A model generated the notes under the pieces. That model saw only the letters and a list, made by a program, of their open reading frames with translations. It was not told the origin of the DNA and ran no database searches. Source: Bacteroidota bacterium (GTDB lineage Bacteria; Bacteroidota; Bacteroidia; B-17B0; Aurantibacillaceae). Taken from it: a stretch of 64,000 bases of DNA. Below, piece after piece: positions 1-64,000 of this stretch. Within the stretch, counting starts at the first letter, position 1; the number at the start of each line of letters is the position of its first letter. The stretch is taken from positions 1 through 64,000 of the forward strand of contig JAJNBG010000043.1 of assembly GCA_021155905.1 (NCBI GenBank), written 5' to 3'. Made by a program: the position numbers and the translations under genes.

Positions 1-19
1 ACTTAAAAATAGAAAGATT

Positions 20-382
20 ATGTCTGAAGAGATAGAAAGAACAGAAAGAGAAGATTTATTTTCTAAAGCAGTAAAAGCGGGAAAACGCACGTATTTTTTT
101 GATGTGAAATCAACCCGCGGAAACGATTACTACTTGACCATTACAGAAAGCAAGAAGCGTTTCGGAACGGATGGTAAATTCACTTATGAGAAACACAAGA
201 TCTTTTTATACAAAGAAGATTTCGAGAAATTCATGGAAGGATTAAATGAATCCATTGAAGTGATTAAGGAAAATGCTCCTCCAATCGTAGAGAGAGAAGC
301 CTATACCAACAATGAGTCTTCTTATGATAAAGGTGTTTCTCCATCAGCTGATGATGTGAATTTCGAGGACCTGGGAAAATAG
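20..382 (+). CDS. DUF3276 family PUR-domain protein
   Basis: A 120-residue protein of the DUF3276 family, widespread in Bacteroidota and related to the PUR (purine-rich element binding) fold that binds single-stranded nucleic acid. The PUR-like core is about residues 18-85 (the beta-strand pattern KRTYFFDVKSTRGNDYYLTI followed by a charged helix ending in FMEGLNESIEVI); the C-terminal 35 residues are acidic and probably disordered. There is no signal peptide, so it is cytoplasmic. The gene stands alone and is followed 26 bases later by a strong terminator. The biological role of this family is not settled; RNA or ssDNA binding is inferred from the fold. Confidence 0.85.
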   Translation: MSEEIERTEREDLFSKAVKAGKRTYFFDVKSTRGNDYYLTITESKKRFGTDGKFTYEKHKIFLYKEDFEKFMEGLNESIEVIKENAPPIVEREAYTNNESSYDKGVSPSADDVNFEDLGK

Positions 383-407
383 TATTTGTTAAAGAATACA
401 ATATGAA

Positions 408-443
408 GCAGTTATCTATCGTTTTTAGATAACTGCTTTTTTT
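408..443 (+). terminator. Rho-independent terminator after the PUR-domain gene
   Basis: A perfect 11-bp stem (GCAGTTATCTA at 408-418 with TAGATAACTGC at 426-436), a 7-base loop and a run of seven T. It closes the single-gene transcript upstream. Confidence 0.9.
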
Positions 444-523
444 ATTTTTATGGATGTGATATCGGGAGGAGATAGTAAAAAGGAAACAATTTTTTACTGA
501 GCACCGGTAAGAATCTCACACCA

Positions 524-1414
524 TTATAAACGGATTCTGTTAAAATTAAAGGTGGCTCTAAAATTAACGTAAAAGAAAAACTCATCGGAGCTTCCATAAT
601 TTAAAAACTCCTGCATCCTGTAGCAAACAGCTAGTTCAGGGTTAAAAGAAAAACGGCTGATCGTTCCCCGTAACGGCCGTACTACTCGTAAATTTGCACC
701 AATAGGAATATAAACAGCCAGCGTATTGGAAGATTGTACGGCTGATTTTTCGTACAAACTATAGTTATTGGAACTTTCATAAGAATTATAGTAATCTTTG
801 CCATTCTGGTCGATAAAGGACTCTGAATAATCAAGGCTTACATCCAATTGGTGACGGAGAATGTAATAATACCTGAAGCCATAACCGGTATAAAAACTTA
901 CGTATTTATTTTGCCGGGTGTGAAACGTATGTTGTATAAACATACCTACGGCGTCTTGCTGTCGGCGCAAGTTATAGTCATATCGTTTTACAGTATCAAT
1001 ATAATATACTTTAGGGCTTGTGTTGCTAATCAGGGTATCGCAGGCGTTCTGATAAGTTCCATTCTCATGCACATCAAACACCTCCATATTATAAGAGGCA
1101 CCAATGCGCAGCTGAATGCGATCGTTATACCGCTTCTTTTTTTCGCTCCAAAACACAAAAGCAACCGATCCGCCAACATCGCTTATATCACCGTTGGAAG
1201 TTCGGCCGCTGTTTGCCTTGTAAGTTTGAAGCAAGGTATTTTCGGGAAGCATTTTTCGATAATCATGACCGCTCATGATGTTTCGGTTAGGCTCAGTGAA
1301 ACTTACAAAAATGCCGGCATCATAGGCCCTGATAAAAGTCTTCTTAACAGTATCTTGCGCAAAGCCCCGATAACCAAGTAAAAGCAATGCGATATATAAA
1401 ATGCTTTGCCTCAT
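524..1414 (-). CDS. Outer-membrane beta-barrel-like protein, tandem paralogue 1
   Basis: A 296-residue exported protein of unknown function. A signal peptide spans about residues 1-19 (hydrophobic ALLLLG, cleavage near GFA-Q). The rest is rich in alternating aromatic/polar strands and ends in an aromatic-rich beta strand (FYVNFRATFNFNRIRL), as in outer-membrane barrels. Its start overlaps the stop of the upstream gene by 4 bases (ATGA), so the two are translationally coupled. The pair share landmarks in order: LPENTLLQ against VPQNSILQ, a TSNG/ISNG step, YVSFYTGYG against RFSIYTGIN, and YIPIGANLRVV against TVPIGFILRVV. They therefore look like diverged duplicates. No specific family was recognised. 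Confidence 0.75.
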   Translation of the reverse strand: MRQSILYIALLLLGYRGFAQDTVKKTFIRAYDAGIFVSFTEPNRNIMSGHDYRKMLPENTLLQTYKANSGRTSNGDISDVGGSVAFVFWSEKKKRYNDRIQLRIGASYNMEVFDVHENGTYQNACDTLISNTSPKVYYIDTVKRYDYNLRRQQDAVGMFIQHTFHTRQNKYVSFYTGYGFRYYYILRHQLDVSLDYSESFIDQNGKDYYNSYESSNNYSLYEKSAVQSSNTLAVYIPIGANLRVVRPLRGTISRFSFNPELAVCYRMQEFLNYGSSDEFFFYVNFRATFNFNRIRL

Positions 1415-2349
1415 CGGTTAGTTGGTTCTTTAAATAGATACATTTTACAACCCAGTTGTAAACCGCCTATGAAAGTTGGCTTATAAGCCTGGCCAAAATC
1501 ATCATCAAAGCGATAGCCCAGCCTCACCTCGCCGGTTAATGCCATGCGTTTGGCTATTTGTTTTTTGTAACTTACTACTCTTAAAATAAATCCTATAGGA
1601 ACGGTGGCCTGGTAATAAAAATACGAAGGTAGATTGGTTTTTTCAGTCACTGCACCCGGATAAAATTTCAACTGGCCGGGATGTTTTTTTTGTCCTTCTT
1701 TATATTCTGCGGTGACCGCCTCTATACTGTTTGAAAAACTATAACTAATGCCAACATTAATACCTGTGTAAATACTAAAGCGCTTCAGTTGGTTGCTATG
1801 ATAGGTTTTGCTGATATCCACATAAACCTGTTTGCTTTTGATGATGTATTGGTAATGTTGATCATATGCGCCACCTTCATAAATAACGGTATTGGTGTGA
1901 TTGCTGTAAAAGGTATCAACAGGTGTTTCTCCCTTCACGCTGTATCTGCTTTTTTCGCGGTAAGTTGAACCTATGTTTAATCCAACACGCCATTCGCTCG
2001 AAAAGCGTTTGCTCCCCAGCTTCCAGTCTCTTGTTTTGAAGTGAAAATTAACACCGATGTTGGGTCGGAAGATGCCTGTGCTACTGCCATTACTTATGTT
2101 TTTGGCGCTATCCGGGTTACTTTGTAATATGCTGTTTTGCGGAACCAGCTGTTTAAGCCGGGGCGGATCATGTTCTTTAAACTCATTGATCATAAAACCG
2201 GCGATGTAGGAAGTACCGTTGAAATATACATAAGGCTCTTCTTTCAACGTATCCCTCTGACTCCATAAAGCGTTGCCGGTTGTCAAAAAAACAAGGACAC
2301 AAAACAGCTTTTTCAGGTTGGTTATTTTTATTCGGTTTAAATAGTGCAT
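1411..2349 (-). CDS. Outer-membrane beta-barrel-like protein, tandem paralogue 2
   Basis: A 312-residue exported protein, first gene of a two-gene unit with the paralogue downstream (4-base overlap). The N-terminus has a basic stretch, then a hydrophobic segment (LFCVLVFLTTGNALWSQ) typical of a signal peptide cleaved near residue 30. The body alternates aromatic and polar residues and ends in short strands (LTGEVRLGYRF, FIGGLQLGCKMYLF) consistent with a barrel. The function is unknown. It is divergent from aconitase, with 132 bases between the starts. Confidence 0.75.
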   Translation of the reverse strand: MHYLNRIKITNLKKLFCVLVFLTTGNALWSQRDTLKEEPYVYFNGTSYIAGFMINEFKEHDPPRLKQLVPQNSILQSNPDSAKNISNGSSTGIFRPNIGVNFHFKTRDWKLGSKRFSSEWRVGLNIGSTYREKSRYSVKGETPVDTFYSNHTNTVIYEGGAYDQHYQYIIKSKQVYVDISKTYHSNQLKRFSIYTGINVGISYSFSNSIEAVTAEYKEGQKKHPGQLKFYPGAVTEKTNLPSYFYYQATVPIGFILRVVSYKKQIAKRMALTGEVRLGYRFDDDFGQAYKPTFIGGLQLGCKMYLFKEPTNR

Positions 2350-2431
2350 TAATGCAAGTTATTCAAAAACTTTTTGCGCTTTTATACCTTAAAAAAGGTA
2401 ATTAATTATTAAATTCGTAACGCAAAAAACA

Positions 2432-2449
2432 TCCCGATAGCAATCGGGA
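2432..2449. repeat. Short palindromic repeat TCCCGATAGC(A)ATCGGGA
   Basis: An 18-base near-palindrome in the divergent promoter region of the paralogue pair and aconitase. A perfect version recurs at 5774-5791. It looks like a dispersed intergenic palindrome rather than a gene-specific operator. Confidence 0.6.
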
Positions 2450-2481
2450 CACTAATTATATAAATCTCTAATACACAAATT

Positions 2482-4749
2482 ATGGCATTTGACATTGAAA
2501 TGATTAAGAAGGTTTACGAAAACATGCCTTCACGTATTGAAGCAGCGCGTAAAGCCTTAGGTCGCCCTTTAACTTTAGCGGAAAAAATCCTTTATTCACA
2601 TTTAGATGTGGCTACCCCGTTACAGGATTACCCTCGCGGAAGTTCATACGTGGATTTTAACCCGGATCGTGTAGCGATGCAGGATGCAACCGCGCAAATG
2701 GCTCTATTGCAATTCATGCAGGCGGGCCGCCCAAAAGTGGCTGTTCCTTCTACGGTTCATTGCGATCACTTAATCACTGCAAAAGACGGTGCCAAAGAAG
2801 ATTTACCTCATGCTCAGGCAGAGAGTAAAGAAGTATTTGACTTCCTTGGATCAGTATCCAATAAATACGGCATCGGTTTCTGGAAACCGGGTGCAGGTAT
2901 TATTCACCAGGTTGTACTGGAGAATTATGCCTTCCCTGGCGGAATGATGATTGGTACCGACTCTCACACTGTAAACGCCGGTGGTTTAGGTATGATTGCT
3001 ATTGGTGTTGGTGGAGCAGATGCCTGTGATGTTATGGCGGGATTGCCATGGGAACTTAAGATGCCAAAATTAATTGGTATCAAGTTAACAGGAAAATTAA
3101 ATGGCTGGACAAGCGCTAAAGACGTTATTTTAAAAGTAGCAGGTATCTTAACTGTAAAAGGCGGAACCGATAAGGTGATTGAATATTTTGGTGAAGGTGC
3201 GATAGCATTAAGCTGTACCGGTAAAGGAACTATTTGTAACATGGGGGCAGAAGTAGGAGCAACCACTTCTACTTTTGGATATGATGAAAGCATGAGCCGT
3301 TACTTAAAAGCTACGGGCCGTGCTGATGTTGCTGCTTTAGCAGATGCTATCAAAGAACATTTGACTGGTGACAAAGAAGTATATGAAAATCCAAGAAATT
3401 ATTTTGATGAAGTTCATGAAATTAATTTATCAGAGTTAGAACCGCATGTTAACGGTCCTTTCACTCCGGATTTAGCGACACCTATTTCTAAATTAAAAGA
3501 AGTGGCTATTGCTAACGGCTGGCCATTGAGAATTGAAGCAGGTTTGATTGGCTCTTGTACCAACTCTTCTTATGAAGATATTTCGCGTGCCGTATCGTTG
3601 GCCAGGCAGGTTTCTGCGAAAGGATTAAAATCCAAAGCGGAATTCATGATTAACCCGGGCTCTGAGCAGATCCGTTATACGATTGAACGTGATGGGTTCC
3701 TGGATGTATTCAACCAGGTTGGTGCTACAGTGTTTACTAACGCTTGCGGACCTTGTATTGGTATGTGGGACAGGGTAGGAGCAGAGAAAAAAGAAAAGAA
3801 CACCATCATTCACTCCTTCAACCGTAACTTCGCCAAGCGTGCTGATGGAAATCCAAATACTTACGCGTTTGTTGCTTCTCCTGAATTAGTAGCAGCAATG
3901 GCCATTTCTGGTGATTTAACTTTTAATCCATTAACAGATACGTTAACTAACGAAAAAGGAGAACAGGTAAAACTGGATGAGCCTACAGGATATGAATTGC
4001 CGCCAAAAGGGTTTGCTGTTGAAGATGCAGGTTTCCAGGCTCCGGCAGCGGATGGAAGCGGAGTTAAAGTTTTGGTTGAACCTACTTCCAAGCGTTTACA
4101 GTTATTGGATCCGTTTACGCCATGGGAAGGTGTTGACTTAAAAGGATTAAAATTGCTGATTAAAGCAAAAGGAAAATGTACAACGGATCATATCTCTATG
4201 GCTGGTCCGTGGTTGAAGTACCGTGGACATTTGGATAACATTTCCAACAATATGTTAATTGGTGCGGTGAATGCTTTTAACGAAAAAACCGATTCTGTTA
4301 AGAACCACTTAACCGGTGGTTACGATTCAGTACCTGCTGTTCAGCGTGCATACAAAGCACAGGGCATTGGCAGTATTGTAGTAGGTGATGAGAACTACGG
4401 TGAAGGATCATCCCGTGAGCATGCAGCGATGGAGCCTCGTCATTTAGGAGTACGTGCGGTATTGGTAAAATCATTTGCCCGTATCCACGAAACCAACTTG
4501 AAGAAACAGGGGATGTTAGGTTTAACCTTCTCGGATGTAGCTGACTATGATAAGATCCGTGAAGACGATATCATCGACATCAACGGCTTAACCAGCTTTG
4601 CACCTGGTGTTCAGTTAACCTTAACATTGAACCATTCAAATGGTAGCAAAGAGGATATCAAAGTAAATCACAGCTATAACGCTCAGCAAATTGAGTGGTT
4701 CAAAGCAGGTGGCGCATTGAATATAATTCGTGCTTCTGTAAGAGCGTAA
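2482..4749 (+). CDS. acn: Aconitate hydratase
   Basis: TCA-cycle enzyme converting citrate to isocitrate through cis-aconitate, cytoplasmic, with a [4Fe-4S] cluster. At 755 residues it has the length of the mitochondrial-type aconitases found in Bacteroidota. The three cluster cysteines are visible: C359 in GSCTNSS, and C422 and C425 in ACGPCIG. The substrate-loop motif [13 protein letters not shown] lies near residue 160, and the swivel domain carries [20 protein letters not shown], near residue 640. The start ATG follows a short leader with no clear Shine-Dalgarno. It is a single-gene unit with its own terminator. Confidence 0.96.
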
Positions 4750-4760
4750 TTTTTTTCGAA

Positions 4761-4783
4761 GCTGTCACTTCGAGCGAAGTCGA
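4761..4783. repeat. REP-like element (GCTGTCACTTCGAGCGAAGTCGA)
   Basis: This 23-base sequence recurs exactly at 61256-61278. Its core ACTTCG-AG-CGAAGT is palindromic. Dispersed copies of this kind in intergenic DNA are typical REP-like elements of Bacteroidota genomes. It sits between the aconitase stop codon and its terminator. Confidence 0.65.
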
Positions 4784-4815
4784 GAAGCAAGAAAAGAAGT
4801 AGCAAAATAATAATT

Positions 4816-4852
4816 AAAATCCTCCTGTTCTACAACAGGGGGATTTTGTTTT
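4816..4852 (+). terminator. Terminator after aconitase
   Basis: An imperfect stem of about 13 bp (AAAATCC-CCTGTT against AACAGG-GGATTTT) around a CTAC loop, followed by GTTTT. It separates aconitase from the cassette-like region that begins just downstream. Confidence 0.75.
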
Positions 4853-4872
4853 AATAAACATTTTGGATACTT

Positions 4873-4958
4873 TTATATGCGCCATCCAATAGCGCTAATC
4901 CTGCAACCGTATGTTGTATATATGCGCTATAAATTAGCGCATATAAGCTAGTTAGGGG
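4873..4958 (+). repeat. attC-like inverted repeat 0 (left edge of cassette array)
   Basis: TTATATGCGC (4873-4882) pairs with GCGCATATAA (4937-4946), and ATAGCGC (4889-4895) pairs with GCGCTAT (4924-4930). This leaves a symmetrical 6-base internal loop on each side, as in the paired-box fold of attC sites. The right arm alone also forms a perfect 11-bp hairpin (4919-4945). The element ends in GTTAGGGG (4951-4958), a good R'-type core. A matching left core upstream of 4873 is not recognisable. Its sequence is unrelated to the other three elements, as is usual for attC sites of different cassettes. Confidence 0.5.
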
Positions 4959-4998
4959 TAATTGTCAGAAAATAACCTTATGAATATAATATTGCCAT

Positions 4999-5685
4999 AT
5001 GAGCCGAAGAGTATTTAATCAACTATTTCATGAATTTAAATGGCAATTTGTAATTGCAATAATTTGGGCAACATATCGAACATACAATAGTGAGAAAGAC
5101 TATTTGTCGACGTTCCTTTCAAATTTTTCTGCTGCTTTCTTTTTCTTAAGTTGGATATTTAGCCAATTACTTAGAGTGCAAAAACAACAAAAACTAGAAA
5201 GCGATTTTACACAAGTTAAGGAGGATATTATGGGTTTTTCTATTGGTAAGAACTCAACTGCTTATTTTATGCCTGTCCAAATGCATCAAAATATTCTAAA
5301 CTTACATATTCATCTTGCAAACAATTCAAAGTATCCTACTTATGATATAAATGGATATTATATAGATCTAGATGAATTAAAGCGAACAAAAGGCCATAAT
5401 TCGAATAAACACAATTTTAAAATTGGCGACATATTTCCAACGCAAGTTTTGACAGATGTATTCATACTTCCTATGCAGGAAAGAGATAGGGTTAACATAG
5501 AAATAAAATACAATACACGGTCGGGTACGTGTTTAGAAGAAATTATTGCAATTAAAGTAGGCGAGAAAATTAACATTGCATTTAAAGTTCATTCGAATAA
5601 CAAGACAGTTACAAATATTCCTTCCGACTTTCCCGGTTTAGACCCTAATAATCCAGAATCAATATTTTTTGATCACAAATTATAA
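4999..5685 (+). CDS. Cassette 1: hypothetical protein with N-terminal membrane helices
   Basis: A 228-residue protein of unknown function. Two hydrophobic stretches (about residues 12-26, FKWQFVIAIIWATY, and 38-58, LSNFSAAFFFLSWIFSQLL) predict a membrane hairpin. A basic/glutamine-rich linker (VQKQQK) follows, then a soluble, probably beta-rich C-terminal domain (residues 70-228). It is the only ORF of the module bounded by the GTTAGGGG core at 4951 and ACCCCTAAC at 5711, and starts 48 bases after the core. Codons are visibly A/T-rich. I did not recognise the family; a two-helix anchor plus sensor-like soluble domain is seen in several defence and stress proteins, but nothing here proves such a role. 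Confidence 0.7.
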   Translation: MSRRVFNQLFHEFKWQFVIAIIWATYRTYNSEKDYLSTFLSNFSAAFFFLSWIFSQLLRVQKQQKLESDFTQVKEDIMGFSIGKNSTAYFMPVQMHQNILNLHIHLANNSKYPTYDINGYYIDLDELKRTKGHNSNKHNFKIGDIFPTQVLTDVFILPMQERDRVNIEIKYNTRSGTCLEEIIAIKVGEKINIAFKVHSNNKTVTNIPSDFPGLDPNNPESIFFDHKL

Positions 5686-5710
5686 TATCACAATTCTAGA
5701 AAAAACAACA

Positions 5711-5901
5711 ACCCCTAACAGCACCTACCAAAAATGCGGGCATTGAGCTTCGGCATTTGCAAAAGCGGTAGACTCCCGATAGCTATCGGGATAATTAATT
5801 TTCGCTTTGCAAATGGCCAATAAACATTTAGCTTTGTTAGTAAGCTTTTCGGTAGAAAACGGTTTCAAACCCGCACTTCTGGTAGCTGCAAAACGTTAAT
5901 A
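5711..5901 (+). repeat. attC-like inverted repeat 1
   Basis: A roughly 190-base element. Left core ACCCCTAAC (5711-5719), right core GTTAATA (5895-5901). Outer arms: GCACCTACCA (5721-5730) against TGGTAGCTGC (5880-5889), 9 of 10 paired, and TGCGGG (5735-5740) against CCCGCA (5870-5875). Inner arms: GCATTTGCAAAAGCG (5753-5767) against CGCTTTGCAAATGGC (5803-5817). The loop of the inner hairpin contains the dispersed palindrome at 5774-5791. The segments CACCTACCAAAA, TGCGGGCATT, AGCTTCGGCATTTGCAAAA and ATAAACATTTAGCTTTGTTAG are shared with the element at 6906. Confidence 0.65.
5774..5791. repeat. Perfect 18-bp palindrome TCCCGATAGCTATCGGGA
   Basis: The same dispersed palindrome as at 2432-2449, here perfect. 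It occupies the tip of the inner hairpin of attC-like repeat 1. The sister element at 6906 has only a short unrelated sequence at this position, so it appears to be an insertion into the loop. Confidence 0.7.
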
Positions 5902-5923
5902 ATAAATAAAATAACAACACAGC

Positions 5924-6874
5924 TTGACAAAAAATCGAGCAGGACAAATTCAAATACAAATGCCGACACTCTTAGAGTATTTTAATAATGACTTCGCTCT
6001 TGGCGTCAGTTTAGACAGTAAAAGAAAATTCACCTTTCAAAAAATTAACGAACATAAAAGAGTTGTTGGACAAGGTGAAATCGAAATACTTGAAAGAATA
6101 CATTTGCATGCCGCAACATCAGTAAGACTACCCACCTACTATATTCCATTCGACGAAAACACGTTCGATATTATTTGCGAAACATTAAAGATTTTAGGAA
6201 AACCCAATCCAAACAGCTTGAATTTAGACTTTATTGTTGGGTTCACTGGCGATATTAAAGTTGGTAACGAGAAAACAAGATATACTTCAAGGGTGTATTT
6301 TTATATTGAAAATCTGTTAAAAGATGATGAACTTCAAAAGTTGGATAAAATATGCAAATCAAAAGATATTTTTATCACTCTGAGGAGCGCTGAATACGTA
6401 AAAATTAAAATGAACACAGAAAGACCTAAAGCATTTATCTCCCACGATTCAAGAGATAAAGATTTGATAGCAAAAAATGTTGCACAGGGATTAAGTTCTC
6501 GACTTTGCCCAGTTTGGTATGATGAGTATTCCCTTAAAATTGGTGATAGTTTGCGCGAATCAATTGAAAAGGGAATAAAAGAAGCACATAAATGTGTTCT
6601 CATTCTTACTCCAAATTATCTAAACAACTCCGGATGGGGTAAAACCGAATTCAACTCTATTTTCACTCGTGAGTTAATAAAAAATGAAAAGGTTGTTCTT
6701 CCAATTTGGTATGGGGTGACTAAGGAACAAGTTTATGATTATTCGCCCTCTCTTGTAGACACCTTTGCATTAACGTGGCCGACACAAGAGAATAAAACAG
6801 AAGCTGAATACAAACAAGAAGTCGAACAATTAATAAGCAGATTGCATACTGCTTTGACGGAACCAACAGTATAA
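5924..6874 (+). CDS. Cassette 2: TIR-domain protein
   Basis: A 316-residue soluble protein. Residues 1-160 are an uncharacterised alpha/beta region (LDFIVGFTGDIKVG, VYFYIENLL). Residues 167-316 are a TIR domain: KAFISHDSRDKD (box 1), VWYDEYSLKIGDS (box 2, BB loop), VLILTPNYLNNSGWGKTEF (box 3 region). E242 in GKTEF is in the position of the catalytic glutamate of NAD-cleaving TIR enzymes. Bacterial TIR proteins commonly deplete NAD or make cyclic ADP-ribose signals in antiphage defence, so a defence role is plausible but unproven. The reading frame opens with TTG (5924); an ATG at 5960 is an alternative start. It is the only gene between the cores at 5895 and 6906. Confidence 0.82.
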   Translation: MTKNRAGQIQIQMPTLLEYFNNDFALGVSLDSKRKFTFQKINEHKRVVGQGEIEILERIHLHAATSVRLPTYYIPFDENTFDIICETLKILGKPNPNSLNLDFIVGFTGDIKVGNEKTRYTSRVYFYIENLLKDDELQKLDKICKSKDIFITLRSAEYVKIKMNTERPKAFISHDSRDKDLIAKNVAQGLSSRLCPVWYDEYSLKIGDSLRESIEKGIKEAHKCVLILTPNYLNNSGWGKTEFNSIFTRELIKNEKVVLPIWYGVTKEQVYDYSPSLVDTFALTWPTQENKTEAEYKQEVEQLISRLHTALTEPTV

Positions 6875-6905
6875 GGTCGACACAAAACTGTGTGTGGCGC
6901 ACAAC

Positions 6906-7084
6906 TTATAACAGCACCTACCAAAATGCGGGCATTCAGCTTCGGCATTTGCAAAAAGCGGTAGACAAATAGTTGATTTTCGCTTTGCAAATGGCTAATA
7001 AACATTTAGCTTTGTTAGGAAACATTTCGGTAGAGAGCGGTTTCAAAGCCCAAACTGAAATTTAGCTGTAATCCGTTAGGCACC
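6906..7084 (+). repeat. attC-like inverted repeat 2
   Basis: A sister copy of the 5711 element. Left core TTATAAC (6906-6912), then the shared GCACCTACCA and TGCGGGCATT blocks, the inner hairpin arms GCATTTGCAAAAAGCG and CGCTTTGCAAATGGC, and the shared ATAAACATTTAGCTTTGTTAG block. Right core GTTAGGC (7075-7081), an exact fit to GTTRRRY. The right outer arm (AAACTGAAATTTAGCTG) differs from repeat 1, as expected if the last bases belong to a different cassette junction. Confidence 0.65.
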
Positions 7085-7089
7085 AATAC

Positions 7090-7647
7090 ATGAAAAGACT
7101 AATTATAATTTATTTGACATCAATTCTCCTTTCATCATGTGGGACCGGTTTTGTTGTTAGAAAATATACCGAAGGTCGTTTCCATGAACATATCGACAAT
7201 GCTGCGCAAGAATCGGTATTCAAAGACACTATCATTATCAAGAAATTTAAAAAAGGCTCTAGCAGTGTGACGAGAATAAAGTCCAATGGTGGAGATGTTA
7301 CGATAGAGGTTGACGAAAATAACAGTCCGTTGACAAATCAAATATTAGACGCCGTTAAATTAAGTTCGGCCGAGGAAAAGCATAAGGTCGCTGGGATTAA
7401 AAGTATTGAAAAGCACGCCCGGATTTCTAGAGCTATCTTTTGGTTACCGGGTTTTGGTTTTTTTCATAATGTTTCCTACCTAAGAAAAGCGAATGAAGTT
7501 GAATCTAAATATAATGTTGACTTAAGCACTGCAAAAAAAACATTGCGGAAATCCGTATACTTGTCTATTCCTTTTTTTTTACTGGGAATTATTTTTGTGT
7601 TAGTAGTCTTTCTGATCGCTATATCAGGCATTTCAGTAGTTCGCTAA
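7090..7647 (+). CDS. Cassette 3: small lipoprotein-like protein with C-terminal membrane helix
   Basis: A 185-residue protein. The N-terminus is a lipoprotein signal (ILLSSC, lipid-modified cysteine C17) followed by RKYTEGRFHEH, resembling the RKY-G-(F/Y) start of many Bacteroidota small lipoproteins. A second hydrophobic stretch (about residues 158-182, LSIPFFLLGIIFVLVVFLIAI) predicts a C-terminal membrane helix, an odd combination for a lipoprotein. The start codon lies 9 bases after the GTTAGGC core at 7075-7081, a very short leader typical of cassette genes. No family was recognised. Confidence 0.7.
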   Translation: MKRLIIIYLTSILLSSCGTGFVVRKYTEGRFHEHIDNAAQESVFKDTIIIKKFKKGSSSVTRIKSNGGDVTIEVDENNSPLTNQILDAVKLSSAEEKHKVAGIKSIEKHARISRAIFWLPGFGFFHNVSYLRKANEVESKYNVDLSTAKKTLRKSVYLSIPFFLLGIIFVLVVFLIAISGISVVR

Positions 7648-7659
7648 AGATAATGTACT

Positions 7660-7770
7660 GGTGCTAATAGCACCTACAGTAATGCGGGCAGATACTTCGA
7701 CTTCGCTCAGTACAGGCGTCTGAGCATTTGCAAGCGGTAGACAATTAATCATTTTTGCTACAAATCAATA
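7660..7770 (+). repeat. Eroded attC-like repeat 3
   Basis: Starts GGTGCTAAT (7660-7668), complementary to the first bases of its own cassette (TTAGGCACC at 7076-7084). It retains AGCACCTAC, ATGCGGGCA and GCATTTGCAAGCGGTAGACAA. The right half and a GTTRRRY core are missing, and a REP-like sequence (7695-7717) has replaced the CTTCGGC segment. It is probably no longer a complete site. Confidence 0.5.
7695..7717. repeat. REP-like element within eroded repeat 3
   Basis: CTTCGACTTCGCTCAGTACAGGC, a sequence type commonly dispersed in Bacteroidota intergenic DNA. It interrupts the conserved part of attC-like repeat 3. Confidence 0.5.
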
Positions 7771-7774
7771 AATT

Positions 7775-8203
7775 ATGACAGACAAAACTGAAACTGATAT
7801 TGTAAAATTCTTCCACGGACGAGACGCTTCTTTAAGACTATTTAAACGTCTTCGTAAACTAATCGAACGAAACCGCTCTCCGAAAATTGAAGTTTCCAAG
7901 ACACAAATATCGTTTGGAGAGGAATATAAATACATTTGGGTTTGGCTTCCACAGACTTGGATAAAAAAACGTTCTGAAAGCTCCATTACCCTGACTATTG
8001 TGACAGGTAAAAAAAATCATAGCGACAAAATAGAGGAATCAGTTCAGCCAAAAAAAGGTTATTGGACACATCATATAATAATTGAAAATGGCAAGGACAT
8101 TGACAAAGAAATTGAGGATTTGATTCAGGAAAGCATTAGTTTTTATTTAGAGCGTTTAGAACATAAGCGACAGCAAAAGACTAAGAAAAAGGCCAGTACA
8201 TAA
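7775..8203 (+). CDS. Cassette 4: hypothetical basic protein
   Basis: A 142-residue soluble protein without signal peptide or membrane segments, of unknown function. Charged helices flank a beta-rich centre (IEVSKTQISFG, YKYIWVWLPQTW, SSITLTIVTG), and the C-terminus is a lysine-rich helix (LEHKRQQKTKKKAST). It is the sole ORF between eroded repeat 3 and the remnant at 8201. The AT-rich composition matches the other cassette genes. Confidence 0.65.
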   Translation: MTDKTETDIVKFFHGRDASLRLFKRLRKLIERNRSPKIEVSKTQISFGEEYKYIWVWLPQTWIKKRSESSITLTIVTGKKNHSDKIEESVQPKKGYWTHHIIIENGKDIDKEIEDLIQESISFYLERLEHKRQQKTKKKAST

Positions 8204-8226
8204 ACAGCGCCTGGTTTAATGCGGGC
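8201..8226 (+). repeat. Remnant of an attC-like left arm (repeat 4)
   Basis: TAAACAGCGCCTGGTTTAATGCGGGC aligns with the TAACAGCACCTACCAAAATGCGGGC left arm of repeats 1 and 2, with several substitutions. No right arm is visible. The sequence then runs into unrelated DNA and a REP-like element. This marks the right edge of the array. Confidence 0.4.
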
Positions 8227-8394
8227 TGATGACAGGTTTCATATGTGGGGCATAGTTTCATTCGGCGGCCTTTCACATTTATGTACTTTGTCGTGCCTCC
8301 TCGCAATGACCTAAGAATTTTTTACAAATTATTCTGTCACCAATTGAAAATGGATCGTTATAAGGGACGAATAATAATTTGCTCCCAATGATTT
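8227..8394. other. Intergenic stretch with REP-like element
   Basis: No gene. TCGTGCCTCCTCGCAATGAC at 8291-8310 recurs with one change at 61312-61331 and is a REP-type dispersed repeat. The remainder shows no clear promoter consensus. Confidence 0.55.
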
Positions 8395-9519
8395 ATGACT
8401 ACGATTAAGCTGTGCGTTTTGTTATGTATGAGCTATTGTTTTACCAGCGCTCAGAACCTTGTTCCTGATTCGAGTTTCGAGAAGAATAAATTTGTACCGA
8501 TGGACTTTTCATCCCTGGGAGCCTCACACGTATGGAGTATTCCCAGCAGGGGAACATCGGATCTGTTTTGTAAATGTGATAGAAAAACCAAAGAGAATTC
8601 AGACAAAATTTATTCTGAAGTAGATGTTCCGCAAAATAACATGGGTTATCAAAACCCGCACTCCGGCACCTGCTATGTCGGCTTGTTTGTCTTTTCACAC
8701 GGCAATTACAGGGAGTATTTACAAACCGCTCTTAACGAGCCCTTAAACAAGAACAAAACCTATCTTTTTACTATGTATATAAGCCTGGCGGATTATTCAA
8801 GTATTTCCATTGACAAGATTGGAGTTTGTTTTATTCCCGGTAAAGCCGATTATCAATCGTCCGATGTAATTACAGATCTAAGCCCTGTTTATATGAGTAT
8901 AGAACGTGAGGTTGGAAATGATATAAAAAACTGGCACCGATTATCTGTTACCTATAAAGCAATGGGTGGCGAACAGTATCTTTTAATTGGCAGTTTTGTG
9001 ATCAATCAAATCAGGAGAACAAAGCTAAAAGCTCCCAAGGAAGTAAAATCCCGCATCAATCAGAAGATTGAGCGAGATGCATATTATTTTATTGATGATG
9101 TGAGCCTTGTTGAAACAGATCTAAAGGAGCCAATCGATACAATGAATGTGGTTCCCGATACGCTGAAAGAAATTCATCCGAACAGTTTAATTATTTTGAA
9201 GAACGTTTTATTCCGAACCGGTGAAGCTGCTCTGCTAAAGGCATCGCGCTCTGAATTAGATTTAATTGTTGACTATCTTAAAAAGAATAAGGATAAAAAT
9301 ATTGAAATTTCCGGCCATACAGATAATTCCGGAAATGAGAAAAGTAACAGAAAGCTTTCTACAGGAAGAGCAAAAGCAGTAGCCGATTATTTGGAATTAA
9401 GTGGAATAGATAGGGCCCGGATAATATATACCGGGTGTGGAAGTTCAAGACCGGTCGCCAACAATGAGACCGATGAGGGCAAGCAGCAAAACAGGAGAGT
9501 TGAATTTATTCTCAGGTAA
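8395..9519 (+). CDS. OmpA-family outer-membrane protein
   Basis: A 374-residue exported protein. Signal peptide about residues 1-19 (LCVLLCMSYCFTSAQ). Residues 20-240 form a beta-rich domain opening with NLVPDSSFEKN, like galactose-binding/jelly-roll modules that precede OmpA domains in Bacteroidota. Residues 262-374 are an OmpA/MotB peptidoglycan-binding domain: VLFRTGEAALL, ISGHTDNSGN, LSTGRAKAVADYL and a C-terminal NRRVEFIL. The OmpA part anchors to peptidoglycan via diaminopimelate-binding D and R residues, both visible in GHTDNSG and NRRVEF. The ligand of the N-terminal domain is unknown. Confidence 0.88.
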   Translation: MTTIKLCVLLCMSYCFTSAQNLVPDSSFEKNKFVPMDFSSLGASHVWSIPSRGTSDLFCKCDRKTKENSDKIYSEVDVPQNNMGYQNPHSGTCYVGLFVFSHGNYREYLQTALNEPLNKNKTYLFTMYISLADYSSISIDKIGVCFIPGKADYQSSDVITDLSPVYMSIEREVGNDIKNWHRLSVTYKAMGGEQYLLIGSFVINQIRRTKLKAPKEVKSRINQKIERDAYYFIDDVSLVETDLKEPIDTMNVVPDTLKEIHPNSLIILKNVLFRTGEAALLKASRSELDLIVDYLKKNKDKNIEISGHTDNSGNEKSNRKLSTGRAKAVADYLELSGIDRARIIYTGCGSSRPVANNETDEGKQQNRRVEFILR

Positions 9520-9652
9520 AACTTTTGTCTTACGGATTTGTTCGTTTTGTTGTTTTTCATCCATGAAAGTGTAATCCTGGCAATTCAGTTGTATTTTTCT
9601 TCGCTTTGTTATCCAATAACATTTTTTAGCAAATAGGCATCAGGCAATCCAT

Positions 9653-9660
9653 TATATTTG
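9653..9660 (+). promoter_or_regulatory. Putative -7 promoter box TATATTTG
   Basis: Exact fit to the Bacteroidota TAnnTTTG -7 element, ending 7 bases before the start codon at 9668. If used, the transcript would have almost no leader. No TTG -33 element lies at the usual spacing. Confidence 0.4.
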
Positions 9661-9667
9661 TCTGCAC

Positions 9668-10018
9668 ATGAGATCAATTGCATTCATATTAATGACTTAC
9701 CTTTCACTGCTTACGGTTTCTCCGGTAGTATGTGGCGGATACTTGGTCTTAAAACAAGCGGATCTATGCTGTAACACGAGTTGCGGGACTCAATGCACAA
9801 AAGACCTCTCAACTAATAAAGCATCAGGCCCTTCAGAAAAAGATTCGTCCTGTCTTTCCTGTTGTTCATTACAAAATTGCCATTGCAGTTTCGTAGCTGT
9901 TCCCGAATTTAATTTTAACGTTGAAATGTCTTTAAACACCAAAAGGCCACCTGTTAAGAACGACAACGTTCTTTCAGATTATCTTTCGGATTGCTGGCAA
10001 CCCCCTGAACTTATTTGA
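9668..10018 (+). CDS. Cysteine-rich secreted small protein
   Basis: A 116-residue protein of unknown function. An N-terminal hydrophobic segment (AFILMTYLSLLTVSPVVCG) is a signal peptide or anchor. Cysteines cluster at 34, 35, 39, 43 and at 62, 65, 66, 71 and 73 (motifs LCCNTSCGTQC and CLSCCSLQNCHC), suggesting a metal-binding or disulphide-rich domain. The C-terminal 40 residues are cysteine-poor. A second, tiny cysteine-rich peptide gene follows 66 bases downstream in the same direction, before a shared terminator. Confidence 0.65.
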   Translation: MRSIAFILMTYLSLLTVSPVVCGGYLVLKQADLCCNTSCGTQCTKDLSTNKASGPSEKDSSCLSCCSLQNCHCSFVAVPEFNFNVEMSLNTKRPPVKNDNVLSDYLSDCWQPPELI

Positions 10019-10084
10019 TCATTGCTCCTTAAAGGACCATATGTAATCTAATCAAATGAATATTCATCTTTAAAACAAATCCAA

Positions 10085-10177
10085 ATGACAAAATTAATCA
10101 TAGGCATCACAGCAGCGTTAGTAGTTGCAGGTGCCATCGTTTGTTGTTGTGGTAGCTGCCCTTTAGGCTGCTGCTAA
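10085..10177 (+). CDS. 30-residue cysteine-rich membrane peptide
   Basis: A short ORF of 30 codons starting ATG ACA AAA and ending TGC TGC TAA. The peptide has a hydrophobic helix (LIIGITAALVVAGAIV, residues 4-19) followed by a six-cysteine tail (CCCGSCPLGCC). It sits between the cysteine-rich gene at 9668 and a strong terminator, which supports it being transcribed. The arrangement (membrane anchor plus CCC-C-CC cluster) suggests a membrane-tethered metal or thiol site; this is inference. It is well below the length most gene finders keep. Confidence 0.55.
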   Translation: MTKLIIGITAALVVAGAIVCCCGSCPLGCC

Positions 10178-10191
10178 TCAAAACAAAAATC

Positions 10192-10223
10192 AAAAAGCCC
10201 CGCCATTATTGGCGGGGCTTTTT
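10192..10223. terminator. Bidirectional terminator
   Basis: AAAAAGCCCCGCC, a 6-base loop ATTATT, then GGCGGGGCTTTTT: a perfect 13-bp stem with T runs on both strands. It lies between the + strand cysteine-rich genes and the convergent YceI genes. Confidence 0.92.
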
Positions 10224-10250
10224 GATTTAATTAAGTAATGCAAGACAGAA

Positions 10251-10817
10251 TTAGTCAACAATAAACTCTACGTTAGCCAGGAGTTGGACTCCATCACCAA
10301 CCACGCTGTTAGGTGCACCAGCGCCAACCTTGAAATCCTGACGGTTCAGGCTTCCTGAAATAGTAAAGCCAACAACATATTTTTTTGTTGTTGGGTTGAG
10401 GAATTTTCCGTAAGCCACGTCCAGAAAAATGGGTTTGGTAATACCGTGGATGGTGATTTCGCCATTTAATTTATAAACTGTTGAACTGACTTTTTTAAAA
10501 GAAGTACTTTTAAACATAATGGTGGGATACTTAGCTTCGTCAAACCAGTCGGCACTCCTGAGATCCTTGTCTCTGACATCATTGTCAGTATCAATAGAAT
10601 TGACGGCTGCGGTCATTACAATCACGGCGTCGCTCAAGTCTTCTTTTTTAGATGTTAATGTTGCCACTACTTCTTTAAAATGCCCATCTACCTGCAAATG
10701 ATAAAAGTTTGTAGCGATGAAGCCCACACGTGTATGGTTCTTGTCAAGTGTATAGGTTTGCGCATATGTATACAATGAGATAATGCAAACAACTGCTGTG
10801 ATAATTATTTTTTTCAT
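10251..10817 (-). CDS. YceI family periplasmic protein, copy 2
   Basis: A 188-residue YceI-like protein: a lipocalin-type barrel that in the family binds polyisoprenoid lipids in the periplasm. Family motifs: TYTLDKNHTRVGF near the mature N-terminus, DKDLRSADWFDEAKYPTI in the middle, GEITIHGITKPI, and LNRQDFKVG. Signal peptide MKKIIITAVVCIISLYTYA; the start at 10817 is chosen because a start 15 codons upstream would bury that signal. It shares this organisation with the neighbouring copy (10855-11424), to which it is clearly paralogous. The two probably form one operon. Confidence 0.9.
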   Translation of the reverse strand: MKKIIITAVVCIISLYTYAQTYTLDKNHTRVGFIATNFYHLQVDGHFKEVVATLTSKKEDLSDAVIVMTAAVNSIDTDNDVRDKDLRSADWFDEAKYPTIMFKSTSFKKVSSTVYKLNGEITIHGITKPIFLDVAYGKFLNPTTKKYVVGFTISGSLNRQDFKVGAGAPNSVVGDGVQLLANVEFIVD

Positions 10818-10854
10818 TTCGGTTTTAATTTTATGATTCGTCTTAAAAAATTCT

Positions 10855-11424
10855 TTAGTCAACTATAAATCCTGCACTGGATCTTAGTTCAATTTCGTCA
10901 CCAACAATGGCACTGGCAGGACCTGTTCCGACCTGGAAATCTTGTCGGTTAAGCTTGCCTGTAACTGTAAATCCTATAGTGTTTTTTTTTGTCGCAGGAT
11001 TTATCTCTTTACCATTATAAACCACCTGGAATGTAATTGGTTTTGTAATTCCATGAATCGTGATATTTCCTGTTAGCTCATAAGTATTTCCTCCTGTTTT
11101 TTTGAATGAAGTGCTTTTAAAATTAATAGTAGGATATTTATTGGCATCAAGCCAGTTTTCGCTTCTAAGGTCTTTGTCCCGCGTATCATTGTCCGTATCA
11201 ATGGTGCTGACATTAGTGGTCATTTCAATGACGGCATCGGTATAATCTTCTTTTTTAGAGGTCATGGTTGCCGAAACGTCTTTAAATCGGCCATCTACCT
11301 TAGATATTCCGAAGTGGGTAGCGCTAAATCCAACCCGGGTGTGATTTTTATCTACTGTATAAGTTTGTGCCCGTGTTATCGAAACTATTCCGCATGCGAC
11401 AATCGTAAAAAGTAATGTTTTCAT
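10855..11424 (-). CDS. YceI family periplasmic protein, copy 1
   Basis: A 189-residue YceI family protein with signal peptide MKTLLFTIVACGIVSITRA. It matches its downstream paralogue block by block: TYTVDKNHTRVGFSA, SKKEDYTDAVIEM, DTDNDTRDKDLRSENWL, GNITIHGITKPI, LNRQDFQVG. It is the first gene of the pair, 37 bases from the next start. The expected role is binding an isoprenoid or other hydrophobic ligand in the periplasm; the ligand is not deducible. Confidence 0.9.
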   Translation of the reverse strand: MKTLLFTIVACGIVSITRAQTYTVDKNHTRVGFSATHFGISKVDGRFKDVSATMTSKKEDYTDAVIEMTTNVSTIDTDNDTRDKDLRSENWLDANKYPTINFKSTSFKKTGGNTYELTGNITIHGITKPITFQVVYNGKEINPATKKNTIGFTVTGKLNRQDFQVGTGPASAIVGDEIELRSSAGFIVD

Positions 11425-11556
11425 TTGAATGATATTTGGTTTTACACTCCGAATTTACCCAATGATAATACCAGGCATATTACATTTTTATAGCCATCGT
11501 TTGCAAATAAACAAGAACATAAATTAGGTGTGACATTAATTTGAAAGCCGGAGATA

Positions 11557-11587
11557 TTGACTTTACCAATACAATCAATTAATTTTG
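11557..11587 (+). promoter_or_regulatory. Bacteroidota-type promoter of the VOC gene
   Basis: TTG at 11557-11559, 20 bases, then TAATTTTG at 11580-11587, matching TTG-N17-23-TAnnTTTG. The expected transcription start is within a few bases of the ATG at 11595, so the mRNA would be leaderless or nearly so. Confidence 0.5.
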
Positions 11588-11594
11588 ATGTAGG

Positions 11595-11984
11595 ATGGAG
11601 CAAACAAAAACATATGGACTTACTCACCTGGCGATCGGTGTTAGCGATCTTTCCTGTACCCGTGATTTTTATCAGGCGGTCTTTGGCATGGTTCTAATGT
11701 ATGAAACCGAACAAATGATTCAGCTCACCACACCGGGTTGCAATGACATATTGGTATTTGAAAAAAAGAATGATTTGGCAAATGGTCATACGGGGGGCAT
11801 TGCTCATTTTGGTTTTCGTTTACGTGACGCAAAAGACATAGATGATCTTCATGAAAAAATTATGAAGGCGGGCGGCACCATTATTGAGAAAAGCGAATTT
11901 GTTCCCGGCGCACCTTATCTTTATTTTAAGGACCCCGATAACTATACTGTTGAGATTTGGTATGAGTTGATTACCGGCAAATGA
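11595..11984 (+). CDS. VOC family (glyoxalase/dioxygenase fold) protein
   Basis: A 129-residue protein with two beta-alpha-beta-beta-beta modules of the vicinal oxygen chelate superfamily. Likely metal ligands are H11 (THLAIGVSDL), a histidine in GIAHFGFRL and a glutamate in NYTVEIWYE. The segment FYQAVFGMVLMYE is typical of glyoxalase/bleomycin-resistance members. Cytoplasmic, single gene. The substrate cannot be assigned from sequence. Confidence 0.85.
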   Translation: MEQTKTYGLTHLAIGVSDLSCTRDFYQAVFGMVLMYETEQMIQLTTPGCNDILVFEKKNDLANGHTGGIAHFGFRLRDAKDIDDLHEKIMKAGGTIIEKSEFVPGAPYLYFKDPDNYTVEIWYELITGK

Positions 11985-12019
11985 GCAATTTACATGCGTT
12001 TCTGTTTCCCTAAATTCAT

Positions 12020-12027
12020 TATATTTG
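12020..12027 (+). promoter_or_regulatory. Putative -7 promoter box TATATTTG
   Basis: Exact TAnnTTTG match overlapping a possible TTG start codon at 12025. This argues that the real start of the TPR gene is the ATG at 12052, 25 bases downstream. Confidence 0.45.
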
Positions 12028-12051
12028 ATCAACAGACTGTTGTTCATCTTC

Positions 12052-13554
12052 ATGATTTCCAGATTAAGACATATCTTCCTTTTGATCAATATTGCTGTTC
12101 TCAGCATAAATATATATGCTCAAAATCCCATCATTGATTCATTAAAGATCGCTCTGAAACATGCGAAACATGACACCACCCGCTGTAACATCCTCAACCA
12201 GTTAACAGAGGCTGAAAGCGATGATAAACTGTGGCCCATCTATAATGATGAACTCGCAGAACTTGCTTCAAAAAACCTGAAAGCCGAACCCGGAAATGTG
12301 TTTTATCTCAAAAAACTGGCAGCGGCATTAGGCAACAAGGGTTATCAATACGCACGTCAAAGTAATGTGCAGAAGGCATCGGCTTATTATCACCGGGCGT
12401 TAAAAATCCAGGAAAGCATTGACGATAAATTAGGTATTGCCAACAACCTCAATAATATTGGCTTTGGTTTCGTAACGCTCGGGGATATTGACAAGGCGCT
12501 TAATTATTATCACCGTTCACTCAAAATCCTGGAAGAAATAAAAGACATGCAGGGCCTCGCATATCTGTTGAATAATATCGGTCACGTATATGAAAACCAG
12601 GGAGACAAAGAAAAAGCACTTGAGTATTACCACAGGTCATTGGCGATCAGGGAAAAGATTGACGACAAGCAAGGCATAGGGCAGTCCCTTGTCAACATCG
12701 GTTATATTTATGACCAGAGTGGCAATTTAACAAAAGCCATGGAGTATTATTTAAGATCGCTGGAAGTGAGAGAATCAATCAGTGATAGATCTGGTGTTGC
12801 CAATTCTTTAAATAATATCGGTAATATTTATTATGCCCGTCATGAACCTGAAAAGGCCTTGAATTACCATTTGAAGGCTCTTGCTATCCGGAAAGACATA
12901 TCAGATAAAAAAGGCATCTCTTCTTCACTCCATAACATTGCGTCGGCATACCTTAAGGTGGGTAAAACCGGACAGGCACTTAAATCGGCTCAGGAAAGTA
13001 TGCAGATTGCACAGACATTAGGATTTCCTGAATACATTATCAATGCGGCCCTCACTCTGAAGAAAATTTACGAGAGTCAAAATAAACACAAGGAAGCTCT
13101 TGAAATGGCAGAGTTGCATACGCTCATGCGTGATAGTATCAGTAATGAGAACACCCGGAAACTAAGTGTAAAAAAACAATTCCAGTATGAATATGAAAAG
13201 CAAGCGGCGGCAGACAGTGTTAAACACGCGGAGGAACAAAAGGTGATTAATGCCCAACTGGGTGCGCAGGCGGCAAGCTTAAAGCAGGAAAGGACACAGC
13301 GGTATGCTCTGTATGGCGGATTGATTCTGGTGATCACATTTTTTGGTTTTGTATTTAATCGTTATCGGGTGGCACAAAAACAAAAGAAAATTATTGAAGC
13401 ACAAAAAGTTTTAGTCGATAGTGCTTATGATAGTCTGCATGAAAAAAACAAAGAGGTCCTGGATAGCATTCATTATGCCAAACGTATCCAGGGAGCCTTA
13501 CTGACACCTGAGGTATACATCGAAAGAACATTGAACAGGCTGAATGGAAACTGA
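12052..13554 (+). CDS. TPR sensor-like protein lacking its C-terminal phosphatase domain
   Basis: A 500-residue protein: signal peptide (FLLINIAVLSINIYAQ), then six to seven tetratricopeptide repeats (about residues 60-350, repeated NNIG...KALNYYHRSLKI units), a membrane helix (YALYGGLILVITFFGFVFN) and a short coiled coil. The family normally continues into a SpoIIE/PP2C phosphatase, as the next gene does. This protein stops at DSIHYAKRIQGALLTPE...NGN, exactly where that domain should begin. It is therefore a truncated paralogue of the neighbour. ATG 12052 was chosen over TTG 12025 because of the signal peptide and the promoter box. Confidence 0.85.
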   Translation: MISRLRHIFLLINIAVLSINIYAQNPIIDSLKIALKHAKHDTTRCNILNQLTEAESDDKLWPIYNDELAELASKNLKAEPGNVFYLKKLAAALGNKGYQYARQSNVQKASAYYHRALKIQESIDDKLGIANNLNNIGFGFVTLGDIDKALNYYHRSLKILEEIKDMQGLAYLLNNIGHVYENQGDKEKALEYYHRSLAIREKIDDKQGIGQSLVNIGYIYDQSGNLTKAMEYYLRSLEVRESISDRSGVANSLNNIGNIYYARHEPEKALNYHLKALAIRKDISDKKGISSSLHNIASAYLKVGKTGQALKSAQESMQIAQTLGFPEYIINAALTLKKIYESQNKHKEALEMAELHTLMRDSISNENTRKLSVKKQFQYEYEKQAAADSVKHAEEQKVINAQLGAQAASLKQERTQRYALYGGLILVITFFGFVFNRYRVAQKQKKIIEAQKVLVDSAYDSLHEKNKEVLDSIHYAKRIQGALLTPEVYIERTLNRLNGN

Positions 13555-13646
13555 GACTGGTAAAGGCCCCCCTTTTGCTAATTGTTAAAATCCTCTTATC
13601 TTTAAAAAACATCAATTTTTTTAAATTATATTCTGAGACATTATCA

Positions 13647-15803
13647 ATGAAAAAGAGTTTACTATTTCTTTCCTTATTATTTTTGTGCCGGAACTTTGGC
13701 TATTCTCAAAACATTGACTCTGTCAAAGCTCTTCTAAAAACCAAACTGCATGATACAACACTGTGTAATGCATTGAATATATTGTCGAATAACGAGCCTG
13801 ACCCTGCCATATGGCCGTTGTATAATGAGCAGCTGAGAACAAGGTGCGAAGTGTTTTTGAAAACTGCAAAGCCAAATGACCCTTTAAGGCCGTTTTATTT
13901 GACGCACCTCGCCACTGTATATAATAACCTTGGTTATCTGGCCAGTGAAAACGGAGAAACTGCTCTCTGTCTGCAATATTACCAGAAGAGCCTGAAGATA
14001 CAGCAGGAAGTAAATGATAAAAACGGGGAGGCCACTTCCTTAAATAACATCGGTCTTTTAATGCAAAGGGTAGGTGATGTTCCAAAAGCGGTTGAATATC
14101 TGAACAGGAGTTTAAAAATGCATGAAGAAATGAAATACATGAGTGGTGTGGTGACCAGTTTAAATAACCTGGCTACCATCTATCAGCAGCAGGGCGATGC
14201 TCATCGTGCTATCGAGTACCTCGAGAGAAGTGTAAAAATCTGTGAAGAAACCGGTGACAAAAGTAATGCCGCTACCTCACTGAATAACCTGGGTTACATG
14301 TATAAAAACATAAAGGATATTGATAAGGCAGAGACATATTATAACAAAAGTTTAAAGATCGCGCAGGAACTACATGACCAGGGTGGAATAGCCACAGCAT
14401 ATAATAACCTGGGCAGCACCTGTGGATTCAGAAATGATGTGGATGGAGCCATAAGCTATTATCTGAAAAGTTTGAAAATACGGGAAACCATAAATGATAA
14501 GGAAGGAATCTTTTTTTCTCTCGACAATATTGCCAACGCTATGCTGGATGAAAAAGGACCGAAATTGATTGAAGGAAAAACAGCGAAGGATTTTGCTGAA
14601 CGCGCCTTAAAAATCTCAAAAGAACTCGGTTTTCCTGAGAACATTATGGATGCCGGTAATACTTTAAGCAAAATCTATGCGAAGGAAAAAAACTGGGAAA
14701 AAGCATTTCAAATGCAGGCGCTTTACCGGCAAATGAACGACAGCGTCCTGAATGAAACCAATCGCAAAGCATCCTTGCAGAAAGCGTTTCAATACCAGTA
14801 CGAGAAAAAGGCAGCAGCCGATAGCGTTAAAGCATCTGAAGAAAAAAAGATTGTGACCTTGCAATTGCAGAAAGAAAGAACACAGCGTTTGTCCTTGTAC
14901 GGTGGGATTGTTCTTATTGCATTGTTTTCCGCATTTATGTTTAACAGGTTTCGTGTTACCAGGAACCAAAAACACATCATTGAACTGAAGGAAAAGGAAA
15001 CGCAGGTTCAAAAAAACATCATTGAAGAAAAGCATAAGGAAATTACTGACAGTATTAATTATGCAGAACGCATTCAAAGAAGCTTCCTGGCGAGTAAAGA
15101 GCTACTGGATGAAAACCTGAAAAATTATTTTGTGTTTTTTAAGCCGAAAGATGTTGTAAGCGGTGATTTCTACTGGGCAGGTAAATTGATCAACGGTAAC
15201 TTTATGTTAGCAACGGCCGATAGCACGGGGCACGGCGTACCTGGTGCCATTATGAGTTTGATCAATGTGACAAGCCTTGAAAAAGCAATAGAGCATCATA
15301 ACAATCCCGCAGAAATATTGAATCATACAAGGCAGATCATTATTGACCGTTTGAAAAAAGATGGAAGCGAAGAGGGTGGAAAAGACGGGATGGATTGCAG
15401 TTTAATTGCATTTGATTTTGAAAAGCTGCAGTTACAGGTAGCTGCAGCACAAAACCCCGTGTGGATTGTTAGAAAGAATGAAAAAGGGATGACAGAGTTT
15501 ATTGAAGTCAAACCTGATAAAATGCCTGTAGGTAAACATGATAAAGATCAGGAAACTTTTACATTACACTCTGTTAATGTAAAAAAAGGAGATACGATTT
15601 ATACCTTAACCGATGGTTTCCCGGACCAGTTTGGCGGGCCTGACGGAAAAAAGTTTATGAGCAAAAAATTGAAAAACTTATTACTGGTTAATCAGCATCT
15701 ATCGATTCCTCAGCAAAAAGAATTACTGGAAACTACGTTCAAAAACTGGATCGGTGACCTGGAACAGGTTGATGATGTTTGTGTGATTGGTATTCGTATT
15801 TAG
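13647..15803 (+). CDS. TPR / SpoIIE-type serine phosphatase
   Basis: A 718-residue protein: signal peptide MKKSLLFLSLLFLCRNFGYS, TPR repeats (about 60-340, NNLG...AIEYLERSVKI), transmembrane helix (LYGGIVLIALFSAFMFN), coiled coil, then a PP2C-like SpoIIE domain (about 480-718). The phosphatase shows GDFYWAG, ADSTGHGVPGAIMS and DGFPDQFGG, which carry the metal-binding aspartates. It probably senses something through the periplasmic TPRs and dephosphorylates an anti-sigma antagonist or similar cytoplasmic partner; the partner is not in the window. It lies 92 bases after its truncated paralogue. Confidence 0.9.
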   Translation: MKKSLLFLSLLFLCRNFGYSQNIDSVKALLKTKLHDTTLCNALNILSNNEPDPAIWPLYNEQLRTRCEVFLKTAKPNDPLRPFYLTHLATVYNNLGYLASENGETALCLQYYQKSLKIQQEVNDKNGEATSLNNIGLLMQRVGDVPKAVEYLNRSLKMHEEMKYMSGVVTSLNNLATIYQQQGDAHRAIEYLERSVKICEETGDKSNAATSLNNLGYMYKNIKDIDKAETYYNKSLKIAQELHDQGGIATAYNNLGSTCGFRNDVDGAISYYLKSLKIRETINDKEGIFFSLDNIANAMLDEKGPKLIEGKTAKDFAERALKISKELGFPENIMDAGNTLSKIYAKEKNWEKAFQMQALYRQMNDSVLNETNRKASLQKAFQYQYEKKAAADSVKASEEKKIVTLQLQKERTQRLSLYGGIVLIALFSAFMFNRFRVTRNQKHIIELKEKETQVQKNIIEEKHKEITDSINYAERIQRSFLASKELLDENLKNYFVFFKPKDVVSGDFYWAGKLINGNFMLATADSTGHGVPGAIMSLINVTSLEKAIEHHNNPAEILNHTRQIIIDRLKKDGSEEGGKDGMDCSLIAFDFEKLQLQVAAAQNPVWIVRKNEKGMTEFIEVKPDKMPVGKHDKDQETFTLHSVNVKKGDTIYTLTDGFPDQFGGPDGKKFMSKKLKNLLLVNQHLSIPQQKELLETTFKNWIGDLEQVDDVCVIGIRI

Positions 15804-15899
15804 AAAAGGTAGATAATACCATCCGGCTCTTGAAGTAACAGCCGGATTGGTATCAGGAATTAATAATTGCAGCAGCCGGTGGCAGTGTTGAAAACCAAT

Positions 15900-16133
15900 T
15901 TAATTTTCCCACCACTTAATAATAAACTTGATGTTTTTTAAGGAAGCAGGGTTCACAACGCATTCAGTTTTAAACTCTGAAGTTTGTTCGAGCCAATTGT
16001 TAGCCCAGTTGATGTTATCCTGGCTACTTGTGGTTTGAAGCAAATCTTCGGTTATTTTATTCAAATTAATGTTCTCTCTTACTTTTTTAAAAGTATAGAT
16101 GGATGCTTTAGGTTTTTTTGTAATAATCATCAT
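15900..16133 (-). CDS. Small hypothetical protein
   Basis: A 77-residue basic protein with no signal peptide or membrane segment (MMIITKKPKASIYTFKKVRE...IIKWWEN). No family was recognised. It is included because it fills an otherwise empty interval, has no competing ORF of similar length and has a normal amino-acid balance. It could still be a chance ORF. Confidence 0.4.
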   Translation of the reverse strand: MMIITKKPKASIYTFKKVRENINLNKITEDLLQTTSSQDNINWANNWLEQTSEFKTECVVNPASLKNIKFIIKWWEN

Positions 16134-16460
16134 GCGGTTGGGTTTTTAAATTAACAAAACTAATTAAGGGTTGAATTATATATCTTTTGCTATTATTATC
16201 AAATCGTTACGTTTAGCCCAACACAAATAATGTAATAAACACAAGCTAATCGCGCATATTTGTAAAATTGATGAATTCTCCAGCACGATACGTTACATTT
16301 AAGCAATATATATTGTACGTTTTACATCTTTATGGATTTAGGATGGAAAATATTTGATGGCAGTGAACCTGGTTTCGGCTTGCACAGTTCATTTTTTATT
16401 TGAAAATAGCTTATAAACTTTTAGCTTTGGTTATTCGACCAACCATAAAACGCTAACAAG
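16134..16460. other. Intergenic region with possible relic of an attC-like element
   Basis: No gene found in these 327 bases. About 16373-16434 (TTCGGCTTGCA ... TATTTGAAAATAGC ... ATAAACTTTTAGCTTTGGTTA) aligns loosely in order with the inner hairpin and the ATAAACATTTAGCTTTGTTAG block of the repeats at 5711 and 6906. It ends just before an SRPBCC gene. Cores are not preserved, so this is at best a decayed copy. Confidence 0.3.
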
Positions 16461-16889
16461 ATGGAAACAGGAAATAAAACAAGGATCACGGTAGAGGCAA
16501 CTGTGAAAGCTCCCATTGAAAAAGTCTGGAAACTATGGACAACACCAGAACATATTATTAAATGGAACAATGCTTCAGAAGACTGGCATACTCCACGGGC
16601 TACAAATGATTTGAAAGTAGGTGGTCGTTTTCTTTCAAGAATGGAAGCTAAAGACGGTAGTTTTGGATTCGATTTCACAGGCACGTATGATGAAGTGATC
16701 ACCAATGAGCGTATTGCTTACACCATGGGTGACGGAAGAATAGCCATCATCACTTTTTCAGCCGACGAATCTGATGAAACGAGGATAACAGAAACTTTTG
16801 AAGCCGAAAGTGAAAACCCTGTGGAAATGCAAAAAGATGGCTGGCAGGCAATTTTAAACAATTTTAAAACTTATGTGGAAGCCAATTAG
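16461..16889 (+). CDS. SRPBCC / AHSA1-like domain protein
   Basis: A 142-residue START-fold protein of the AHSA1 (activator of Hsp90 ATPase) type. Diagnostic features: an N-terminal strand plus VKAPIEKVWKLWTTPEHI, KWNNASEDWHTPRA, the DLKVGGRF turn and the C-terminal helix QAILNNFKTYVE. Such proteins bind small hydrophobic ligands; the ligand is unknown. It starts a run of small accessory genes (DNA alkylation repair, GNAT) on the same strand. Confidence 0.88.
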   Translation: METGNKTRITVEATVKAPIEKVWKLWTTPEHIIKWNNASEDWHTPRATNDLKVGGRFLSRMEAKDGSFGFDFTGTYDEVITNERIAYTMGDGRIAIITFSADESDETRITETFEAESENPVEMQKDGWQAILNNFKTYVEAN

Positions 16890-16922
16890 GCTTATTTATT
16901 TTAATCATTAAGCCTATTGAGC

Positions 16923-17630
16923 ATGACTGTACAAGCAATCCTTGAGGAACTGGAAGAAAAAGGAAATCCGAATATCAAAAAAATATTATTGAAACATGGG
17001 GTCAAAGAACCCTTCTTTGGTGCGAAAATAGAAGATATGAAAGTGATCCAAAAGCGCGTGAAGAAAGATTACCAACTATCAAAAGATCTTTATGCTACCG
17101 GTAATTCAGACGCCATGTACCTGGCAGGACTTATCGCGGATGAAAGCAAGATGACAAAAAAAGACCTTGCCACCTGGGTAAAGCAGGCTGAATCTCCCAA
17201 CATCTGCGATTATACAGTGCCATGGATCGCCGCCGAAAGTCAGCATGGTTTTGAACTGGCTCTGGAATGGATCGAATCAAAAGAATCCTATATTGCTGCT
17301 GCAGGCTGGTCAACCTTGTGCAGTGTGGTTGCCATTAAAGCGGATGATGAACTCGATATGTCATTGCTAAAAACTTTACTGGCACGGGTAGAAAAAGAAA
17401 TACATAAAGCCGATAACCACGTCAGGTCACGCATGAATATGTTTGTTATTTCCGTGGGTTCATATGTCGCTTCATTAACCGATAAAGCCATCGCGATTGC
17501 TCAGAAAATAGGAACAGTGAAAGTAGATGTGGGAGATACTTCCTGCAAGGTTCCAGGCGCCGTGGATTATATTAATAAAGTAAAGAATAAAGGCGCGATA
17601 GGTAAAAAGAAAAAAATGGCAAGATGTTAA
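16923..17630 (+). CDS. DNA alkylation repair protein (AlkD-like)
   Basis: A 235-residue all-helical HEAT-repeat protein of the DNA alkylation repair (AlkC/AlkD) family. Members of this fold remove or bind alkylated bases. Typical segments: GVKEPFFGAKIEDMKVIQKR, LYATGNSDAMYLAGLIAD, SPNICDYTVPWIAAES and GWSTLCSVVAIK. The lysine-rich C-terminus (GKKKKMARC) may help DNA contact. ATG 16923 is preferred over a TTG six bases earlier. It follows the SRPBCC gene by 33 bases, likely in the same transcript. Confidence 0.85.
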   Translation: MTVQAILEELEEKGNPNIKKILLKHGVKEPFFGAKIEDMKVIQKRVKKDYQLSKDLYATGNSDAMYLAGLIADESKMTKKDLATWVKQAESPNICDYTVPWIAAESQHGFELALEWIESKESYIAAAGWSTLCSVVAIKADDELDMSLLKTLLARVEKEIHKADNHVRSRMNMFVISVGSYVASLTDKAIAIAQKIGTVKVDVGDTSCKVPGAVDYINKVKNKGAIGKKKKMARC

Positions 17631-17666
17631 AGAGATTTTTCTTTTTTCTGAAGGAACAATAATTCA

Positions 17667-18566
17667 ATGAAAGTTCAGGTACCAATAGTTACAGATCGTC
17701 TTTTAATTGAACCGTTAACTCAGGGTGACAACCATTTCATTTATGAATTGGTAAACACCAGGGAATGGAAGCAGTTTATTGGCGACAGAAATATAGCTTC
17801 CCGGGAAGAAGCGCTGGTTTATATTCAAAAAATTCTTGGTAACCGGGATATTTCTTATTGGGTGGTAAAACTTCCCCAAAAAAAGCAAAGCATAGGTGTG
17901 ATTACTTTTATCAAGCGGCTTTATCTGGAGTATCATGATATTGGCTTTGCATTTCTTCCGGAATATGGAAAGAAGGGATATGCCTATGAAGCCGTAAATT
18001 CTGTTTTACATAATCTGTTGCCTGGATATGAGTCGCCAAAAATTTTTGCAACGACAGTCCCTGAAAATGAAAATTCAATTAAACTATTGCATAAGCTGGG
18101 CATGCATTTCAAAAAAGAGATTGAGGTGGCTGAAGAAAAATTACATGTCTATTCAGTGCCGAGCGATCGTTTAAGAATCAATGAAGTTGTAAAAGCTTTT
18201 TTCGGGATATTCGCAAATATCAATCATAAACAGCCTGACTGGAGTTTACTTAACCATCTTTGCATTCCTGAAACCATATTGATTAGTAAAAAAGATTCGG
18301 ACCAGGCGGTTTATGATTTAAAATCTTTTGTGGAGCCGCGAAAAAAAATCCTGACGGATGGCACACTGACGGAATTTGAGGAACATGAAATAAGTTCAGA
18401 GACACAAATCGTGAGTAATATTGCACAAAGGCATTCCAGGTATCAAAAGAGCGGGGTTATGGACAAAAAGCCCTTTGTAGAACTGGGAACTAAGTTTTTT
18501 CAATTTGTGAAAACACAAGAGGGGTGGAAAATAACCTCCGTCATTTGGGAAGACGACAGAAGTTAA
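17667..18566 (+). CDS. GNAT acetyltransferase fused to an NTF2-like domain
   Basis: A 299-residue two-domain protein. Residues 1-165 are a RimJ/RimL-type GNAT N-acetyltransferase: TDRLLIEPL, ISYWVVKLP, DIGFAFLPEYGKKGYAYEA (acetyl-CoA loop) and ENENSIKLLHKLGM. Residues 172-299 resemble a SnoaL/NTF2-like cone (VVKAFFGIFANINHKQPDW, FEEHEISSETQIVSNIAQRHSR, FVKTQEGWKITSVIWED). The fusion is not the usual architecture of either domain. It may acetylate a small molecule bound or sensed by the NTF2 domain; the substrate is unknown. Confidence 0.82.
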   Translation: MKVQVPIVTDRLLIEPLTQGDNHFIYELVNTREWKQFIGDRNIASREEALVYIQKILGNRDISYWVVKLPQKKQSIGVITFIKRLYLEYHDIGFAFLPEYGKKGYAYEAVNSVLHNLLPGYESPKIFATTVPENENSIKLLHKLGMHFKKEIEVAEEKLHVYSVPSDRLRINEVVKAFFGIFANINHKQPDWSLLNHLCIPETILISKKDSDQAVYDLKSFVEPRKKILTDGTLTEFEEHEISSETQIVSNIAQRHSRYQKSGVMDKKPFVELGTKFFQFVKTQEGWKITSVIWEDDRS

Positions 18567-18567
18567 T

Positions 18568-18924
18568 CTACTTGTATTTCGCTGACCATTCGATGGCTTC
18601 CTTTAAACTGGTAAACATTTTAGAGGGAATTTTCGGAGGATTAACAAAGAGAAAAAAATTGACCATTACCTTTTCAAAAAAATTCTCCACCACAAAGCAG
18701 CCTGATTTCATTCCTTGTATGCCTTCTTTTTTAAGGTACTCCCTTACTTCTCGGGATTCTACTTTGAATCCGTTGGCGATGAGGATTAACGGGTAATCTT
18801 TTCCGTTTTGCAGTTTAAGACGTTCGTCTACCATTTCTTTGGCTAATTCCATTGTAAACTCAAGGCCTTTTTTAAACTCAGCGATGATCAGGCCATCCGA
18901 TAATTTCATTTTTACGTGTTCCAT
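18568..18924 (-). CDS. STAS/SpoIIAA-like protein
   Basis: A 118-residue soluble protein of the STAS-like (SpoIIAA/SEC14-type) fold common in Bacteroidota. Layout: strand-rich N-terminus (MKLSDGLIIAEF), central ILIANGFKVESREVREYL, and the C-terminal family signature FTSLKEAIEWSAKY. It resembles the protein at 21735 in domain order and in ending with a lysine/tryptophan helix. It is convergent with the GNAT fusion gene, with a single base between the stops. Confidence 0.65.
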   Translation of the reverse strand: MEHVKMKLSDGLIIAEFKKGLEFTMELAKEMVDERLKLQNGKDYPLILIANGFKVESREVREYLKKEGIQGMKSGCFVVENFFEKVMVNFFLFVNPPKIPSKMFTSLKEAIEWSAKYK

Positions 18925-19153
18925 ACTCCCTGAATTATTGTTCTCAAATGAATTTCTTCCACGATGAAGAGTTCTTAAAGATCATGTAAACATACAAAAT
19001 AGCCCAATTGCCACAGTAATTTTAACATAGAATACCCTAGGAGCATGATCAAATTAAATTTTGGTCCTTCTGTTTTTTGTAAACCCCGGGATTAATTCTT
19101 AAAGTAAATGTTTAATTTTGGATGGATTCCAATTAGAAAGAGATAGAAATAAT
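18925..19153. other. Intergenic region upstream of the LOG gene
   Basis: No gene seen. TAATTTTG at 19113-19120 fits the TAnnTTTG -7 element and lies 33 bases before the LOG start codon; no well-spaced TTG element. Confidence 0.4.
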
Positions 19154-19729
19154 ATGAAAAGAATTACAGTTTTTTGCGGTTCAAGTAATGGTAATGAAAA
19201 TTCCTTTCGCTTAAACGCTGAAATGCTTGGGAAACAATTAGCTAAACAGCATATAGGATTGGTTTATGGTGGTGCAAAAGTAGGGTTAATGGGTGCAGTT
19301 GCTGATGGCGCTCTTAAAGAACGAGGTGAAGTGATTGGTGTTCTCCCCAATTTCTTAAGATCCAAAGAAATTGCTCATAGCGGATTAAGTGAGTTGATTC
19401 TGGTAGAAAGTATGCATGAGCGAAAAATGCATGAGTTGTCTGATGGCATTATTGCATTGCCCGGAGGTTTTGGGACCATGGAGGAACTATTTGAAATGCT
19501 GACATGGGCCCAACTTGGTCTTCATAAAAAGCCGATTGGGATTCTCAATGTGAATGGTTTTTATGACCCTCTTTTAACAATGATCGGAACTATGGTTGAG
19601 AAAGGTTTTTTGAAAGAGGTGAATGAGAGTATGTTATTAGTAAGTGATAACATTGATGACCTGCTTCATCAGATGAAAAATTACGATCCGCCAACGGTTC
19701 CTAAATGGATTGATCCTGAAACAACCTGA
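19154..19729 (+). CDS. LOG family protein (TIGR00730 type)
   Basis: A 191-residue Rossmann-fold protein of the LOG/lysine-decarboxylase-like family. The signature PGGFGTMEELFEMLTWAQ (PGGxGTxxE) forms the nucleotide site, and FCGSSNGN and VYGGAKVGLMG are the N-terminal loop motifs. Family members cleave nucleoside 5'-monophosphates to base and ribose-5-phosphate (cytokinin-activating phosphoribohydrolase activity). ATG 19154 was chosen over TTG 19118, which overlaps a -7 promoter box. Likely in one transcript with the next two small genes. Confidence 0.9.
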   Translation: MKRITVFCGSSNGNENSFRLNAEMLGKQLAKQHIGLVYGGAKVGLMGAVADGALKERGEVIGVLPNFLRSKEIAHSGLSELILVESMHERKMHELSDGIIALPGGFGTMEELFEMLTWAQLGLHKKPIGILNVNGFYDPLLTMIGTMVEKGFLKEVNESMLLVSDNIDDLLHQMKNYDPPTVPKWIDPETT

Positions 19730-19751
19730 CCATTAATTAAAAATAATAAGC

Positions 19752-20018
19752 ATGTCATTTTACAAGGTATTAAAACGTGAAGCAGAAGTAGCTTTCTCAA
19801 AACATTCACAACCGGTTTGGTTCAGAGTTTTGAAATACCTGGTGTTAGGTTGCCTGGTTTATTTTTTGTGGGGAACTAATTTGCTTTGGATAGTATCAGC
19901 GGTATTATTGGTCTTGTCTTTGTCGCTCCATTTTTGGTATAGGTATAAAACAAAGGGCTGGACACAAAGTTATGGCTTATGGAAATATGACAAAATGAAT
20001 CACCATCAAAATAAATAA
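19752..20018 (+). CDS. Small membrane protein
   Basis: An 88-residue protein with two closely spaced membrane helices (VLKYLVLGCLVYFLWG and LLWIVSAVLLVLSLSLHFWY), an amphipathic N-terminus and a charged C-terminal tail. Function unknown. It lies 22 bases after LOG and 5 bases before the next gene, so probably co-transcribed. Confidence 0.7.
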   Translation: MSFYKVLKREAEVAFSKHSQPVWFRVLKYLVLGCLVYFLWGTNLLWIVSAVLLVLSLSLHFWYRYKTKGWTQSYGLWKYDKMNHHQNK

Positions 20019-20023
20019 TTAAG

Positions 20024-20335
20024 ATGACAAAAGAAGAAACCCTCTATATCGAAATTGGAAAAAGAATAAAAGAGGCGGAACAAAGTCAGATGTTTGGCAA
20101 ACCCTGCTTTAAGGTGAACGGTAAAGCCTTCGTGAGTTTTTTCGAAAATGAAATGGTGTTTAAATTGACGGGTGACGCGCACAAAGATGCCTTAAGTCTG
20201 GATGGGTCTCAGTTGTTTGACCCTTCAGGTAAAAAACGTCCGATGAAAGAGTGGATACAAGTCTCTGCAGATCATTCAGATAAATGGAGAAAATTTGCGA
20301 AGGCTGCCTTTGATTATGTAAAAGCGAATTCCTGA
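20024..20335 (+). CDS. TfoX/YjbR-like small protein
   Basis: A 103-residue protein resembling the TfoX N-terminal / MmcQ-YjbR fold: an N-terminal helix, then QMFGKPCFKVNGKAFVSFFEN, KLTGDAHKDAL and the C-terminal helix SDKWRKFAKAAFDYVK. In these families the MFGxPxFxxNGKxF segment is characteristic. No DNA-uptake genes are nearby, so a competence role is not supported. Last gene of the small + strand group, convergent with the T9SS gene (7-base gap). Confidence 0.6.
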   Translation: MTKEETLYIEIGKRIKEAEQSQMFGKPCFKVNGKAFVSFFENEMVFKLTGDAHKDALSLDGSQLFDPSGKKRPMKEWIQVSADHSDKWRKFAKAAFDYVKANS

Positions 20336-20342
20336 TCTCAAA

Positions 20343-21641
20343 TTACTGCAGAATCAGCTTAGTAACATATTTTTTTTCGTTGCTGGAAATTTCAGCAAAG
20401 TAAACACCTTTAGGCTGGTCACTTAAATCAATCTTCCCGCCTTTTAAGAATGTTCTACTCATGATGCAGTTGCCAAGGATATCATATACACATACGTCTT
20501 GCTCAACAGCTATATTATTTAAGCTGATCTGAAAGATTCCACAAGAAGGATTAGGAAATGCCGTACAAGACTGATGGTTAAATTCCGTCATGGCCGTTGC
20601 AATAGAAGTCGAATATTTACCAAGGTAAGCGTCAGTAGCAATAGAGCTGGTTAATGTATTGTTACCCAGAATGATGGTCCCTGTAAAAATACCGGTAAAG
20701 TAGATGGCGTCCGTTGTTTTTTTGCTGGTGGAATAGGGACTCAACGGATAATGAATGGATGAGATAAGTTGTCCGCTGCTTGTGTATTTATACATGCTAT
20801 CATAGGCGCATAAATATACCCCATCATGGGTGACCGATATATTTCTTGAACCTCGTGGATCTATCCATTGACATTGCCCTGTCGGATTGATTTTGACGGT
20901 GTAGTAACCATACACGTTATTTTGTGGATACAACGTGTCACACATGGTACGCATTTGAGATGAGTAATGGCCAGTAAAGTATACATTGTTAGCCGTATCA
21001 AAATCAATATCATCAATTGCAGCCGGATTATGTCCTGTTCCTCCATCATAATATTCCCACAAAAAATTACCGATAGAATCGTATTTGGCAATGTAACCAT
21101 CAAATACTTTATTGCCTGTAAGCACTAAGGATCCATTAAAATCTGTTCTGATTTTATGTATGGAAATATTAGGAGCAATGATCGAAGAGATATGATTACC
21201 ATTAAGGTCATATCTTAAAATGGTATCAAGTCCGCATGACGCATATAAATTATTTCGATAAACAGTAATGGAAGAGAGGTTTCCTGATTTAGTCCAGGCT
21301 ACATTTCCGATACTATCATATTTTCTTAGTACCGTCTTGTTTTTGATTCTAAGAAGGGCATAGCAGTTTTCAGAATTATCCGTGGCAAAGTCATATAGAT
21401 TGCATGCGGTATCAGTTATCAAGAGCATTAGATTTCCATTCAGGTCGTATTTTCCGATAAATACATCAGAGGGAGTCACACCGTAATAACCCGTTTCGCC
21501 GGCTATAAAAATGTTCGCAGAAGTCTTATGCAGGAACTTGCCATAATCCCAATGATGGATGGAAATATTTTTTGCCCAGTTCCATTGCGCGGAACTGCTT
21601 AATGAAAAGAGCACAAAAAAGAAAAGTGCAATCGTTCTCAT
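20343..21641 (-). CDS. T9SS-sorted secreted beta-propeller-like protein
   Basis: A 432-residue protein. Signal peptide (IALFFFVLFSLSSSAQ). Residues 20-345 contain repeats built on (K/R)YD-x-x-GN (KYDLNGNL, KYDSIGNV, RYDLNGNH, KYDSIGNFLWEY), as in SBBP-type beta-propellers. Residues 358-432 are a type A T9SS C-terminal sorting domain (FPNPSCGIFQI, VYDILGNCI, LSDQPKGVYFAEI, TKLILQ). Export by T9SS and surface attachment or release are expected. No enzymatic motif seen. Confidence 0.88.
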   Translation of the reverse strand: MRTIALFFFVLFSLSSSAQWNWAKNISIHHWDYGKFLHKTSANIFIAGETGYYGVTPSDVFIGKYDLNGNLMLLITDTACNLYDFATDNSENCYALLRIKNKTVLRKYDSIGNVAWTKSGNLSSITVYRNNLYASCGLDTILRYDLNGNHISSIIAPNISIHKIRTDFNGSLVLTGNKVFDGYIAKYDSIGNFLWEYYDGGTGHNPAAIDDIDFDTANNVYFTGHYSSQMRTMCDTLYPQNNVYGYYTVKINPTGQCQWIDPRGSRNISVTHDGVYLCAYDSMYKYTSSGQLISSIHYPLSPYSTSKKTTDAIYFTGIFTGTIILGNNTLTSSIATDAYLGKYSTSIATAMTEFNHQSCTAFPNPSCGIFQISLNNIAVEQDVCVYDILGNCIMSRTFLKGGKIDLSDQPKGVYFAEISSNEKKYVTKLILQ

Positions 21642-21734
21642 GAGTTTGCTTTTTAAACAAAAGTACCCTGAGTATAATTTAAGTAAAGTTTAATTCGGTA
21701 AGACAGGATTATTGATCGCTATGATTGTTGCAGG

Positions 21735-22130
21735 TTACAGATGTTCCAGGATCCATTTTTTTGCATCATTTTTATTTTCAAAGGTGGCAATAGGCATAAT
21801 GTCCCCCGGATTCAAAGTCGACAGTATAGAACTGATCATTTTACCGATTGGTGAATTGGGGATAAAAGCAACGGCTTTAAATAATTTCGGATATTCTTTG
21901 ATGGTAAACCTGATCATTTTGATATCATAGGCTTTCGTAAATGAGTTATCCAAAATGAGCCCAACTCTTTTATCTTCCGAGAAACTTTTAATTAACTCAA
22001 GATCTCCTTTGAGAGTCTCAATACTTCTGATTCCTTCAGGTTTGGATATGGCATGTAAAATTCCGTCCGTATCAAACCAGAAATCTGCAAGTTGTCCGTG
22101 GTAAATTTTCTTTTTTTCCATTATATCCAT
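21735..22130 (-). CDS. STAS/SpoIIAA-like protein
   Basis: A roughly 131-residue protein of the same STAS-like group as 18568-18924: N-terminal strands (YHGQLADFWFDTDGILH), RVGLILDNSF, YPKLFKAVAFI and a terminal ATFENKNDAKKWILEHL helix. ATG 22130 or 22121 (MEKKKIYHG) is more plausible than the far upstream ATG at 22181, whose extra 17 residues have no family counterpart. Function in the family is unclear. Confidence 0.6.
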   Translation of the reverse strand: MDIMEKKKIYHGQLADFWFDTDGILHAISKPEGIRSIETLKGDLELIKSFSEDKRVGLILDNSFTKAYDIKMIRFTIKEYPKLFKAVAFIPNSPIGKMISSILSTLNPGDIMPIATFENKNDAKKWILEHL

Positions 22131-22459
22131 AGAACCAAATGTAGAACTGTTCGTTAAATCTTTTGAAAAAAAAACTTGCACATTTAATATATGCTATTTG
22201 GTTTAATCTAAATCGATATTTTAGCAAATAATTCTCCAAAAATAATCCAGATTATTCCGCTTCAATGTCTGACTTACTGCGCTTTAGATGAACGATTGAA
22301 ATTTACTGTCGAAAAATGAAATAAATAGGATGAAATTCTTAAAAGGTGAAGTTTTGAACAATTTGGACTTCCGGGTTTTTTGGCTTGACGGCTTAAAAAA
22401 TGGAAAAAGACTGTTCCTGTTTTAAAAACCCCCAATTTTTATGTGATGAAAAAAACAGT
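22131..22459. other. Non-coding interval
   Basis: About 330 bases, AT-rich, without a convincing ORF, promoter or terminator that I can support. It separates the STAS-like gene from the end of the polysaccharide operon. Confidence 0.5.
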
Positions 22460-23776
22460 TTAATTAATCCCCGCTAATTTCATGGCATCCAGTTTTATTG
22501 CCGAATCTAAAGGGATTTGAAGGTCCTGCGACTTTTTTGTGGATTTTTTCAAAAGAACCGGTTTTTCACGAATCTGTTTTTCGAATTGTTTTATGCTTTT
22601 ATTTCTTTCAACACGCGCATAGTAGGTTTTCGGATTAGTATATAATTCATAGGCATCATCAATGAATGCATTTGAAAAACTTGGTAAATTCCCATCTGAA
22701 TATAATAGCATGATGACCTGGTTACTCTCAATACTTTGTTTCAGATCAAGCTGCCAAACTTCCACTTTTTCAGTTGCACTAGGGTTTGGAATGATCTTGT
22801 TGTAATAATACCAGAACTGCCCACCGGCAAAGCAATTTTGTCCAACACCCATATAAACCGGTCCATACCAATAGCTATCGGAAATGGTTAATACACGGGT
22901 GGTATTTTTTATGGAGTCCTGTTCAAACATAATATCCGGATAGGCAAGTTTCATGTTTTGTTCAGGGTTCTTATACAGGTTCATGCTTTTTAACACATCC
23001 GCATCACGGCTGCGTGCTGTATCCACCACGTCAATTTTATTCCAAACAATATCCGGAAGATCGCAGTGATGAAGTTTCTCGATATGACCTATAATGGTAT
23101 CCACCGCTAAGCACTCACCGTAATAGCTCCAATGATGACCAAACTTGGGAAAGAGCGGGTATGGTGTGTTTGGCTTTAATTTTTGAAAGTAAGCTTTCAG
23201 GTCAAGTACATTGAGTCCAAGCCTTTTTGCGTTTTCAGAAAAGGCCTCGTAATTTGTACGACCAGGCGCATGCTTGTATTTGTCTTCGATTTGTTCTATG
23301 CAATATTCGCCTTTGCCCGGGGCAAAAACCAATAAAAGGTCAATGCCTTTTTTCTTTAATGAATCCTGAATCACCTTTGTTTTGTCCAGTTTGCTTTTTA
23401 TTTTTTCTTCGCCAACAAAGTCATCACCAAATGCGGAATAAATATAACCTTCGCTATACACATAATTATCCTTTCCTAAAACAAACGAATTCACCCTGAT
23501 CTGATTGAATGTTTTGAAATAAAACTGGTTATTGAGTCTGACAAATTTTTCTTTAAATGCCCAGTGATCATTATTATAATCATCTTTTAGTGATTGGTAC
23601 TCGCCACTAAACCACATGCTTTTATCCTTCTTCAATAATGAATCCGGATTCACATTATTAATAACAATCCCGGTCAGATTAGGTTTATTGTCTTTTTTTA
23701 AAAAGCCGGCCAGCATGGGATAAAAAATCGCAGCAAATGCAACCCATACAAAAGCGTTATATTTTTTTTTCTTCAT
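22460..23776 (-). CDS. AlgX/AlgJ-like SGNH acetyltransferase component
   Basis: A 438-residue membrane-anchored periplasmic protein. Residues 7-24 are a hydrophobic anchor. Residues 75-330 fit the AlgX/AlgJ SGNH-hydrolase-like domain: LGKDNYVYSEGYI (block I), LLVFAPGKGEYC, FPKFGHHWSYYGE (the HxW catalytic block) and TRVLTISDSYW (nucleophile-serine block). In alginate systems such proteins work with an MBOAT partner to O-acetylate the exported polymer. The MBOAT gene is immediately upstream with a 3-base gap, so the pairing is strong. A paralogue lies at 57939. Confidence 0.85.
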   Translation of the reverse strand: MKKKKYNAFVWVAFAAIFYPMLAGFLKKDNKPNLTGIVINNVNPDSLLKKDKSMWFSGEYQSLKDDYNNDHWAFKEKFVRLNNQFYFKTFNQIRVNSFVLGKDNYVYSEGYIYSAFGDDFVGEEKIKSKLDKTKVIQDSLKKKGIDLLLVFAPGKGEYCIEQIEDKYKHAPGRTNYEAFSENAKRLGLNVLDLKAYFQKLKPNTPYPLFPKFGHHWSYYGECLAVDTIIGHIEKLHHCDLPDIVWNKIDVVDTARSRDADVLKSMNLYKNPEQNMKLAYPDIMFEQDSIKNTTRVLTISDSYWYGPVYMGVGQNCFAGGQFWYYYNKIIPNPSATEKVEVWQLDLKQSIESNQVIMLLYSDGNLPSFSNAFIDDAYELYTNPKTYYARVERNKSIKQFEKQIREKPVLLKKSTKKSQDLQIPLDSAIKLDAMKLAGIN

Positions 23777-23779
23777 GTC

Positions 23780-25207
23780 CTAAAATCTGAAATAAATAAA
23801 AGGATTAAAGTCTAAGGCAGCAATATAACTCAGTGAGATATAAAATAATAAAATGCTAATGCTTAACACCACTGTATTTGAAAGTACTGTATGATTTTCA
23901 CCATATACTCTTACCTGAAGTTTTTTTGTAAAAGGAATACAGGCAAAGAAAGAGAAGAAAGCAGCCAGGCATAAAGAGAAATAAAAATCATTATGAAGGG
24001 CAAACTTCCCATCTGTAAAATTAAAGCTAAACATTGCTTTTACGATATGATTGGCCTGGCCCATATCTTCCGATCTGAAATAAACCCATCCTACTATAAC
24101 AATTAAAAATGTAAGCAGGGTGGAAAAGATTTTACCCGTCTTATTATATACTTTCAGTAAAAATAATCTTTCCAGGATCAGGAACAGTCCATGAAATGCT
24201 CCCCAGAAAATAAAGGTCCATGCCGCACCATGCCATAAGCCTGAAAGAAGAAAGACAATCAATAGATTACGATACAGTTTTATGTTGGAATCTACTTTAT
24301 TGCCTCCTAACGGAATGTATAGATAATTTTTCATCCACGCTCCTAATGTCATGTGCCACCTTCTCCAGAATTCAGTAATGCTTGAAGACAAATAAGGGTT
24401 ATTAAAATTTTCCGGGATTCTAAAGCCCATAATTTTACAAAGACCAATTGCCATGTCACTATACCCGCTAAAATCAAAATAGATCTGGAACGTATAGGCT
24501 ATTGCGCCAACCCATGCAGCTGCTGAATCAATATGCTGAGCATCCAGTTTAAACACATCATCCGCCTGAGAACCTATGGTGTTTGCAATGATTACTTTTT
24601 TGGCAAGGCCTATGCAAAATGTGTAAAAGCCACTAAGCTTAACATCTGCCGTATAATTTTTTTCACGGTCAGTAATCTGGTCGGCAATATCATGGTAACG
24701 AACAATGGGGCCTGCAATTAATTTAGGGAACAGTAAAATATAGGTTTGGTAATGCCAGAAATTTTTTAACGGTTTGTGAATTCCTCTGTAAACATCCACC
24801 ACATAGGTTACACTTTCAAAGGTATAAAACGAGATTCCAATGGGTAAAACGATTTTTAGCCAGGAGATTTCATTAACACCAGCCAGTCCCAATGCTGCAT
24901 TAATATTTTCAATAAAAAAATTACAGTATTTAAAATAGAATAATAAGCCGATGTTAATGATCAGTGAAATAACCAATATTTGTTTTTTGGTTTTAACGGA
25001 TTTTGACTCCGCCATTTTTTTTACCAAAAAGAAATCCACGAAGGTTGTTCCCAGGATCACAAAGATGAACTTAGGACCTCCCCAGGCATAAAAAACAATA
25101 CTGAAAATCAGGATGCAGGCATTCTTTAGTTTATTGGGAGTAAGGTGATACGCCAATAAAAATACAGGTAAGAAGTAAACTAAAAAGGTGATGCTACTAA
25201 AAACCAT
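23780..25207 (-). CDS. MBOAT family O-acyltransferase (AlgI/DltB-like)
   Basis: A 475-residue polytopic inner-membrane protein with about ten helices. The MBOAT core shows FWRRWHMTLGAWMKNYLYIPLGG and the catalytic-histidine region SGLWHGAAWTFIFWGAFHG. It moves acyl (usually acetyl) groups across the membrane to polysaccharide or teichoic-acid-like acceptors together with an SGNH partner. It starts 6 bases after rfbB and ends 3 bases before the AlgX-like gene, so it is translationally tied to both. Confidence 0.93.
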   Translation of the reverse strand: MVFSSITFLVYFLPVFLLAYHLTPNKLKNACILIFSIVFYAWGGPKFIFVILGTTFVDFFLVKKMAESKSVKTKKQILVISLIINIGLLFYFKYCNFFIENINAALGLAGVNEISWLKIVLPIGISFYTFESVTYVVDVYRGIHKPLKNFWHYQTYILLFPKLIAGPIVRYHDIADQITDREKNYTADVKLSGFYTFCIGLAKKVIIANTIGSQADDVFKLDAQHIDSAAAWVGAIAYTFQIYFDFSGYSDMAIGLCKIMGFRIPENFNNPYLSSSITEFWRRWHMTLGAWMKNYLYIPLGGNKVDSNIKLYRNLLIVFLLSGLWHGAAWTFIFWGAFHGLFLILERLFLLKVYNKTGKIFSTLLTFLIVIVGWVYFRSEDMGQANHIVKAMFSFNFTDGKFALHNDFYFSLCLAAFFSFFACIPFTKKLQVRVYGENHTVLSNTVVLSISILLFYISLSYIAALDFNPFIYFRF

Positions 25208-25213
25208 TATCTG

Positions 25214-26260
25214 TTACTGGTATTGTTTTTCGTAATAGTTAGCGTAAGCACCCGAAGTAACATTGGTTAACCATTCTTCGTTTTGCAAATACCAGTCAAC
25301 TGTTTTGGATAAACCTTCTTCAAATTGAAGCGAAGGTTTCCATCCCAGTTCATTTTGCAATTTCGATGAATCGATAGCATACCTCATATCATGCCCTGCA
25401 CGATCAGTAACAAAGGTGATCAGTTTTTGGTTCGTTCCTTTGGCTCTTCCTAATTTTTCATCCATCATGTCACATAATAAACGAATGACATCAATATTCG
25501 TCCATTCATTATGTCCTCCGATATTATAAGTAGTTCCGGAATCAGCTTTATGAAAAATAACGTCTATAGCGCGGGCGTGATCTTCAACAAATAACCAGTC
25601 GCGTACATTTTCACCCTTACCATAAATAGGCAATGGCCTGTTGTGTTTAATGTTATTGATGCACAATGGAATCAGTTTTTCCGGAAAATGATACGGACCA
25701 TAATTGTTGGAACAGTTTGAAATAACACAAGGTAACTTAAAAGTGTCATGATAAGCACGCACAAAATGGTCTGAACTTGCCTTAGAGGCAGAGTAGGGAC
25801 TATGCGGATCATAAGCTGTAGTTTCTGTAAAAAGGCCGGTATCGCCTAATGAGCCATATACTTCATCCGTTGAGACATGATAAAATTTCGTGAATTTAGT
25901 GCTATCTGCTTTGTGTAATTCTTTGGCAGCATTCAGTAAATTAACAGTTCCGATAACATTTGTGTAAACAAATTCCAAAGGGTTTGTTATACTTCTGTCA
26001 ACGTGGCTCTCGGCAGCTAAATGAATGACTGCATTGAACGCATGCTCTTTAAATAATTTATTGATAAAATCAGCATCAACAATATCTCCTTTTACAAAAG
26101 AATAGTTGGGTTTATTTTCGATGTCTTTTAAGTTCGCTAAATTTCCTGCATAGGTTAATTTATCAAGATTAACAATCGAGTAGTCTGGATATTTGTTCAC
26201 GAATAACCTAACAACATGTGATCCGATAAAGCCTGCACCTCCGGTAATTAAAATTTTCAT
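25214..26260 (-). CDS. rfbB: dTDP-glucose 4,6-dehydratase
   Basis: A 348-residue short-chain dehydrogenase/reductase-fold enzyme converting dTDP-glucose to dTDP-4-keto-6-deoxyglucose, first committed step to dTDP-rhamnose and related sugars. NAD-binding GGAGFIGSH near residue 7, catalytic STDEVYG and YSASKASSDH (YxxxK). Cytoplasmic. rfbA, rfbC and rfbD are not in the window. It lies in the polysaccharide operon between the priming transferase and the MBOAT gene. Confidence 0.95.
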   Translation of the reverse strand: MKILITGGAGFIGSHVVRLFVNKYPDYSIVNLDKLTYAGNLANLKDIENKPNYSFVKGDIVDADFINKLFKEHAFNAVIHLAAESHVDRSITNPLEFVYTNVIGTVNLLNAAKELHKADSTKFTKFYHVSTDEVYGSLGDTGLFTETTAYDPHSPYSASKASSDHFVRAYHDTFKLPCVISNCSNNYGPYHFPEKLIPLCINNIKHNRPLPIYGKGENVRDWLFVEDHARAIDVIFHKADSGTTYNIGGHNEWTNIDVIRLLCDMMDEKLGRAKGTNQKLITFVTDRAGHDMRYAIDSSKLQNELGWKPSLQFEEGLSKTVDWYLQNEEWLTNVTSGAYANYYEKQYQ

Positions 26261-26338
26261 TTGAATGGACTTTTATTTAAGGGATAAATATACAAAGTAA
26301 ATTCGTTGCAGGGATGTCCGGTGAGGAGGAGGATTAAA

Positions 26339-27760
26339 TTATTTTCCTCTTCCCTGAATCACAATTAAAATAGTATGGATTAGAATTTTAAAATCAATGA
26401 TCAGGCTCATGTTTTCAATATAAAGCAGGTCAAATTTAACTCGGGAAACCATTTGTTCAATGTTTTCAGCATAGCCATATTTCACCTGGCCATATCCTGT
26501 AATTCCTGGTCTTACGCGGTGTAAATGAACATAGTGTGGAGCATGAACAACGATCTGATCAATGAAAAACTTTCTTTCCGGTCTTGGGCCAACCAAGCTC
26601 ATATCACCTTTGATGACATTATAAAACTGAGGAATTTCATCCAGGCGAACTTTTCTTAAAAATCTTCCAATTTTCGTTATACGGGGATCATTAGTCTTTG
26701 ATAATAAAGGGCCCATTTTTTCAGCATCCGTAAACATGGTTCTGAATTTTATGATGTTGAAGGGTTTGCCACCTTTTCCAATACGTTCCTGCTTGAAAAA
26801 TACCGGGCCTTTTGATCCAAATTTGACCAAAAGCATTAATAAAAGATACACCCAGCTAAACACGATCAGCACAAATACTGAGACGCTGACATCAATGAAA
26901 CGCTTAACGGATTGCTGCCAGTTAGGCATCACCTGCTTATTAATAACAATAAGAGCTGTATCTGATATTGAATTCATTTTTACCTGACCTGATAGAATAT
27001 CATACATGTCCGGAATAATTTTAATAATGGCTTCAAAATCGTTTAACTCATTAATGATCTTTTCAAGGTAACCATGTTCCCACGATTCAATGGCAATAAT
27101 GATCTCTTCAATATGGTGTGCATGAACAATTTCTTTCAGGTCTTTGTATTCACCCAAATGCTTTAGTTTTTGTTTGAGTTGTTCTGAGAACCCGTTTTTT
27201 TCATCGAGGTGAATAAATCCAATAAACCTATTTCCCGAAGATTTGTAACTTGATGTGATCTCATCATATATTTTCAGAGCTCTTTGATTACTGCCAATGA
27301 TTACCGTGTTAAATCCTATTTTTCCCTGGTCTATTTTATAATTGGTAATCGTGGAAAGAATGAATCTCAGTATGGCAGTTATTAAAAAATGAAGCGCAAA
27401 TAAAACGGTGTATACTTTATAATACGCCTTATAACTTGACACAAAATCGTCCAGTAAAATAAAAAAGAAAATAAACGTTACTCCGATAATTGACGTAGCA
27501 AGTGTTTGCATCAGTTCATTGATACGGGATTTACGGTAAATGTTTTTGTAAAATCCCGTCAGGTAATAGGCTAACAGCCATCCCAAAGGCAAAATAATAA
27601 TTCCTAAAATATATTGCCGGTCAAAAATCTTTTCAGGTAAAATTCCGAATTTATCAGGTTCAATATAAAATTTACGGTACAGGTAAAATAAACTCCATGC
27701 GAGACTGGCTGAAAAATAATCAGCAAAGACATACTTAAATGTTTGCAGAGCCTTGTTCAC
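26339..27760 (-). CDS. Polyprenyl-phosphate sugar-1-phosphate transferase (WcaJ/WbaP-like)
   Basis: A 473-residue initiating glycosyltransferase of exopolysaccharide synthesis. About four N-terminal membrane helices, a CoA-binding-like Rossmann region (TVIIGSNQRALKIYDE) and a C-terminal bacterial sugar transferase domain (from KRFIDVSVSVFVLIVFSW, with FKQERIGKGGKPFNIIKFRTM and RKVRLDEIPQFYNV). It loads the first sugar phosphate onto undecaprenyl phosphate. Its start directly abuts the stop of the lipoprotein gene upstream, consistent with one operon. Confidence 0.93.
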   Translation of the reverse strand: MNKALQTFKYVFADYFSASLAWSLFYLYRKFYIEPDKFGILPEKIFDRQYILGIIILPLGWLLAYYLTGFYKNIYRKSRINELMQTLATSIIGVTFIFFFILLDDFVSSYKAYYKVYTVLFALHFLITAILRFILSTITNYKIDQGKIGFNTVIIGSNQRALKIYDEITSSYKSSGNRFIGFIHLDEKNGFSEQLKQKLKHLGEYKDLKEIVHAHHIEEIIIAIESWEHGYLEKIINELNDFEAIIKIIPDMYDILSGQVKMNSISDTALIVINKQVMPNWQQSVKRFIDVSVSVFVLIVFSWVYLLLMLLVKFGSKGPVFFKQERIGKGGKPFNIIKFRTMFTDAEKMGPLLSKTNDPRITKIGRFLRKVRLDEIPQFYNVIKGDMSLVGPRPERKFFIDQIVVHAPHYVHLHRVRPGITGYGQVKYGYAENIEQMVSRVKFDLLYIENMSLIIDFKILIHTILIVIQGRGK

Positions 27761-28609
27761 TTACTGGAAAATTAGTTTTACATTATCAATGTATATTTCA
27801 GGAGATTCCACTGATTTTCTTGCTTTAATAAAGACCTGATAATCGGGATAAACCGGCTGTGTACTAACAACATTTGTTAGCTGTACATAAATCTTATTCC
27901 ACTCTTCAGAGGTATTGACAGTAATAGCCGTTCTTTCAGCAGAACCACTGCCAAGAACACCTACTTCAAATGGTTGATTGCATTTATAATTAAGTTCCAG
28001 ATAGACAGTTGCTCCGCTTCCAGGTAGAAAATAAGCGGTATTCTGTTTCATAACGGATGTTGGTTCTGCATCTGTCATTTTCATGTAAATTGAGCCTCCT
28101 GATCCTCCGTATGATTTGCTGGGATCGTAAGTGCTCGTATTAATATAGTCACATTCTCCTGCCGAACTGAAAAATGTTCCGAACGATTGAAAATCATCCG
28201 CGTAATAGAAAAACGCTCCCGAGTTATACTGAAATTCAGGGGAAAACGTGTAGGTTTTACCTGCTTCTATATCCTGATGAATTGTAACTGCATTAAAAAG
28301 CGGATAGGGAAGCCTGGTTGCTGAGATCCCATTGTTTTTGATCCCGGCATATAAGATAATTTCAGTATTACCGGAAGCAACAATTGGCATTACGCTCCCA
28401 ACCGGGAAAACTCCTTTAAATTTCCCGTTCACATAATACCATATATCCGTAATGTTATGGGTGTTTTCGCCCTGTCCGGCAATAGTTTTTAATTCAACAG
28501 GATTGATGACAAGAAATGAAGATTCAGGAGCTTTAAATTTGTCTTTATTACAAGAGAGGCAAAAGAATAAGCTGAAAACAAGAAAGAAGTACAGTAAATA
28601 TCTATGCAT
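27761..28609 (-). CDS. Lipoprotein of the polysaccharide operon
   Basis: A 282-residue lipoprotein: hydrophobic signal then FCLSC (lipobox, lipid-modified cysteine near residue 20) followed by NKDKFK. Residues 140-282 look like a jelly-roll/carbohydrate-binding module (ATVYLELNYKCNQPFEVGVL, EEWNKIYVQLTNV, PEIYIDNVKLIF). No catalytic motif. Its position in the operon suggests a polysaccharide-associated role, which is inferred from context only. Confidence 0.7.
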   Translation of the reverse strand: MHRYLLYFFLVFSLFFCLSCNKDKFKAPESSFLVINPVELKTIAGQGENTHNITDIWYYVNGKFKGVFPVGSVMPIVASGNTEIILYAGIKNNGISATRLPYPLFNAVTIHQDIEAGKTYTFSPEFQYNSGAFFYYADDFQSFGTFFSSAGECDYINTSTYDPSKSYGGSGGSIYMKMTDAEPTSVMKQNTAYFLPGSGATVYLELNYKCNQPFEVGVLGSGSAERTAITVNTSEEWNKIYVQLTNVVSTQPVYPDYQVFIKARKSVESPEIYIDNVKLIFQ

Positions 28610-28671
28610 ATTATATAAAAAACGTAAAGATAGCTGTACTTATTGTATTGGAAAGTAAAATAAATTCATTT

Positions 28672-29661
28672 TTAGGAAACTGCGGGGATATCCCTTAAAG
28701 GATTGATCTGCAATTCAATACTTTTAATAACCTGTAGAGCACTTTCCGCATCGGCCAGGGAAACAGCAATTGGGGCATTTTCAGTTATGCTTTTATAAAA
28801 ACATTCCAATTCTGTTTTTATGGCGTTTATTGGAGTAATAATTGGCTGATTTTGAAGTATTTCAAAGTTTTGTTGCCCCTGTCCGGTCTCTATAACGATT
28901 CCCTTGGCGTTGGATTTAGAAGTAATCGGCTGAATTTTATGAATAAGTGTTGTTTTGTTAAGTAAGTCAATATTGATGAAGGTATCTTTTTGAAAAACAG
29001 ACATATGCCGGGTGTTTTGCATGGCAATTCTGTTAGTCGTCAGATTGGCGATACAGCCATTTTCGAACTCAATCCTGGCGTGAGCAAAATCGGATGTTTT
29101 ACTAACGATGGCAGCCCCGGACGCAAATATTTTCCTGATCTTACTTTTAACAGTCGTTAATACGAGGTCTATATCATGAATCATGAGGTCCAAAACAACG
29201 GAAACATCTGTACCCCGTGGATTATAGCAGGCGAGACGCTGAATATCAATATGTAAAGGATTTTGAATAAACTCTTTAGCAGCGATAAACGCAGGATTAA
29301 ATCGTTCAACATGCCCTACCTGTGCAATAACACCGGCTTCCTTAGCTAACTGGATCAGCTTTTTTGTATCATCGGTATTATCAGTAGCTGGTTTTTCAAT
29401 AAAAACATGTTTACCATTTTTGATCGCGCGAGCGGCAAGATCAAAATGGGTGGGAGTGGGGGTAATAATTAAAACAGCGTCACAAAGAGTTAAAAGCTCC
29501 TCAAAACTTTCGCAGGTCTTCACATTATTTTGATATGATAAACTTGAGAGAACCGTTTTATCAACATCATAAACAGCACTCACATTAAATTGAGGAATCT
29601 CACCCGCCAGTTTAAGATGTATTTTTCCCAGATGCCCTAATCCCGCTATACCTATGTTCAT
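28672..29661 (-). CDS. Gfo/Idh/MocA family sugar dehydrogenase
   Basis: A 329-residue NAD(P)-dependent oxidoreductase. N-terminal Rossmann motif GIAGLGHLGKIH, the family EKPA motif in KHVFIEKPATDN (catalytic lysine), and the C-terminal DLMIHDIDLVL region that positions the sugar. Members in surface polysaccharide clusters (WlbA type) oxidise C3 of nucleotide sugars. It is the first gene of the minus-strand operon that runs to 22460. Exact substrate not deducible. Confidence 0.88.
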   Translation of the reverse strand: MNIGIAGLGHLGKIHLKLAGEIPQFNVSAVYDVDKTVLSSLSYQNNVKTCESFEELLTLCDAVLIITPTPTHFDLAARAIKNGKHVFIEKPATDNTDDTKKLIQLAKEAGVIAQVGHVERFNPAFIAAKEFIQNPLHIDIQRLACYNPRGTDVSVVLDLMIHDIDLVLTTVKSKIRKIFASGAAIVSKTSDFAHARIEFENGCIANLTTNRIAMQNTRHMSVFQKDTFINIDLLNKTTLIHKIQPITSKSNAKGIVIETGQGQQNFEILQNQPIITPINAIKTELECFYKSITENAPIAVSLADAESALQVIKSIELQINPLRDIPAVS

Positions 29662-29693
29662 TTACTATATAATTTAATATTTATAATTGTATG

Positions 29694-29701
29694 CAAATGT
29701 A
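29694..29701 (-). promoter_or_regulatory. Putative -7 box of the polysaccharide operon
   Basis: On the minus strand this reads TACATTTG, matching TAnnTTTG, 33 bases upstream of the first gene of the operon. No TTG element at the usual spacing was found. Confidence 0.35.
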
Positions 29702-29779
29702 TCATCTATTAAAAACTAATTGTTAGAAATGATTTTTAAATATTAAAATACGATTGTTTATTATAATTAATTTTAGGCC

Positions 29780-30457
29780 ATGCAGATTAATATTAGTAAA
29801 GAAGACGAATACCTATACCAGGGTAAGAGAAAGAGATTGGTTGAGCAGTTGAAAGAAAAGGGTATCATCAGTCAGGCAGTTTTGAATACAATATTGAAAA
29901 TCCCAAGACACTTATTTTTCGATCAGTCTACAGAACGCCCAGCATTATTAGATCACGCGTATTCTGACAAAGCTTTAAAGATCGGAGCCGGACAGACGAT
30001 TTCACATCCGTTTACCGTGGCTTTCCAAACTGAAAAATTAAATATTTCAAAAGGCGATAAGGTTTTGGAAATTGGAACTGGTTGTGGGTACCAAACTGCG
30101 GTGCTATTGGAAATGGGAGCAAAAGTGTATTCTATAGAACGTCAAAAAGAATTATTTGATAAAACCAAAATCTTCCTACCCTTAATTGGGTATAAAGGGG
30201 CTAAACTTATTTACGGCGATGGTTATAAAGGTTTACCACAATTTGCCCCATATGATAAGATCATTGTGACCGCTGCTGCCCCTTATATTCCTCAGGATTT
30301 GTTATCGCAATTAGTAATTGGAGGGATTCTGGTGATACCGCTGGGAGAAGGGGAAGAGCAGGTGATGAACGTCATCGTAAAAAAGACTGGCACAGAGTTT
30401 GTCAAGCAGGCCTTCGGAAAATTTAAGTTTGTTCCGATGCTTCAAAACAAGGAATAA
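29780..30457 (+). CDS. pcm: Protein-L-isoaspartate O-methyltransferase
   Basis: A 225-residue SAM-dependent methyltransferase that repairs isoaspartyl residues in aged proteins. AdoMet-binding LEIGTGCGYQTAVL, the family motif QTISHPFTVAFQTEKL, and GDGYKGLPQFAPYDKIIVTAAA. Cytoplasmic. Divergent from the polysaccharide operon. Length is normal for the family. Confidence 0.94.
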   Translation: MQINISKEDEYLYQGKRKRLVEQLKEKGIISQAVLNTILKIPRHLFFDQSTERPALLDHAYSDKALKIGAGQTISHPFTVAFQTEKLNISKGDKVLEIGTGCGYQTAVLLEMGAKVYSIERQKELFDKTKIFLPLIGYKGAKLIYGDGYKGLPQFAPYDKIIVTAAAPYIPQDLLSQLVIGGILVIPLGEGEEQVMNVIVKKTGTEFVKQAFGKFKFVPMLQNKE

Positions 30458-30547
30458 AAATATTAACCACGGGTGTGTTAACAATTAATTGTTTATAACC
30501 GCAAAATAATTGTAATTTCGCCACCTAATAAATTGCCCAAATTTGTA

Positions 30548-30590
30548 AAACAAAAACAAACAAATAAACAAACAAACAAACAAAAACAAA
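30548..30590 (+). repeat. AAAC-type microsatellite in the leader of the outer-membrane protein gene
   Basis: A run of CAAA/CAAAA units, including four consecutive CAAA-type tetramers and further imperfect ones, lying between the likely promoter region and the ATG at 30597. Such tetranucleotide tracts can change length by slippage. A long ORF reads through it only by chance. Confidence 0.6.
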
Positions 30591-30596
30591 ACAATT

Positions 30597-31360
30597 ATGA
30601 AAAAATCAATCGCTCTAGTAGCTTTAGCATTTGGTGTAACCTCTGCTTTTGCGCAGCTTTCTCTATCGCATCAGATTCAGGTATGACTGCTAAATTATTT
30701 TCTGGTAACGCTTTACAGTCAGGAAACATTTTAACTTACAAGTTCTACAAAACTGATGATTTAGTTATCCGTGCAGGTATCCGTTTAAAAAACAAAAACT
30801 TATTAGTGAAAGGTACAACTGCAGATTCTTCTTTTATTTACACACCTACTTCTAACTATACTGAGATGAAAGAAAAGTCTGTAGAGAGAATGTGGGAGAT
30901 TGTACCAGGTGTTGAAAAGCATTTCTTAGCAAGCAACATTTTTGATGCTTATGTAGGTGCAGATTTGTATTTAGGATTTGGTAGCGACAGAACTACTAGT
31001 GACCGTACATATTTTAACGGCGATAAAATGAATACAACAAGAAAAACTAACACTACTAACGTAGGTATCGGTTTAATTTCTGGATTCAATGTATTTTTGG
31101 GTCATTTACCAATGTCTTTAGGTTTAGAGTACGGATGGAATGCTAAATGGACTTTTGGTGGTGTTACTAAGGTTAAAGAAGAAAGATCAATTGCTGCATC
31201 TGCTGTTAATGACTATAATGTGACTTACAAAGAAGAGTCTTCAACAAACGCGGTTGGTTCACCTACAGCAAAATACTCTAAATTAAAAAGAAGAGAATTC
31301 AATGCAGATTCTAACCAAGACGTAAGAGTAGTTCTTCATATTTATTTTGCAAGAAAATAA
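30597..31360 (+). pseudogene. Outer-membrane protein with a frameshift after the signal peptide
   Basis: ATG 30597 encodes a perfect signal peptide, MKKSIALVALAFGVTSAFAQ, but this frame stops at TGA 30684. The body of the protein (from FSIASDSGMTAKLFSG to the end at 31360) is in another frame. Inserting one base after CAG (30654-30656) joins them into a 254-residue protein. The body is beta-rich with a terminal aromatic strand (VRVVLHIYFARK), like Bacteroidota barrel proteins. A 1-base deletion, a sequencing error in this tract, or less likely programmed frameshifting could explain it. A start within the body (ATG 30683) would lack export. Confidence 0.7.
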
Positions 31361-31400
31361 ATAGTAAAACACTTATTAATAATATTTAAAAAGAATACAT

Positions 31401-31808
31401 ATGAAAAAAACATTAATATTAAGCGCGTTTTCGATATTGTTGTTCGCTAGTTCTTGTACGATGCGTAACAAAACAATATCAGGCGCACAGCTGGACGCTA
31501 GAGTGAACTTTGTAAGTTCAGATTTGGAGTATGTAGGTGAAGTTACAGGTACAGCAACTCAGTACTATATCTTAGGGATACCTTACGGTGGAAGAAGATA
31601 TCATACTGCCAGTACTGCAGGTAGCTTACTCAACACTCAGGCTTTCGACAGAGCATATAACAATGCGTTATATGATGCGTTGAACCAAAAGCCGGATGCT
31701 GATTTCGTTTTACCACTTTCAACTGAAAGTACTACGAATCAAGCTTTCTTAGGAAGAAAAGTAACTTTGAATATCAGAGCGAAAGCTTTCAAGATCAAAA
31801 CAAAATAA
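31401..31808 (+). CDS. Small lipoprotein, DUF6567-like
   Basis: A 135-residue lipoprotein with signal LILSAFSILLFASSC (lipobox ASSC, cysteine near 19). The body shows VNFVSSDLEYVGEVTGTATQYYILGIPYGG, here typical of DUF6567-like Bacteroidota lipoproteins, and a later AYNNALYDALNQKPDADFVL block. Function unknown. It follows the frameshifted protein gene by 40 bases and has its own terminator. Confidence 0.75.
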   Translation: MKKTLILSAFSILLFASSCTMRNKTISGAQLDARVNFVSSDLEYVGEVTGTATQYYILGIPYGGRRYHTASTAGSLLNTQAFDRAYNNALYDALNQKPDADFVLPLSTESTTNQAFLGRKVTLNIRAKAFKIKTK

Positions 31809-31827
31809 GCTTATTACTTTGTTAATA

Positions 31828-31867
31828 AAAAAAGACCCACGTCAAATCTGATGTGGGTCTTTTTTTT
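31828..31867 (+). terminator. Terminator after the small lipoprotein
   Basis: AAAAAGACCCACGTC, loop AAATCT, GATGTGGGTCTTTTTTTT: about 13 paired bases with a G-T pair and a long T run. Possible ATG at 31853 lies inside the stem, which argues against that upstream start for the next gene. Confidence 0.9.
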
Positions 31868-31897
31868 AACTTTATGGAAAAATTCAGGTATTTTAAA

Positions 31898-32728
31898 ATG
31901 AAAAAATTCAAGTTATTAGTCCTTGCTATAATTACCGTTGTGGCGTCTTCCCTTATATTTAGTTGTAAAAAAGATAAAGACAGTAAGCCTATTATTTCGA
32001 TATCACCCGGTGCTCTTCACTTGTATGGAAATGTTGGTGATCTGATTACTTTTAAGGTGAGTGTGACTTCAGATGTAGCCTTAAGTAAGGTGGTTATCAA
32101 AGGGCAGCTGGACAACGAAACTCCTACGGTGTTGCTGGATACGGCTATCTTAACAAAATCTACATCTTTTACTTATTTTTATAGAATACCGGCAAGTCTT
32201 GCCGGAAAATCAATCGTCTTTATTTTCAGAGCAGAAAACCAAAACGGAATCGCGAATGAGAATTTTACCAGGTTATATGTGAATGCTCCGCAAGCTGTTG
32301 TTCCGGTTGCATTAACTGAGTCTGCCGGGCACCGGATGTATTCAAATCTTTCGTTAACCAATCAGGATGCTTATAACCTGGAAACCAAAATTGCTGAAAA
32401 TTCAATGACAGCTGATACAGCTTCCAGGGATATTCAGGACATGTCAGCTTCCAGTTCAACCTTATCCTTAAGCTGGAAATCACCTGCCGGCGGTAAATTT
32501 GTAGTGTTCAATAGTTTTGATTACGCGAATGCGACAGATTCTTCTACAATCAGCGCTTATTCTTCCGGAGTAAAATATTCAATTCTGTACAATCTTCAAC
32601 TGAACGATATTATCATTACTAAACTTGGAAGTGTATCCACAAATAAATATGTAGTTATGAGAATTACGGACATAGTGGAGGCAGTCGGTAAGGATGGGGA
32701 TTACTACGAGTTTACCATAAAGAAATAG
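31898..32728 (+). CDS. Lipoprotein of unknown function
   Basis: A 276-residue lipoprotein. Signal MKKFKLLVLAIITVVASSLIFSC, lipobox IFSC followed by KKDKDSKP. Residues 30-125 look like an Ig-like beta sandwich (LHLYGNVGDLITFKVSVTSD, VVIKGQLDN, KSIVFIFRAENQNG); residues 130-276 are a second beta-rich domain ending YYEFTIKK. ATG 31898 is preferred because it places the lipoprotein signal at the N-terminus. No enzymatic motif. Confidence 0.75.
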   Translation: MKKFKLLVLAIITVVASSLIFSCKKDKDSKPIISISPGALHLYGNVGDLITFKVSVTSDVALSKVVIKGQLDNETPTVLLDTAILTKSTSFTYFYRIPASLAGKSIVFIFRAENQNGIANENFTRLYVNAPQAVVPVALTESAGHRMYSNLSLTNQDAYNLETKIAENSMTADTASRDIQDMSASSSTLSLSWKSPAGGKFVVFNSFDYANATDSSTISAYSSGVKYSILYNLQLNDIIITKLGSVSTNKYVVMRITDIVEAVGKDGDYYEFTIKK

Positions 32729-32737
32729 TAGATTACT

Positions 32738-32779
32738 AAAACAAAAAAACTCCGCATAAAGGCGGAGTTTTTTTGTTTT
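32738..32779 (+). terminator. Terminator after the lipoprotein
   Basis: AAACAAAAAAACTCCGC, short loop, GCGGAGTTTTTTTGTTT: very long paired arms and T run. It also yields a T run in the reverse direction. Confidence 0.9.
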
Positions 32780-32841
32780 ATATACTTTACATAAGTGTAA
32801 ATACTTTTTATTTCTATATTATTTTATTAGCTTATAAATAC

Positions 32842-32849
32842 TAAATTTG
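32842..32849 (+). promoter_or_regulatory. Putative -7 promoter box TAAATTTG
   Basis: Exact TAnnTTTG match 19 bases before the start codon of the deoxyhypusine-synthase-like gene. Confidence 0.45.
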
Positions 32850-32868
32850 CCACACAAAAAAACTATTT

Positions 32869-33855
32869 ATGTCAACAGCAGCCAATAAAGGACCGATTTC
32901 TAAATTCATAGAAACACATTATAAACATTTTAATGCTGCCGCTTTAGTGGATGCAGCGAAGGGATATGAAACCCATTTAACCGAAGGTGGTAAAATGATG
33001 GTAACCTTAGCGGGTGCCATGAGTACAGCAGAGTTAGGTAAATCCCTGGCTGAAATGATCCGTCAGGGTAAAATTGACATTATTTCCTGCACAGGTGCAA
33101 ACCTTGAAGAAGATATTATGAACCTGGTGGCCCACAGCCATTACAAGCGTGTTCCTAACTACCGTGACCTTTCTCCACAGGAAGAATGGGATTTGTTAGA
33201 AAATCATTACAACCGCGTAACGGATACCTGTATTCCTGAAGAAGAAGCTTTCCGCCGTTTACAAAAACATATTCATAAAATATGGAAAGATGCCGACACG
33301 GCAGGTGAGCGTTATTTTCCGCACGAATTCATGTACAAAATCCTGAACAGTGGAGAATTAAAACAATACTACGAAATTGACCCTAAAGACAGTTGGATGC
33401 TGGCAGCTGCGGAACGTAATTTACCAATCGTTGTTCCGGGATGGGAAGACAGCACCATGGGAAATATTTTTGCTTCCTACGTAATCAAGGGTGAAATTAA
33501 AGCCAGTACCATGAAAAGCGGTATTGAATACATGGCCTGGTTAGCGGATTGGTATCCAAAAAACAGTGAAGGTAAGGGTGTAGGTTTCTTCCAGATCGGT
33601 GGTGGTATTGCGGGGGATTTTCCTATTTGCGTAGTGCCAATGTTATACCAGGATATGGAAATGCACGATGTTCCTTTCTGGAGTTATTTCTGCCAGATTT
33701 CTGATTCAACCACTTCGTATGGTTCTTACTCCGGGGCAGTTCCAAATGAAAAAATTACCTGGGGTAAATTAGATATTCAGACACCTAAGTTTATTGTAGA
33801 AAGTGATGCAACGATTGTTGCCCCATTGATTTTCTCCTGGGTTTTAGGCTGGTAA
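32869..33855 (+). CDS. Deoxyhypusine synthase-like protein
   Basis: A 328-residue NAD-dependent enzyme of the deoxyhypusine synthase family. In eukaryotes and archaea it transfers the aminobutyl group of spermidine to eIF5A; bacterial members act on polyamines or unknown acceptors. Recognisable: LAGAMSTAELG, the ISCTGANLEEDI NAD loop, QIGGGIAGDFP, DSTTSYGSYSGAVPNEKITWGK. K300 in TWGK aligns with the catalytic lysine of the SWGK motif. Single-gene unit with flanking terminators. No other polyamine genes are in the window. Confidence 0.9.
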   Translation: MSTAANKGPISKFIETHYKHFNAAALVDAAKGYETHLTEGGKMMVTLAGAMSTAELGKSLAEMIRQGKIDIISCTGANLEEDIMNLVAHSHYKRVPNYRDLSPQEEWDLLENHYNRVTDTCIPEEEAFRRLQKHIHKIWKDADTAGERYFPHEFMYKILNSGELKQYYEIDPKDSWMLAAAERNLPIVVPGWEDSTMGNIFASYVIKGEIKASTMKSGIEYMAWLADWYPKNSEGKGVGFFQIGGGIAGDFPICVVPMLYQDMEMHDVPFWSYFCQISDSTTSYGSYSGAVPNEKITWGKLDIQTPKFIVESDATIVAPLIFSWVLGW

Positions 33856-33877
33856 TCATCAATTTAATGAAATAAAG

Positions 33878-33915
33878 AAAATCCCTTCAAATATCATTTG
33901 AAGGGATTTTTTATG
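33878..33915. terminator. Bidirectional terminator between the DHS-like gene and lon
   Basis: A perfect 15-bp stem (AAAATCCCTTCAAAT / ATTTGAAGGGATTTT) with a 3-base loop and T runs on both sides, serving the two convergent genes. Confidence 0.93.
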
Positions 33916-33930
33916 GATAGACCTAATGGT

Positions 33931-36375
33931 TTATTTGAGAAGTGCCAATTGTAACACCTCATTCATTTGCGTAATGTATTTGAAAGTTAAGCCTTTCAGA
34001 TAATCCAGCTTAATATCATCCACGTCTTTTTTATTATCCGCGCATAAAATAATTTCTTTTATGCCGGCACGTTTTGCGGCCAGTATTTTTTCTTTAATGC
34101 CGCCAACCGGTAGCACTTTTCCACGAAGGGTAATTTCCCCGGTCATAGCCAGGTGTTTTTTTACCTTACGCTTGGTTAAAGCAGAAACCAATGAAGTTAG
34201 CATCGCTATACCGGCACTTGGACCATCTTTTGGAGTTGCTCCCTCCGGTACATGAATATGGATATTATAGTTCTCAAACACTTCCGAGTCTATATTAAAC
34301 TCCTCGTTATGCGCCTTGATAAATTCCAGGGCAAGAGTCGCGCTCTCTTTCATTACTTCTCCCAAATTGCCGGTTAAGGTTAATTTGGCGCCTTTTCCTT
34401 TGGATAGACTTGTTTCAATATATAAAATATCGCCGCCTACCTGTGTCCATGCTAATCCGGTAACAACACCCGCCACATCATTTCCCTGGTATTTTGCTTT
34501 TTCGTGGGAAGGCCCTAATATTTTTGCAATTGTTTCTTCATTGATTTTAGGCAGAGTCTGCTTTTTCACAACGTGGACCGCTACGTAACGGGCAATTTTT
34601 GAAATACGTTTTTCCAGGTGACGAACGCCACTTTCGGCCGTGTAATTTTCAATAATGAATTCAAGCTGCTTATCTGTTAATTTCAGCTGCGTTTTTTTTA
34701 AGCCGTTTTCTTCAATTTGTTTTGACAATAAATGCTGTTTGGCGATTTCAATTTTTTCCTCAACCGTATAGCCACTTACATCAATAATTTCCATACGGTC
34801 ACGTAATGCAGGCTGTATGGTTGCCAAGTTGTTGCAGGTAGCAATGAATAAAATTTTGCTTAGATCGTAATCATTTTCCAGGAAATTATCGTAGAAAGTT
34901 GAATTTTGTTCCGGGTCCAACACTTCTAATAGCGCTGAGGAAGGATCACCATGGTAATCATTTCCTACCTTATCAATTTCATCTAAAATGAAAACCGGGT
35001 TGGAAGATTGTACTTTTTTTAAGTTCTGTAAAATACGGCCAGGCATTGCGCCGATATAGGTTTTACGATGTCCGCGAATTTCGCTTTCATCTTTTAATCC
35101 TCCTAAGGCCATCCGTACATATTTTCTGTTCAACGCCTTCGCAATACTTTTTCCTAAAGATGTTTTACCAACACCCGGAGGGCCATATAAACACAGAATA
35201 GGAGCTTTTAAGTCGCCTTTTAATTTTAATACTGCTAAATGTTCCAGGATCCGTTCTTTAACCTTTTCCAAACCAAAATGATCATGGTTTAAAGTCATTT
35301 CAGCATGTTTCAGATCAAAGTTGTCAACCGTATATTCGCCCCATGGTAAATCCAAAAGCAATTCCAGGTAATTTGTTTGAACACCAAACTCCGGGGAATT
35401 AGGGTTCATCCTGGATAGCTTATGCATTTGCTTTTCGAAAATTTCGCCTATTTCTTTGCTCCATTTTTTTGTTTGCGCACGGGCTCTCAGCTCTTCAAAT
35501 TCCTGTTCATTTCCCTTCTCTCCAAGTTCCTCCTGTATGGTTTTAATTTGTTGATGTAAAAAATAATCGCGTTGTTGTTTATCAAGGTCAACTTTTACTT
35601 TGTCCTGGATCTGGTTTTTTAATTCCAGCATATGGAGGTCTTTGCTTAAATGTGCCAATACCATTGTAGCACGGTCCTTTAAGCTTGGTACTTCCAGCAT
35701 TCTTTGTTTTTCCGCAGAGCTGGCATTCATATTTGATGAAATAAAATTCACCATGAAGTTTTGGCTTTCAATATTATTTAAAGCAAAACCGGCTTCTGTA
35801 GGAATATGTTGTGATTTTTGAATAATCAGTAAAGCAGTATCTTTCAAAGTTGAAACGATAGCCTGAAATTCTTCATCGTTTTTATCAGGTCGTGTCTCTT
35901 CAAAACGTTCTGTTTTAGCTCTGTAATAAGGCTCGGATTGAGTAAATTCCTTAATCCGGAAACGTTTTTTTCCCTGGATGATAACGGTTGTATTACCATC
36001 AGGCATTCGCAGCATTTTTATAATTTGAGCAACGGTTCCCACAACATTCAAGTCTTCCTGTTGAGGATCCTCCACAGAGTCATTTTTTTGAGTTACCACT
36101 CCGATGGTTCTGTCGCCCTTATAGGCTTCCTTAATCAGGCTGATGGATTTGTCGCGGCCTACTGTAATTGGAATGACAACACCAGGAAACAAGACTGTAT
36201 TACGTAACGGTAAAATTGACAGTATATCCGGTATTTTTTCGGCATGCATATTATCTTCATCCTCTGCTGTAAGTAAAGGAATAAAATCGCTATCCTCATC
36301 AATCATTGGATCAAAGGGCATTTTATCGGAGTCTTTTAAAAATATCATAGGATCATGTAAATTATAGTGATGCAA
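33931..36375 (-). CDS. lon: ATP-dependent Lon protease
   Basis: An 814-residue cytoplasmic AAA+ serine protease that degrades damaged and regulatory proteins. N-terminal LON domain (ILPLRNTVLFPGVVIPI), Walker A GPPGVGKTSLGK, Walker B VFILDEIDK, and the C-terminal protease with Ser-Lys dyad S720 (PKDGPSAG) and K763 (GGIKEK). An N-terminal extension of about 50 acidic residues is common in Bacteroidota. The first ATG is used; ATG codons 10 and 19 are also possible. It is divergent from the cobalamin riboswitch. Confidence 0.96.
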   Translation of the reverse strand: MHHYNLHDPMIFLKDSDKMPFDPMIDEDSDFIPLLTAEDEDNMHAEKIPDILSILPLRNTVLFPGVVIPITVGRDKSISLIKEAYKGDRTIGVVTQKNDSVEDPQQEDLNVVGTVAQIIKMLRMPDGNTTVIIQGKKRFRIKEFTQSEPYYRAKTERFEETRPDKNDEEFQAIVSTLKDTALLIIQKSQHIPTEAGFALNNIESQNFMVNFISSNMNASSAEKQRMLEVPSLKDRATMVLAHLSKDLHMLELKNQIQDKVKVDLDKQQRDYFLHQQIKTIQEELGEKGNEQEFEELRARAQTKKWSKEIGEIFEKQMHKLSRMNPNSPEFGVQTNYLELLLDLPWGEYTVDNFDLKHAEMTLNHDHFGLEKVKERILEHLAVLKLKGDLKAPILCLYGPPGVGKTSLGKSIAKALNRKYVRMALGGLKDESEIRGHRKTYIGAMPGRILQNLKKVQSSNPVFILDEIDKVGNDYHGDPSSALLEVLDPEQNSTFYDNFLENDYDLSKILFIATCNNLATIQPALRDRMEIIDVSGYTVEEKIEIAKQHLLSKQIEENGLKKTQLKLTDKQLEFIIENYTAESGVRHLEKRISKIARYVAVHVVKKQTLPKINEETIAKILGPSHEKAKYQGNDVAGVVTGLAWTQVGGDILYIETSLSKGKGAKLTLTGNLGEVMKESATLALEFIKAHNEEFNIDSEVFENYNIHIHVPEGATPKDGPSAGIAMLTSLVSALTKRKVKKHLAMTGEITLRGKVLPVGGIKEKILAAKRAGIKEIILCADNKKDVDDIKLDYLKGLTFKYITQMNEVLQLALLK

Positions 36376-36452
36376 TATACACGATTATTATGCCATTGTT
36401 ATTTAAGACTTTGTGTCATAACTTATAAATATTACAGATTAATAGAAATTTG

Positions 36453-36460
36453 TATCTTTG
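36453..36460 (+). promoter_or_regulatory. Putative -7 promoter box TATCTTTG upstream of the riboswitch
   Basis: Exact TAnnTTTG match immediately before the first conserved bases of the cobalamin riboswitch, so transcription would begin at the aptamer's 5' edge. Confidence 0.55.
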
Positions 36461-36462
36461 CC

Positions 36463-36596
36463 TCTGTTGGAAAGGGAAATCGGTGTAAATCCGGTACTGT
36501 ACCCGCAGCTGTAAGTTCAAAAAAATAATGCAACAAGCCACTGTTATTTTACGGGAAGGCGCATGACAGAACAAGTCAGAAGACCTGCCAATAAAC
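36463..36596 (+). promoter_or_regulatory. Cobalamin (B12) riboswitch
   Basis: Conserved aptamer blocks appear in order: GGAAAGGGAAATCGGTG, AAATCCGGTACTGTACCCGC (36487-36506), GCTGTAAG, GCCACTG (36537-36543), ACGGGAAGGC, and the B12 box region AGTCAGAAGACCTGCC (36574-36589). A hairpin follows (TTTAGGTTT / AAACCTCTAAA, about 36602-36629), close to the start codon at 36647; it may serve as the expression platform. It controls the single T9SS-sorted surface protein gene downstream. Ligand assignment rests on the conserved family motifs. Confidence 0.92.
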
Positions 36597-36646
36597 CAAT
36601 GTTTAGGTTTCGGGAAGAAAACCTCTAAAGACATTGTATCCGTATA

Positions 36647-37621
36647 ATGAAACTAATTTATTTATTCAGTAGTTTACTGTTTTTTGTGTACAGTTTAAAG
36701 GCACAGTTTGCGCCTCCTGCCGGTCAGATTGGAACGACGGCCATATTCAAAGACAGTTCCGTATTTGTGTCATGGGCCAATGGTTGTAGCGTTTCACGAG
36801 GCCTTCAGGATATTTCAATACCGGCAAGTGGCTATGCTGATGTCGGCGACAGTTCATTTGCTATTGGAATGGCAGATTTTAACGGAGTTGTAAGCTTAGG
36901 CGATGGAGGCTCAGCGATTTTAAAATTTGCGTCACCAATTATAGATGGCCCTGGGCCGGATCTTGGTGTGTTTGAAAACAGTTTTGATAACACATTTCTT
37001 GAACTTGCTTTTGTAGAAGTGAGTAGTAATGGTATGGATTTTTTCAGGTTTCCTGCGACCAGCCTCACAGATACATCAACTCAGGCGTGGAGTTTTGGAC
37101 CTACGGACGCCACTAAAATAGATAACCTGGCAGGTAAATACAAAGGCGGGTTCGGGACACCTTTTGACCTTGCAGATATTCCTGACCATGTGTTGCTTGA
37201 TAAACAGTCCATTACTCATGTGAAAGTAATTGATGTTGTTGGATGTATCCAGGATCAGTATTGCACAAGGGATGCTTACCAGCATAAAATAAATGACCCC
37301 TGGCCAACAGCGTTTGGGAGCGGAGGATTTGACCTGGATGCCGTTGGGGTAATTCATCAGCAGGCAGTTGGTGTGAAAGAATTTGAAAAATCATTAGTAC
37401 ACGTTTATCCGAATCCTGTTACAAATGAAATGTTCGTTCACAGCAGTTACGGTGTACATTATGATTTTTACATTAGTAGCGTTATAGGGGAAGTGGTTTA
37501 CGTTTCAGATAAACAGTCAAGTCTCTCGACTATTCCGGTTTCTGGTTTATCACCTGGTATTTATTTGTTGAACGTATCTATTGGGAATAGAAGCCAACAG
37601 ATCAAGTTCGTTAAGCTATAA
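36647..37621 (+). CDS. Riboswitch-controlled T9SS-sorted surface protein
   Basis: A 324-residue protein with signal peptide (LFSSLLFFVYSLKAQ). Residues 20-245 form a beta-rich domain (SVFVSWANGCSVSRG, DGGSAILKFASPI, FENSFDNTFLELAFVEVSSN, FDLADIPDHV, GGFDLDAVGVIH). Residues 252-324 are a T9SS type A sorting domain (VYPNPVTNEMFVH, LSPGIYLLNVSI, IKFVKL). Because a B12 riboswitch precedes it directly, it is expected to be made when cobalamin is scarce and may capture cobalamins at the cell surface ahead of a BtuB-type transporter. No BtuB gene is in the window; binding is inferred. Confidence 0.85.
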   Translation: MKLIYLFSSLLFFVYSLKAQFAPPAGQIGTTAIFKDSSVFVSWANGCSVSRGLQDISIPASGYADVGDSSFAIGMADFNGVVSLGDGGSAILKFASPIIDGPGPDLGVFENSFDNTFLELAFVEVSSNGMDFFRFPATSLTDTSTQAWSFGPTDATKIDNLAGKYKGGFGTPFDLADIPDHVLLDKQSITHVKVIDVVGCIQDQYCTRDAYQHKINDPWPTAFGSGGFDLDAVGVIHQQAVGVKEFEKSLVHVYPNPVTNEMFVHSSYGVHYDFYISSVIGEVVYVSDKQSSLSTIPVSGLSPGIYLLNVSIGNRSQQIKFVKL

Positions 37622-37628
37622 AACTAAT

Positions 37629-38108
37629 TTAGTTGAACCAGGATTTAAAGGTATCGTAGAAATATAAAAATGAGAAATACAGAGTGAAGCACCAGAACAC
37701 AGACGCAACACTTAAATAAAGAATTACTTTCCCTTTATGTTTATAAAAACGTTCTGCTAAAAATGCCCCAATAGGTATTGATAAAAGAATAGGGGTCAGC
37801 AGTGCAATTCCAGTTAATCCAAAACGGTTTTTAACACGAATAACACGCCTGTTGAATTTAGTAAATATTTTTTTTGGATGTTTGGGCGTGAACATACCTG
37901 CTCTAACACGCTCCCACCATTTTAGTAATCCTGCGAAGACGTAGGTAAAAACCACTGTTCCCAAAATCGCTCCAAAACAACTGCTTAATAAAGCCATGAA
38001 ATAGTTGGATTTATAAATGGCAATAACCGTAGGTATTCCGATTTTTGAAAGGGAAATGGTACAGGCCAGTGCGGCAGATATGAATTTCCAGATATCAGTA
38101 CTATCCAT
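37629..38108 (-). CDS. Small polytopic membrane protein (COG2426-like)
   Basis: A 159-residue protein with three or four membrane helices (IGIPTVIAIY, LLSSCFGAILGTVVFTYVFAG, LTGIALLTPILLSIPIGAFLAE, VILYLSVASVFWCFTLYFSF) and a basic cytoplasmic loop (FTPKHPKKIFTKFNRR). The GLTGIALLTPILLSIPIG segment resembles the small multidrug-export/DedA-like group. The substrate is unknown. It precedes nothing on its strand downstream and probably follows upp in one unit. Confidence 0.65.
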   Translation of the reverse strand: MDSTDIWKFISAALACTISLSKIGIPTVIAIYKSNYFMALLSSCFGAILGTVVFTYVFAGLLKWWERVRAGMFTPKHPKKIFTKFNRRVIRVKNRFGLTGIALLTPILLSIPIGAFLAERFYKHKGKVILYLSVASVFWCFTLYFSFLYFYDTFKSWFN

Positions 38109-38137
38109 GGTTCTGAGTTAGCAAACAGATTAAAATT

Positions 38138-38788
38138 TTATATTTTTTCACCAAAGGCCAGGTCTCCTGCATCACCTAATCCGGGAACGATATAAGAATG
38201 CGCTGTTAATTCTTCGTCAATGGCACCGCACCAAATGGTAAAATCTTTAGTAGGCAAATTAGCCCTTACAAAATCAACTCCTTCTTTACTGCTGATTGCT
38301 GAAATGATATGAACATGTTTTGGGGTACCTTTTGCGAGAATAGCTTTGTATGCCAGAACAATAGAACCACCGGTTGCAATCATTGGATCACATAAAATCA
38401 GAGTTTTTCCATCCAGGTTCGGACTGGAAACATACTCCACATGAATATCAAATGAATTGTCTTTGTGATGTCTTCTGTAAGCAGAAATAAATGCGTTTTC
38501 AGCGCTGTCAAAGTAATTAAGAACTCCTATATGCATTGGCAAACCAGCACGCAATATGGTTGCTATTACCGGCTGTTCAGCCAAATGACTGGTTTCAGCT
38601 ATTCCCAGAGGCGTGGTTGTTTCTTTCTTCACATATTCCATCGTTTTGGAAATCTCATAACTCATAATTTCTCCAATGCGCTCTAAATTTCTGCGAAAAC
38701 GCATGCTGTCTTTTTGAATAGTAATGTCACGCAATTCAGCAATGTATTGATTGAAAATAGAATTTTGTTCGGATAAAATATGAATCAT
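38138..38788 (-). CDS. upp: Uracil phosphoribosyltransferase
   Basis: A 216-residue pyrimidine salvage enzyme making UMP from uracil and PRPP. PRPP-binding loop CDPMIATGGSIVLAYKAI, earlier ILRAGLPMHIGVLN, and the C-terminal uracil-binding YIVPGLGDAGDLAFG. Cytoplasmic, normal length. Confidence 0.95.
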   Translation of the reverse strand: MIHILSEQNSIFNQYIAELRDITIQKDSMRFRRNLERIGEIMSYEISKTMEYVKKETTTPLGIAETSHLAEQPVIATILRAGLPMHIGVLNYFDSAENAFISAYRRHHKDNSFDIHVEYVSSPNLDGKTLILCDPMIATGGSIVLAYKAILAKGTPKHVHIISAISSKEGVDFVRANLPTKDFTIWCGAIDEELTAHSYIVPGLGDAGDLAFGEKI

Positions 38789-38872
38789 AATGGTGTGTTA
38801 GAAATTTTTTTAAAAATAAGCTTTATTTATAGATATCTAATTTATAATTAATAACCGTGAAAAAATATTTTT

Positions 38873-39769
38873 TTAGACGAGAGGCTTTTTTTTAAGACTG
38901 GCCAGATAAACCCCTGTTATAATCAGCGATCCGGAAATTACTTTAATCACCGTTAATTCATCTTTACCTAATAATACTGCAATAATAGTTGCTAAAAAAG
39001 GTTGTAAATATATATACATACTTACAACTGATGAGCTTAGTGCTTTCAACGCATAGGTATTTAAAAGGTACGCCAAAAACGTCGTTGCTATTACAACAAA
39101 TGACATGGCAAAAATGGTTTGGCCAGATAAATGATCCCATTTTACTTCGAGTAAATCAAGCGTTCCAACCGGGCAAACATAAATAAATCCGAACAGAAAT
39201 ATCCATTTCATCACAGTCACGGTTTGATATTTTTGCATATAAGGTTTTGCCATCACCACAAAAACGGCCCATGAGAGGGAATTTAACAAGGTCATCAAAT
39301 CTCCTACCATTGTTTCACTGCCAATCGCAAACGAACCATGCGCTTTGAATAACAATAAAGTGAGTGCCCCGATAATTCCAAAACTGAGTCCGGTTAATTT
39401 TAAGACTGTCAGTTTTTCTTTAAAAACAATAATGGTAAACAGGATAACAGCGATTGGATTGCTCACCATAATGATGGCTGAATTAATTGGTTTTGTCAGG
39501 CTTAAACCCCAGATAAAAAATATCTGGTTAACCGCTACACCAAACACTGCCAGGATCATTAGTTTTTTAAGATCTCCCTTTTCCAACTTTTCCGGTTTTG
39601 AAAAAAAAGAAACGAGCCAGAATAATAGGCAGGCTCCTGTAATGCGCATCATTACCAACCCAAGAGGTTTTATGTGATCAGGCATTAGATCTTTTGCGAT
39701 GGAATAGTTCAATGCATAAATGACCTGGGCCAGAAATAATGAAATATGCGCCTTAAGGGAAGATGTCAT
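38873..39769 (-). CDS. EamA family (DMT superfamily) transporter
   Basis: A roughly 298-residue inner-membrane protein with ten predicted helices in two EamA repeats (first repeat ISLFLAQVIYALNYSIAKDL, second LMTLLNSLSWAVFVVMAKPY). Members export amino acids or metabolites. The start at 39769 (MTSSLKAH) is preferred: the further ATG at 39781 would overlap the divergent BtuF-like gene. Confidence 0.88.
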   Translation of the reverse strand: MTSSLKAHISLFLAQVIYALNYSIAKDLMPDHIKPLGLVMMRITGACLLFWLVSFFSKPEKLEKGDLKKLMILAVFGVAVNQIFFIWGLSLTKPINSAIIMVSNPIAVILFTIIVFKEKLTVLKLTGLSFGIIGALTLLLFKAHGSFAIGSETMVGDLMTLLNSLSWAVFVVMAKPYMQKYQTVTVMKWIFLFGFIYVCPVGTLDLLEVKWDHLSGQTIFAMSFVVIATTFLAYLLNTYALKALSSSVVSMYIYLQPFLATIIAVLLGKDELTVIKVISGSLIITGVYLASLKKKPLV

Positions 39770-39783
39770 TTTACGTAGCAAAT

Positions 39784-40578
39784 ATGCAGTATTATTCTGA
39801 AATTAGCGACATGCTTTTCACAGATCAGTTAAATAGTGCAATCGAATTGGATGAGTATCCAACGCGAATTGTATCTTTAGTTCCATCGCAGTCAGAATTG
39901 TTATGGGATCTGGGACTGAGAGAGGAATTGGTAGGTATTACAAAATTCTGTATTCATCCTAAAGAACTTTTCAATACGGTAAAAAGAGTAGGAGGGACCA
40001 AAACACTTCACCTGGATGTGATCAGGGACCTGAAACCTGATCTCATCATCGGGAATAAGGAGGAAAATGAGTTTTCACAGATCACAGAATTGCAAAAAGA
40101 ATTTAAGGTATGGATGAGCGATATTTATAACCTTAATGATTCACTGGAGATGATTCGGTCGATTGGTAAAGTTGTTAATCGTGAAAGCAAAGCAAACCAT
40201 ATAGCACTTGATATTGAACAATCTTTTCTGGGATTAAAACAGGTTCGCAAAAAAGCTTTGTATTTAATCTGGAAACCATATATGGCTGCAGGGCGTTCAA
40301 CATTTATCGGCGATATGCTGCATCGAATTGGGCTGGAAAATGTACTTGACGATCCTAATGGGCGTTATCCGGATTTAAGCATGGATGAAATCAAAAATTT
40401 GAACCCTGAAATCTTATTGTTATCCTCGGAGCCATTTCCTTTTAAGGAACAGCATATGGAAGAATTAAGAGGTCAATTACCTTATACCAAAATTTTGTTG
40501 GTGGATGGCGAATTGTTCAGTTGGTATGGAAGTCGTTTGAAGAAAAGCGCGGACTATTTCAATACACTTAATTTTTAA
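39784..40578 (+). CDS. BtuF-like helical-backbone metal/cobalamin-binding protein without signal peptide
   Basis: A 264-residue protein of the periplasmic-binding (TroA/BtuF) fold: YPTRIVSLVPSQSELLWDLG, ELVGITKFCIHP, VGGTKTLHLDVIRDLKPDLIIGN, then a long backbone helix and YLIWKPYMAAGRSTFIGDML. Relatives bind vitamin B12 or iron-siderophores for ABC importers. The start region (MQYYSEISDML) has no signal peptide or lipobox, so this copy appears cytoplasmic. ATG 39784 avoids overlap with the divergent EamA gene; ATG 39763 is an alternative. ABC permease and ATPase genes are absent nearby. It lies 2 kb from the B12 riboswitch. Confidence 0.8.
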   Translation: MQYYSEISDMLFTDQLNSAIELDEYPTRIVSLVPSQSELLWDLGLREELVGITKFCIHPKELFNTVKRVGGTKTLHLDVIRDLKPDLIIGNKEENEFSQITELQKEFKVWMSDIYNLNDSLEMIRSIGKVVNRESKANHIALDIEQSFLGLKQVRKKALYLIWKPYMAAGRSTFIGDMLHRIGLENVLDDPNGRYPDLSMDEIKNLNPEILLLSSEPFPFKEQHMEELRGQLPYTKILLVDGELFSWYGSRLKKSADYFNTLNF

Positions 40579-40589
40579 AATAGAGAAGC

Positions 40590-41300
40590 TTAGAACCAAT
40601 GAAAACGGTCGTTTGGTGAGCCAAGTTTTTTTGCTAAATTTCCATAAGGAAATCTCACTTTTAAACCGCCGGTGTAACAAACATCCATAATATTGATAGC
40701 GGTTTCCTGCTTACCAACTCTCATTCGATAATCAATAAATAATCCCAGAATTCCGAAATTATGTTCTAAACCAACTCCAAAATTTAAGCCAGTCCAGTTG
40801 TTTTTAACCGTGCTGTTTACCGGATAATATTCACTTAGATTTAGAAAGTCCGATTCTCCCGTAAAATAACCTGAATACATATTGTAACTCAAACCAAAGA
40901 AGGGATACAATAATGTTTTTCTATTTGGAAATTTCGCGAGAATTTCCATGTTCATTTCGTAAGTGTTTGCTTTCACATCCAACCAGGTAGGTTCAATGTT
41001 TATTGGCCTAAAACGCGAGTACAAGGTTGCAACTCTCACAAAATTATTCACTTCATAAGTTAAGCCTCCACAATAACCGGGTTCATTATTGTTTTCTTTA
41101 ACGTTCCTTGCAAGGTAAATGACACTGATATTTCCTCCTGCTTTCAGGCTCCATTTCGTATATGGCCTTTCTTTTTCGGGCTTAATAATGGATGTTGATT
41201 TTTTATCTACAGGCCTCGTTAATTTTTTTACCTGTGAAAATAGAGTGTTTGTCCATATAAGTATTGATACAAAAAGGACTATGGAATATTTATTTGGCAT
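40590..41300 (-). CDS. Outer-membrane beta-barrel-like protein
   Basis: A 236-residue exported protein. Signal peptide MPNKYSIVLFVSILIWTNTLFSQ; a start ten codons upstream is less likely for that reason. The body alternates strands typical of barrels (WSLKAGGNISVIYLA, NFVRVATLYSRF, NWTGLNFGVGLEHNFGILGL, TGGLKVRFPYG). No family recognised. Convergent with the BtuF-like gene (11-base gap). Confidence 0.65.
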   Translation of the reverse strand: MPNKYSIVLFVSILIWTNTLFSQVKKLTRPVDKKSTSIIKPEKERPYTKWSLKAGGNISVIYLARNVKENNNEPGYCGGLTYEVNNFVRVATLYSRFRPINIEPTWLDVKANTYEMNMEILAKFPNRKTLLYPFFGLSYNMYSGYFTGESDFLNLSEYYPVNSTVKNNWTGLNFGVGLEHNFGILGLFIDYRMRVGKQETAINIMDVCYTGGLKVRFPYGNLAKKLGSPNDRFHWF

Positions 41301-41378
41301 GATTAAATTTAGGGAAAATACCGGCACCAATTTTTATTATTTGATAACTGGTGCCGTTTTGCCGATAAGTGGCTTAAA

Positions 41379-43814
41379 TTAACGTAAAGTTGCTCCTAAC
41401 TTTTCGCTATACGTCTTGATTAGTTTCTGCATTACATTATCAATTTGCTTATCATTTAAGGTAGCCTCATCATCCTGTAGCATAAAACTCACGGCGTAAG
41501 ATTTTTTTCCGGCTTCGAGCTTATCTCCTTCGTAAATGTCAAATAAATTTACCGTTTTTAACAGCTTACGCTCGGCACTAAAAGCTAATTCTTCGATCTC
41601 TTTATAAGTTATTTTTTTATCCAGGAGCAATGCTAAATCACGGCGTACAGCAGGGAACTTCGGGATTTCAGTAAATTCTAATTTTGTTTTTCCTACCAAA
41701 GAGAGAACGTTATCCCAGTTAAAATCTGCATAAAATGTTTCTACATTGACATCCATTTTCTTGCAAATCGACTTCTCCACTAACCCAAAACTCACCAATT
41801 GCTTATTTTTATGTGCATATGATAAACCATAACTGAATTGTTCGTCTGACAGATCGGTCACCTTAAATTTAATAGAAAGCTTATTTAAAACAGATTCAAT
41901 GCAGGATTTAACAAATGAAAAATCAACTTTATTATTTTCTCCAAATGGATTCTCTGCATATTTTCTTCCGGTGGCCAGTAAAATCAGGTGTTTGGTTTCC
42001 GCGTATTTAAAACCGATAGCCATCGGGTCAGCTTCTGTTTTTTCATACGTTTTACCGAATTCGAATAATTTCAAATCAGCTTGTTTGCGGTTAATATTAT
42101 AAGCAAGCGTTTCCAGTCCTCCAAATAGCATCTTATGACGCATTACGTTCAGGTCAGCGCTTAAAGGATTTAAAATCTTCACCAATGGTGTACCTTCTGT
42201 GTAATATGCTTCTTTGGTTAACGACAGGCCCATCATTTCATTAAAGCCAAAGCCAATCAATAAATTGGCAGCGGTATTTTCGGCAGCCGTTGCTTTTTCT
42301 CTGTCCGCAAAGTTGGCAGTGAATTTGATCTGTGTACTTTCTTCCACATTGTTATAGCCATAGATCCTCATCACTTCTTCAATCACATCCGCTTCACGGG
42401 TGACATCTGTTTTGTACTGAGGAACAGCAAGCAATAAGCCATCATTGCCTTCCTGCTCAATTTTTATTCCTAATGATAATATAATGTGTTTAATAATGGA
42501 ACGGTCTATTTCTTTACCAATTAAGGACTGGCAATTGGTGTATGAAAACGCCACTTTAAAAGGCTCCAGTCTTTGTGGGTAAATGTCCACAACGTCCATA
42601 CTTAAAACGCCTCCTGCACATTCAAAAATTAAGGCGGCGGCACGTTTCAATGCGGTAATGGTCATTTCCGGATCAGTTCCCCGTTCAAACCTAAAGCTGC
42701 TATCCGTTTTTAATCCATGTTGTTTGCTGGTCTTTCTGATGAATGCAGGATCAAAATAAGCAGCCTCTATAAAAACAGAAGTTGTACTATCACTCACACC
42801 GCTTTCCAATCCTCCAAAAACACCGGCCATGCACATAGGTTCAGATCCATTGCAAATCATCAGGTCTTCTGCTTGAAGAGTTCTTTCAACTCCATCCAAC
42901 GTCTTAAATGTTTTAGCGGCGAGTCCGGTTTTTACTATAATTTTATTGCCGGTTATTTTATTTAAATCAAATGCGTGCAAAGGTTGGCCAAGGTCATGTA
43001 ACACAAAATTGGTAATGTCCACAATGTTATTGATCGGACGTAAACCAATTGAAAGCAGAGAATTTTTTAACCAATCGGGTGAAGGTTTAACAGTAATACC
43101 GGAAATCACGAGACCGCTGTATCTTTTACAAGCCCGCGGATTTTCAATGATGACCTCTACTTTATTAATATTGCTTGCTTTCGGTAACTCCAAAACATTG
43201 TGTAATTCAGCTTTAAAGGTATCCGTATTGTTTTTGCTGTTTAAAATGGCTGCCAGATCTCTGGCAACTCCGTAGTGTGATGCGGCATCCGCGCGGTTAG
43301 GAGTTAATCCAATCTCTAAAACAGAATCCTGTTCCAGTTTAAAAAACTCTGCAGCCGGTGTCCCGACTTTTGCATGATCCGGTAGTACCAAAATGCCTTC
43401 ATGGCCTGTTCCCAACCCAATCTCATCTTCCGCACAAATCATCCCTTCGCTGGCCACACCCCGGATTTTAGATTTTTTAATTTCAAAAGGTTCACCGGTT
43501 GTTGGATACAAGGTAGCACCAATCATGGCTACTAAAACTTTTTGTCCTGCTGCAACGTTCTGTGCCCCACACACAATCGTTAATAAATCCGCGGCACCCA
43601 CATTTACTTTGGTAATACTTAATTTATCAGCGTCAGGATGCTTTTCTTTTTCTATAACTTCCCCAATAACAATACCCTGTAATCCGCCTTTAATACTTTC
43701 AAATGTTTCAATACCTTCCACTTCAAGTCCCGAGGACGTTAAATATTCATCGATTTGTTGAGGCGTTAAATCAGTTTTTATAAGGGTTCTTAACCAGTTG
43801 TAGGATATTTTCAT
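41379..43814 (-). CDS. pheT: Phenylalanine-tRNA ligase beta subunit
   Basis: An 811-residue subunit of the alpha2-beta2 PheRS. N-terminal tRNA-binding domain (VIEKEKHPDADKLSITKVNVG), B3/B4 editing region (RPINNIVDITNFVLHDLGQPLHAFD), B5, the catalytic-like core, and a C-terminal anticodon-binding FDX-ACB domain (FPAVRRDLALLLDKKITYKEIEEL). ATG 43814 (MKISYNWLRTLI) matches the family start; an in-frame ATG 21 codons earlier is rejected. The alpha subunit gene is not in the window. Confidence 0.95.
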   Translation of the reverse strand: MKISYNWLRTLIKTDLTPQQIDEYLTSSGLEVEGIETFESIKGGLQGIVIGEVIEKEKHPDADKLSITKVNVGAADLLTIVCGAQNVAAGQKVLVAMIGATLYPTTGEPFEIKKSKIRGVASEGMICAEDEIGLGTGHEGILVLPDHAKVGTPAAEFFKLEQDSVLEIGLTPNRADAASHYGVARDLAAILNSKNNTDTFKAELHNVLELPKASNINKVEVIIENPRACKRYSGLVISGITVKPSPDWLKNSLLSIGLRPINNIVDITNFVLHDLGQPLHAFDLNKITGNKIIVKTGLAAKTFKTLDGVERTLQAEDLMICNGSEPMCMAGVFGGLESGVSDSTTSVFIEAAYFDPAFIRKTSKQHGLKTDSSFRFERGTDPEMTITALKRAAALIFECAGGVLSMDVVDIYPQRLEPFKVAFSYTNCQSLIGKEIDRSIIKHIILSLGIKIEQEGNDGLLLAVPQYKTDVTREADVIEEVMRIYGYNNVEESTQIKFTANFADREKATAAENTAANLLIGFGFNEMMGLSLTKEAYYTEGTPLVKILNPLSADLNVMRHKMLFGGLETLAYNINRKQADLKLFEFGKTYEKTEADPMAIGFKYAETKHLILLATGRKYAENPFGENNKVDFSFVKSCIESVLNKLSIKFKVTDLSDEQFSYGLSYAHKNKQLVSFGLVEKSICKKMDVNVETFYADFNWDNVLSLVGKTKLEFTEIPKFPAVRRDLALLLDKKITYKEIEELAFSAERKLLKTVNLFDIYEGDKLEAGKKSYAVSFMLQDDEATLNDKQIDNVMQKLIKTYSEKLGATLR

Positions 43815-43907
43815 TTTAAAAATTTTTATTGCAAAAAACCATCCGAAGTGGATTGTTTTAAGAGCATAAAAATACAAAAATTACCTTTATAAAACAGTCT
43901 AAAGCCC

Positions 43908-43915
43908 TATATTTG
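43908..43915 (+). promoter_or_regulatory. Putative -7 promoter box TATATTTG
   Basis: Exact TAnnTTTG match ending 4 bases before the GTG start at 43920; use of this promoter would give a leaderless mRNA starting at GTG. Confidence 0.4.
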
Positions 43916-43919
43916 CGAG

Positions 43920-44876
43920 GTGGCGGAAATAGGAAACAATATCAGTATTGCAAAAGATTTTTTGGAAAAGCAACAGTTGGTGGCTATACCAACTGAAACG
44001 GTATATGGTCTCGCCGCGAATGCACTGGATTCAATTGCTGTAGCGAGGATCTTTGAAGCTAAGGAAAGACCTACGTTCGATCCTTTGATCGTCCACGTTT
44101 CAGGATTAACTGATGCATTAAATTATGTGACGGCTATTCAACCTTCTCTAATGAAGTTAGCAGAAAAATACTGGCCGGGTCCCTTGACTTTATTATTACC
44201 AAAGAAAAGCAATATCCCTGATCTGGTAACTTCCGGTTTAGACAGGGTAGGAATAAGAGTTCCTGATCACGCATTAACGCTGGAATTATTACGTTCCTTA
44301 AGATTTCCACTGGCAGCACCCAGCGCCAATCCCTTCGGATACATTAGCCCTACCAGGGCAGAGCATGTACAAAAACAGTTAGGTCATAAGATTCCTTACA
44401 TTTTAGATGGTGGTGATTGTTCCGTAGGTCTGGAATCGACTATTGTGGGCGAAGAAGATGGTGTGATTATCATTTATCGTTTGGGTGGTTTATCGGTAGA
44501 TCAAATTGAAGCCGTGGTTGGTAAAGTATCTGTCCAATTAAATCAGTCCAGTAATCCAAAGGCGCCCGGACAGTTAAAAAGCCATTATGCTCCTAAAAAA
44601 CCGGTTTATCTTGGTGATCTGAAGGAGTTGCAGGCTGCCCATTTCGGAAAGAAAATTGGCGCTATTGCTTTTGGTGAGCAAACTTTTTTCGGGCCAACTA
44701 TTTTAATGAAAAATTTATCTCCTTCTAAAAACTACCAGGAAGCTGCCGCTCATTTATTTTCTTTTTTGCGTGACCTCGATGAGTCTGATGTTGACATTAT
44801 CACTTGTGAATTGTTGCCGGAACAGGGTTTAGGATTAGCAATCAATGACAGGCTTAGAAGGGCAGCAGCAATTTAA
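43920..44876 (+). CDS. L-threonylcarbamoyladenylate synthase (Sua5 type)
   Basis: A 318-residue enzyme making threonylcarbamoyl-AMP from threonine, bicarbonate and ATP for the t6A37 modification of tRNA. N-terminal YrdC domain (AIPTETVYGLAANAL, KERPTFDPLIVHV, PGPLTLLLPK, APSANPFGYISPT) to about residue 200, and a C-terminal Sua5 domain after a linker containing APGQLKSHYAP. Start is GTG; the first residues already fit the family, and no ATG is available nearby. Confidence 0.93.
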   Translation: MAEIGNNISIAKDFLEKQQLVAIPTETVYGLAANALDSIAVARIFEAKERPTFDPLIVHVSGLTDALNYVTAIQPSLMKLAEKYWPGPLTLLLPKKSNIPDLVTSGLDRVGIRVPDHALTLELLRSLRFPLAAPSANPFGYISPTRAEHVQKQLGHKIPYILDGGDCSVGLESTIVGEEDGVIIIYRLGGLSVDQIEAVVGKVSVQLNQSSNPKAPGQLKSHYAPKKPVYLGDLKELQAAHFGKKIGAIAFGEQTFFGPTILMKNLSPSKNYQEAAAHLFSFLRDLDESDVDIITCELLPEQGLGLAINDRLRRAAAI

Positions 44877-44998
44877 ATCCATTACATCTATTGGTAAATA
44901 CTTAACAGATATCCTCTTGTATTGACTGGCAGATTTGTTCTAATCTTAAAACTTTAATTTTTTCAAAAGGCTGAATAATTTCTTACATTTACAGAGGT

Positions 44999-45721
44999 AT
45001 GTCTAAAATTACGGTTGCCATAGATGGTTATTCTTCGTGCGGAAAAAGCACCCTGGCAAAAGCGTTAGCCCAAAAATTAAATTACAATTACATTGACACC
45101 GGTGCTATGTACCGCGCTGTAACTATTTACTGTTTGCGAAATAACATTATTAAAGATTCGGTAGTTGATCTTCCTAAGCTAATGGACTCGTTAAAAGATA
45201 TTGACGTGTCTTTTGTATACAATACCACCACTAAAACATCCGAAGTATTTTTAAATGGAGAGCATGTAGAGCGTGAAATCCGCAGCATGGAAGTGGCAAA
45301 CAATGTGAGTGCTGTTAGTTCCATTAAAGCTGTACGTGAGAAAATGGTGTTATTACAGCGTGAAATGGGTAAAAATAAAGGAGTAATTATGGACGGGCGT
45401 GATATAGGATCTCATGTGTTTCCGTATGCAGAACTTAAAATATTTATGACGGCGGATACAGCGGTACGAACTCAGCGCCGTCTGGATGAGTTAACCAGTA
45501 AAGGTGAACGGCATTCGTTTGAGGACGTTCGACGCAATCTGGAGAAACGTGATCATGATGATACTACCCGTAAAGAAAATCCTTTAGTGCAGGCAGAAGA
45601 TGCCATTATTCTGGATAACACAGATATTAACAGAGAGGAGCAATTGAATTTTGTTTTGAAATTAATTAACGACCTGTTATTGACCAAAGATGAATTTAAT
45701 AAACCGGCTGCAAGACATTAA
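44999..45721 (+). CDS. cmk: Cytidylate kinase
   Basis: A 240-residue (d)CMP kinase. P-loop AIDGYSSCGKSTLAKALA, YIDTGAMYRAVT, and IMDGRDIGSHVFP with the CMP-binding arginine and aspartate. It supplies CDP/dCDP for nucleic acid and lipid synthesis. Cytoplasmic, single gene. Confidence 0.93.
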   Translation: MSKITVAIDGYSSCGKSTLAKALAQKLNYNYIDTGAMYRAVTIYCLRNNIIKDSVVDLPKLMDSLKDIDVSFVYNTTTKTSEVFLNGEHVEREIRSMEVANNVSAVSSIKAVREKMVLLQREMGKNKGVIMDGRDIGSHVFPYAELKIFMTADTAVRTQRRLDELTSKGERHSFEDVRRNLEKRDHDDTTRKENPLVQAEDAIILDNTDINREEQLNFVLKLINDLLLTKDEFNKPAARH

Positions 45722-45730
45722 CCGGATTGT

Positions 45731-46696
45731 TTAAACCCCAACCATTTTCTGTTTTTCAAAATCCCAGACCTTAAGGTTCAAACAGGCGGCAATATCTTTT
45801 GGGTTTAAAGATGTTGTTTTAGCGGTTCTCATTTCCGGGATGCCTTCCCATACTTCCGGTAAGCGGTAAAAAGGAATTCGTGAATTCATGTGGTGAATGT
45901 GATGGTATCCGATGTTTGCAGTTATCCAGTGCATAAATGGATTCAATTTCATGTAGCTGGAAGAATCCAAGGCCGCACCTTCATAAGTCCATTCTTCATT
46001 CCCGACAAATGTAACCGTTGGGAAATTGTGCTGAGCATAAAACAAATAACTTCCCATAGCCCCCGAAATAAAATGTGGTATGGCACATAATAAAATCCAA
46101 GTTTGCCATCCTAAAAAGTAAAAAACGGCAACCTGATAAGCTATGTGTAAAATCAAGGCAATCAGGGAATCAACATTTTTGCTGAATCGGTTGATCATGG
46201 ATTTGATACACATACCATACATGAAGGTGAAAAAATAACCGAATAAAATTGTCAGTGGATGGCGAATGAAAAGATAATGCCTCTGTTCGCCCTTGCTTAA
46301 TTTGTCGAATTTCTGCTTGGTATAAATAGGGTAGGAGCCAATGCTGGCGCTGAACAATTTTGAATTATTTTTATGATGGTAATCGTGGCTCGCACTCCAG
46401 ATTCCGGTTGGTGCCAAGACATAAAATCCAAATATGGTAAAAATGAAATTGGCTACCGGTGATTTATCGAGAATAGCTTTATGCTGATGATCATGATAAA
46501 TTACAAACATTCGGACAATGACTAAACCGGCTAAAACACTGCACATGAGTTTCAGGGCCCAGTGAAAATTATAGACAGTGCCAACCAATAAGCCTATCAG
46601 AATAAATAAAGTGGAAAGCGTTAAAATCCAGCTTTTTGTCCTGTCTTCTTTTGCAAAAGGCTTGGTTGCTAATATTAATTGTTTTCCCTGTAACAT
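45731..46696 (-). CDS. Fatty acid desaturase family protein
   Basis: A 321-residue integral-membrane di-iron enzyme. Three histidine clusters: HDHQH, HDYHH and GYHHIHH, the ligands for the iron pair, plus four predicted membrane helices. Acts on membrane acyl chains or carotenoid-like lipids; the exact substrate is not deducible. Convergent with cmk. Confidence 0.88.
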   Translation of the reverse strand: MLQGKQLILATKPFAKEDRTKSWILTLSTLFILIGLLVGTVYNFHWALKLMCSVLAGLVIVRMFVIYHDHQHKAILDKSPVANFIFTIFGFYVLAPTGIWSASHDYHHKNNSKLFSASIGSYPIYTKQKFDKLSKGEQRHYLFIRHPLTILFGYFFTFMYGMCIKSMINRFSKNVDSLIALILHIAYQVAVFYFLGWQTWILLCAIPHFISGAMGSYLFYAQHNFPTVTFVGNEEWTYEGAALDSSSYMKLNPFMHWITANIGYHHIHHMNSRIPFYRLPEVWEGIPEMRTAKTTSLNPKDIAACLNLKVWDFEKQKMVGV

Positions 46697-46785
46697 TTAG
46701 ATTGCAAAGATACCATGTAAAGAGGGTTTTAACAAAAAAGATTGCCTAATTAAATATAAAAACCGAACCCTAAAAAGGCTAAATT

Positions 46786-49257
46786 TTAGTTATAGTTTAA
46801 TTTGAAAACGGTCCTACGATTCTGTTTGTGTTCACCGTCGGAACAATCTATACCGTTCGTGCAATGATTAACAATCATCGTTTCACCCATCCCTTTCGAA
46901 ATTAACCGTTTAGGATCAATCCCTTTCTGGATCATGAATTCTTGTACTGTAGCCGCACGCTTTTGCGATAGATACAGGTTAAAATCATCGCTAGCCACGG
47001 CATCCGTGTGTGATTCAATTTCCAAAGTTAATTTTGGATTTGATTTTAAGGCTTCAACAGCTTTCATTAACAGTTCTTCACCGGCTTTAGGTAATGATGC
47101 GCTACCTGATTCATAGTAGATATTTTCAATGATTTCGAGTTGTTTCTTTTCTGCACTTAAAGTCGTGATTTTCATCCATGGGTCAGGTTCGGAAATTGAG
47201 GACATTTGTGATTTTTCCGTATCCAGTAACTGGTATTCGAAAAAACCGTATTGATTTTTCTGGATGGTTTTGATGATTTGTCCTGCGCTATTAGTAATCA
47301 CAATAGTTGTGGAACTGATATTTTTTGCTTCCATTTCATCGATTTTAAAAGTGTAGTTCCCGGAAGGATTGACACCAACATAGTTAAAATAACCGTTGGC
47401 ATCTGTCTTCTTTAACAACACTTCGCCATTTGGTTTGATTAACTGCAAAGTCAGATTGTTAATAGGAACCTGCTCAGGCATCAGGGCATACACCCTTCCG
47501 CTTAGGTTTATCGCCAGGGCTACATCATCCATTTCCATTAAGCTTAAAGCCACAAAGTCAGTTTGAAGAATCTCGAAATTAAATTTGTTTTTGCCTATTA
47601 CATTTGATTTTAAAACTGCTTTTCCGTTTTTATCAGCTAAAACAAATTTTTTATTTTGTAACGCAAGCTCTTCCTGGCCTTCAACCTCAATAAGGTAATC
47701 TTTATCAAAAGGTAGGTTTTTAAAAACGAAATGGCCTTTATCATTTGTTGCAGTGGCAAAAAATTGCTCTCCTTTTTGATTGGTGATATAAATATTCTTA
47801 TTTGCCAATGGCGCTTTACTATCGTCATCCGATAATATAAACCCCTCCATATTCACGATTAATCTCGTATCACTTACAATTTTTCCAACCTTCACACTCT
47901 TGGAACTACTGTTGTTATAAATGTCGGTTACCACTAAATCAATTTTCTTTAAGTTATCGGTTGGAATCTTAAAACGAAATTGCGGATTAATGTCCTCAGC
48001 ATTAAACGGTAATTCGCGGCCATTAACAGTCATAGATTTGATGAGACTCTTATCACCGACTTCTCCCTCCAGAACCGCATTCACCTGGTTATTATAGATA
48101 TTAATGAAATTATTCTGATCAACAAACGGATAAAACCATTTAATCACAGGAGGATCGCTTTCACGGTTAGCATTATAATGTTTTTCCTCTGCGTCTTTTA
48201 ATAAGGCCACTGCTTCACGATGGTTTGGCGAAAGTTTCAGGAATGTTTTCGTTTCCAAAATCGCTTCTTTAAAATTACCAAGTTCCATTAAACACTGAGC
48301 TTTAAAAAAATGAGCCATATGAATTTTTTCATCCATTAAAAGCGCTTTGGTAAAATCACTTAAAGCACTGTTATATTGGAAGGTTTTTTGGAAAACAATA
48401 CCTCGCTGGTAAAACAGAATACCATCCTTTGGTTCTAAATAGATGGCCTTGTTCAAATCATTCAGGGCAGTTTTGTAATCAGCCTTTCCAATATATGGGA
48501 AACTGCGCAGATAATAACCTACATAATTTTTAGGAAGAATCGTGTCTCCTTCATCTACTGTAACAGCCAGATTGTATGTTTCTATGGATTCATCATATTG
48601 TTTGGTTTTATACAGAACAGTCCCTAAATTCAGGTAATAAGGTTTATAGGTTATTTTAGACCGCGCCTGGTTTTTAAACGTAGTAATAGCTTTTTTGTAA
48701 GATTGAATAGCAGAAGCGTAGTCTTTTAAGCTGTCTTTAGCAACTGCTCTGTAATAATGTGATATTTCCGAAGTTTTTCCATCCGCTCTCGGTTCCTCTT
48801 CAATAGCGATGTCAGCTTTTGCAATCGCTTTGTCATATTGATGAAGCATAAGGTGACACCATGCTGATTTTTGTAAAGCTTCTACATTTCCTTTATCTAA
48901 TACTAATAATTGGTCGTATATCTTAAGGGCATTTTCACATTCATTTTGCCCGATATATAAAGCCCCGATCTTTAAGTAAACATCCTTTTCTTTTGGTTCC
49001 AGTTTATTGCAGGAAAGAAAATCTGTAATAGCCTTTTGCGGTTCCCTTATATTTTCAAAGCAAACTCCACGACTAAATAATACCTCAAAATCATTTGGTT
49101 CCAATGCGTTTGCCTTAGTATACTCTTCAATGGCGGCTACGAAATTCTTTTCTTTCAGATAAGAATCCGCCTGTTTTTTTAGTTTTTTTGCAGTTTGTGA
49201 AAAAAGACCATGTGATACCACAAAACAGGATAATAGTATAAAAATGTATTTCTTCAT
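46786..49257 (-). CDS. TPR - carboxypeptidase-regulatory-like - OmpA protein
   Basis: An 823-residue exported protein. Signal peptide MKKYIFILLSCFVVSHGLFSQ (an in-frame ATG 34 codons upstream is rejected). About nine TPR units to residue 390, a 390-490 Ig-like part, several carboxypeptidase-regulatory-like beta units (KNIYITNQKGEQFFATATND, FVFKNLPFDKDYLIEVEG), and a C-terminal OmpA domain (YYESGSASLPKAGEELL, IESHTDAVASDDFN, NRRTVFKL). Architecture is near that of the T9SS protein PorE but lacks a beta-propeller. It lies downstream of the subtilase, separated by its own terminator. Confidence 0.85.
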   Translation of the reverse strand: MKKYIFILLSCFVVSHGLFSQTAKKLKKQADSYLKEKNFVAAIEEYTKANALEPNDFEVLFSRGVCFENIREPQKAITDFLSCNKLEPKEKDVYLKIGALYIGQNECENALKIYDQLLVLDKGNVEALQKSAWCHLMLHQYDKAIAKADIAIEEEPRADGKTSEISHYYRAVAKDSLKDYASAIQSYKKAITTFKNQARSKITYKPYYLNLGTVLYKTKQYDESIETYNLAVTVDEGDTILPKNYVGYYLRSFPYIGKADYKTALNDLNKAIYLEPKDGILFYQRGIVFQKTFQYNSALSDFTKALLMDEKIHMAHFFKAQCLMELGNFKEAILETKTFLKLSPNHREAVALLKDAEEKHYNANRESDPPVIKWFYPFVDQNNFINIYNNQVNAVLEGEVGDKSLIKSMTVNGRELPFNAEDINPQFRFKIPTDNLKKIDLVVTDIYNNSSSKSVKVGKIVSDTRLIVNMEGFILSDDDSKAPLANKNIYITNQKGEQFFATATNDKGHFVFKNLPFDKDYLIEVEGQEELALQNKKFVLADKNGKAVLKSNVIGKNKFNFEILQTDFVALSLMEMDDVALAINLSGRVYALMPEQVPINNLTLQLIKPNGEVLLKKTDANGYFNYVGVNPSGNYTFKIDEMEAKNISSTTIVITNSAGQIIKTIQKNQYGFFEYQLLDTEKSQMSSISEPDPWMKITTLSAEKKQLEIIENIYYESGSASLPKAGEELLMKAVEALKSNPKLTLEIESHTDAVASDDFNLYLSQKRAATVQEFMIQKGIDPKRLISKGMGETMIVNHCTNGIDCSDGEHKQNRRTVFKLNYN

Positions 49258-49320
49258 AAATTTTACAGAATTAATACCAAATATAGTATATCTTATCTTT
49301 ATCCAGAAACTTTTGAAAAC

Positions 49321-49351
49321 AAAAAAAGCTCCTAAAAAGGAGCTTTTTTTT
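49321..49351 (-). terminator. Terminator between the subtilase and OmpA genes
   Basis: Perfect 13-bp stem AAAAAAAGCTCCT / AGGAGCTTTTTTT with a 4-base loop; T runs on both strands. It ends the subtilase transcript before the OmpA gene. Confidence 0.92.
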
Positions 49352-49367
49352 AATTTCAAGTAATTGG

Positions 49368-50966
49368 TTACCCTTTTACTTTTACCATACTTTGGGCCAT
49401 TTTAACGGCTTCATAAAGATTAACAATACCACCGGTTTTAGAAAGTTCGCTGAATTCAATCATTTCATCTTTACTTCCCGGTTTAATTACTTTTTTGTCC
49501 TTATAAGTTTTCACAGATGATTTGGTCAGAATCTTAATAATCTGTTTTGGAGTTAACTCAGGGTAGTAAGATTTTAAAACAGCCGCGACACCTGCTACAA
49601 CAGGAGCGGCCATGCTGGTTCCACTGGCGTCCTTGTATTTGTTATTATCAGGAACAGTAGAATGGATGTCGACGCCCGGCGCAAATATATCAACGGTTTG
49701 TTTACCATAATTACTGAAAGGAGCGGCAATTTCATCACCCGGTTTCCAGCTTAATGCACCTACATCCATAAAGTTAGAGGGAACTTTACCGTTTTCCATT
49801 TTTTTACAAGGATAATGTATCACTTCATCAATATCATCAGCAGCGTTCCCTGCTGCGTGTATTAATAAAACTCCTTTACTTTCTGCATATTTTACGGCGT
49901 CATCCACCACTTTTTTTCCCGGAGAATATTTCTTACCGAAACTCATATTTAAAATTGAAGCACCATTATCAACAGCATAACGGATGGCATTGGCAACGTC
50001 TTTATCACGCTCATCTCCGTCAGGTACACAACGTACGCTCATGATCTTTACATTATCAGCTACGCCATCAATACCTAAACCATTTTTACGGGTTGCGGCA
50101 ATGATACCTGCAACGTGAGTTCCATGAAATGCTGCCGGGCCTTTACAATCACCATTTCCATAATATTTTTCGGTTATATCATTGTAGTTATCCCCAACAA
50201 TGGCACGGGTATCAGCATTCACGTCCAAACGTGAGCCATCCATACCAGCCAAAGCCTCATCCAGTTGCTCTAATAGATCTTCTACTTCCATTCCGGAAGC
50301 ACCCTGTGCCAGGGCAATCATTTTTCCCTGTTTATCTTTCTGATCTTTGGCATCAAATTTTTTAAAATCTTCAAGCGTTACTTTTTCAACACCCTTTTCT
50401 TTTTTTATTTTGTCTACCACGCTTCCAACAGCCTCTCTGATAAACCTGTATTGATTCGCCTGCGATTCAGCCTGATCTTTTTCTTTTTCGTAATCAGCCT
50501 TTACAATTTGCCAGAATTTGAATTCTTTTTTATCTGCTTTAGAAGTAAGATCGCTTTCAGTTTTTCCGTCGTATTTTGCCTTTAAAGATTTATAGACACG
50601 TGTTAACTCCAGGTTATCTTTCTCAACATTCTTACCATCTTTGCTTCCCATGAAATTCCATCCATGAATGTCATCAATATATCCATTTTTATCGTCATCA
50701 ATTCCATTACCGGCTATTTCACCCGGATTGGTCCACATGACATCCTTCAGATCTTCATGCATGTAATCAACACCGCTGTCTAAAACACCAACAATAATCG
50801 TTTTTGATTTTTTACCCTTTAATAGTTCCTCATAGGTTCTTTCAGTTCCAACGCCGTTCACATTGTCTTTTTCAGAATCGAGATTAAACCAGTTATCAGG
50901 ACGTTTGTCCTGGGCATTGCTTACAACAGCAAAAAATAAACAGGCGAGAATGGTGATTTTTTTCAT
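49368..50966 (-). CDS. S8 family serine peptidase (subtilase) with a large D-H insertion
   Basis: A 532-residue exported protease with signal peptide (ITILACLFFAVVSNAQ). Catalytic triad visible: D63 (VLDSGVD), H281 (HGTHVAG), S451 (GTSMAAP), with the oxyanion asparagine in AAGN. The Asp and His are 218 residues apart against about 32 in subtilisin, due to a charged, largely helical insert (about residues 115-270) rich in Lys and Glu. No separate propeptide domain or T9SS sorting domain seen. It may be periplasmic or surface-exposed. Confidence 0.9.
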   Translation of the reverse strand: MKKITILACLFFAVVSNAQDKRPDNWFNLDSEKDNVNGVGTERTYEELLKGKKSKTIIVGVLDSGVDYMHEDLKDVMWTNPGEIAGNGIDDDKNGYIDDIHGWNFMGSKDGKNVEKDNLELTRVYKSLKAKYDGKTESDLTSKADKKEFKFWQIVKADYEKEKDQAESQANQYRFIREAVGSVVDKIKKEKGVEKVTLEDFKKFDAKDQKDKQGKMIALAQGASGMEVEDLLEQLDEALAGMDGSRLDVNADTRAIVGDNYNDITEKYYGNGDCKGPAAFHGTHVAGIIAATRKNGLGIDGVADNVKIMSVRCVPDGDERDKDVANAIRYAVDNGASILNMSFGKKYSPGKKVVDDAVKYAESKGVLLIHAAGNAADDIDEVIHYPCKKMENGKVPSNFMDVGALSWKPGDEIAAPFSNYGKQTVDIFAPGVDIHSTVPDNNKYKDASGTSMAAPVVAGVAAVLKSYYPELTPKQIIKILTKSSVKTYKDKKVIKPGSKDEMIEFSELSKTGGIVNLYEAVKMAQSMVKVKG

Positions 50967-51117
50967 AATATTTTATTTAAATGCTCTTCCTTATAAACCT
51001 AATAGTTAAAACTATCAGGTCCATCAGTTAAGAAACGTATCCTACAAATAAAGATACGACTAATTCAATTTACCGGACTGTTAATTTTTGTGAGCAGATA
51101 TTGCCAATGATAAATGG
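50967..51117. other. Short intergenic region
   Basis: No gene, no clean terminator seen; AT-rich spacer between the cystathionine beta-synthase-like gene end and the subtilase start. Confidence 0.4.
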
Positions 51118-52497
51118 TTAATTACTCATTTGAGAAATCCCCTGAATCAAATCATGCTTAGTGATAATGTGCGTAGTACCTGCCAAATCAGTCATTAAAA
51201 CAGCGTTATTCTCCCTGGTAATTAATTTCGAAATGTCTTCCATATAAGTCTGATCGGTGACGAATGGAAATGGTGCCTGCATGATTTCCGACACTTTTTT
51301 AGTTTTAAGTGAATTGTCTTCGATCAATTTAGAAAACAGAAAGGTGTCATTGATAGAGCCCACAAATTTTTCTCCTTTTTTAACCGGGATCTGAGAAATA
51401 CCATATTTGTTCATGATATCCAATGCATCTGTAATAGTTGCCTCCGCATCTACGGTCAGTAATTTTTTGTTTTTATGAGAGGAAATCAGATCAATTGCTT
51501 TTGGTTTTTTTATTTCGAGAAAACCTCTGTCTCTCATCCAGTCATCATTAAACATTTTACCAAGGTAACGTGTTCCGTGATCATGAAAAATCACCACAAC
51601 AACATCTCCTTTTTTAAACATATGTTTCATTTGCATTAAACCTGCCATTGCTGATCCTGCACTGTTTCCCGCAAAAATACCTTCTTCTCTAGGGATGCGG
51701 CGTGTCATAATTGCCGCGTCCTTATCCGTTACTTTTTCAAAATGATCAATTAAATCGATGTCCACGTTTTCAGGTAAAAAATCTTCTCCGATTCCTTCGG
51801 TGATGTAAGGATGGATTTCATTTTTATCAATGACACCGGTTTCTTTTAATTTTTTGAAAATGGAACCGTATGTGTCAATTCCCAATACTTTAATATTTGG
51901 ATTTTTTTCCTTTAAATATTTACCCGTTCCGCTAATGGTTCCACCCGTTCCAACTCCTACCACTAAATGGGTAATTTTTCCTTCGGTTTGTTCCCAGATT
52001 TCAGGACCTGTTTGTTCGTAATGGGCCACTGAATTAGATTTATTATCATATTGGTTGGGCTTCCATGAATTAGGAATTTCTTTTACCAAACGGGAGGAAA
52101 CAGAATAATAGGATTTTGGATCTTCAGGCTCTACGTCGGTTGGGCAAACAACAACCTCTGCTCCAAATGCTCTCAGGGCATCTACTTTTTCTTTACTTTG
52201 CTTATCGGTGGTAGTAAATACACATTTATAACCTTTGATGATGGCTGCAATTGCCAATCCCATCCCGGTATTTCCACTGGTTCCTTCAATGATGGTCCCG
52301 CCCGGTTTTAAACGGCCGTCTTTTTCAGCATCTTCAATCATTTTCAAAGCCATGCGATCTTTGATTGAGTTTCCCGGATTGGTAGTTTCGATTTTCGCCA
52401 ATACGGTGCACGGCAAATCTTTAGTAATGTTATTAATTTTTACTAAAGGAGTGTTTCCAATAGTCTCAAGGATGTTATTGCTGATCTTTTGATACAT
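51118..52497 (-). CDS. Cystathionine beta-synthase-like enzyme with CBS domains
   Basis: A 459-residue PLP enzyme. Residues 1-325 are the fold type II catalytic domain (NTPLVKINNI, PGNSIKDRMALKMIED with the PLP lysine, EGTSGNTGMGLA, GVGTGGTISGTGKYL). Residues 335-459 hold two CBS motifs that usually regulate activity by nucleotide or SAM binding. It joins serine (or O-acetylserine) to homocysteine or sulphide in cysteine metabolism; the exact donor cannot be fixed from sequence. Confidence 0.9.
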   Translation of the reverse strand: MYQKISNNILETIGNTPLVKINNITKDLPCTVLAKIETTNPGNSIKDRMALKMIEDAEKDGRLKPGGTIIEGTSGNTGMGLAIAAIIKGYKCVFTTTDKQSKEKVDALRAFGAEVVVCPTDVEPEDPKSYYSVSSRLVKEIPNSWKPNQYDNKSNSVAHYEQTGPEIWEQTEGKITHLVVGVGTGGTISGTGKYLKEKNPNIKVLGIDTYGSIFKKLKETGVIDKNEIHPYITEGIGEDFLPENVDIDLIDHFEKVTDKDAAIMTRRIPREEGIFAGNSAGSAMAGLMQMKHMFKKGDVVVVIFHDHGTRYLGKMFNDDWMRDRGFLEIKKPKAIDLISSHKNKKLLTVDAEATITDALDIMNKYGISQIPVKKGEKFVGSINDTFLFSKLIEDNSLKTKKVSEIMQAPFPFVTDQTYMEDISKLITRENNAVLMTDLAGTTHIITKHDLIQGISQMSN

Positions 52498-52531
52498 GTT
52501 GATGTGTGGTTATAATATAGAATGTAAAAAT

Positions 52532-52564
52532 AAAAAAACAGCGCAGATATATCGTGCGCTGTTT
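52532..52564 (-). terminator. Terminator after purC
   Basis: On the minus strand: AAACAGCGC, 11-base loop, GCGCTGTTT followed by TTTT. It lies between the end of purC and the start of the cystathionine beta-synthase-like gene. Confidence 0.85.
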
Positions 52565-52653
52565 AAAAATGTTTGTAACTCATAATGTTGTAATTGACCA
52601 GATTTCAACTTCTCGCCAATGGTCTGGCAGCTGCTCAATCTACAATACCTTTT

Positions 52654-53601
52654 CTACCCAAGTTTGGTTAAAGCATCAAGAATATTTTTCTCAACCCTTT
52701 CCTGTAAATTATCCGTTGGATGTTTCACGAATTTGTCCCCTGTTACTTTTTCAAACAATTCAATATATCTATCGGAGATTTCCTTTACCCAGGCCTCATT
52801 CATTTCGGGAACTGACTGGCCTTCTTTACCCTGGAACCCATTTTCAATTAACCAACGGCGGACGAATTCCTTGCTGAGTTGTTTTTGCTCTTCACCTTTG
52901 GCTTGCCTTTCGTTATAGCCTTCCAGATAAAAATACCTTGACGAATCAGGGGTGTGTATTTCATCCATTAAAAACACTTTGCCGTCACATAAACCGAATT
53001 CATATTTTGTATCCACCAGGATAAGCCCCATTTTATTGGCTATTTCCTGGCCACGGGCATATAGTTTACGGGTGTAATCCTCTAATTGCACGTAGTATTT
53101 TTCTTCTACAATCCCTTGTTTTAAAATTTCTTCACGGCTGATGTCTTCATCATGTCCTTCAGATGCTTTGGTGGTAGGCGTAATGATTGGTTCAGGCAAT
53201 TTATCGCTTTCTTTTAAACCTTCCGGTAAAGTAACACCGCACAATGTCCTTAATCCATTTTGATAAGTTCTGGCAGCATGTCCTGCTAAATAACCACGAA
53301 TTACCATTTCCACTTTAAAAGGTTGGCAAACACGGCCAATAGTCACTACAGGATCCGGCACAGCTAATACCCAGTTTGGAACAATGTCTTTTGTTTCATT
53401 CAAAAATTTAGCTGCGATCTGGTTTAACACCTGGCCCTTGTATGGAATGCCTTTTGGCAATACTACGTCGAAAGCACTGATTCGGTCACTTGCCACCATG
53501 ACTAAATATTTATCGTCGATATTATAAACATCGCGGACTTTTCCTTTGTAAAAGCTTTTTTGTTTTGGGAAATTAAATTTGGTGGCAGTTAATGCTGACA
53601 T
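52654..53601 (-). CDS. purC: Phosphoribosylaminoimidazole-succinocarboxamide synthase
   Basis: A 315-residue purine biosynthesis enzyme joining CAIR and aspartate to SAICAR with ATP. Long (plant/yeast-like) form. Motifs: [61 protein letters not shown]. Cytoplasmic; single gene with its own promoter and terminator. Confidence 0.96.
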
Positions 53602-53619
53602 AGTTTAAATTTTGAATGG

Positions 53620-53647
53620 CAAATATATAAAACTATTTACTGTTCAA
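53620..53647 (-). promoter_or_regulatory. Bacteroidota-type promoter of purC
   Basis: On the minus strand TTG (53645-53647), 17 bases, TATATTTG (53627-53620): full match to TTG-N17-23-TAnnTTTG. Expected start about 12 bases before ATG 53601, giving a very short leader. Confidence 0.6.
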
Positions 53648-53706
53648 TGTGTTGAATTACCCACACATTACTCACAGTGTCAAAAGGGAAAACAGAGCCT
53701 GAGAAT

Positions 53707-54852
53707 TTAATTTATGACCTTTTGTATAGCATCAATTGTTTTTCTGGAAATCACATCCCAGTTAAATTCTGATTGAACCAATCGCAGAGAATTTTCTTTT
53801 TTTCCCGCAAGATCTTTTGAGTACAATGCTTGCATTATGGCGGCTTCCAATTCTTTTTTATTGGCGGGTTCGATCAGCCAGCCATTCCTGTCAGTTACCA
53901 TAGCCGATACAGCCCCGACATTGGTTGCTATAATTGCTAAACCACTTGCCATGGCTTCTAATATTACATTCGGAAAACCTTCGCTCCAACTTGGACAAAC
54001 CAATATATCCGATTTAGATAATAAGACTTTTATTTTTTTTGTATCCCTTATTTCTCCATGATATACTATAAATTCATGTTTAATTTTTAAAGAATCCGGG
54101 ATAGGGCCAATAAATTCAAAACCGAATTTTTGTTTTTCAGAAATCAGTTTCTGTAAAACCTCGTTTAATTCAATAACGCCTTTTCTTCTTTCAGCGCGGC
54201 CAAGGAAGACAAATTTGGTAACGTCGCCTGTAGTTGCAGTTATCGTTTCATTGATAAAATTCTTCTCAACTCCTGAAGGAATTTCAATAATATGACCGGG
54301 GGCTACACCTATGGATTTAATAATGTCTGTTATTTTTCCCCCATAAGAAAAAACTGTATCAGCTTGTTGAGATATTTTTTTGACAAAAGATTGCAATAAA
54401 ATCTGTTGCAGCTTCGATTTTAATTCAGGCGCTAACTGAAACATTTCATATCCATGAAAATTGACTCCTATTTTGCAGCATTGGATGTTTCCTTTTTTCT
54501 TTTCAGAAATTAACTTCCAGCCTGAAAACCCCTTGGTATAAATAAAATCATAAGTACTTAATTTATCTTTGATCGCGTCAAAAGCCAGACTGGAATATTT
54601 ATAGGATTTATAAATATAATGACCCGGAAACTTTACTGATGCCGGAAAATTCAGTACAGTGGAATGAATGAATTCTTTTTCTTCGGAAGTAAAAAATTCA
54701 AGTTCATTAATGTCGTAGGAAGAATCATTGTAATGAACAAGATCAACGTGCACCTTATTTTTAGCAAAATATTTTGCCAGATAAAATGAGTGCTTTTGCA
54801 TGCCTCCCAGTACATAAGGTGAAATTCCATCTGTGATGAGGGCTATACGCAT
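53707..54852 (-). CDS. Glycosyltransferase family 4 (GT-B)
   Basis: A 381-residue GT-B retaining glycosyltransferase. N-terminal domain opens GISPYVLGGMQKHSFYLAKYF (acceptor-side glycine loop), C-terminal donor domain FVFLGRAERRKGVIELNE, ILVCPSWSEGFPNVILEAMASGLAIIATNVGAV (E-x7-E region). It likely adds a sugar to a lipid-linked or surface glycan; substrate unknown. Not part of a visible glycan cluster: it is flanked by purC and a DUF4270 gene. Confidence 0.88.
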   Translation of the reverse strand: MRIALITDGISPYVLGGMQKHSFYLAKYFAKNKVHVDLVHYNDSSYDINELEFFTSEEKEFIHSTVLNFPASVKFPGHYIYKSYKYSSLAFDAIKDKLSTYDFIYTKGFSGWKLISEKKKGNIQCCKIGVNFHGYEMFQLAPELKSKLQQILLQSFVKKISQQADTVFSYGGKITDIIKSIGVAPGHIIEIPSGVEKNFINETITATTGDVTKFVFLGRAERRKGVIELNEVLQKLISEKQKFGFEFIGPIPDSLKIKHEFIVYHGEIRDTKKIKVLLSKSDILVCPSWSEGFPNVILEAMASGLAIIATNVGAVSAMVTDRNGWLIEPANKKELEAAIMQALYSKDLAGKKENSLRLVQSEFNWDVISRKTIDAIQKVIN

Positions 54853-54861
54853 TGTAGGATA

Positions 54862-56232
54862 TTATTTATCGTAGGGATACTTTACGTAGGTAAGCTTAAA
54901 AACAGGCTTAAAGTTGGGATTTGTTTTACCTCCAAGCACAACTCTTTCCAGGCGATCGTCTCTTCGGATGACAATTGATCGGTTAGGGGAGGCATTCACT
55001 AAATAAAATCCATAATTGCCCACCTCTCCGTTAAGAATTTTCTGAACCTGCCTCGCAATATTAAACACATATTGTTTCTTAGTGGCATCATAGCTACCTC
55101 CGTATTTTACAAAATCGGATGTTTCCAGTTGGTCAAATACCAATTCTTCAACACCATCTGCATTACAGGCAATTAAAGCCAGGTTGGCAGGATATCCGTA
55201 TTTATAAGTGTATGGGCTTACGATATCATCTATTTTAACAATCAGTTCTGCCCGATTGATGGACACTTTTTGAGAGTCTGTTAAATTTTTAAGGTAAGGC
55301 AGGTAAATTTTAGTCCTCGTTCCACCAAAAGTATTTAAATAAACATTTGAATTGCCTTTCAATAAGGCAGTACTTTCACTTCCTGAGATCTGATCAAATA
55401 AATTCTGAGAAGCGCCGGAAACATAATTGTGATCTATATGGTTAAACTTTACGGCATCATTCCCCCTGAAACTGAACTGAAATATCTGGCCTTTGGTACT
55501 GACTGAATTTCCGTCGTGGTAATAGAGATTAACCCCTGATATATCAGCGTCCAGGTCATATCGTCTGATAGTACCTGATCCGGGAGCACCTAACGTAGAG
55601 TTGGAAGTGGTGATATAAAATCCTTTGTAGGCGTTTTGAAAAGCAGTATTATTAGTTAAATTGGAATTGGTTTGTAAAATGTATTGAGCCATATTATGAT
55701 CCAGTGGCAAAACCAAACACAAATTATTACCTCTTATTTTTACCTTTCCTGTTATTGAGCTTACAACGCCTGATGATTTTAAAAGATGACTGGAAATGGA
55801 ATACGAGGTACCCGCTACTAATTTTTCTGATAACAAATAGACATCATATTTTAACGCAGTGGAAGTATCTCCAAGAGCCTGACCTGGAGCATGAATTACA
55901 ATTTCTGCTGAATCCAAAACCGGGTTTGTCCCGAAAGTCACATTCGTTAAATTATTGGAAATGGAAAAGTTGGTATAAATACTGGCGTCTGTCCGTCCAA
56001 AAACAGGGTCCTGATTAGATCCTAAATATTTATAAGAGTCATTATAGGATCTGATCGTATTTTCCACTTTTTGAGTGTACATAAAAACAGAAGTAGTATC
56101 CGTAACGGTTAATCCAACCATGTCATTTTCAGGTTGAACATCCAGACCTAATACACTATTATCTTCTTTTTTCTTACATGAAAATAAAACCGTTAACAGT
56201 AAAAAAAGTAATCCTATATTAAGTTTGGTCAT
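54862..56232 (-). CDS. DUF4270 domain lipoprotein
   Basis: A 456-residue lipoprotein: LLFLLLTVLFSC lipobox then KKKEDNSVLGLDVQPEND, the typical start of DUF4270 proteins. A beta-rich body follows (TVTDTTSVFMYTQKVENTIR, YLGSNQDPVFGRTDASIYTNF, VLDSAEIVIHAPG), ending VLGGKTNPNFKPVFKLTYVKY. Conserved in Bacteroidota next to the GT5 gene; function unknown. Confidence 0.88.
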   Translation of the reverse strand: MTKLNIGLLFLLLTVLFSCKKKEDNSVLGLDVQPENDMVGLTVTDTTSVFMYTQKVENTIRSYNDSYKYLGSNQDPVFGRTDASIYTNFSISNNLTNVTFGTNPVLDSAEIVIHAPGQALGDTSTALKYDVYLLSEKLVAGTSYSISSHLLKSSGVVSSITGKVKIRGNNLCLVLPLDHNMAQYILQTNSNLTNNTAFQNAYKGFYITTSNSTLGAPGSGTIRRYDLDADISGVNLYYHDGNSVSTKGQIFQFSFRGNDAVKFNHIDHNYVSGASQNLFDQISGSESTALLKGNSNVYLNTFGGTRTKIYLPYLKNLTDSQKVSINRAELIVKIDDIVSPYTYKYGYPANLALIACNADGVEELVFDQLETSDFVKYGGSYDATKKQYVFNIARQVQKILNGEVGNYGFYLVNASPNRSIVIRRDDRLERVVLGGKTNPNFKPVFKLTYVKYPYDK

Positions 56233-56241
56233 AGAGTATAA

Positions 56242-56275
56242 TTAAAAACGCATAATTAGTGAAAATTATGCGTTT
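56242..56275 (-). terminator. Terminator-like hairpin between the GT5 and DUF4270 genes
   Basis: Perfect 12-bp stem AAACGCATAATT / AATTATGCGTTT with a 6-base loop, followed on the minus strand by TTTTTAAT. It lies only 10 bases upstream of the DUF4270 start, so it may terminate or attenuate. Confidence 0.7.
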
Positions 56276-56300
56276 AAAATAGTTAAAAGTGTATAATTTA

Positions 56301-57131
56301 TTAGTCCGCTAAAATAGAGGTATCTTCTAACACAAGGTCATAGAACTCATTATAGGCATCTGCGTATTCAGCTTCTCCTTTGTATTCCAAAAGTGGTTTG
56401 CCTGATTTTTTTGCATATTTAACCAGTTCTTCATTGACTTTTTCGCTTCCGAAAGAAATTCCATCTGCAAAATCAATAGCCAGTTTCATTAAATTCACAT
56501 ATGTGGCGTCTTCCAGGTGTTTTAATTCTTTTTTTGTAACACCGTCAATGATTGCTTTATCAATGATCTTTTTATTCAGAGATTTTGTAAATTCTTCTTC
56601 ATAAATAGTGAAGATGATTTTAGTTTCAGCAAATAATGGATCTTCAGTAAAGGCTTTTTTGATGTATAATGGAATTAAACCGGTAAACCAGCCATGGCAG
56701 TGGATTACATCAGGAGCCCAGCCAAGTTTTTTTACAGTTTCAATAACTCCACGGTTGAAAAACACAGTACGTTCATCATTGTCATCAAAGTATTTTCCTG
56801 TAGCCTTATCTGTTAAAACAGATTTACGCTGAAAATAATCATCGTTGTCAATAAAATAAACCTGCATACGTGCGGTTGGAATCGATGCCACTTTGATAAT
56901 CAACGGATGATCAGCATTGTTAATAACGATATTCATACCTGATAAACGAATCACCTCATGTAACTGGTGGCGTCTTTCGTTTATGTTGCCGTACTTAGGC
57001 ATAAAAGTTCTTATTTCTTTCCCTCTTTCCTGAATTGCCTGAGGTAATCTTCTGGCGATCTTTCCAATATGGGTTTCATCTAAATAAGGGGTAATCTCTT
57101 GTGACACAAAAAGAACTCTTGCTTTTCTCAT
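56301..57131 (-). CDS. GT5 glycogen/starch synthase N-terminal domain protein
   Basis: A 276-residue protein covering only the N-terminal half of a GT5 glycogen synthase: VLFVSQEITPYLDETHIGKIARRLPQ, IRTFMPKYGN, VQVYFIDNDDY-type strand and VIHCHGWFTGLIPLY. The C-terminal donor-sugar domain is absent. The KVGGLG-type motif of active synthases is replaced by THIGKIARR. Half-length versions of this kind are conserved next to panC and DUF4270 in Bacteroidota, so it is a family form, not a local truncation. Activity uncertain. Confidence 0.82.
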   Translation of the reverse strand: MRKARVLFVSQEITPYLDETHIGKIARRLPQAIQERGKEIRTFMPKYGNINERRHQLHEVIRLSGMNIVINNADHPLIIKVASIPTARMQVYFIDNDDYFQRKSVLTDKATGKYFDDNDERTVFFNRGVIETVKKLGWAPDVIHCHGWFTGLIPLYIKKAFTEDPLFAETKIIFTIYEEEFTKSLNKKIIDKAIIDGVTKKELKHLEDATYVNLMKLAIDFADGISFGSEKVNEELVKYAKKSGKPLLEYKGEAEYADAYNEFYDLVLEDTSILAD

Positions 57132-57212
57132 ATATTAGATTGATTTAAAGTGGATTTTAACGACATACAAAAGTAATAAAAAAAAAACCATATATCAAAG
57201 TATTATTTAGCT

Positions 57213-57986
57213 TTGGAGCCTATTATTTCCATAAAAAGGCTAAAAAAGGGACACGTCTCTTTGATTGCTTATTCTAAAGCTCAAACCAAAGTAACTGTCT
57301 GCAGTATCTTTGTCAATCCTACTCAATTCAATAATCCATCTGATCTGACCCATTATCCCAGAACGCCCGATGAAGACATTGCTATGTTAAAGGCAGCAGG
57401 ATGTGATATTTTATATATGCCCGAAATCAGTGACGTTTATCCCGAAAAAGACCTGAGAAGCTTTGATTTTGGATATCTTGATACGATACTCGAAGCAGCT
57501 CACCGTCCCGGCCATTTCAACGGCGTGGCACAGGTGGTTAGTATATTACTGGAAGGGGTAAAACCCAATAAAGCGTTTTTTGGAAGTAAAGACTATCAGC
57601 AGGTAATGGTTGTAAAAAGCCTGGTGAAACAGTTAAAATTACCAATTGAAATAGTAGCCTGTCCTATTGTAAGGGAAGCAGACGGTTTGGCTATGAGTTC
57701 CAGAAATACAAGATTGAATGCAGGAGAACGTGAAATTGCGGCCCACATCCCTGAATGGATGCAAAAAGCCGTTGGTATCATAAAGGAACAGGGGATTGAA
57801 CAGGCAAAAACGTTTATAGAAATACAGGTTTCAACTATTCCTTTGATGAAACTGGACTATTACGAGGTATGTGATGCGGAAACGCTGGAGCCAATTCAGG
57901 AAATAAAACCGGGTCAAAAAGCCATTTCCTTAATAGCCTTATTTGTGGGTGAAATCCGGCTGATCGATAATTGGATGGTTAATTAA
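57213..57986 (+). CDS. panC: Pantothenate synthetase lacking its N-terminal ATP-binding motif
   Basis: A 257-residue PanC, normally about 280. From GHVSLIAYSKAQTKVTVCSIFVNPTQF onward it is typical (GSKDYQQVMVVKSLV, READGLAMSSRNTRL), so the pantoate/beta-alanine ligase fold is clear. The N-terminus reads MEPIISIKRLKKGHVSLI: a start like other PanC (ISIKRLKK) joins directly to GHVSLI, and roughly 20-25 residues with PTMGALHxGH, which bind ATP, are missing. Start is TTG 57213 with no earlier frame. An in-frame deletion in strain or assembly is likely. Its end overlaps the convergent AlgX-like gene by 48 bases. Confidence 0.85.
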   Translation: MEPIISIKRLKKGHVSLIAYSKAQTKVTVCSIFVNPTQFNNPSDLTHYPRTPDEDIAMLKAAGCDILYMPEISDVYPEKDLRSFDFGYLDTILEAAHRPGHFNGVAQVVSILLEGVKPNKAFFGSKDYQQVMVVKSLVKQLKLPIEIVACPIVREADGLAMSSRNTRLNAGEREIAAHIPEWMQKAVGIIKEQGIEQAKTFIEIQVSTIPLMKLDYYEVCDAETLEPIQEIKPGQKAISLIALFVGEIRLIDNWMVN

Positions 57987-59114
57987 CCACTTTTTCAGAT
58001 AATTTTCGGCATCCTCGAGAAATCCCCAGCCCATACTTTTGATATTGGATTCAGTAGCCAGTATCATAATAACCTCTGACCGATCAAGTTGTTTATTTAT
58101 TACGTGATCATGATCCAGTACTTTCTCTTTACCCTCTGGGTATGGAACTTTGTTGTAATATAAAAAAGTAGGCTGATCAAAACAGTTAACGAAATCTGAT
58201 CTGTATAAATTCCAGTAAAAGCTATCTCCTATTACCAGTAGTTTCGGTTTTATTTTTCCTATCGTATCGGTGACTTCAATTTCGGGATAGGCCAGGTCAA
58301 AGCTTTTGAGTTTAAACAGGAGGTTGATGCCATATTCAATGTCCTTGTCCTCATTTTTTGGCTGATCCATGTGAATACTTTTAATAGAGAGGTTGGGCAA
58401 GTAACAATTTTTTTTGAACTCAATGTATTTTATAATGGAATCAGCGGCCAGCCAGGAACCATAAGTACTCCAGTGATTACCATGCTTAGGGTAGAGCGGG
58501 TATTTTGAATCTGCTTTATGTTCCATGAACCATTTACTGAAGTCAATGCAGTTTATATTCCTGGTTTTAATTGCTTCGGCGATATATGCATAGTTTGTTT
58601 GACTTCCTTTGCACTTCACGTCCCTAGGTAAATATTCTTTATAAAACGCGGGTTTCCCGGGGGCGATGACCACAATCAGCTGCTTGTTGAGTTGACCGAA
58701 CTGCTCAGAAATTAGTTTTAAGCGGTCTAAATTCAGATTGATACTGTCCTCGCCCATAAAATCATCTCCGCAAAATGACCGGATATAAGTTGTTTCAAAC
58801 AGGTATCCGTCTTTACCGGCCACAACTCCATTTGCATTTACTCTATTGAATAAGCTAAAAAGAATCTGGTTATTGATTTTAATCAAAAGGCTTCTGAAAC
58901 CAAAATGATGAGACAAATGCCCGCTCATTTTTTGTTGCCATATTCCTGAAAAGTAAGTTGACTTTGTAAAAGAGGTATCTGTACAAACAACATCATCACC
59001 TGCCAGCTTATATAGTTTTACAAAATTGAAAGAGCTTTGAAATAGCGGAAGAAATAATACAAGTAACGTAATGATGAGTAATGCTTTTTTGAATATAATG
59101 GTCTTTGAAAGCAA
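57939..59114 (-). CDS. Second AlgX/AlgJ-like SGNH acetyltransferase component
   Basis: A 391-residue protein with an N-terminal membrane anchor (ALLIITLLVLFLPLFQSS) and an AlgX-like SGNH domain: VAGKDGYLFETTYIRSFCGDDF, LIVVIAPGKPAFYKEYL, YPLYPKHGNHWSTYGSW (the HxW block) and LLVIGDSFYWNLY (serine block). It shares order and motifs with the protein at 22460 (GDDFxGE, APGK, HHW/NHW, LAYPxI). No MBOAT gene is adjacent; it may use the distant one or an unlisted partner. It is convergent with panC and overlaps it by 48 bases. Confidence 0.8.
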   Translation of the reverse strand: MLSKTIIFKKALLIITLLVLFLPLFQSSFNFVKLYKLAGDDVVCTDTSFTKSTYFSGIWQQKMSGHLSHHFGFRSLLIKINNQILFSLFNRVNANGVVAGKDGYLFETTYIRSFCGDDFMGEDSINLNLDRLKLISEQFGQLNKQLIVVIAPGKPAFYKEYLPRDVKCKGSQTNYAYIAEAIKTRNINCIDFSKWFMEHKADSKYPLYPKHGNHWSTYGSWLAADSIIKYIEFKKNCYLPNLSIKSIHMDQPKNEDKDIEYGINLLFKLKSFDLAYPEIEVTDTIGKIKPKLLVIGDSFYWNLYRSDFVNCFDQPTFLYYNKVPYPEGKEKVLDHDHVINKQLDRSEVIMILATESNIKSMGWGFLEDAENYLKKWLINHPIIDQPDFTHK

Positions 59115-59223
59115 TGGAATAATTACGAGCCGGCTTTAAAAATTAGTTTTGTTAATTAAACTATTAAAGATAAGCTTTTGAACCCATAAAATATACTATT
59201 TTTGGCTTTTTAATTTTAATACC

Positions 59224-60768
59224 ATGAGCAATATAAAACCCGAAGATTTTTTTAAAAATATAATTTCGCATTGTAAAGAATACGGCTTTATTTTTCAAAG
59301 CAGTGAAATTTATGATGGCCTGAGTGCTGTTTATGATTATGGCCAAATGGGAGCGGAATTAAAGAAAAACATCCGTGATTATTGGTGGAAAGCCATGGTG
59401 CAAATGAATGAGAACATTGTGGGGATTGATGCGGCGATTTTTATGCATCCTACAACCTGGAAAGCAAGCGGCCACGTGGATGCTTTCAATGATCCATTAA
59501 TTGACAACAAAGACAGTAAGAAACGCTACCGTGCCGATGTATTGATAGAAGAACATGTGGCGAAGATTGAAGATAAGATCAACAAGGAAGTTGAAAAAGC
59601 AGCCAAGCGTTTTGAGAATTTTGACGCAGAGATGTTTAAATCTACCAACGGAAGAGTTAAAGAATACCAGGATAAAATTGATGCGATTAATGAGCGTTTT
59701 AAAACGGCTTTAAACGTGAATAATTTAGAAGAAGTTAAACAAATTATTGTTGACCTGGAAATTGTTTGCCCTATCAGCGGAACTAAAAACTGGACTGACG
59801 TACGCCAGTTCAATTTGATGTTCAACACGTCAACCGGTACCGTAACGGATGAAACCAATATCATTTATTTACGTCCTGAAACTGCCCAGGGAATTTTTGT
59901 GAATTACCTGAACGTTCAGAAAACTGGACGCATGAAATTACCATTCGGTATTGCGCAAACCGGTAAAGCATTTCGTAATGAGATTGTTGCCCGCCAGTTT
60001 ATTTTCAGGATGCGTGAATTTGAACAAATGGAAATGCAGTTTTTCGTGAAGCCGGGAACAGAAATGGAGTGGTATGAATACTGGAAAAAAACTCGTTTAA
60101 ACTGGCATTTATCTTTGGGTTTAGGAGCGGAAAAATACCGTTACCATGATCATTTGAAGTTAGCCCATTATGCGAATGCGGCCTGTGATATCGAACATCA
60201 GTTTCCTTTCGGATTTAAAGAGCTGGAAGGAATTCACTCACGAACCGACTTTGATTTAAAACAACACCAGGAATTTTCCGGGAAGAAATTACAGTATTTT
60301 GATTCCGAAACGAACGAAAGTTATGTGCCATATGTTGTAGAAACATCTGTTGGTTTGGACCGTTTGTTTTTATCGGTGTTAGCGTCTGCTTTAAAAGAAG
60401 AATCACTGGAAGGTGGAGATACGAGAACTGTTTTAAATTTACCTCCGGCATTAGCGCCATACAAGGCCGCGATCTTTCCATTAGTAAAAAAAGATGGTTT
60501 GCCTGAACTGGCGGAAAGCATCATGAAGGACTTGAAATTTGATTTCATGTTGGCCTATGATGAAAAAGATACCGTTGGTAAGCGTTACAGAAGACAGGAT
60601 GCCATTGGTACACCTTTCTGCATCACAGTAGATCATCAGAGTTTACAAGATAAAACAGTGACCATTCGTCACCGTGATACCATGAAGCAGGATAGGGTAG
60701 CCATCACTGATTTACATAAAATTCTGACCGAGAAAACCAGTCTCCAGAGTTTATTAAAAAATCTTTAA
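59224..60768 (+). CDS. glyS: Glycine-tRNA ligase (class II, homodimeric type)
   Basis: A 514-residue glycyl-tRNA synthetase of the alpha2 type. Motif 2 region FLRPETAQGIFVNYLN-like with RPETAQGIFVNYL and IAQTGKAFRNEI, motif 3 GLDRLFLSVLA, and C-terminal anticodon domain from ALAPYKAAIFPLVK. Cytoplasmic. Length normal. Confidence 0.95.
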   Translation: MSNIKPEDFFKNIISHCKEYGFIFQSSEIYDGLSAVYDYGQMGAELKKNIRDYWWKAMVQMNENIVGIDAAIFMHPTTWKASGHVDAFNDPLIDNKDSKKRYRADVLIEEHVAKIEDKINKEVEKAAKRFENFDAEMFKSTNGRVKEYQDKIDAINERFKTALNVNNLEEVKQIIVDLEIVCPISGTKNWTDVRQFNLMFNTSTGTVTDETNIIYLRPETAQGIFVNYLNVQKTGRMKLPFGIAQTGKAFRNEIVARQFIFRMREFEQMEMQFFVKPGTEMEWYEYWKKTRLNWHLSLGLGAEKYRYHDHLKLAHYANAACDIEHQFPFGFKELEGIHSRTDFDLKQHQEFSGKKLQYFDSETNESYVPYVVETSVGLDRLFLSVLASALKEESLEGGDTRTVLNLPPALAPYKAAIFPLVKKDGLPELAESIMKDLKFDFMLAYDEKDTVGKRYRRQDAIGTPFCITVDHQSLQDKTVTIRHRDTMKQDRVAITDLHKILTEKTSLQSLLKNL

Positions 60769-60797
60769 ATTTTATTTTTACGTTTCGATTAAATGTA

Positions 60798-60805
60798 TAT
60801 TTTTG
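60798..60805 (+). promoter_or_regulatory. Putative -7 promoter box TATTTTTG
   Basis: Exact TAnnTTTG fit, 24 bases before the start codon of the small secreted protein gene at 60830. Confidence 0.45.
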
Positions 60806-60829
60806 CGTCCTAATAATCAAAAATAACAT

Positions 60830-61159
60830 ATGAAACACACATTAAAATCAATTGGAGTAGCAGCTTTCTTATTTTTCGGAGCGACGTTAACCGCTCAAAA
60901 CAACGACAACAATTTAATTGGCAAAGCACGTGGTGCAGCCGCTGATTGTTTAAACGAGTATCACCAGCAAGGGATAGCAATCGCTGCAGGTGTTGAAACA
61001 ACAGGAATCTGTTTTGTTTCTGGTGAATTACACAAAGTTACTTTCTACACCACAGTAAGATGTCACAATGAGCCATGCCCTAAGCCGGCATCTCTTTTAG
61101 TAGCAACTGTATATTTTGATTGCGAGAACAACGTTACTTTAGTGGAGTGCAATAACTAA
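60830..61159 (+). CDS. Small secreted cysteine-containing protein
   Basis: A 109-residue exported protein, signal peptide MKHTLKSIGVAAFLFFGATLTAQ. The mature part has six cysteines (AADC, TGIC, VRCHNEPC, FDCEN, VEC), likely three disulphides, in a short beta-rich fold. No family recognised. Own promoter and terminator, so a free-standing gene. Confidence 0.7.
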   Translation: MKHTLKSIGVAAFLFFGATLTAQNNDNNLIGKARGAAADCLNEYHQQGIAIAAGVETTGICFVSGELHKVTFYTTVRCHNEPCPKPASLLVATVYFDCENNVTLVECNN

Positions 61160-61179
61160 TTTTCAATTTTTAAAATGAA

Positions 61180-61210
61180 AAGAGGCTGTCCGTTGGGCAG
61201 CCTTTTTTTT
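61180..61210 (+). terminator. Terminator after the small secreted protein
   Basis: AGGCTGTCC, 3-base loop, GGGCAGCCT with a T-run of eight; one mismatch in the stem. Confidence 0.88.
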
Positions 61211-61255
61211 GTTAACCAAGCTTGATTTTTTGTCAGTTCAAGCTTTCACCCTGAG

Positions 61256-61331
61256 GCTGTCACTTCGAGCGAAGTCGAAAGTTTTAACAAAGCATTTTTG
61301 AGATTGCATCGTCGTACCTCCTCGCAATGAC
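61256..61331. repeat. REP-like cluster
   Basis: Two dispersed elements in tandem: GCTGTCACTTCGAGCGAAGTCGA (61256-61278), identical to 4761-4783, and TCGTACCTCCTCGCAATGAC (61312-61331), one base different from 8291-8310. They lie between converging transcripts. Confidence 0.7.
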
Positions 61332-61334
61332 GAT

Positions 61335-61763
61335 TTACACTAAATACCCAGCCTTCTCCGCCGGGTAAGTATTAAAAGTCCCCAACGCTTTTGCTATAAC
61401 TATATTGTTTCGTTCAGGACATATGATTTCGGCACTTGTCACAATCAGACGTTTGCCCTGGTGTTCAATTTTCCCAATTCCCTGTAACTTATCTCCAACG
61501 AAAGCCGCAGCGAAAAAATTGATCTTGAATTCCACTGTTGAAACAATGTGATTGTCTTTCGCGGAAACCGACAAAGCTGTTACCCCAAGTAGCCCGTCCA
61601 TTAGTCCTGAAATAACACCGCCATGTGCCGCCCTGGGAGTGGCTAAGTGTTCTTCTTTGATTGATAGAAAATAATGTACGAGTCCAGGTTCGATGATCTT
61701 AAAATCCATACCCAGAGTTTTTCCGAAATTGTTTTGTGTGATGTATTGTTCTATGAGCGTCAT
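61335..61763 (-). CDS. PaaI family hotdog thioesterase
   Basis: A 142-residue hotdog-fold thioesterase. The PaaI signature TPRAAHGGVISGLMDGLLG carries the catalytic HGG and the helix that caps the thioester. It hydrolyses acyl-CoA (aromatic or medium-chain), substrate unknown. It follows the VIT-like gene by 6 bases, so the two are probably one operon. Confidence 0.85.
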   Translation of the reverse strand: MTLIEQYITQNNFGKTLGMDFKIIEPGLVHYFLSIKEEHLATPRAAHGGVISGLMDGLLGVTALSVSAKDNHIVSTVEFKINFFAAAFVGDKLQGIGKIEHQGKRLIVTSAEIICPERNNIVIAKALGTFNTYPAEKAGYLV

Positions 61764-61769
61764 TTTATT

Positions 61770-62450
61770 TTAAACTGAAATTAATTTTGCAATTCCAAAA
61801 GCAGCACCTGCAGCGACAAGACCAATGGCTGTCACTTTTAAGGCTCCGTAAAAAGGATGTTGCCCGGTAACTTTACTTTTAAAATATCCAAAAATAAACA
61901 GGCAGATAGTTGTAATAATAGCCGATACCACTAATCCCTGTAAAGGAGTATCTGTAACAAAATAGGCAGTTAAAGGAAGTAAACCGCCAACAATGTAGGA
62001 CGTTCCAATTGTTAAGGCGCTGTTTCTTGCCCTGTTTTTATGTGGTTTTTCGAGGCCCAATTCAAAGCGCATCATAAAGTCTACCCACTTGTCTTTATTT
62101 TTTGATAACTCCATGGCGATGATGTGCTGGGATTCAGGACTCAAACCATAGTCCGCAAACACTTCTTTTACTTCTTCTATTTCTTTTTCCGGCATGCGTT
62201 CAACCTCCTCGTATTCTCTCTTCAGTTCATGAGCGTAGTGTTCCTGTTCTGTTTTTCCCGCCAGGTAACCTCCAAGGCCCATGGCAATACAACCAGCTAC
62301 AATTTCTGCCAGGCCGGCTGTAATAACGATGGCGTTACTATCAACGGCTCCACTTAAACCGGCAGCGAGAGCGAAAGGAACGGTTAATCCGTCGCTCATT
62401 CCTATCACCATATCAGAAATAAATTCTGAGCTTTCTAAATGTTCTTCCAT
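61770..62450 (-). CDS. VIT1/CCC1 family transporter
   Basis: A 226-residue membrane protein with five predicted helices (SDGLTVPFALAAGLSGAVDSNAIVITAGLAEIVAG first) and a cytoplasmic acidic loop with EMERMPEKEIEEVKEVF-like residues that bind metal in relatives. Family members move Fe(2+)/Mn(2+). Direction and metal are not decided here. Confidence 0.85.
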   Translation of the reverse strand: MEEHLESSEFISDMVIGMSDGLTVPFALAAGLSGAVDSNAIVITAGLAEIVAGCIAMGLGGYLAGKTEQEHYAHELKREYEEVERMPEKEIEEVKEVFADYGLSPESQHIIAMELSKNKDKWVDFMMRFELGLEKPHKNRARNSALTIGTSYIVGGLLPLTAYFVTDTPLQGLVVSAIITTICLFIFGYFKSKVTGQHPFYGALKVTAIGLVAAGAAFGIAKLISV

Positions 62451-62629
62451 AATATATTGATAAAATAAAGATACTGCAATTACTTACAAAAACTAAAGGA
62501 TTATAACTCGTTTTTTCAAGGTCTATGATGAAACAAAACGCATGGAATCGTGTAAATGTTTTTTGAATTATTGAATTAGTTTTACTTAGGCTAAAATGTT
62601 AATGTAAACATATTGACAGAATAAAACTT

Positions 62630-63532
62630 ATGGAATTTATAGATTATTATAAAATACTTGAAATTCCTTCAACAGCCGGTGAAGCAGATATCAAATCGGC
62701 CTATCGTAAACTGGCCAGAAAATATCATCCTGACATAAATCCAAATGATGAGAATGCAAAAAAGAAATTCCAGCAGATTAATGAGGCTAATGAAGTATTG
62801 AGCGACCCGGAGAAACGGAAAAAGTACGATAAGTATGGTAAAGACTGGAAGCATGGAGCAGAGTACGAAAATGCTAACCAGCATTATGGCTCTTCATCGA
62901 AACGGCCGGGATCCGGAAACTTCTCAGATGGTTTTACTGATTTTGGTGATTTTTCTGAATTTTTCGAATCCATGTATGGTGCCGGATCGGGCAGGGGAAG
63001 GCAAACGAAATTCAGGGGACAGGATTTAAATGCGGAGTTGCAGCTCAACCTTTTGGATGTATATAAAACCCATCAAAGGACTTTAACCGTTAACGGAAAA
63101 AATATTCGTTTAACGATACCGGCCGGGGTTGAAAATGGACAGGTTATAAAAATTGCCGGTCATGGAAATCCCGGAGCAAACGGGGGGCCTCAGGGAGATC
63201 TTTACATCACCTTTTCAATTGCAGATCATCCAACCTTCAAAAGAGAAGGTAATAATTTATATGTGAACGTAGATTTAGACCTTTACACAGCCTTGTTGGG
63301 TGGTGAGGTTTTAATTGAAACGCTGGATGGTAAGGTTAAATTGAAGGCGGCTGCGGAAACACAGAGCGGTACTAAAGTAAAGCTGAAAGGGAAGGGTTTT
63401 CCTGTCTATAAAAAGGAAGGGCAGTTCGGTGACCTTTACATTACTTACCAGGTAAAATTGCCAACTCAGTTGTCCGAAAAAGAAAAAGAATTAGTCAGGG
63501 AATTATCAAAGCTAAGAAAACATGGAAACTAA
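62630..63532 (+). CDS. cbpA: CbpA-like DnaJ co-chaperone
   Basis: A 300-residue J-domain protein. J domain at residues 1-70 with the HPD motif (RKYHPDINPND) and the KYDKYGKDW end, a short Gly/Phe linker, no zinc-finger, then two C-terminal peptide-binding domains (NAELQLNLLDVYKTHQRTLTVNG, GDLYITFSIADHPTFKREG). Stimulates DnaK and may bind curved DNA in enteric relatives. Overlaps the modulator gene downstream by 11 bases. Confidence 0.9.
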   Translation: MEFIDYYKILEIPSTAGEADIKSAYRKLARKYHPDINPNDENAKKKFQQINEANEVLSDPEKRKKYDKYGKDWKHGAEYENANQHYGSSSKRPGSGNFSDGFTDFGDFSEFFESMYGAGSGRGRQTKFRGQDLNAELQLNLLDVYKTHQRTLTVNGKNIRLTIPAGVENGQVIKIAGHGNPGANGGPQGDLYITFSIADHPTFKREGNNLYVNVDLDLYTALLGGEVLIETLDGKVKLKAAAETQSGTKVKLKGKGFPVYKKEGQFGDLYITYQVKLPTQLSEKEKELVRELSKLRKHGN

Positions 63533-63821
63533 TCATTTGATCCTCGTAAAAGAATTCTGTACCCATCATAAAATTGAACTGTCTTTTATTGATGGTCTCC
63601 ATGACCTGGGCTTAATAGAAGTTGTTAATCGTGATGATCGAAAATATCTTGCGCAAAACCAGTTAAGAGATGTAGAGAAATTAATGCGCCTGCATTATGA
63701 TCTGGAAATCAATATGGAAGGCATTGATGTTATATCGCATCTCTTAAAAAAAATCTGTGAACTTCAACATGAACTTACCCAGGCGAAAAATAAATTACGA
63801 TTCTTTTCGGAGCTAAAATAA
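63522..63821 (+). CDS. CbpM-like chaperone modulator
   Basis: A 99-residue MerR-type helical protein of the CbpM group (LVKEFCTHHKIELSFIDGLHDLGLIEV, then a basic helix and leucine-rich coil). In enterics CbpM binds the J domain of CbpA and inhibits it. Its ATG lies inside the last codons of the cbpA-like gene, so it is translationally coupled. Confidence 0.8.
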   Translation: METNHLILVKEFCTHHKIELSFIDGLHDLGLIEVVNRDDRKYLAQNQLRDVEKLMRLHYDLEINMEGIDVISHLLKKICELQHELTQAKNKLRFFSELK

Positions 63822-63826
63822 TTTGT

Positions 63827-64000
63827 ATGATGACCATCACTGAAGAACAAAATATATTTACGATCCGGGAGAATTTTAATCAGGTTTTTTCCAATTTGAA
63901 GCTTGAATTTTATGCCAAACCTTGTCAGTCAGACGGGCCGGCTGAACGTGGTTCCGGAAATCAAATTTCTATTAATGAATGCCGGACGATATACCATGAT
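63827..64000 (+). CDS. Partial CDS at window end, hypothetical
   Basis: An open frame of 58 codons runs off the window end, starting ATGATG at 63827 (MMTITEEQNIFTIRENFNQV...NECRTIYHD). It follows CbpM by 5 bases and is likely the next gene of the operon. No family can be named from the visible part. Confidence 0.55.
   Translation, partial: MMTITEEQNIFTIRENFNQVFSNLKLEFYAKPCQSDGPAERGSGNQISINECRTIYHD

Follow-up and report, generated by a model that had tools for sequence, protein, structure and literature searches.

The DNA that we analysed (the window; 64,000 nucleotides of contig C2 of a Bacteroidota bacterium) carries a small gene array that is very probably a recombinase-less satellite of an integron-like cassette system, whose platform lies on another contig of the same genome, C48. 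We also consider it likely that this system represents a second integron lineage, present on chromosomes and plasmids across Bacteroidia, in which a patch-less XerA-like recombinase with an attI of its own and long, asymmetric attC sites would capture and shuffle cassettes. The initial annotation had proposed a Bacteroidota-specific CALIN or another cassette-transposing system, and the checks that were run support that proposal.

A partly decayed cassette array in the window

The array starts with an attI-like site, which fell within the range of the initial annotation and went unrecognised there, and comprises four single-ORF modules that are, as that annotation had it, all co-oriented (Table 1). 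The repeat separating them is no chance likeness, since strong copies occur on five other contigs (C19, C43, C27, C48 and C4), and the copies elsewhere in the genome border different co-oriented ORFs. Within the window, the copies at 5711-5902 and 6906-7084 are 89% alike over 82 nt, and partial copies were found at 7665 and 8202. Both of the longer copies had been described as intact. This is true of 5712-5902, with a strand fold z of -5.38, and untrue of 6906-7084, whose 5' half is of a CTACC type and whose 3' half is of an ATTTAG type seen in relatives (by eye); because the halves differ in arm type, the outer arms do not pair, and the site is probably non-functional. As a whole the array is a satellite without a recombinase and in partial decay, its first attC alone being intact.

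Table 1. Features of the cassette array in the window (positions in the window)
Feature	Position	Strand	Remarks
Weak promoter-like stretch (TTTTG ... TACTTTTA)	4844..4875	+	putative, imperfect match; precedes attI-like site
attI-like site	4876..4956	+	three predicted hairpins; core ATATAAGCTAGTTAGG; predicted crossover GTT 4951-4953
Cassette 1	4951..5719	+	GTTAGGGG start, CCCCTAAC end; 5/5 self-complementary, chain followed from attI
Cassette 1 gene, 228 aa	4999..5685	+	no family above cut-off
attC-like site 1, intact	5712..5902	+	R'' 5712-5719, R' GTT 5895-5897; arms pair with 4-nt asymmetry
Cassette 2	5895..6912	+	own ends not complementary, score 2
Cassette 2 gene, 316 aa, C-terminal TIR domain	5924..6874	+	TIR_2 1.4e-16
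attC-like site 2, hybrid	6905..7084	+	halves from two arm types (by eye), z -2.09
Cassette 3	7075..7668	+	GTTAGGCACC start, GGTGCTAAT end; score 7.5
Cassette 3 gene, 185 aa, lipoprotein-like	7090..7647	+	NCBIfam lipoprotein matches only below cut-off
attC-like site 3, remnant	7665..7759	+	3' half missing
Cassette 4 gene, 142 aa, DUF5655	7775..8203	+	1.5e-12
attC-like site 4, 5' half remnant, array end	8202..8227	+	69% over 26 nt

The attI-like site has a fold z of -2.97. Its RTATAWGCTAGTTAGG stretch occurs exactly at C2:4941 and at C48:39642, beside the recombinase gene, with one mismatch on C27 and with two mismatches at two more places in the genome. Rfam matches over the array to mir-9416 (31.5 against a gathering score of 100) and SpF11 (26.1 against 54) were taken as chance; the sub-threshold mir-9416 match covers the attI hairpins. 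Among the cassette genes, that of cassette 2 is a candidate defence gene, matching PDC-S66 (1.3e-38) and ThsB (1.7e-22) in PADLOC, and for its TIR protein a search of 87 family genomes at E<=1e-25 gave a single relative beyond the source genome. The cassette 3 gene had no Pfam match. No empty site for the array was found among the relatives compared. The right-hand neighbour, an OmpA-like gene, is present in relatives (best 65%, in genome G072), and because the left-hand neighbour, the aconitase gene, is absent from 10.5 kb there, no empty site could be established.

The recombinase platform on contig C48

The array had been called integrase-less. This holds for the window, as contig C2 gave no match to an integrase model, and does not hold for the genome. 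No IntI over the cut-off was found in the source genome; instead, a tyrosine recombinase gene on C48 lies directly upstream of the attI-like core of the window and is followed by a first cassette. On C27 a decayed recombinase precedes attI and cassettes (by eye), and two other simple tyrosine recombinases are encoded on C15 and C57. The suggested search for a tyrosine recombinase with the integron-specific patch yielded one that heads an array and lacks the patch. The C48 protein belongs to the Phage_integrase family (PF00589, 1.2e-41); residues R235, K260, H325, R328, H351 and Y360, which we take to be catalytic, are invariant in 21 sequences. It scores 226.2 with the XerA model NF040815, over the cut-off of 220, and 207 bits with TIGR02249, under the cut-off of 265. 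In the alignment that shows the lack of the patch, residues 182-240 of IntI4 (PDB 2a3v) stand opposite residues 281-297 of the recombinase profile. The gap between two landmarks spans 60-61 residues in 106 of 115 fetched rows of the recombinase family (some loci were fetched twice, eight rows gave other gaps, perhaps through a misplaced landmark, and one was unmeasured) vs 102 residues in all 26 IntI measured (30 fetched). Judged by sequence, the recombinase is XerA-like and without the IntI-specific patch.

The IntI4 match leaves the N-terminal part of the recombinase uncovered, and in the AlphaFold model computed for a relative (L113) about 60 extra residues form a domain at the N-terminus (mean pLDDT 81.4; at a pTM of 0.51 the domain arrangement is unsure). 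Foldseek placed IntI4 2a3v and XerA 5hxy on top for this model (TM 0.42 by query length), suggesting a fold common to both and favouring neither. In the tree, the 48 recombinase rows do not form one clade (2 changes), whereas the IntI sequences group together (support modest, 83/69) and stand apart from the main array recombinases; long Xer branches leave the rooting unsure. A strong recombinase match occurs in 116 of 395 sampled genomes, a count of recombinases alone and hence an upper guess for the system.

Relatives' loci, deduplicated from 129 to 111 before counting, place the attI core at a fixed position behind the recombinase, in line with the core conservation that had been proposed as a check. 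It was found in 65 of 79 loci of at least 45% identity (control 140/2080), and 47 of these 65 cores lie 90-104 nt past the recombinase stop. The pattern requires AGTT together with any of six words rich in A/T, and it was applied alike to the control windows; the invariance of these letters across the loci stems in part from the search itself. In nine of the other 14 loci an extra gene intervenes and the core stands 327-942 nt further on (a count without control), and in five of the 79 none was found within 1 kb. Below 45% identity only 7 of 25 loci have it. A TAnnTTTG motif follows just past the recombinase stop in 31/65 loci vs 88/3250 control windows; the weak promoter-like stretch of the window occupies the equivalent place ahead of attI. 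GTTRRRY is the consensus R' core of IntI-type integrons; it fits only 9 of 65 attI-side cassette starts and 3 of 13 of the genome's own cassettes.

attC-like sites, cassette ends and breaks at GTT

The first three modules had been described as complementary between their own ends. Module 1 (score 10) and module 3 (score 7.5, equalled by 0/15 other ends) bear this out, and module 2 (score 2) does not. Across 16 cassettes of the genome, hand-picked for having both ends readable (one C19 cassette is a fused pair), the mean own-end score was 7.56 vs 3.80 for other ends (0/20000 permutations) and 4.0 for neighbouring ends; three C43 cassettes that have lost the 5' half of attC, window cassette 4 and the C4 cassettes were left out. 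In relatives, the first attC could be predicted from the start letters of the cassette in 30 of 40 loci (control 130/1441), with no first step in the remaining 10, and Flavobacterium limicola gave seven 5-of-5 steps in succession. Followed strictly, the chain yielded no step on C27, nor on C48, where the contig ends within the attC. An arm asymmetry of 4 nt was seen for 43 of the 54 exact steps (24/130 in the control). The length of about 180-190 nt that had been put forward comes close in the source genome and some family genomes (175-200 nt), whereas 41 of the 54 exact sites of relatives measure 125-140 nt.

Hairpin structure is conserved in these sites while sequence varies. In 15 attC sites chosen by sequence similarity, among them the intact site of the window, 93.2% of cells are paired, and covariation reached 0.209 vs at most 0.059 when the alignment was slid. 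The arms hold 37 doubly changed cells, a number reached by 0/500 shuffles; pairs changed on both sides, counted alone, gave a weaker result (10, reached by 18/500). When the DNA of the window array was compared with relatives, all matches outside its own array, among those listed, fell in attC sites; scoring was limited to three candidates per genome and may have passed over weaker matches.

The contents of the arrays are likewise those of cassettes, that is, single co-oriented ORFs unrelated to each other. Of the 27 ORFs of at least 100 aa in or at the edge of arrays in this genome, 23 lie on the array strand, and among 461 ORFs only six cross-locus pairs share at least 45% identity. Arrays of other species hold largely unrelated genes, a comparison between species that speaks for the initial annotation, whose suggested check was on cassette order between strains. 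Two Chryseobacterium plasmids are 86-90% identical as far as GTT and unrelated beyond it, and all 11 close pairs compared break at GTT, with mean identity falling from 0.89 to 0.32 (the pairs have members in common and hence are not independent). A core adjacent to the recombinase at whose GTT homology stops is what an attI at which cassettes enter should look like. One gene-less attC copy recurs in a plasmid array.

Alternatives, known systems and implications

Could the array be an ordinary CALIN, made of classical IntI cassettes with divergent attC, the true integrase having been lost or falling into an assembly gap? Other parts of the phylum often carry classical IntI (the cut-off was exceeded in 70 of the 247 genomes sampled), and the source genome is 94% complete. 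However, that genome has no IntI match over the cut-off, only 1 of 71 IntI-matching sampled genomes is of the window's class (the same-class share of the sample is not listed), a different recombinase precedes the array on C48 and, in 30 of the 40 loci that could be tested, a first predicted cassette, GTTRRRY is rare at cassette starts, and IntI groups apart from the main array recombinases in the tree. We therefore regard this explanation as very unlikely. Equally improbable is that an integrative element supplies the recombinase as its integrase and uses GTT merely as its own attachment site, the arrays growing otherwise. Some family members do have extra genes alongside (BRO or ORF6N type, by eye), and the N-terminal part lies outside the IntI4 match; but behind attI several genes follow one another, largely unrelated and with self-complementary ends, rather than a single element with a far attachment site, and the GTT break is one-sided, beside a conserved recombinase. 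A third reading, in which the repeats would be REP- or MITE-like dispersed elements of the ordinary sort that lie between unrelated genes and exchange no cassettes, would fit their number, their well-conserved inner part and the recurring gene-less copy. The end complementarity, however, belongs to the cassette and not to the repeat copy, which a dispersed repeat leaves unexplained, and neither the place behind attI nor the breaks at GTT suit this reading, which is the least credible of all.

The favoured explanation remains an integron-like cassette system. Its platform runs in one direction from the XerA-like recombinase gene through a promoter-like motif and the attI-like site to single-gene cassettes, each closed by an attC-like site. 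The components of the platform and the order in which they stand, like the end complementarity, the covariation and the GTT breaks between close relatives, are read directly from sequence. We infer that a cassette would be released in circular form, its two ends thereby joining into a complete attC; that one attC strand would fold to a hairpin, the 4-nt asymmetry perhaps setting which strand; and that the recombinase would join this hairpin to a GTT core, either that of attI or that of a further attC, and the promoter beside attI may read the captured cassette. The array in the window, too, could be a substrate for the C48 recombinase, acting in trans. That array has probably lost its recombinase, or attI and cassettes moved there, and it now appears to be decaying.

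Like IntI integrons (sedentary chromosomal ones; IntI4), the system has a tyrosine recombinase, attI, co-oriented single-gene cassettes, imperfect hairpin attC sites with asymmetric arms and cassette-specific R''/R' letters, a promoter-like motif at attI and plasmid-borne forms. Unlike in IntI integrons, whose usual layout is divergent, attI lies downstream of the recombinase gene in the same direction, the recombinase has no patch (and in a relative's model an extra N-terminal domain), the core is GTTR without RRY, and attC is mostly 125-140 nt, up to ~200, with 4-nt arm asymmetry. XerA (5hxy), the best solved relative by sequence, serves in housekeeping dimer resolution at the dif site and differs from the recombinase here, which has an N-terminal extension and an adjoining cassette array. 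With CALINs, which are clusters of attC without an integron integrase, the window array shares attC-like sites without a recombinase beside them; it differs in keeping an attI-like site and in that its attC, called from our own descriptors and not from the standard IntegronFinder attC model, belong to a different system. IntegronFinder separates IntI from other recombinases by the IntI-specific additional domain, the patch (PMC9668308). The system is integron-like in its proposed working and yet falls outside IntI, because the patch is absent while attI, attC and cassettes are present. For the 'Integron-like' subgroup of tyrosine recombinases, the portion of PMC8138268 consulted describes no Bacteroidota attI, attC or cassette array, and we found no description of a patch-less cassette system in the parts of the open-access literature covered, preprints excluded.

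According to PMC9024848, 93% of the complete integrons reported with IntegronFinder 2.0 are in gamma-Proteobacteria, and for Bacteroidetes proper one is named, in Salinibacter. In our own sample classical IntI is frequent in the other classes of the phylum, and this gap therefore concerns the window's class. If our reading is true, integron finders that require the IntI patch miss such systems, for which the attI and attC descriptors offer a means of finding cassettes in already sequenced genomes. Hairpin attC recombination would then proceed without a patch held to be essential, opening a direct test of its role, and the class would have a widespread capture platform of its own, with a mostly unknown gene pool and candidate phage-defence genes.

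The window array and the platform on C48

The initial annotation had read part of the window as a row of single-gene modules, and sequence and ORF reading bear this out, with four genes in a row on the plus strand (see table). Repeat search found an element common to 5711-5902 and 6906-7084 (89% over 82 nt) and further partial copies, and a genome search with 6900-7090 as query gave strong copies on five other contigs of the genome (C19, C43, C27, C48 and C4) and weaker ones elsewhere. The gene of cassette 2 encodes a TIR-domain protein with PDC-S66 as its best PADLOC match (1.3e-38); it is related to candidate defence families, making it a candidate anti-phage gene borne as a cassette.

Features of the window and of the plasmid array in stretch L250
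Feature	Sequence	Position	Strand or setting	Basis
Aconitase-like gene	Window	2482-4749	left of array genes	named by eye from sequence
attI-like core	Window	4941-4956
Four array genes	Window	within 4999-8203	plus	sequence and ORF reading
Cassette 2 gene (TIR domain)	Window	5924-6874
Partial repeat copies	Window	start at 7665 and 8202		repeat search
OmpA-domain gene	Window	8395-9519	right of array genes	domain search
Adjoining 203 and 189 aa proteins, resembling tandem copies	Window	10251-11424	minus	by eye
Mini-cassette, complete	L250	17223-17394, 19604-19775
Mini-cassette, other places	L250	22673, 15128
IS110-family transposase	L250	18278-19279
Group II intron	L250	20701-22560	minus	RF02001 and RF00029 matches
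Second RF02001 match	L250	27333-27504

Searching the whole genome with the family model of IntI, the classical integron integrase, gave no match above cut-off, and the window's contig gave none at all. The best partial hit lay on C48, with a repeat copy some 700 nt downstream. All parts of this region point the same way: a tyrosine recombinase of 378 residues comes first, then a TATATTTG motif, inverted repeats and GGTATATGCTAGTTAGG, and behind these the first cassette and an attC-like site cut off by the contig end. The array probably continues on C19, because C48 ends with the same 66 letters, by eye, with which C19 begins. Exact copies of the core RTATAWGCTAGTTAGG stand at two places in the genome, behind the C48 recombinase and in the window, so the window array starts at an attI-like site, and its recombinase gene was lost or never present. 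A one-mismatch copy on C27 (locus L041, minus strand) is preceded by a decayed recombinase. By eye, L041 carries attI and cassettes behind a gene shrunk to its start and last residues, and its array is an intermediate between the full platform and that of the window. The window array is a stranded piece of the system, made up of an attI, two attC sites, of which one is sound and the other a hybrid, and two remnants.

The attC-like sites share a hairpin. In an alignment of 15 sites from this and related genomes, selected for sequence similarity to the window's sites, pairing held in 93.2% of cells. Ten pairs were altered on both sides (reached in 18 of 500 shuffles), with 37 doubly changed cells (none of 500) and a covariation score of 0.209 vs at most 0.059 when slid. 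Fold z was -5.38 for the attC 1 strand, -2.09 for attC 2 and -2.27 for one Flavobacterium site.

A recombinase outside IntI and its attI-like core

Domain searches of the C48 recombinase gave PF00589 and, at the N terminus, a SAM-like domain. The protein scores 226.2 against NF040815 (XerA / 'integron integrase'; cut-off 220) and 207 against integrase_gron, below the cut-off of 265. The profile match to IntI4 (2a3v) splits in two, residues 182 to 240 of IntI4 facing just profile positions 281 to 297. Among 30 IntI fetched from the same phylum, the distance between two landmarks was 102 residues in all 26 measurable. Of the 115 recombinase rows, in which some loci occur twice, 106 gave 60 or 61, eight gave other values and one was unmeasurable. 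A stricter landmark pattern gave 102 in all 25 measurable IntI and 60-61 in all 77 measurable recombinase rows. A tree of 80 proteins put IntI in a single group (83/69) and 31 of 48 recombinase rows in a second (100/97). The structure model of one relative predicts a domain of the order beta-beta-alpha-beta-beta-alpha at the N terminus, and a short loop at the place of the gap in the IntI4 match. PMC9668308 states that IntegronFinder demands the IntI-specific domain and describes this domain as needed for integron recombination.

All 87 genomes of the same family have a recombinase match at E<=1e-20, the best being below 1e-90 in 48. A scan of named genomes gave at least 575 relatives; the best 80 are mostly from Bacteroidota, and the labels Ignavibacteria, Spirochaetes, Nitrospirae, WOR-3 and Deltaproteobacteria occur once or twice each. 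We fetched 129 loci, 111 of them distinct. At 45% identity or more and with at least 130 nt past the stop, 65 of 79 loci carried the attI core, vs 140 of 2080 random windows from the same loci; below 45% identity only 7 of 25 did. GTT lay 90-104 nt past the recombinase stop in 47 of the 65. TAnnTTTG, the promoter element of Bacteroidetes, stood in the first 60 nt past the stop in 31 of these (88 of 3250 control windows). Nine of the 14 close loci without an adjacent core had one 327-942 nt on, past one extra gene, a length over which a chance core is not rare; by eye, the surroundings look attI-like. The other five had none inside 1 kb. In the nine, the extra stretch between recombinase and core (L085, L087, L062, L103, L126, L061, L077, L082 and L094) holds, by eye, an ORF6N- or BRO-type gene in several loci, and this gene possibly regulates the system.

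Probable exchange at GTT and cassette ends

Two complete Chryseobacterium plasmids bear the recombinase. The 29 kb stretches compared share 86-90% DNA identity over 7.7 kb (backbone, recombinase and attI), and the alignment stops at 15130 in both, the final letter of GTT. Downstream of it the two stretches showed no match to each other, whether compared as DNA (E<=1e-10) or through ORFs of at least 100 aa (E<=1e-5). The 68 attI sites yielded 11 pairs (some sharing a member) with an identity of 78% or more across the 45 nt preceding GTT; these averaged 0.89 identity before it and 0.32 after, none reaching 0.5 after. Window array DNA matched 36 of the 87 family genomes, its own counted; with three candidates scored per genome, all matches listed outside its own array fell in attC sites and none in a gene. 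Among 461 ORFs behind recombinases at 100 loci and in the genome's own arrays, only six cross-locus pairs existed at 45% identity or above, five of them genes directly behind the recombinase.

Cassettes are proposed to exit as circles, in which case the letters after the start GTT would be complementary to those before AAC at the cassette end. A chain search from attI sought such an end, then paired arms and a new GTT. Of the 40 loci that offered 1.2 kb or more of sequence, 30 gave a first step, vs 130 of 1441 trials with wrong start letters, and Flavobacterium limicola gave seven consecutive steps with 5/5 letters each. The 3'-arm spacer was 4 nt longer than the 5'-arm spacer for 43 of 54 exact steps (control 24/130), and 41 of 54 exact sites were 125-140 nt long (control 21/130). 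For 16 hand-picked cassettes of the window's genome with both ends readable, own ends scored 7.56 vs 3.80 for other ends, and none of 20000 permutations attained the summed score; the two ends of a single repeat copy score 4.0 against each other. Within the window, cassette 1 scored 10, cassette 3 7.5 and cassette 2 only 2. Of 65 cassette starts, 9 conform to GTTRRRY, the core motif known from IntI cassettes.

In the plasmid array of L250, a group II intron seems, by eye, to interrupt an attC-like site at its R'' core (CCAGGTAA ... CAGTATTTCTACAAGCGGG), resembling the group IIC introns associated with classical integrons. An IS110-family transposase lies immediately behind the attC-like R'' core CTGGTAACA; classical integrons have IS110 relatives that target attC. 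A 172-nt mini-cassette without a gene, with 14-nt complementary ends GTTGGGAAAAATCG, looks as if self-spreading.

Spread and status of the system

A recombinase-profile match at E<=1e-100 was present in 116 of 395 sampled class genomes, a count of the recombinase alone that may include divergent members without arrays, and in 66 of 197 genera. In a phylum sample of 247 genomes, 70 had classical IntI above cut-off, and among all genomes with a match a single one belonged to this class, whose total the sample does not list. For Bacteroidetes proper, IntegronFinder 2.0 names a single complete integron (PMC9024848). We found no account of a system such as this in the open-access literature, preprints aside. 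Compared with IntI integrons, the system is called one that works like an integron, yet its recombinase does not pass the test that defines IntI, and its core differs from GTTRRRY. Activity is what we infer throughout; the system comprises the working parts of an integron, together with natural evidence of site-specific exchange.
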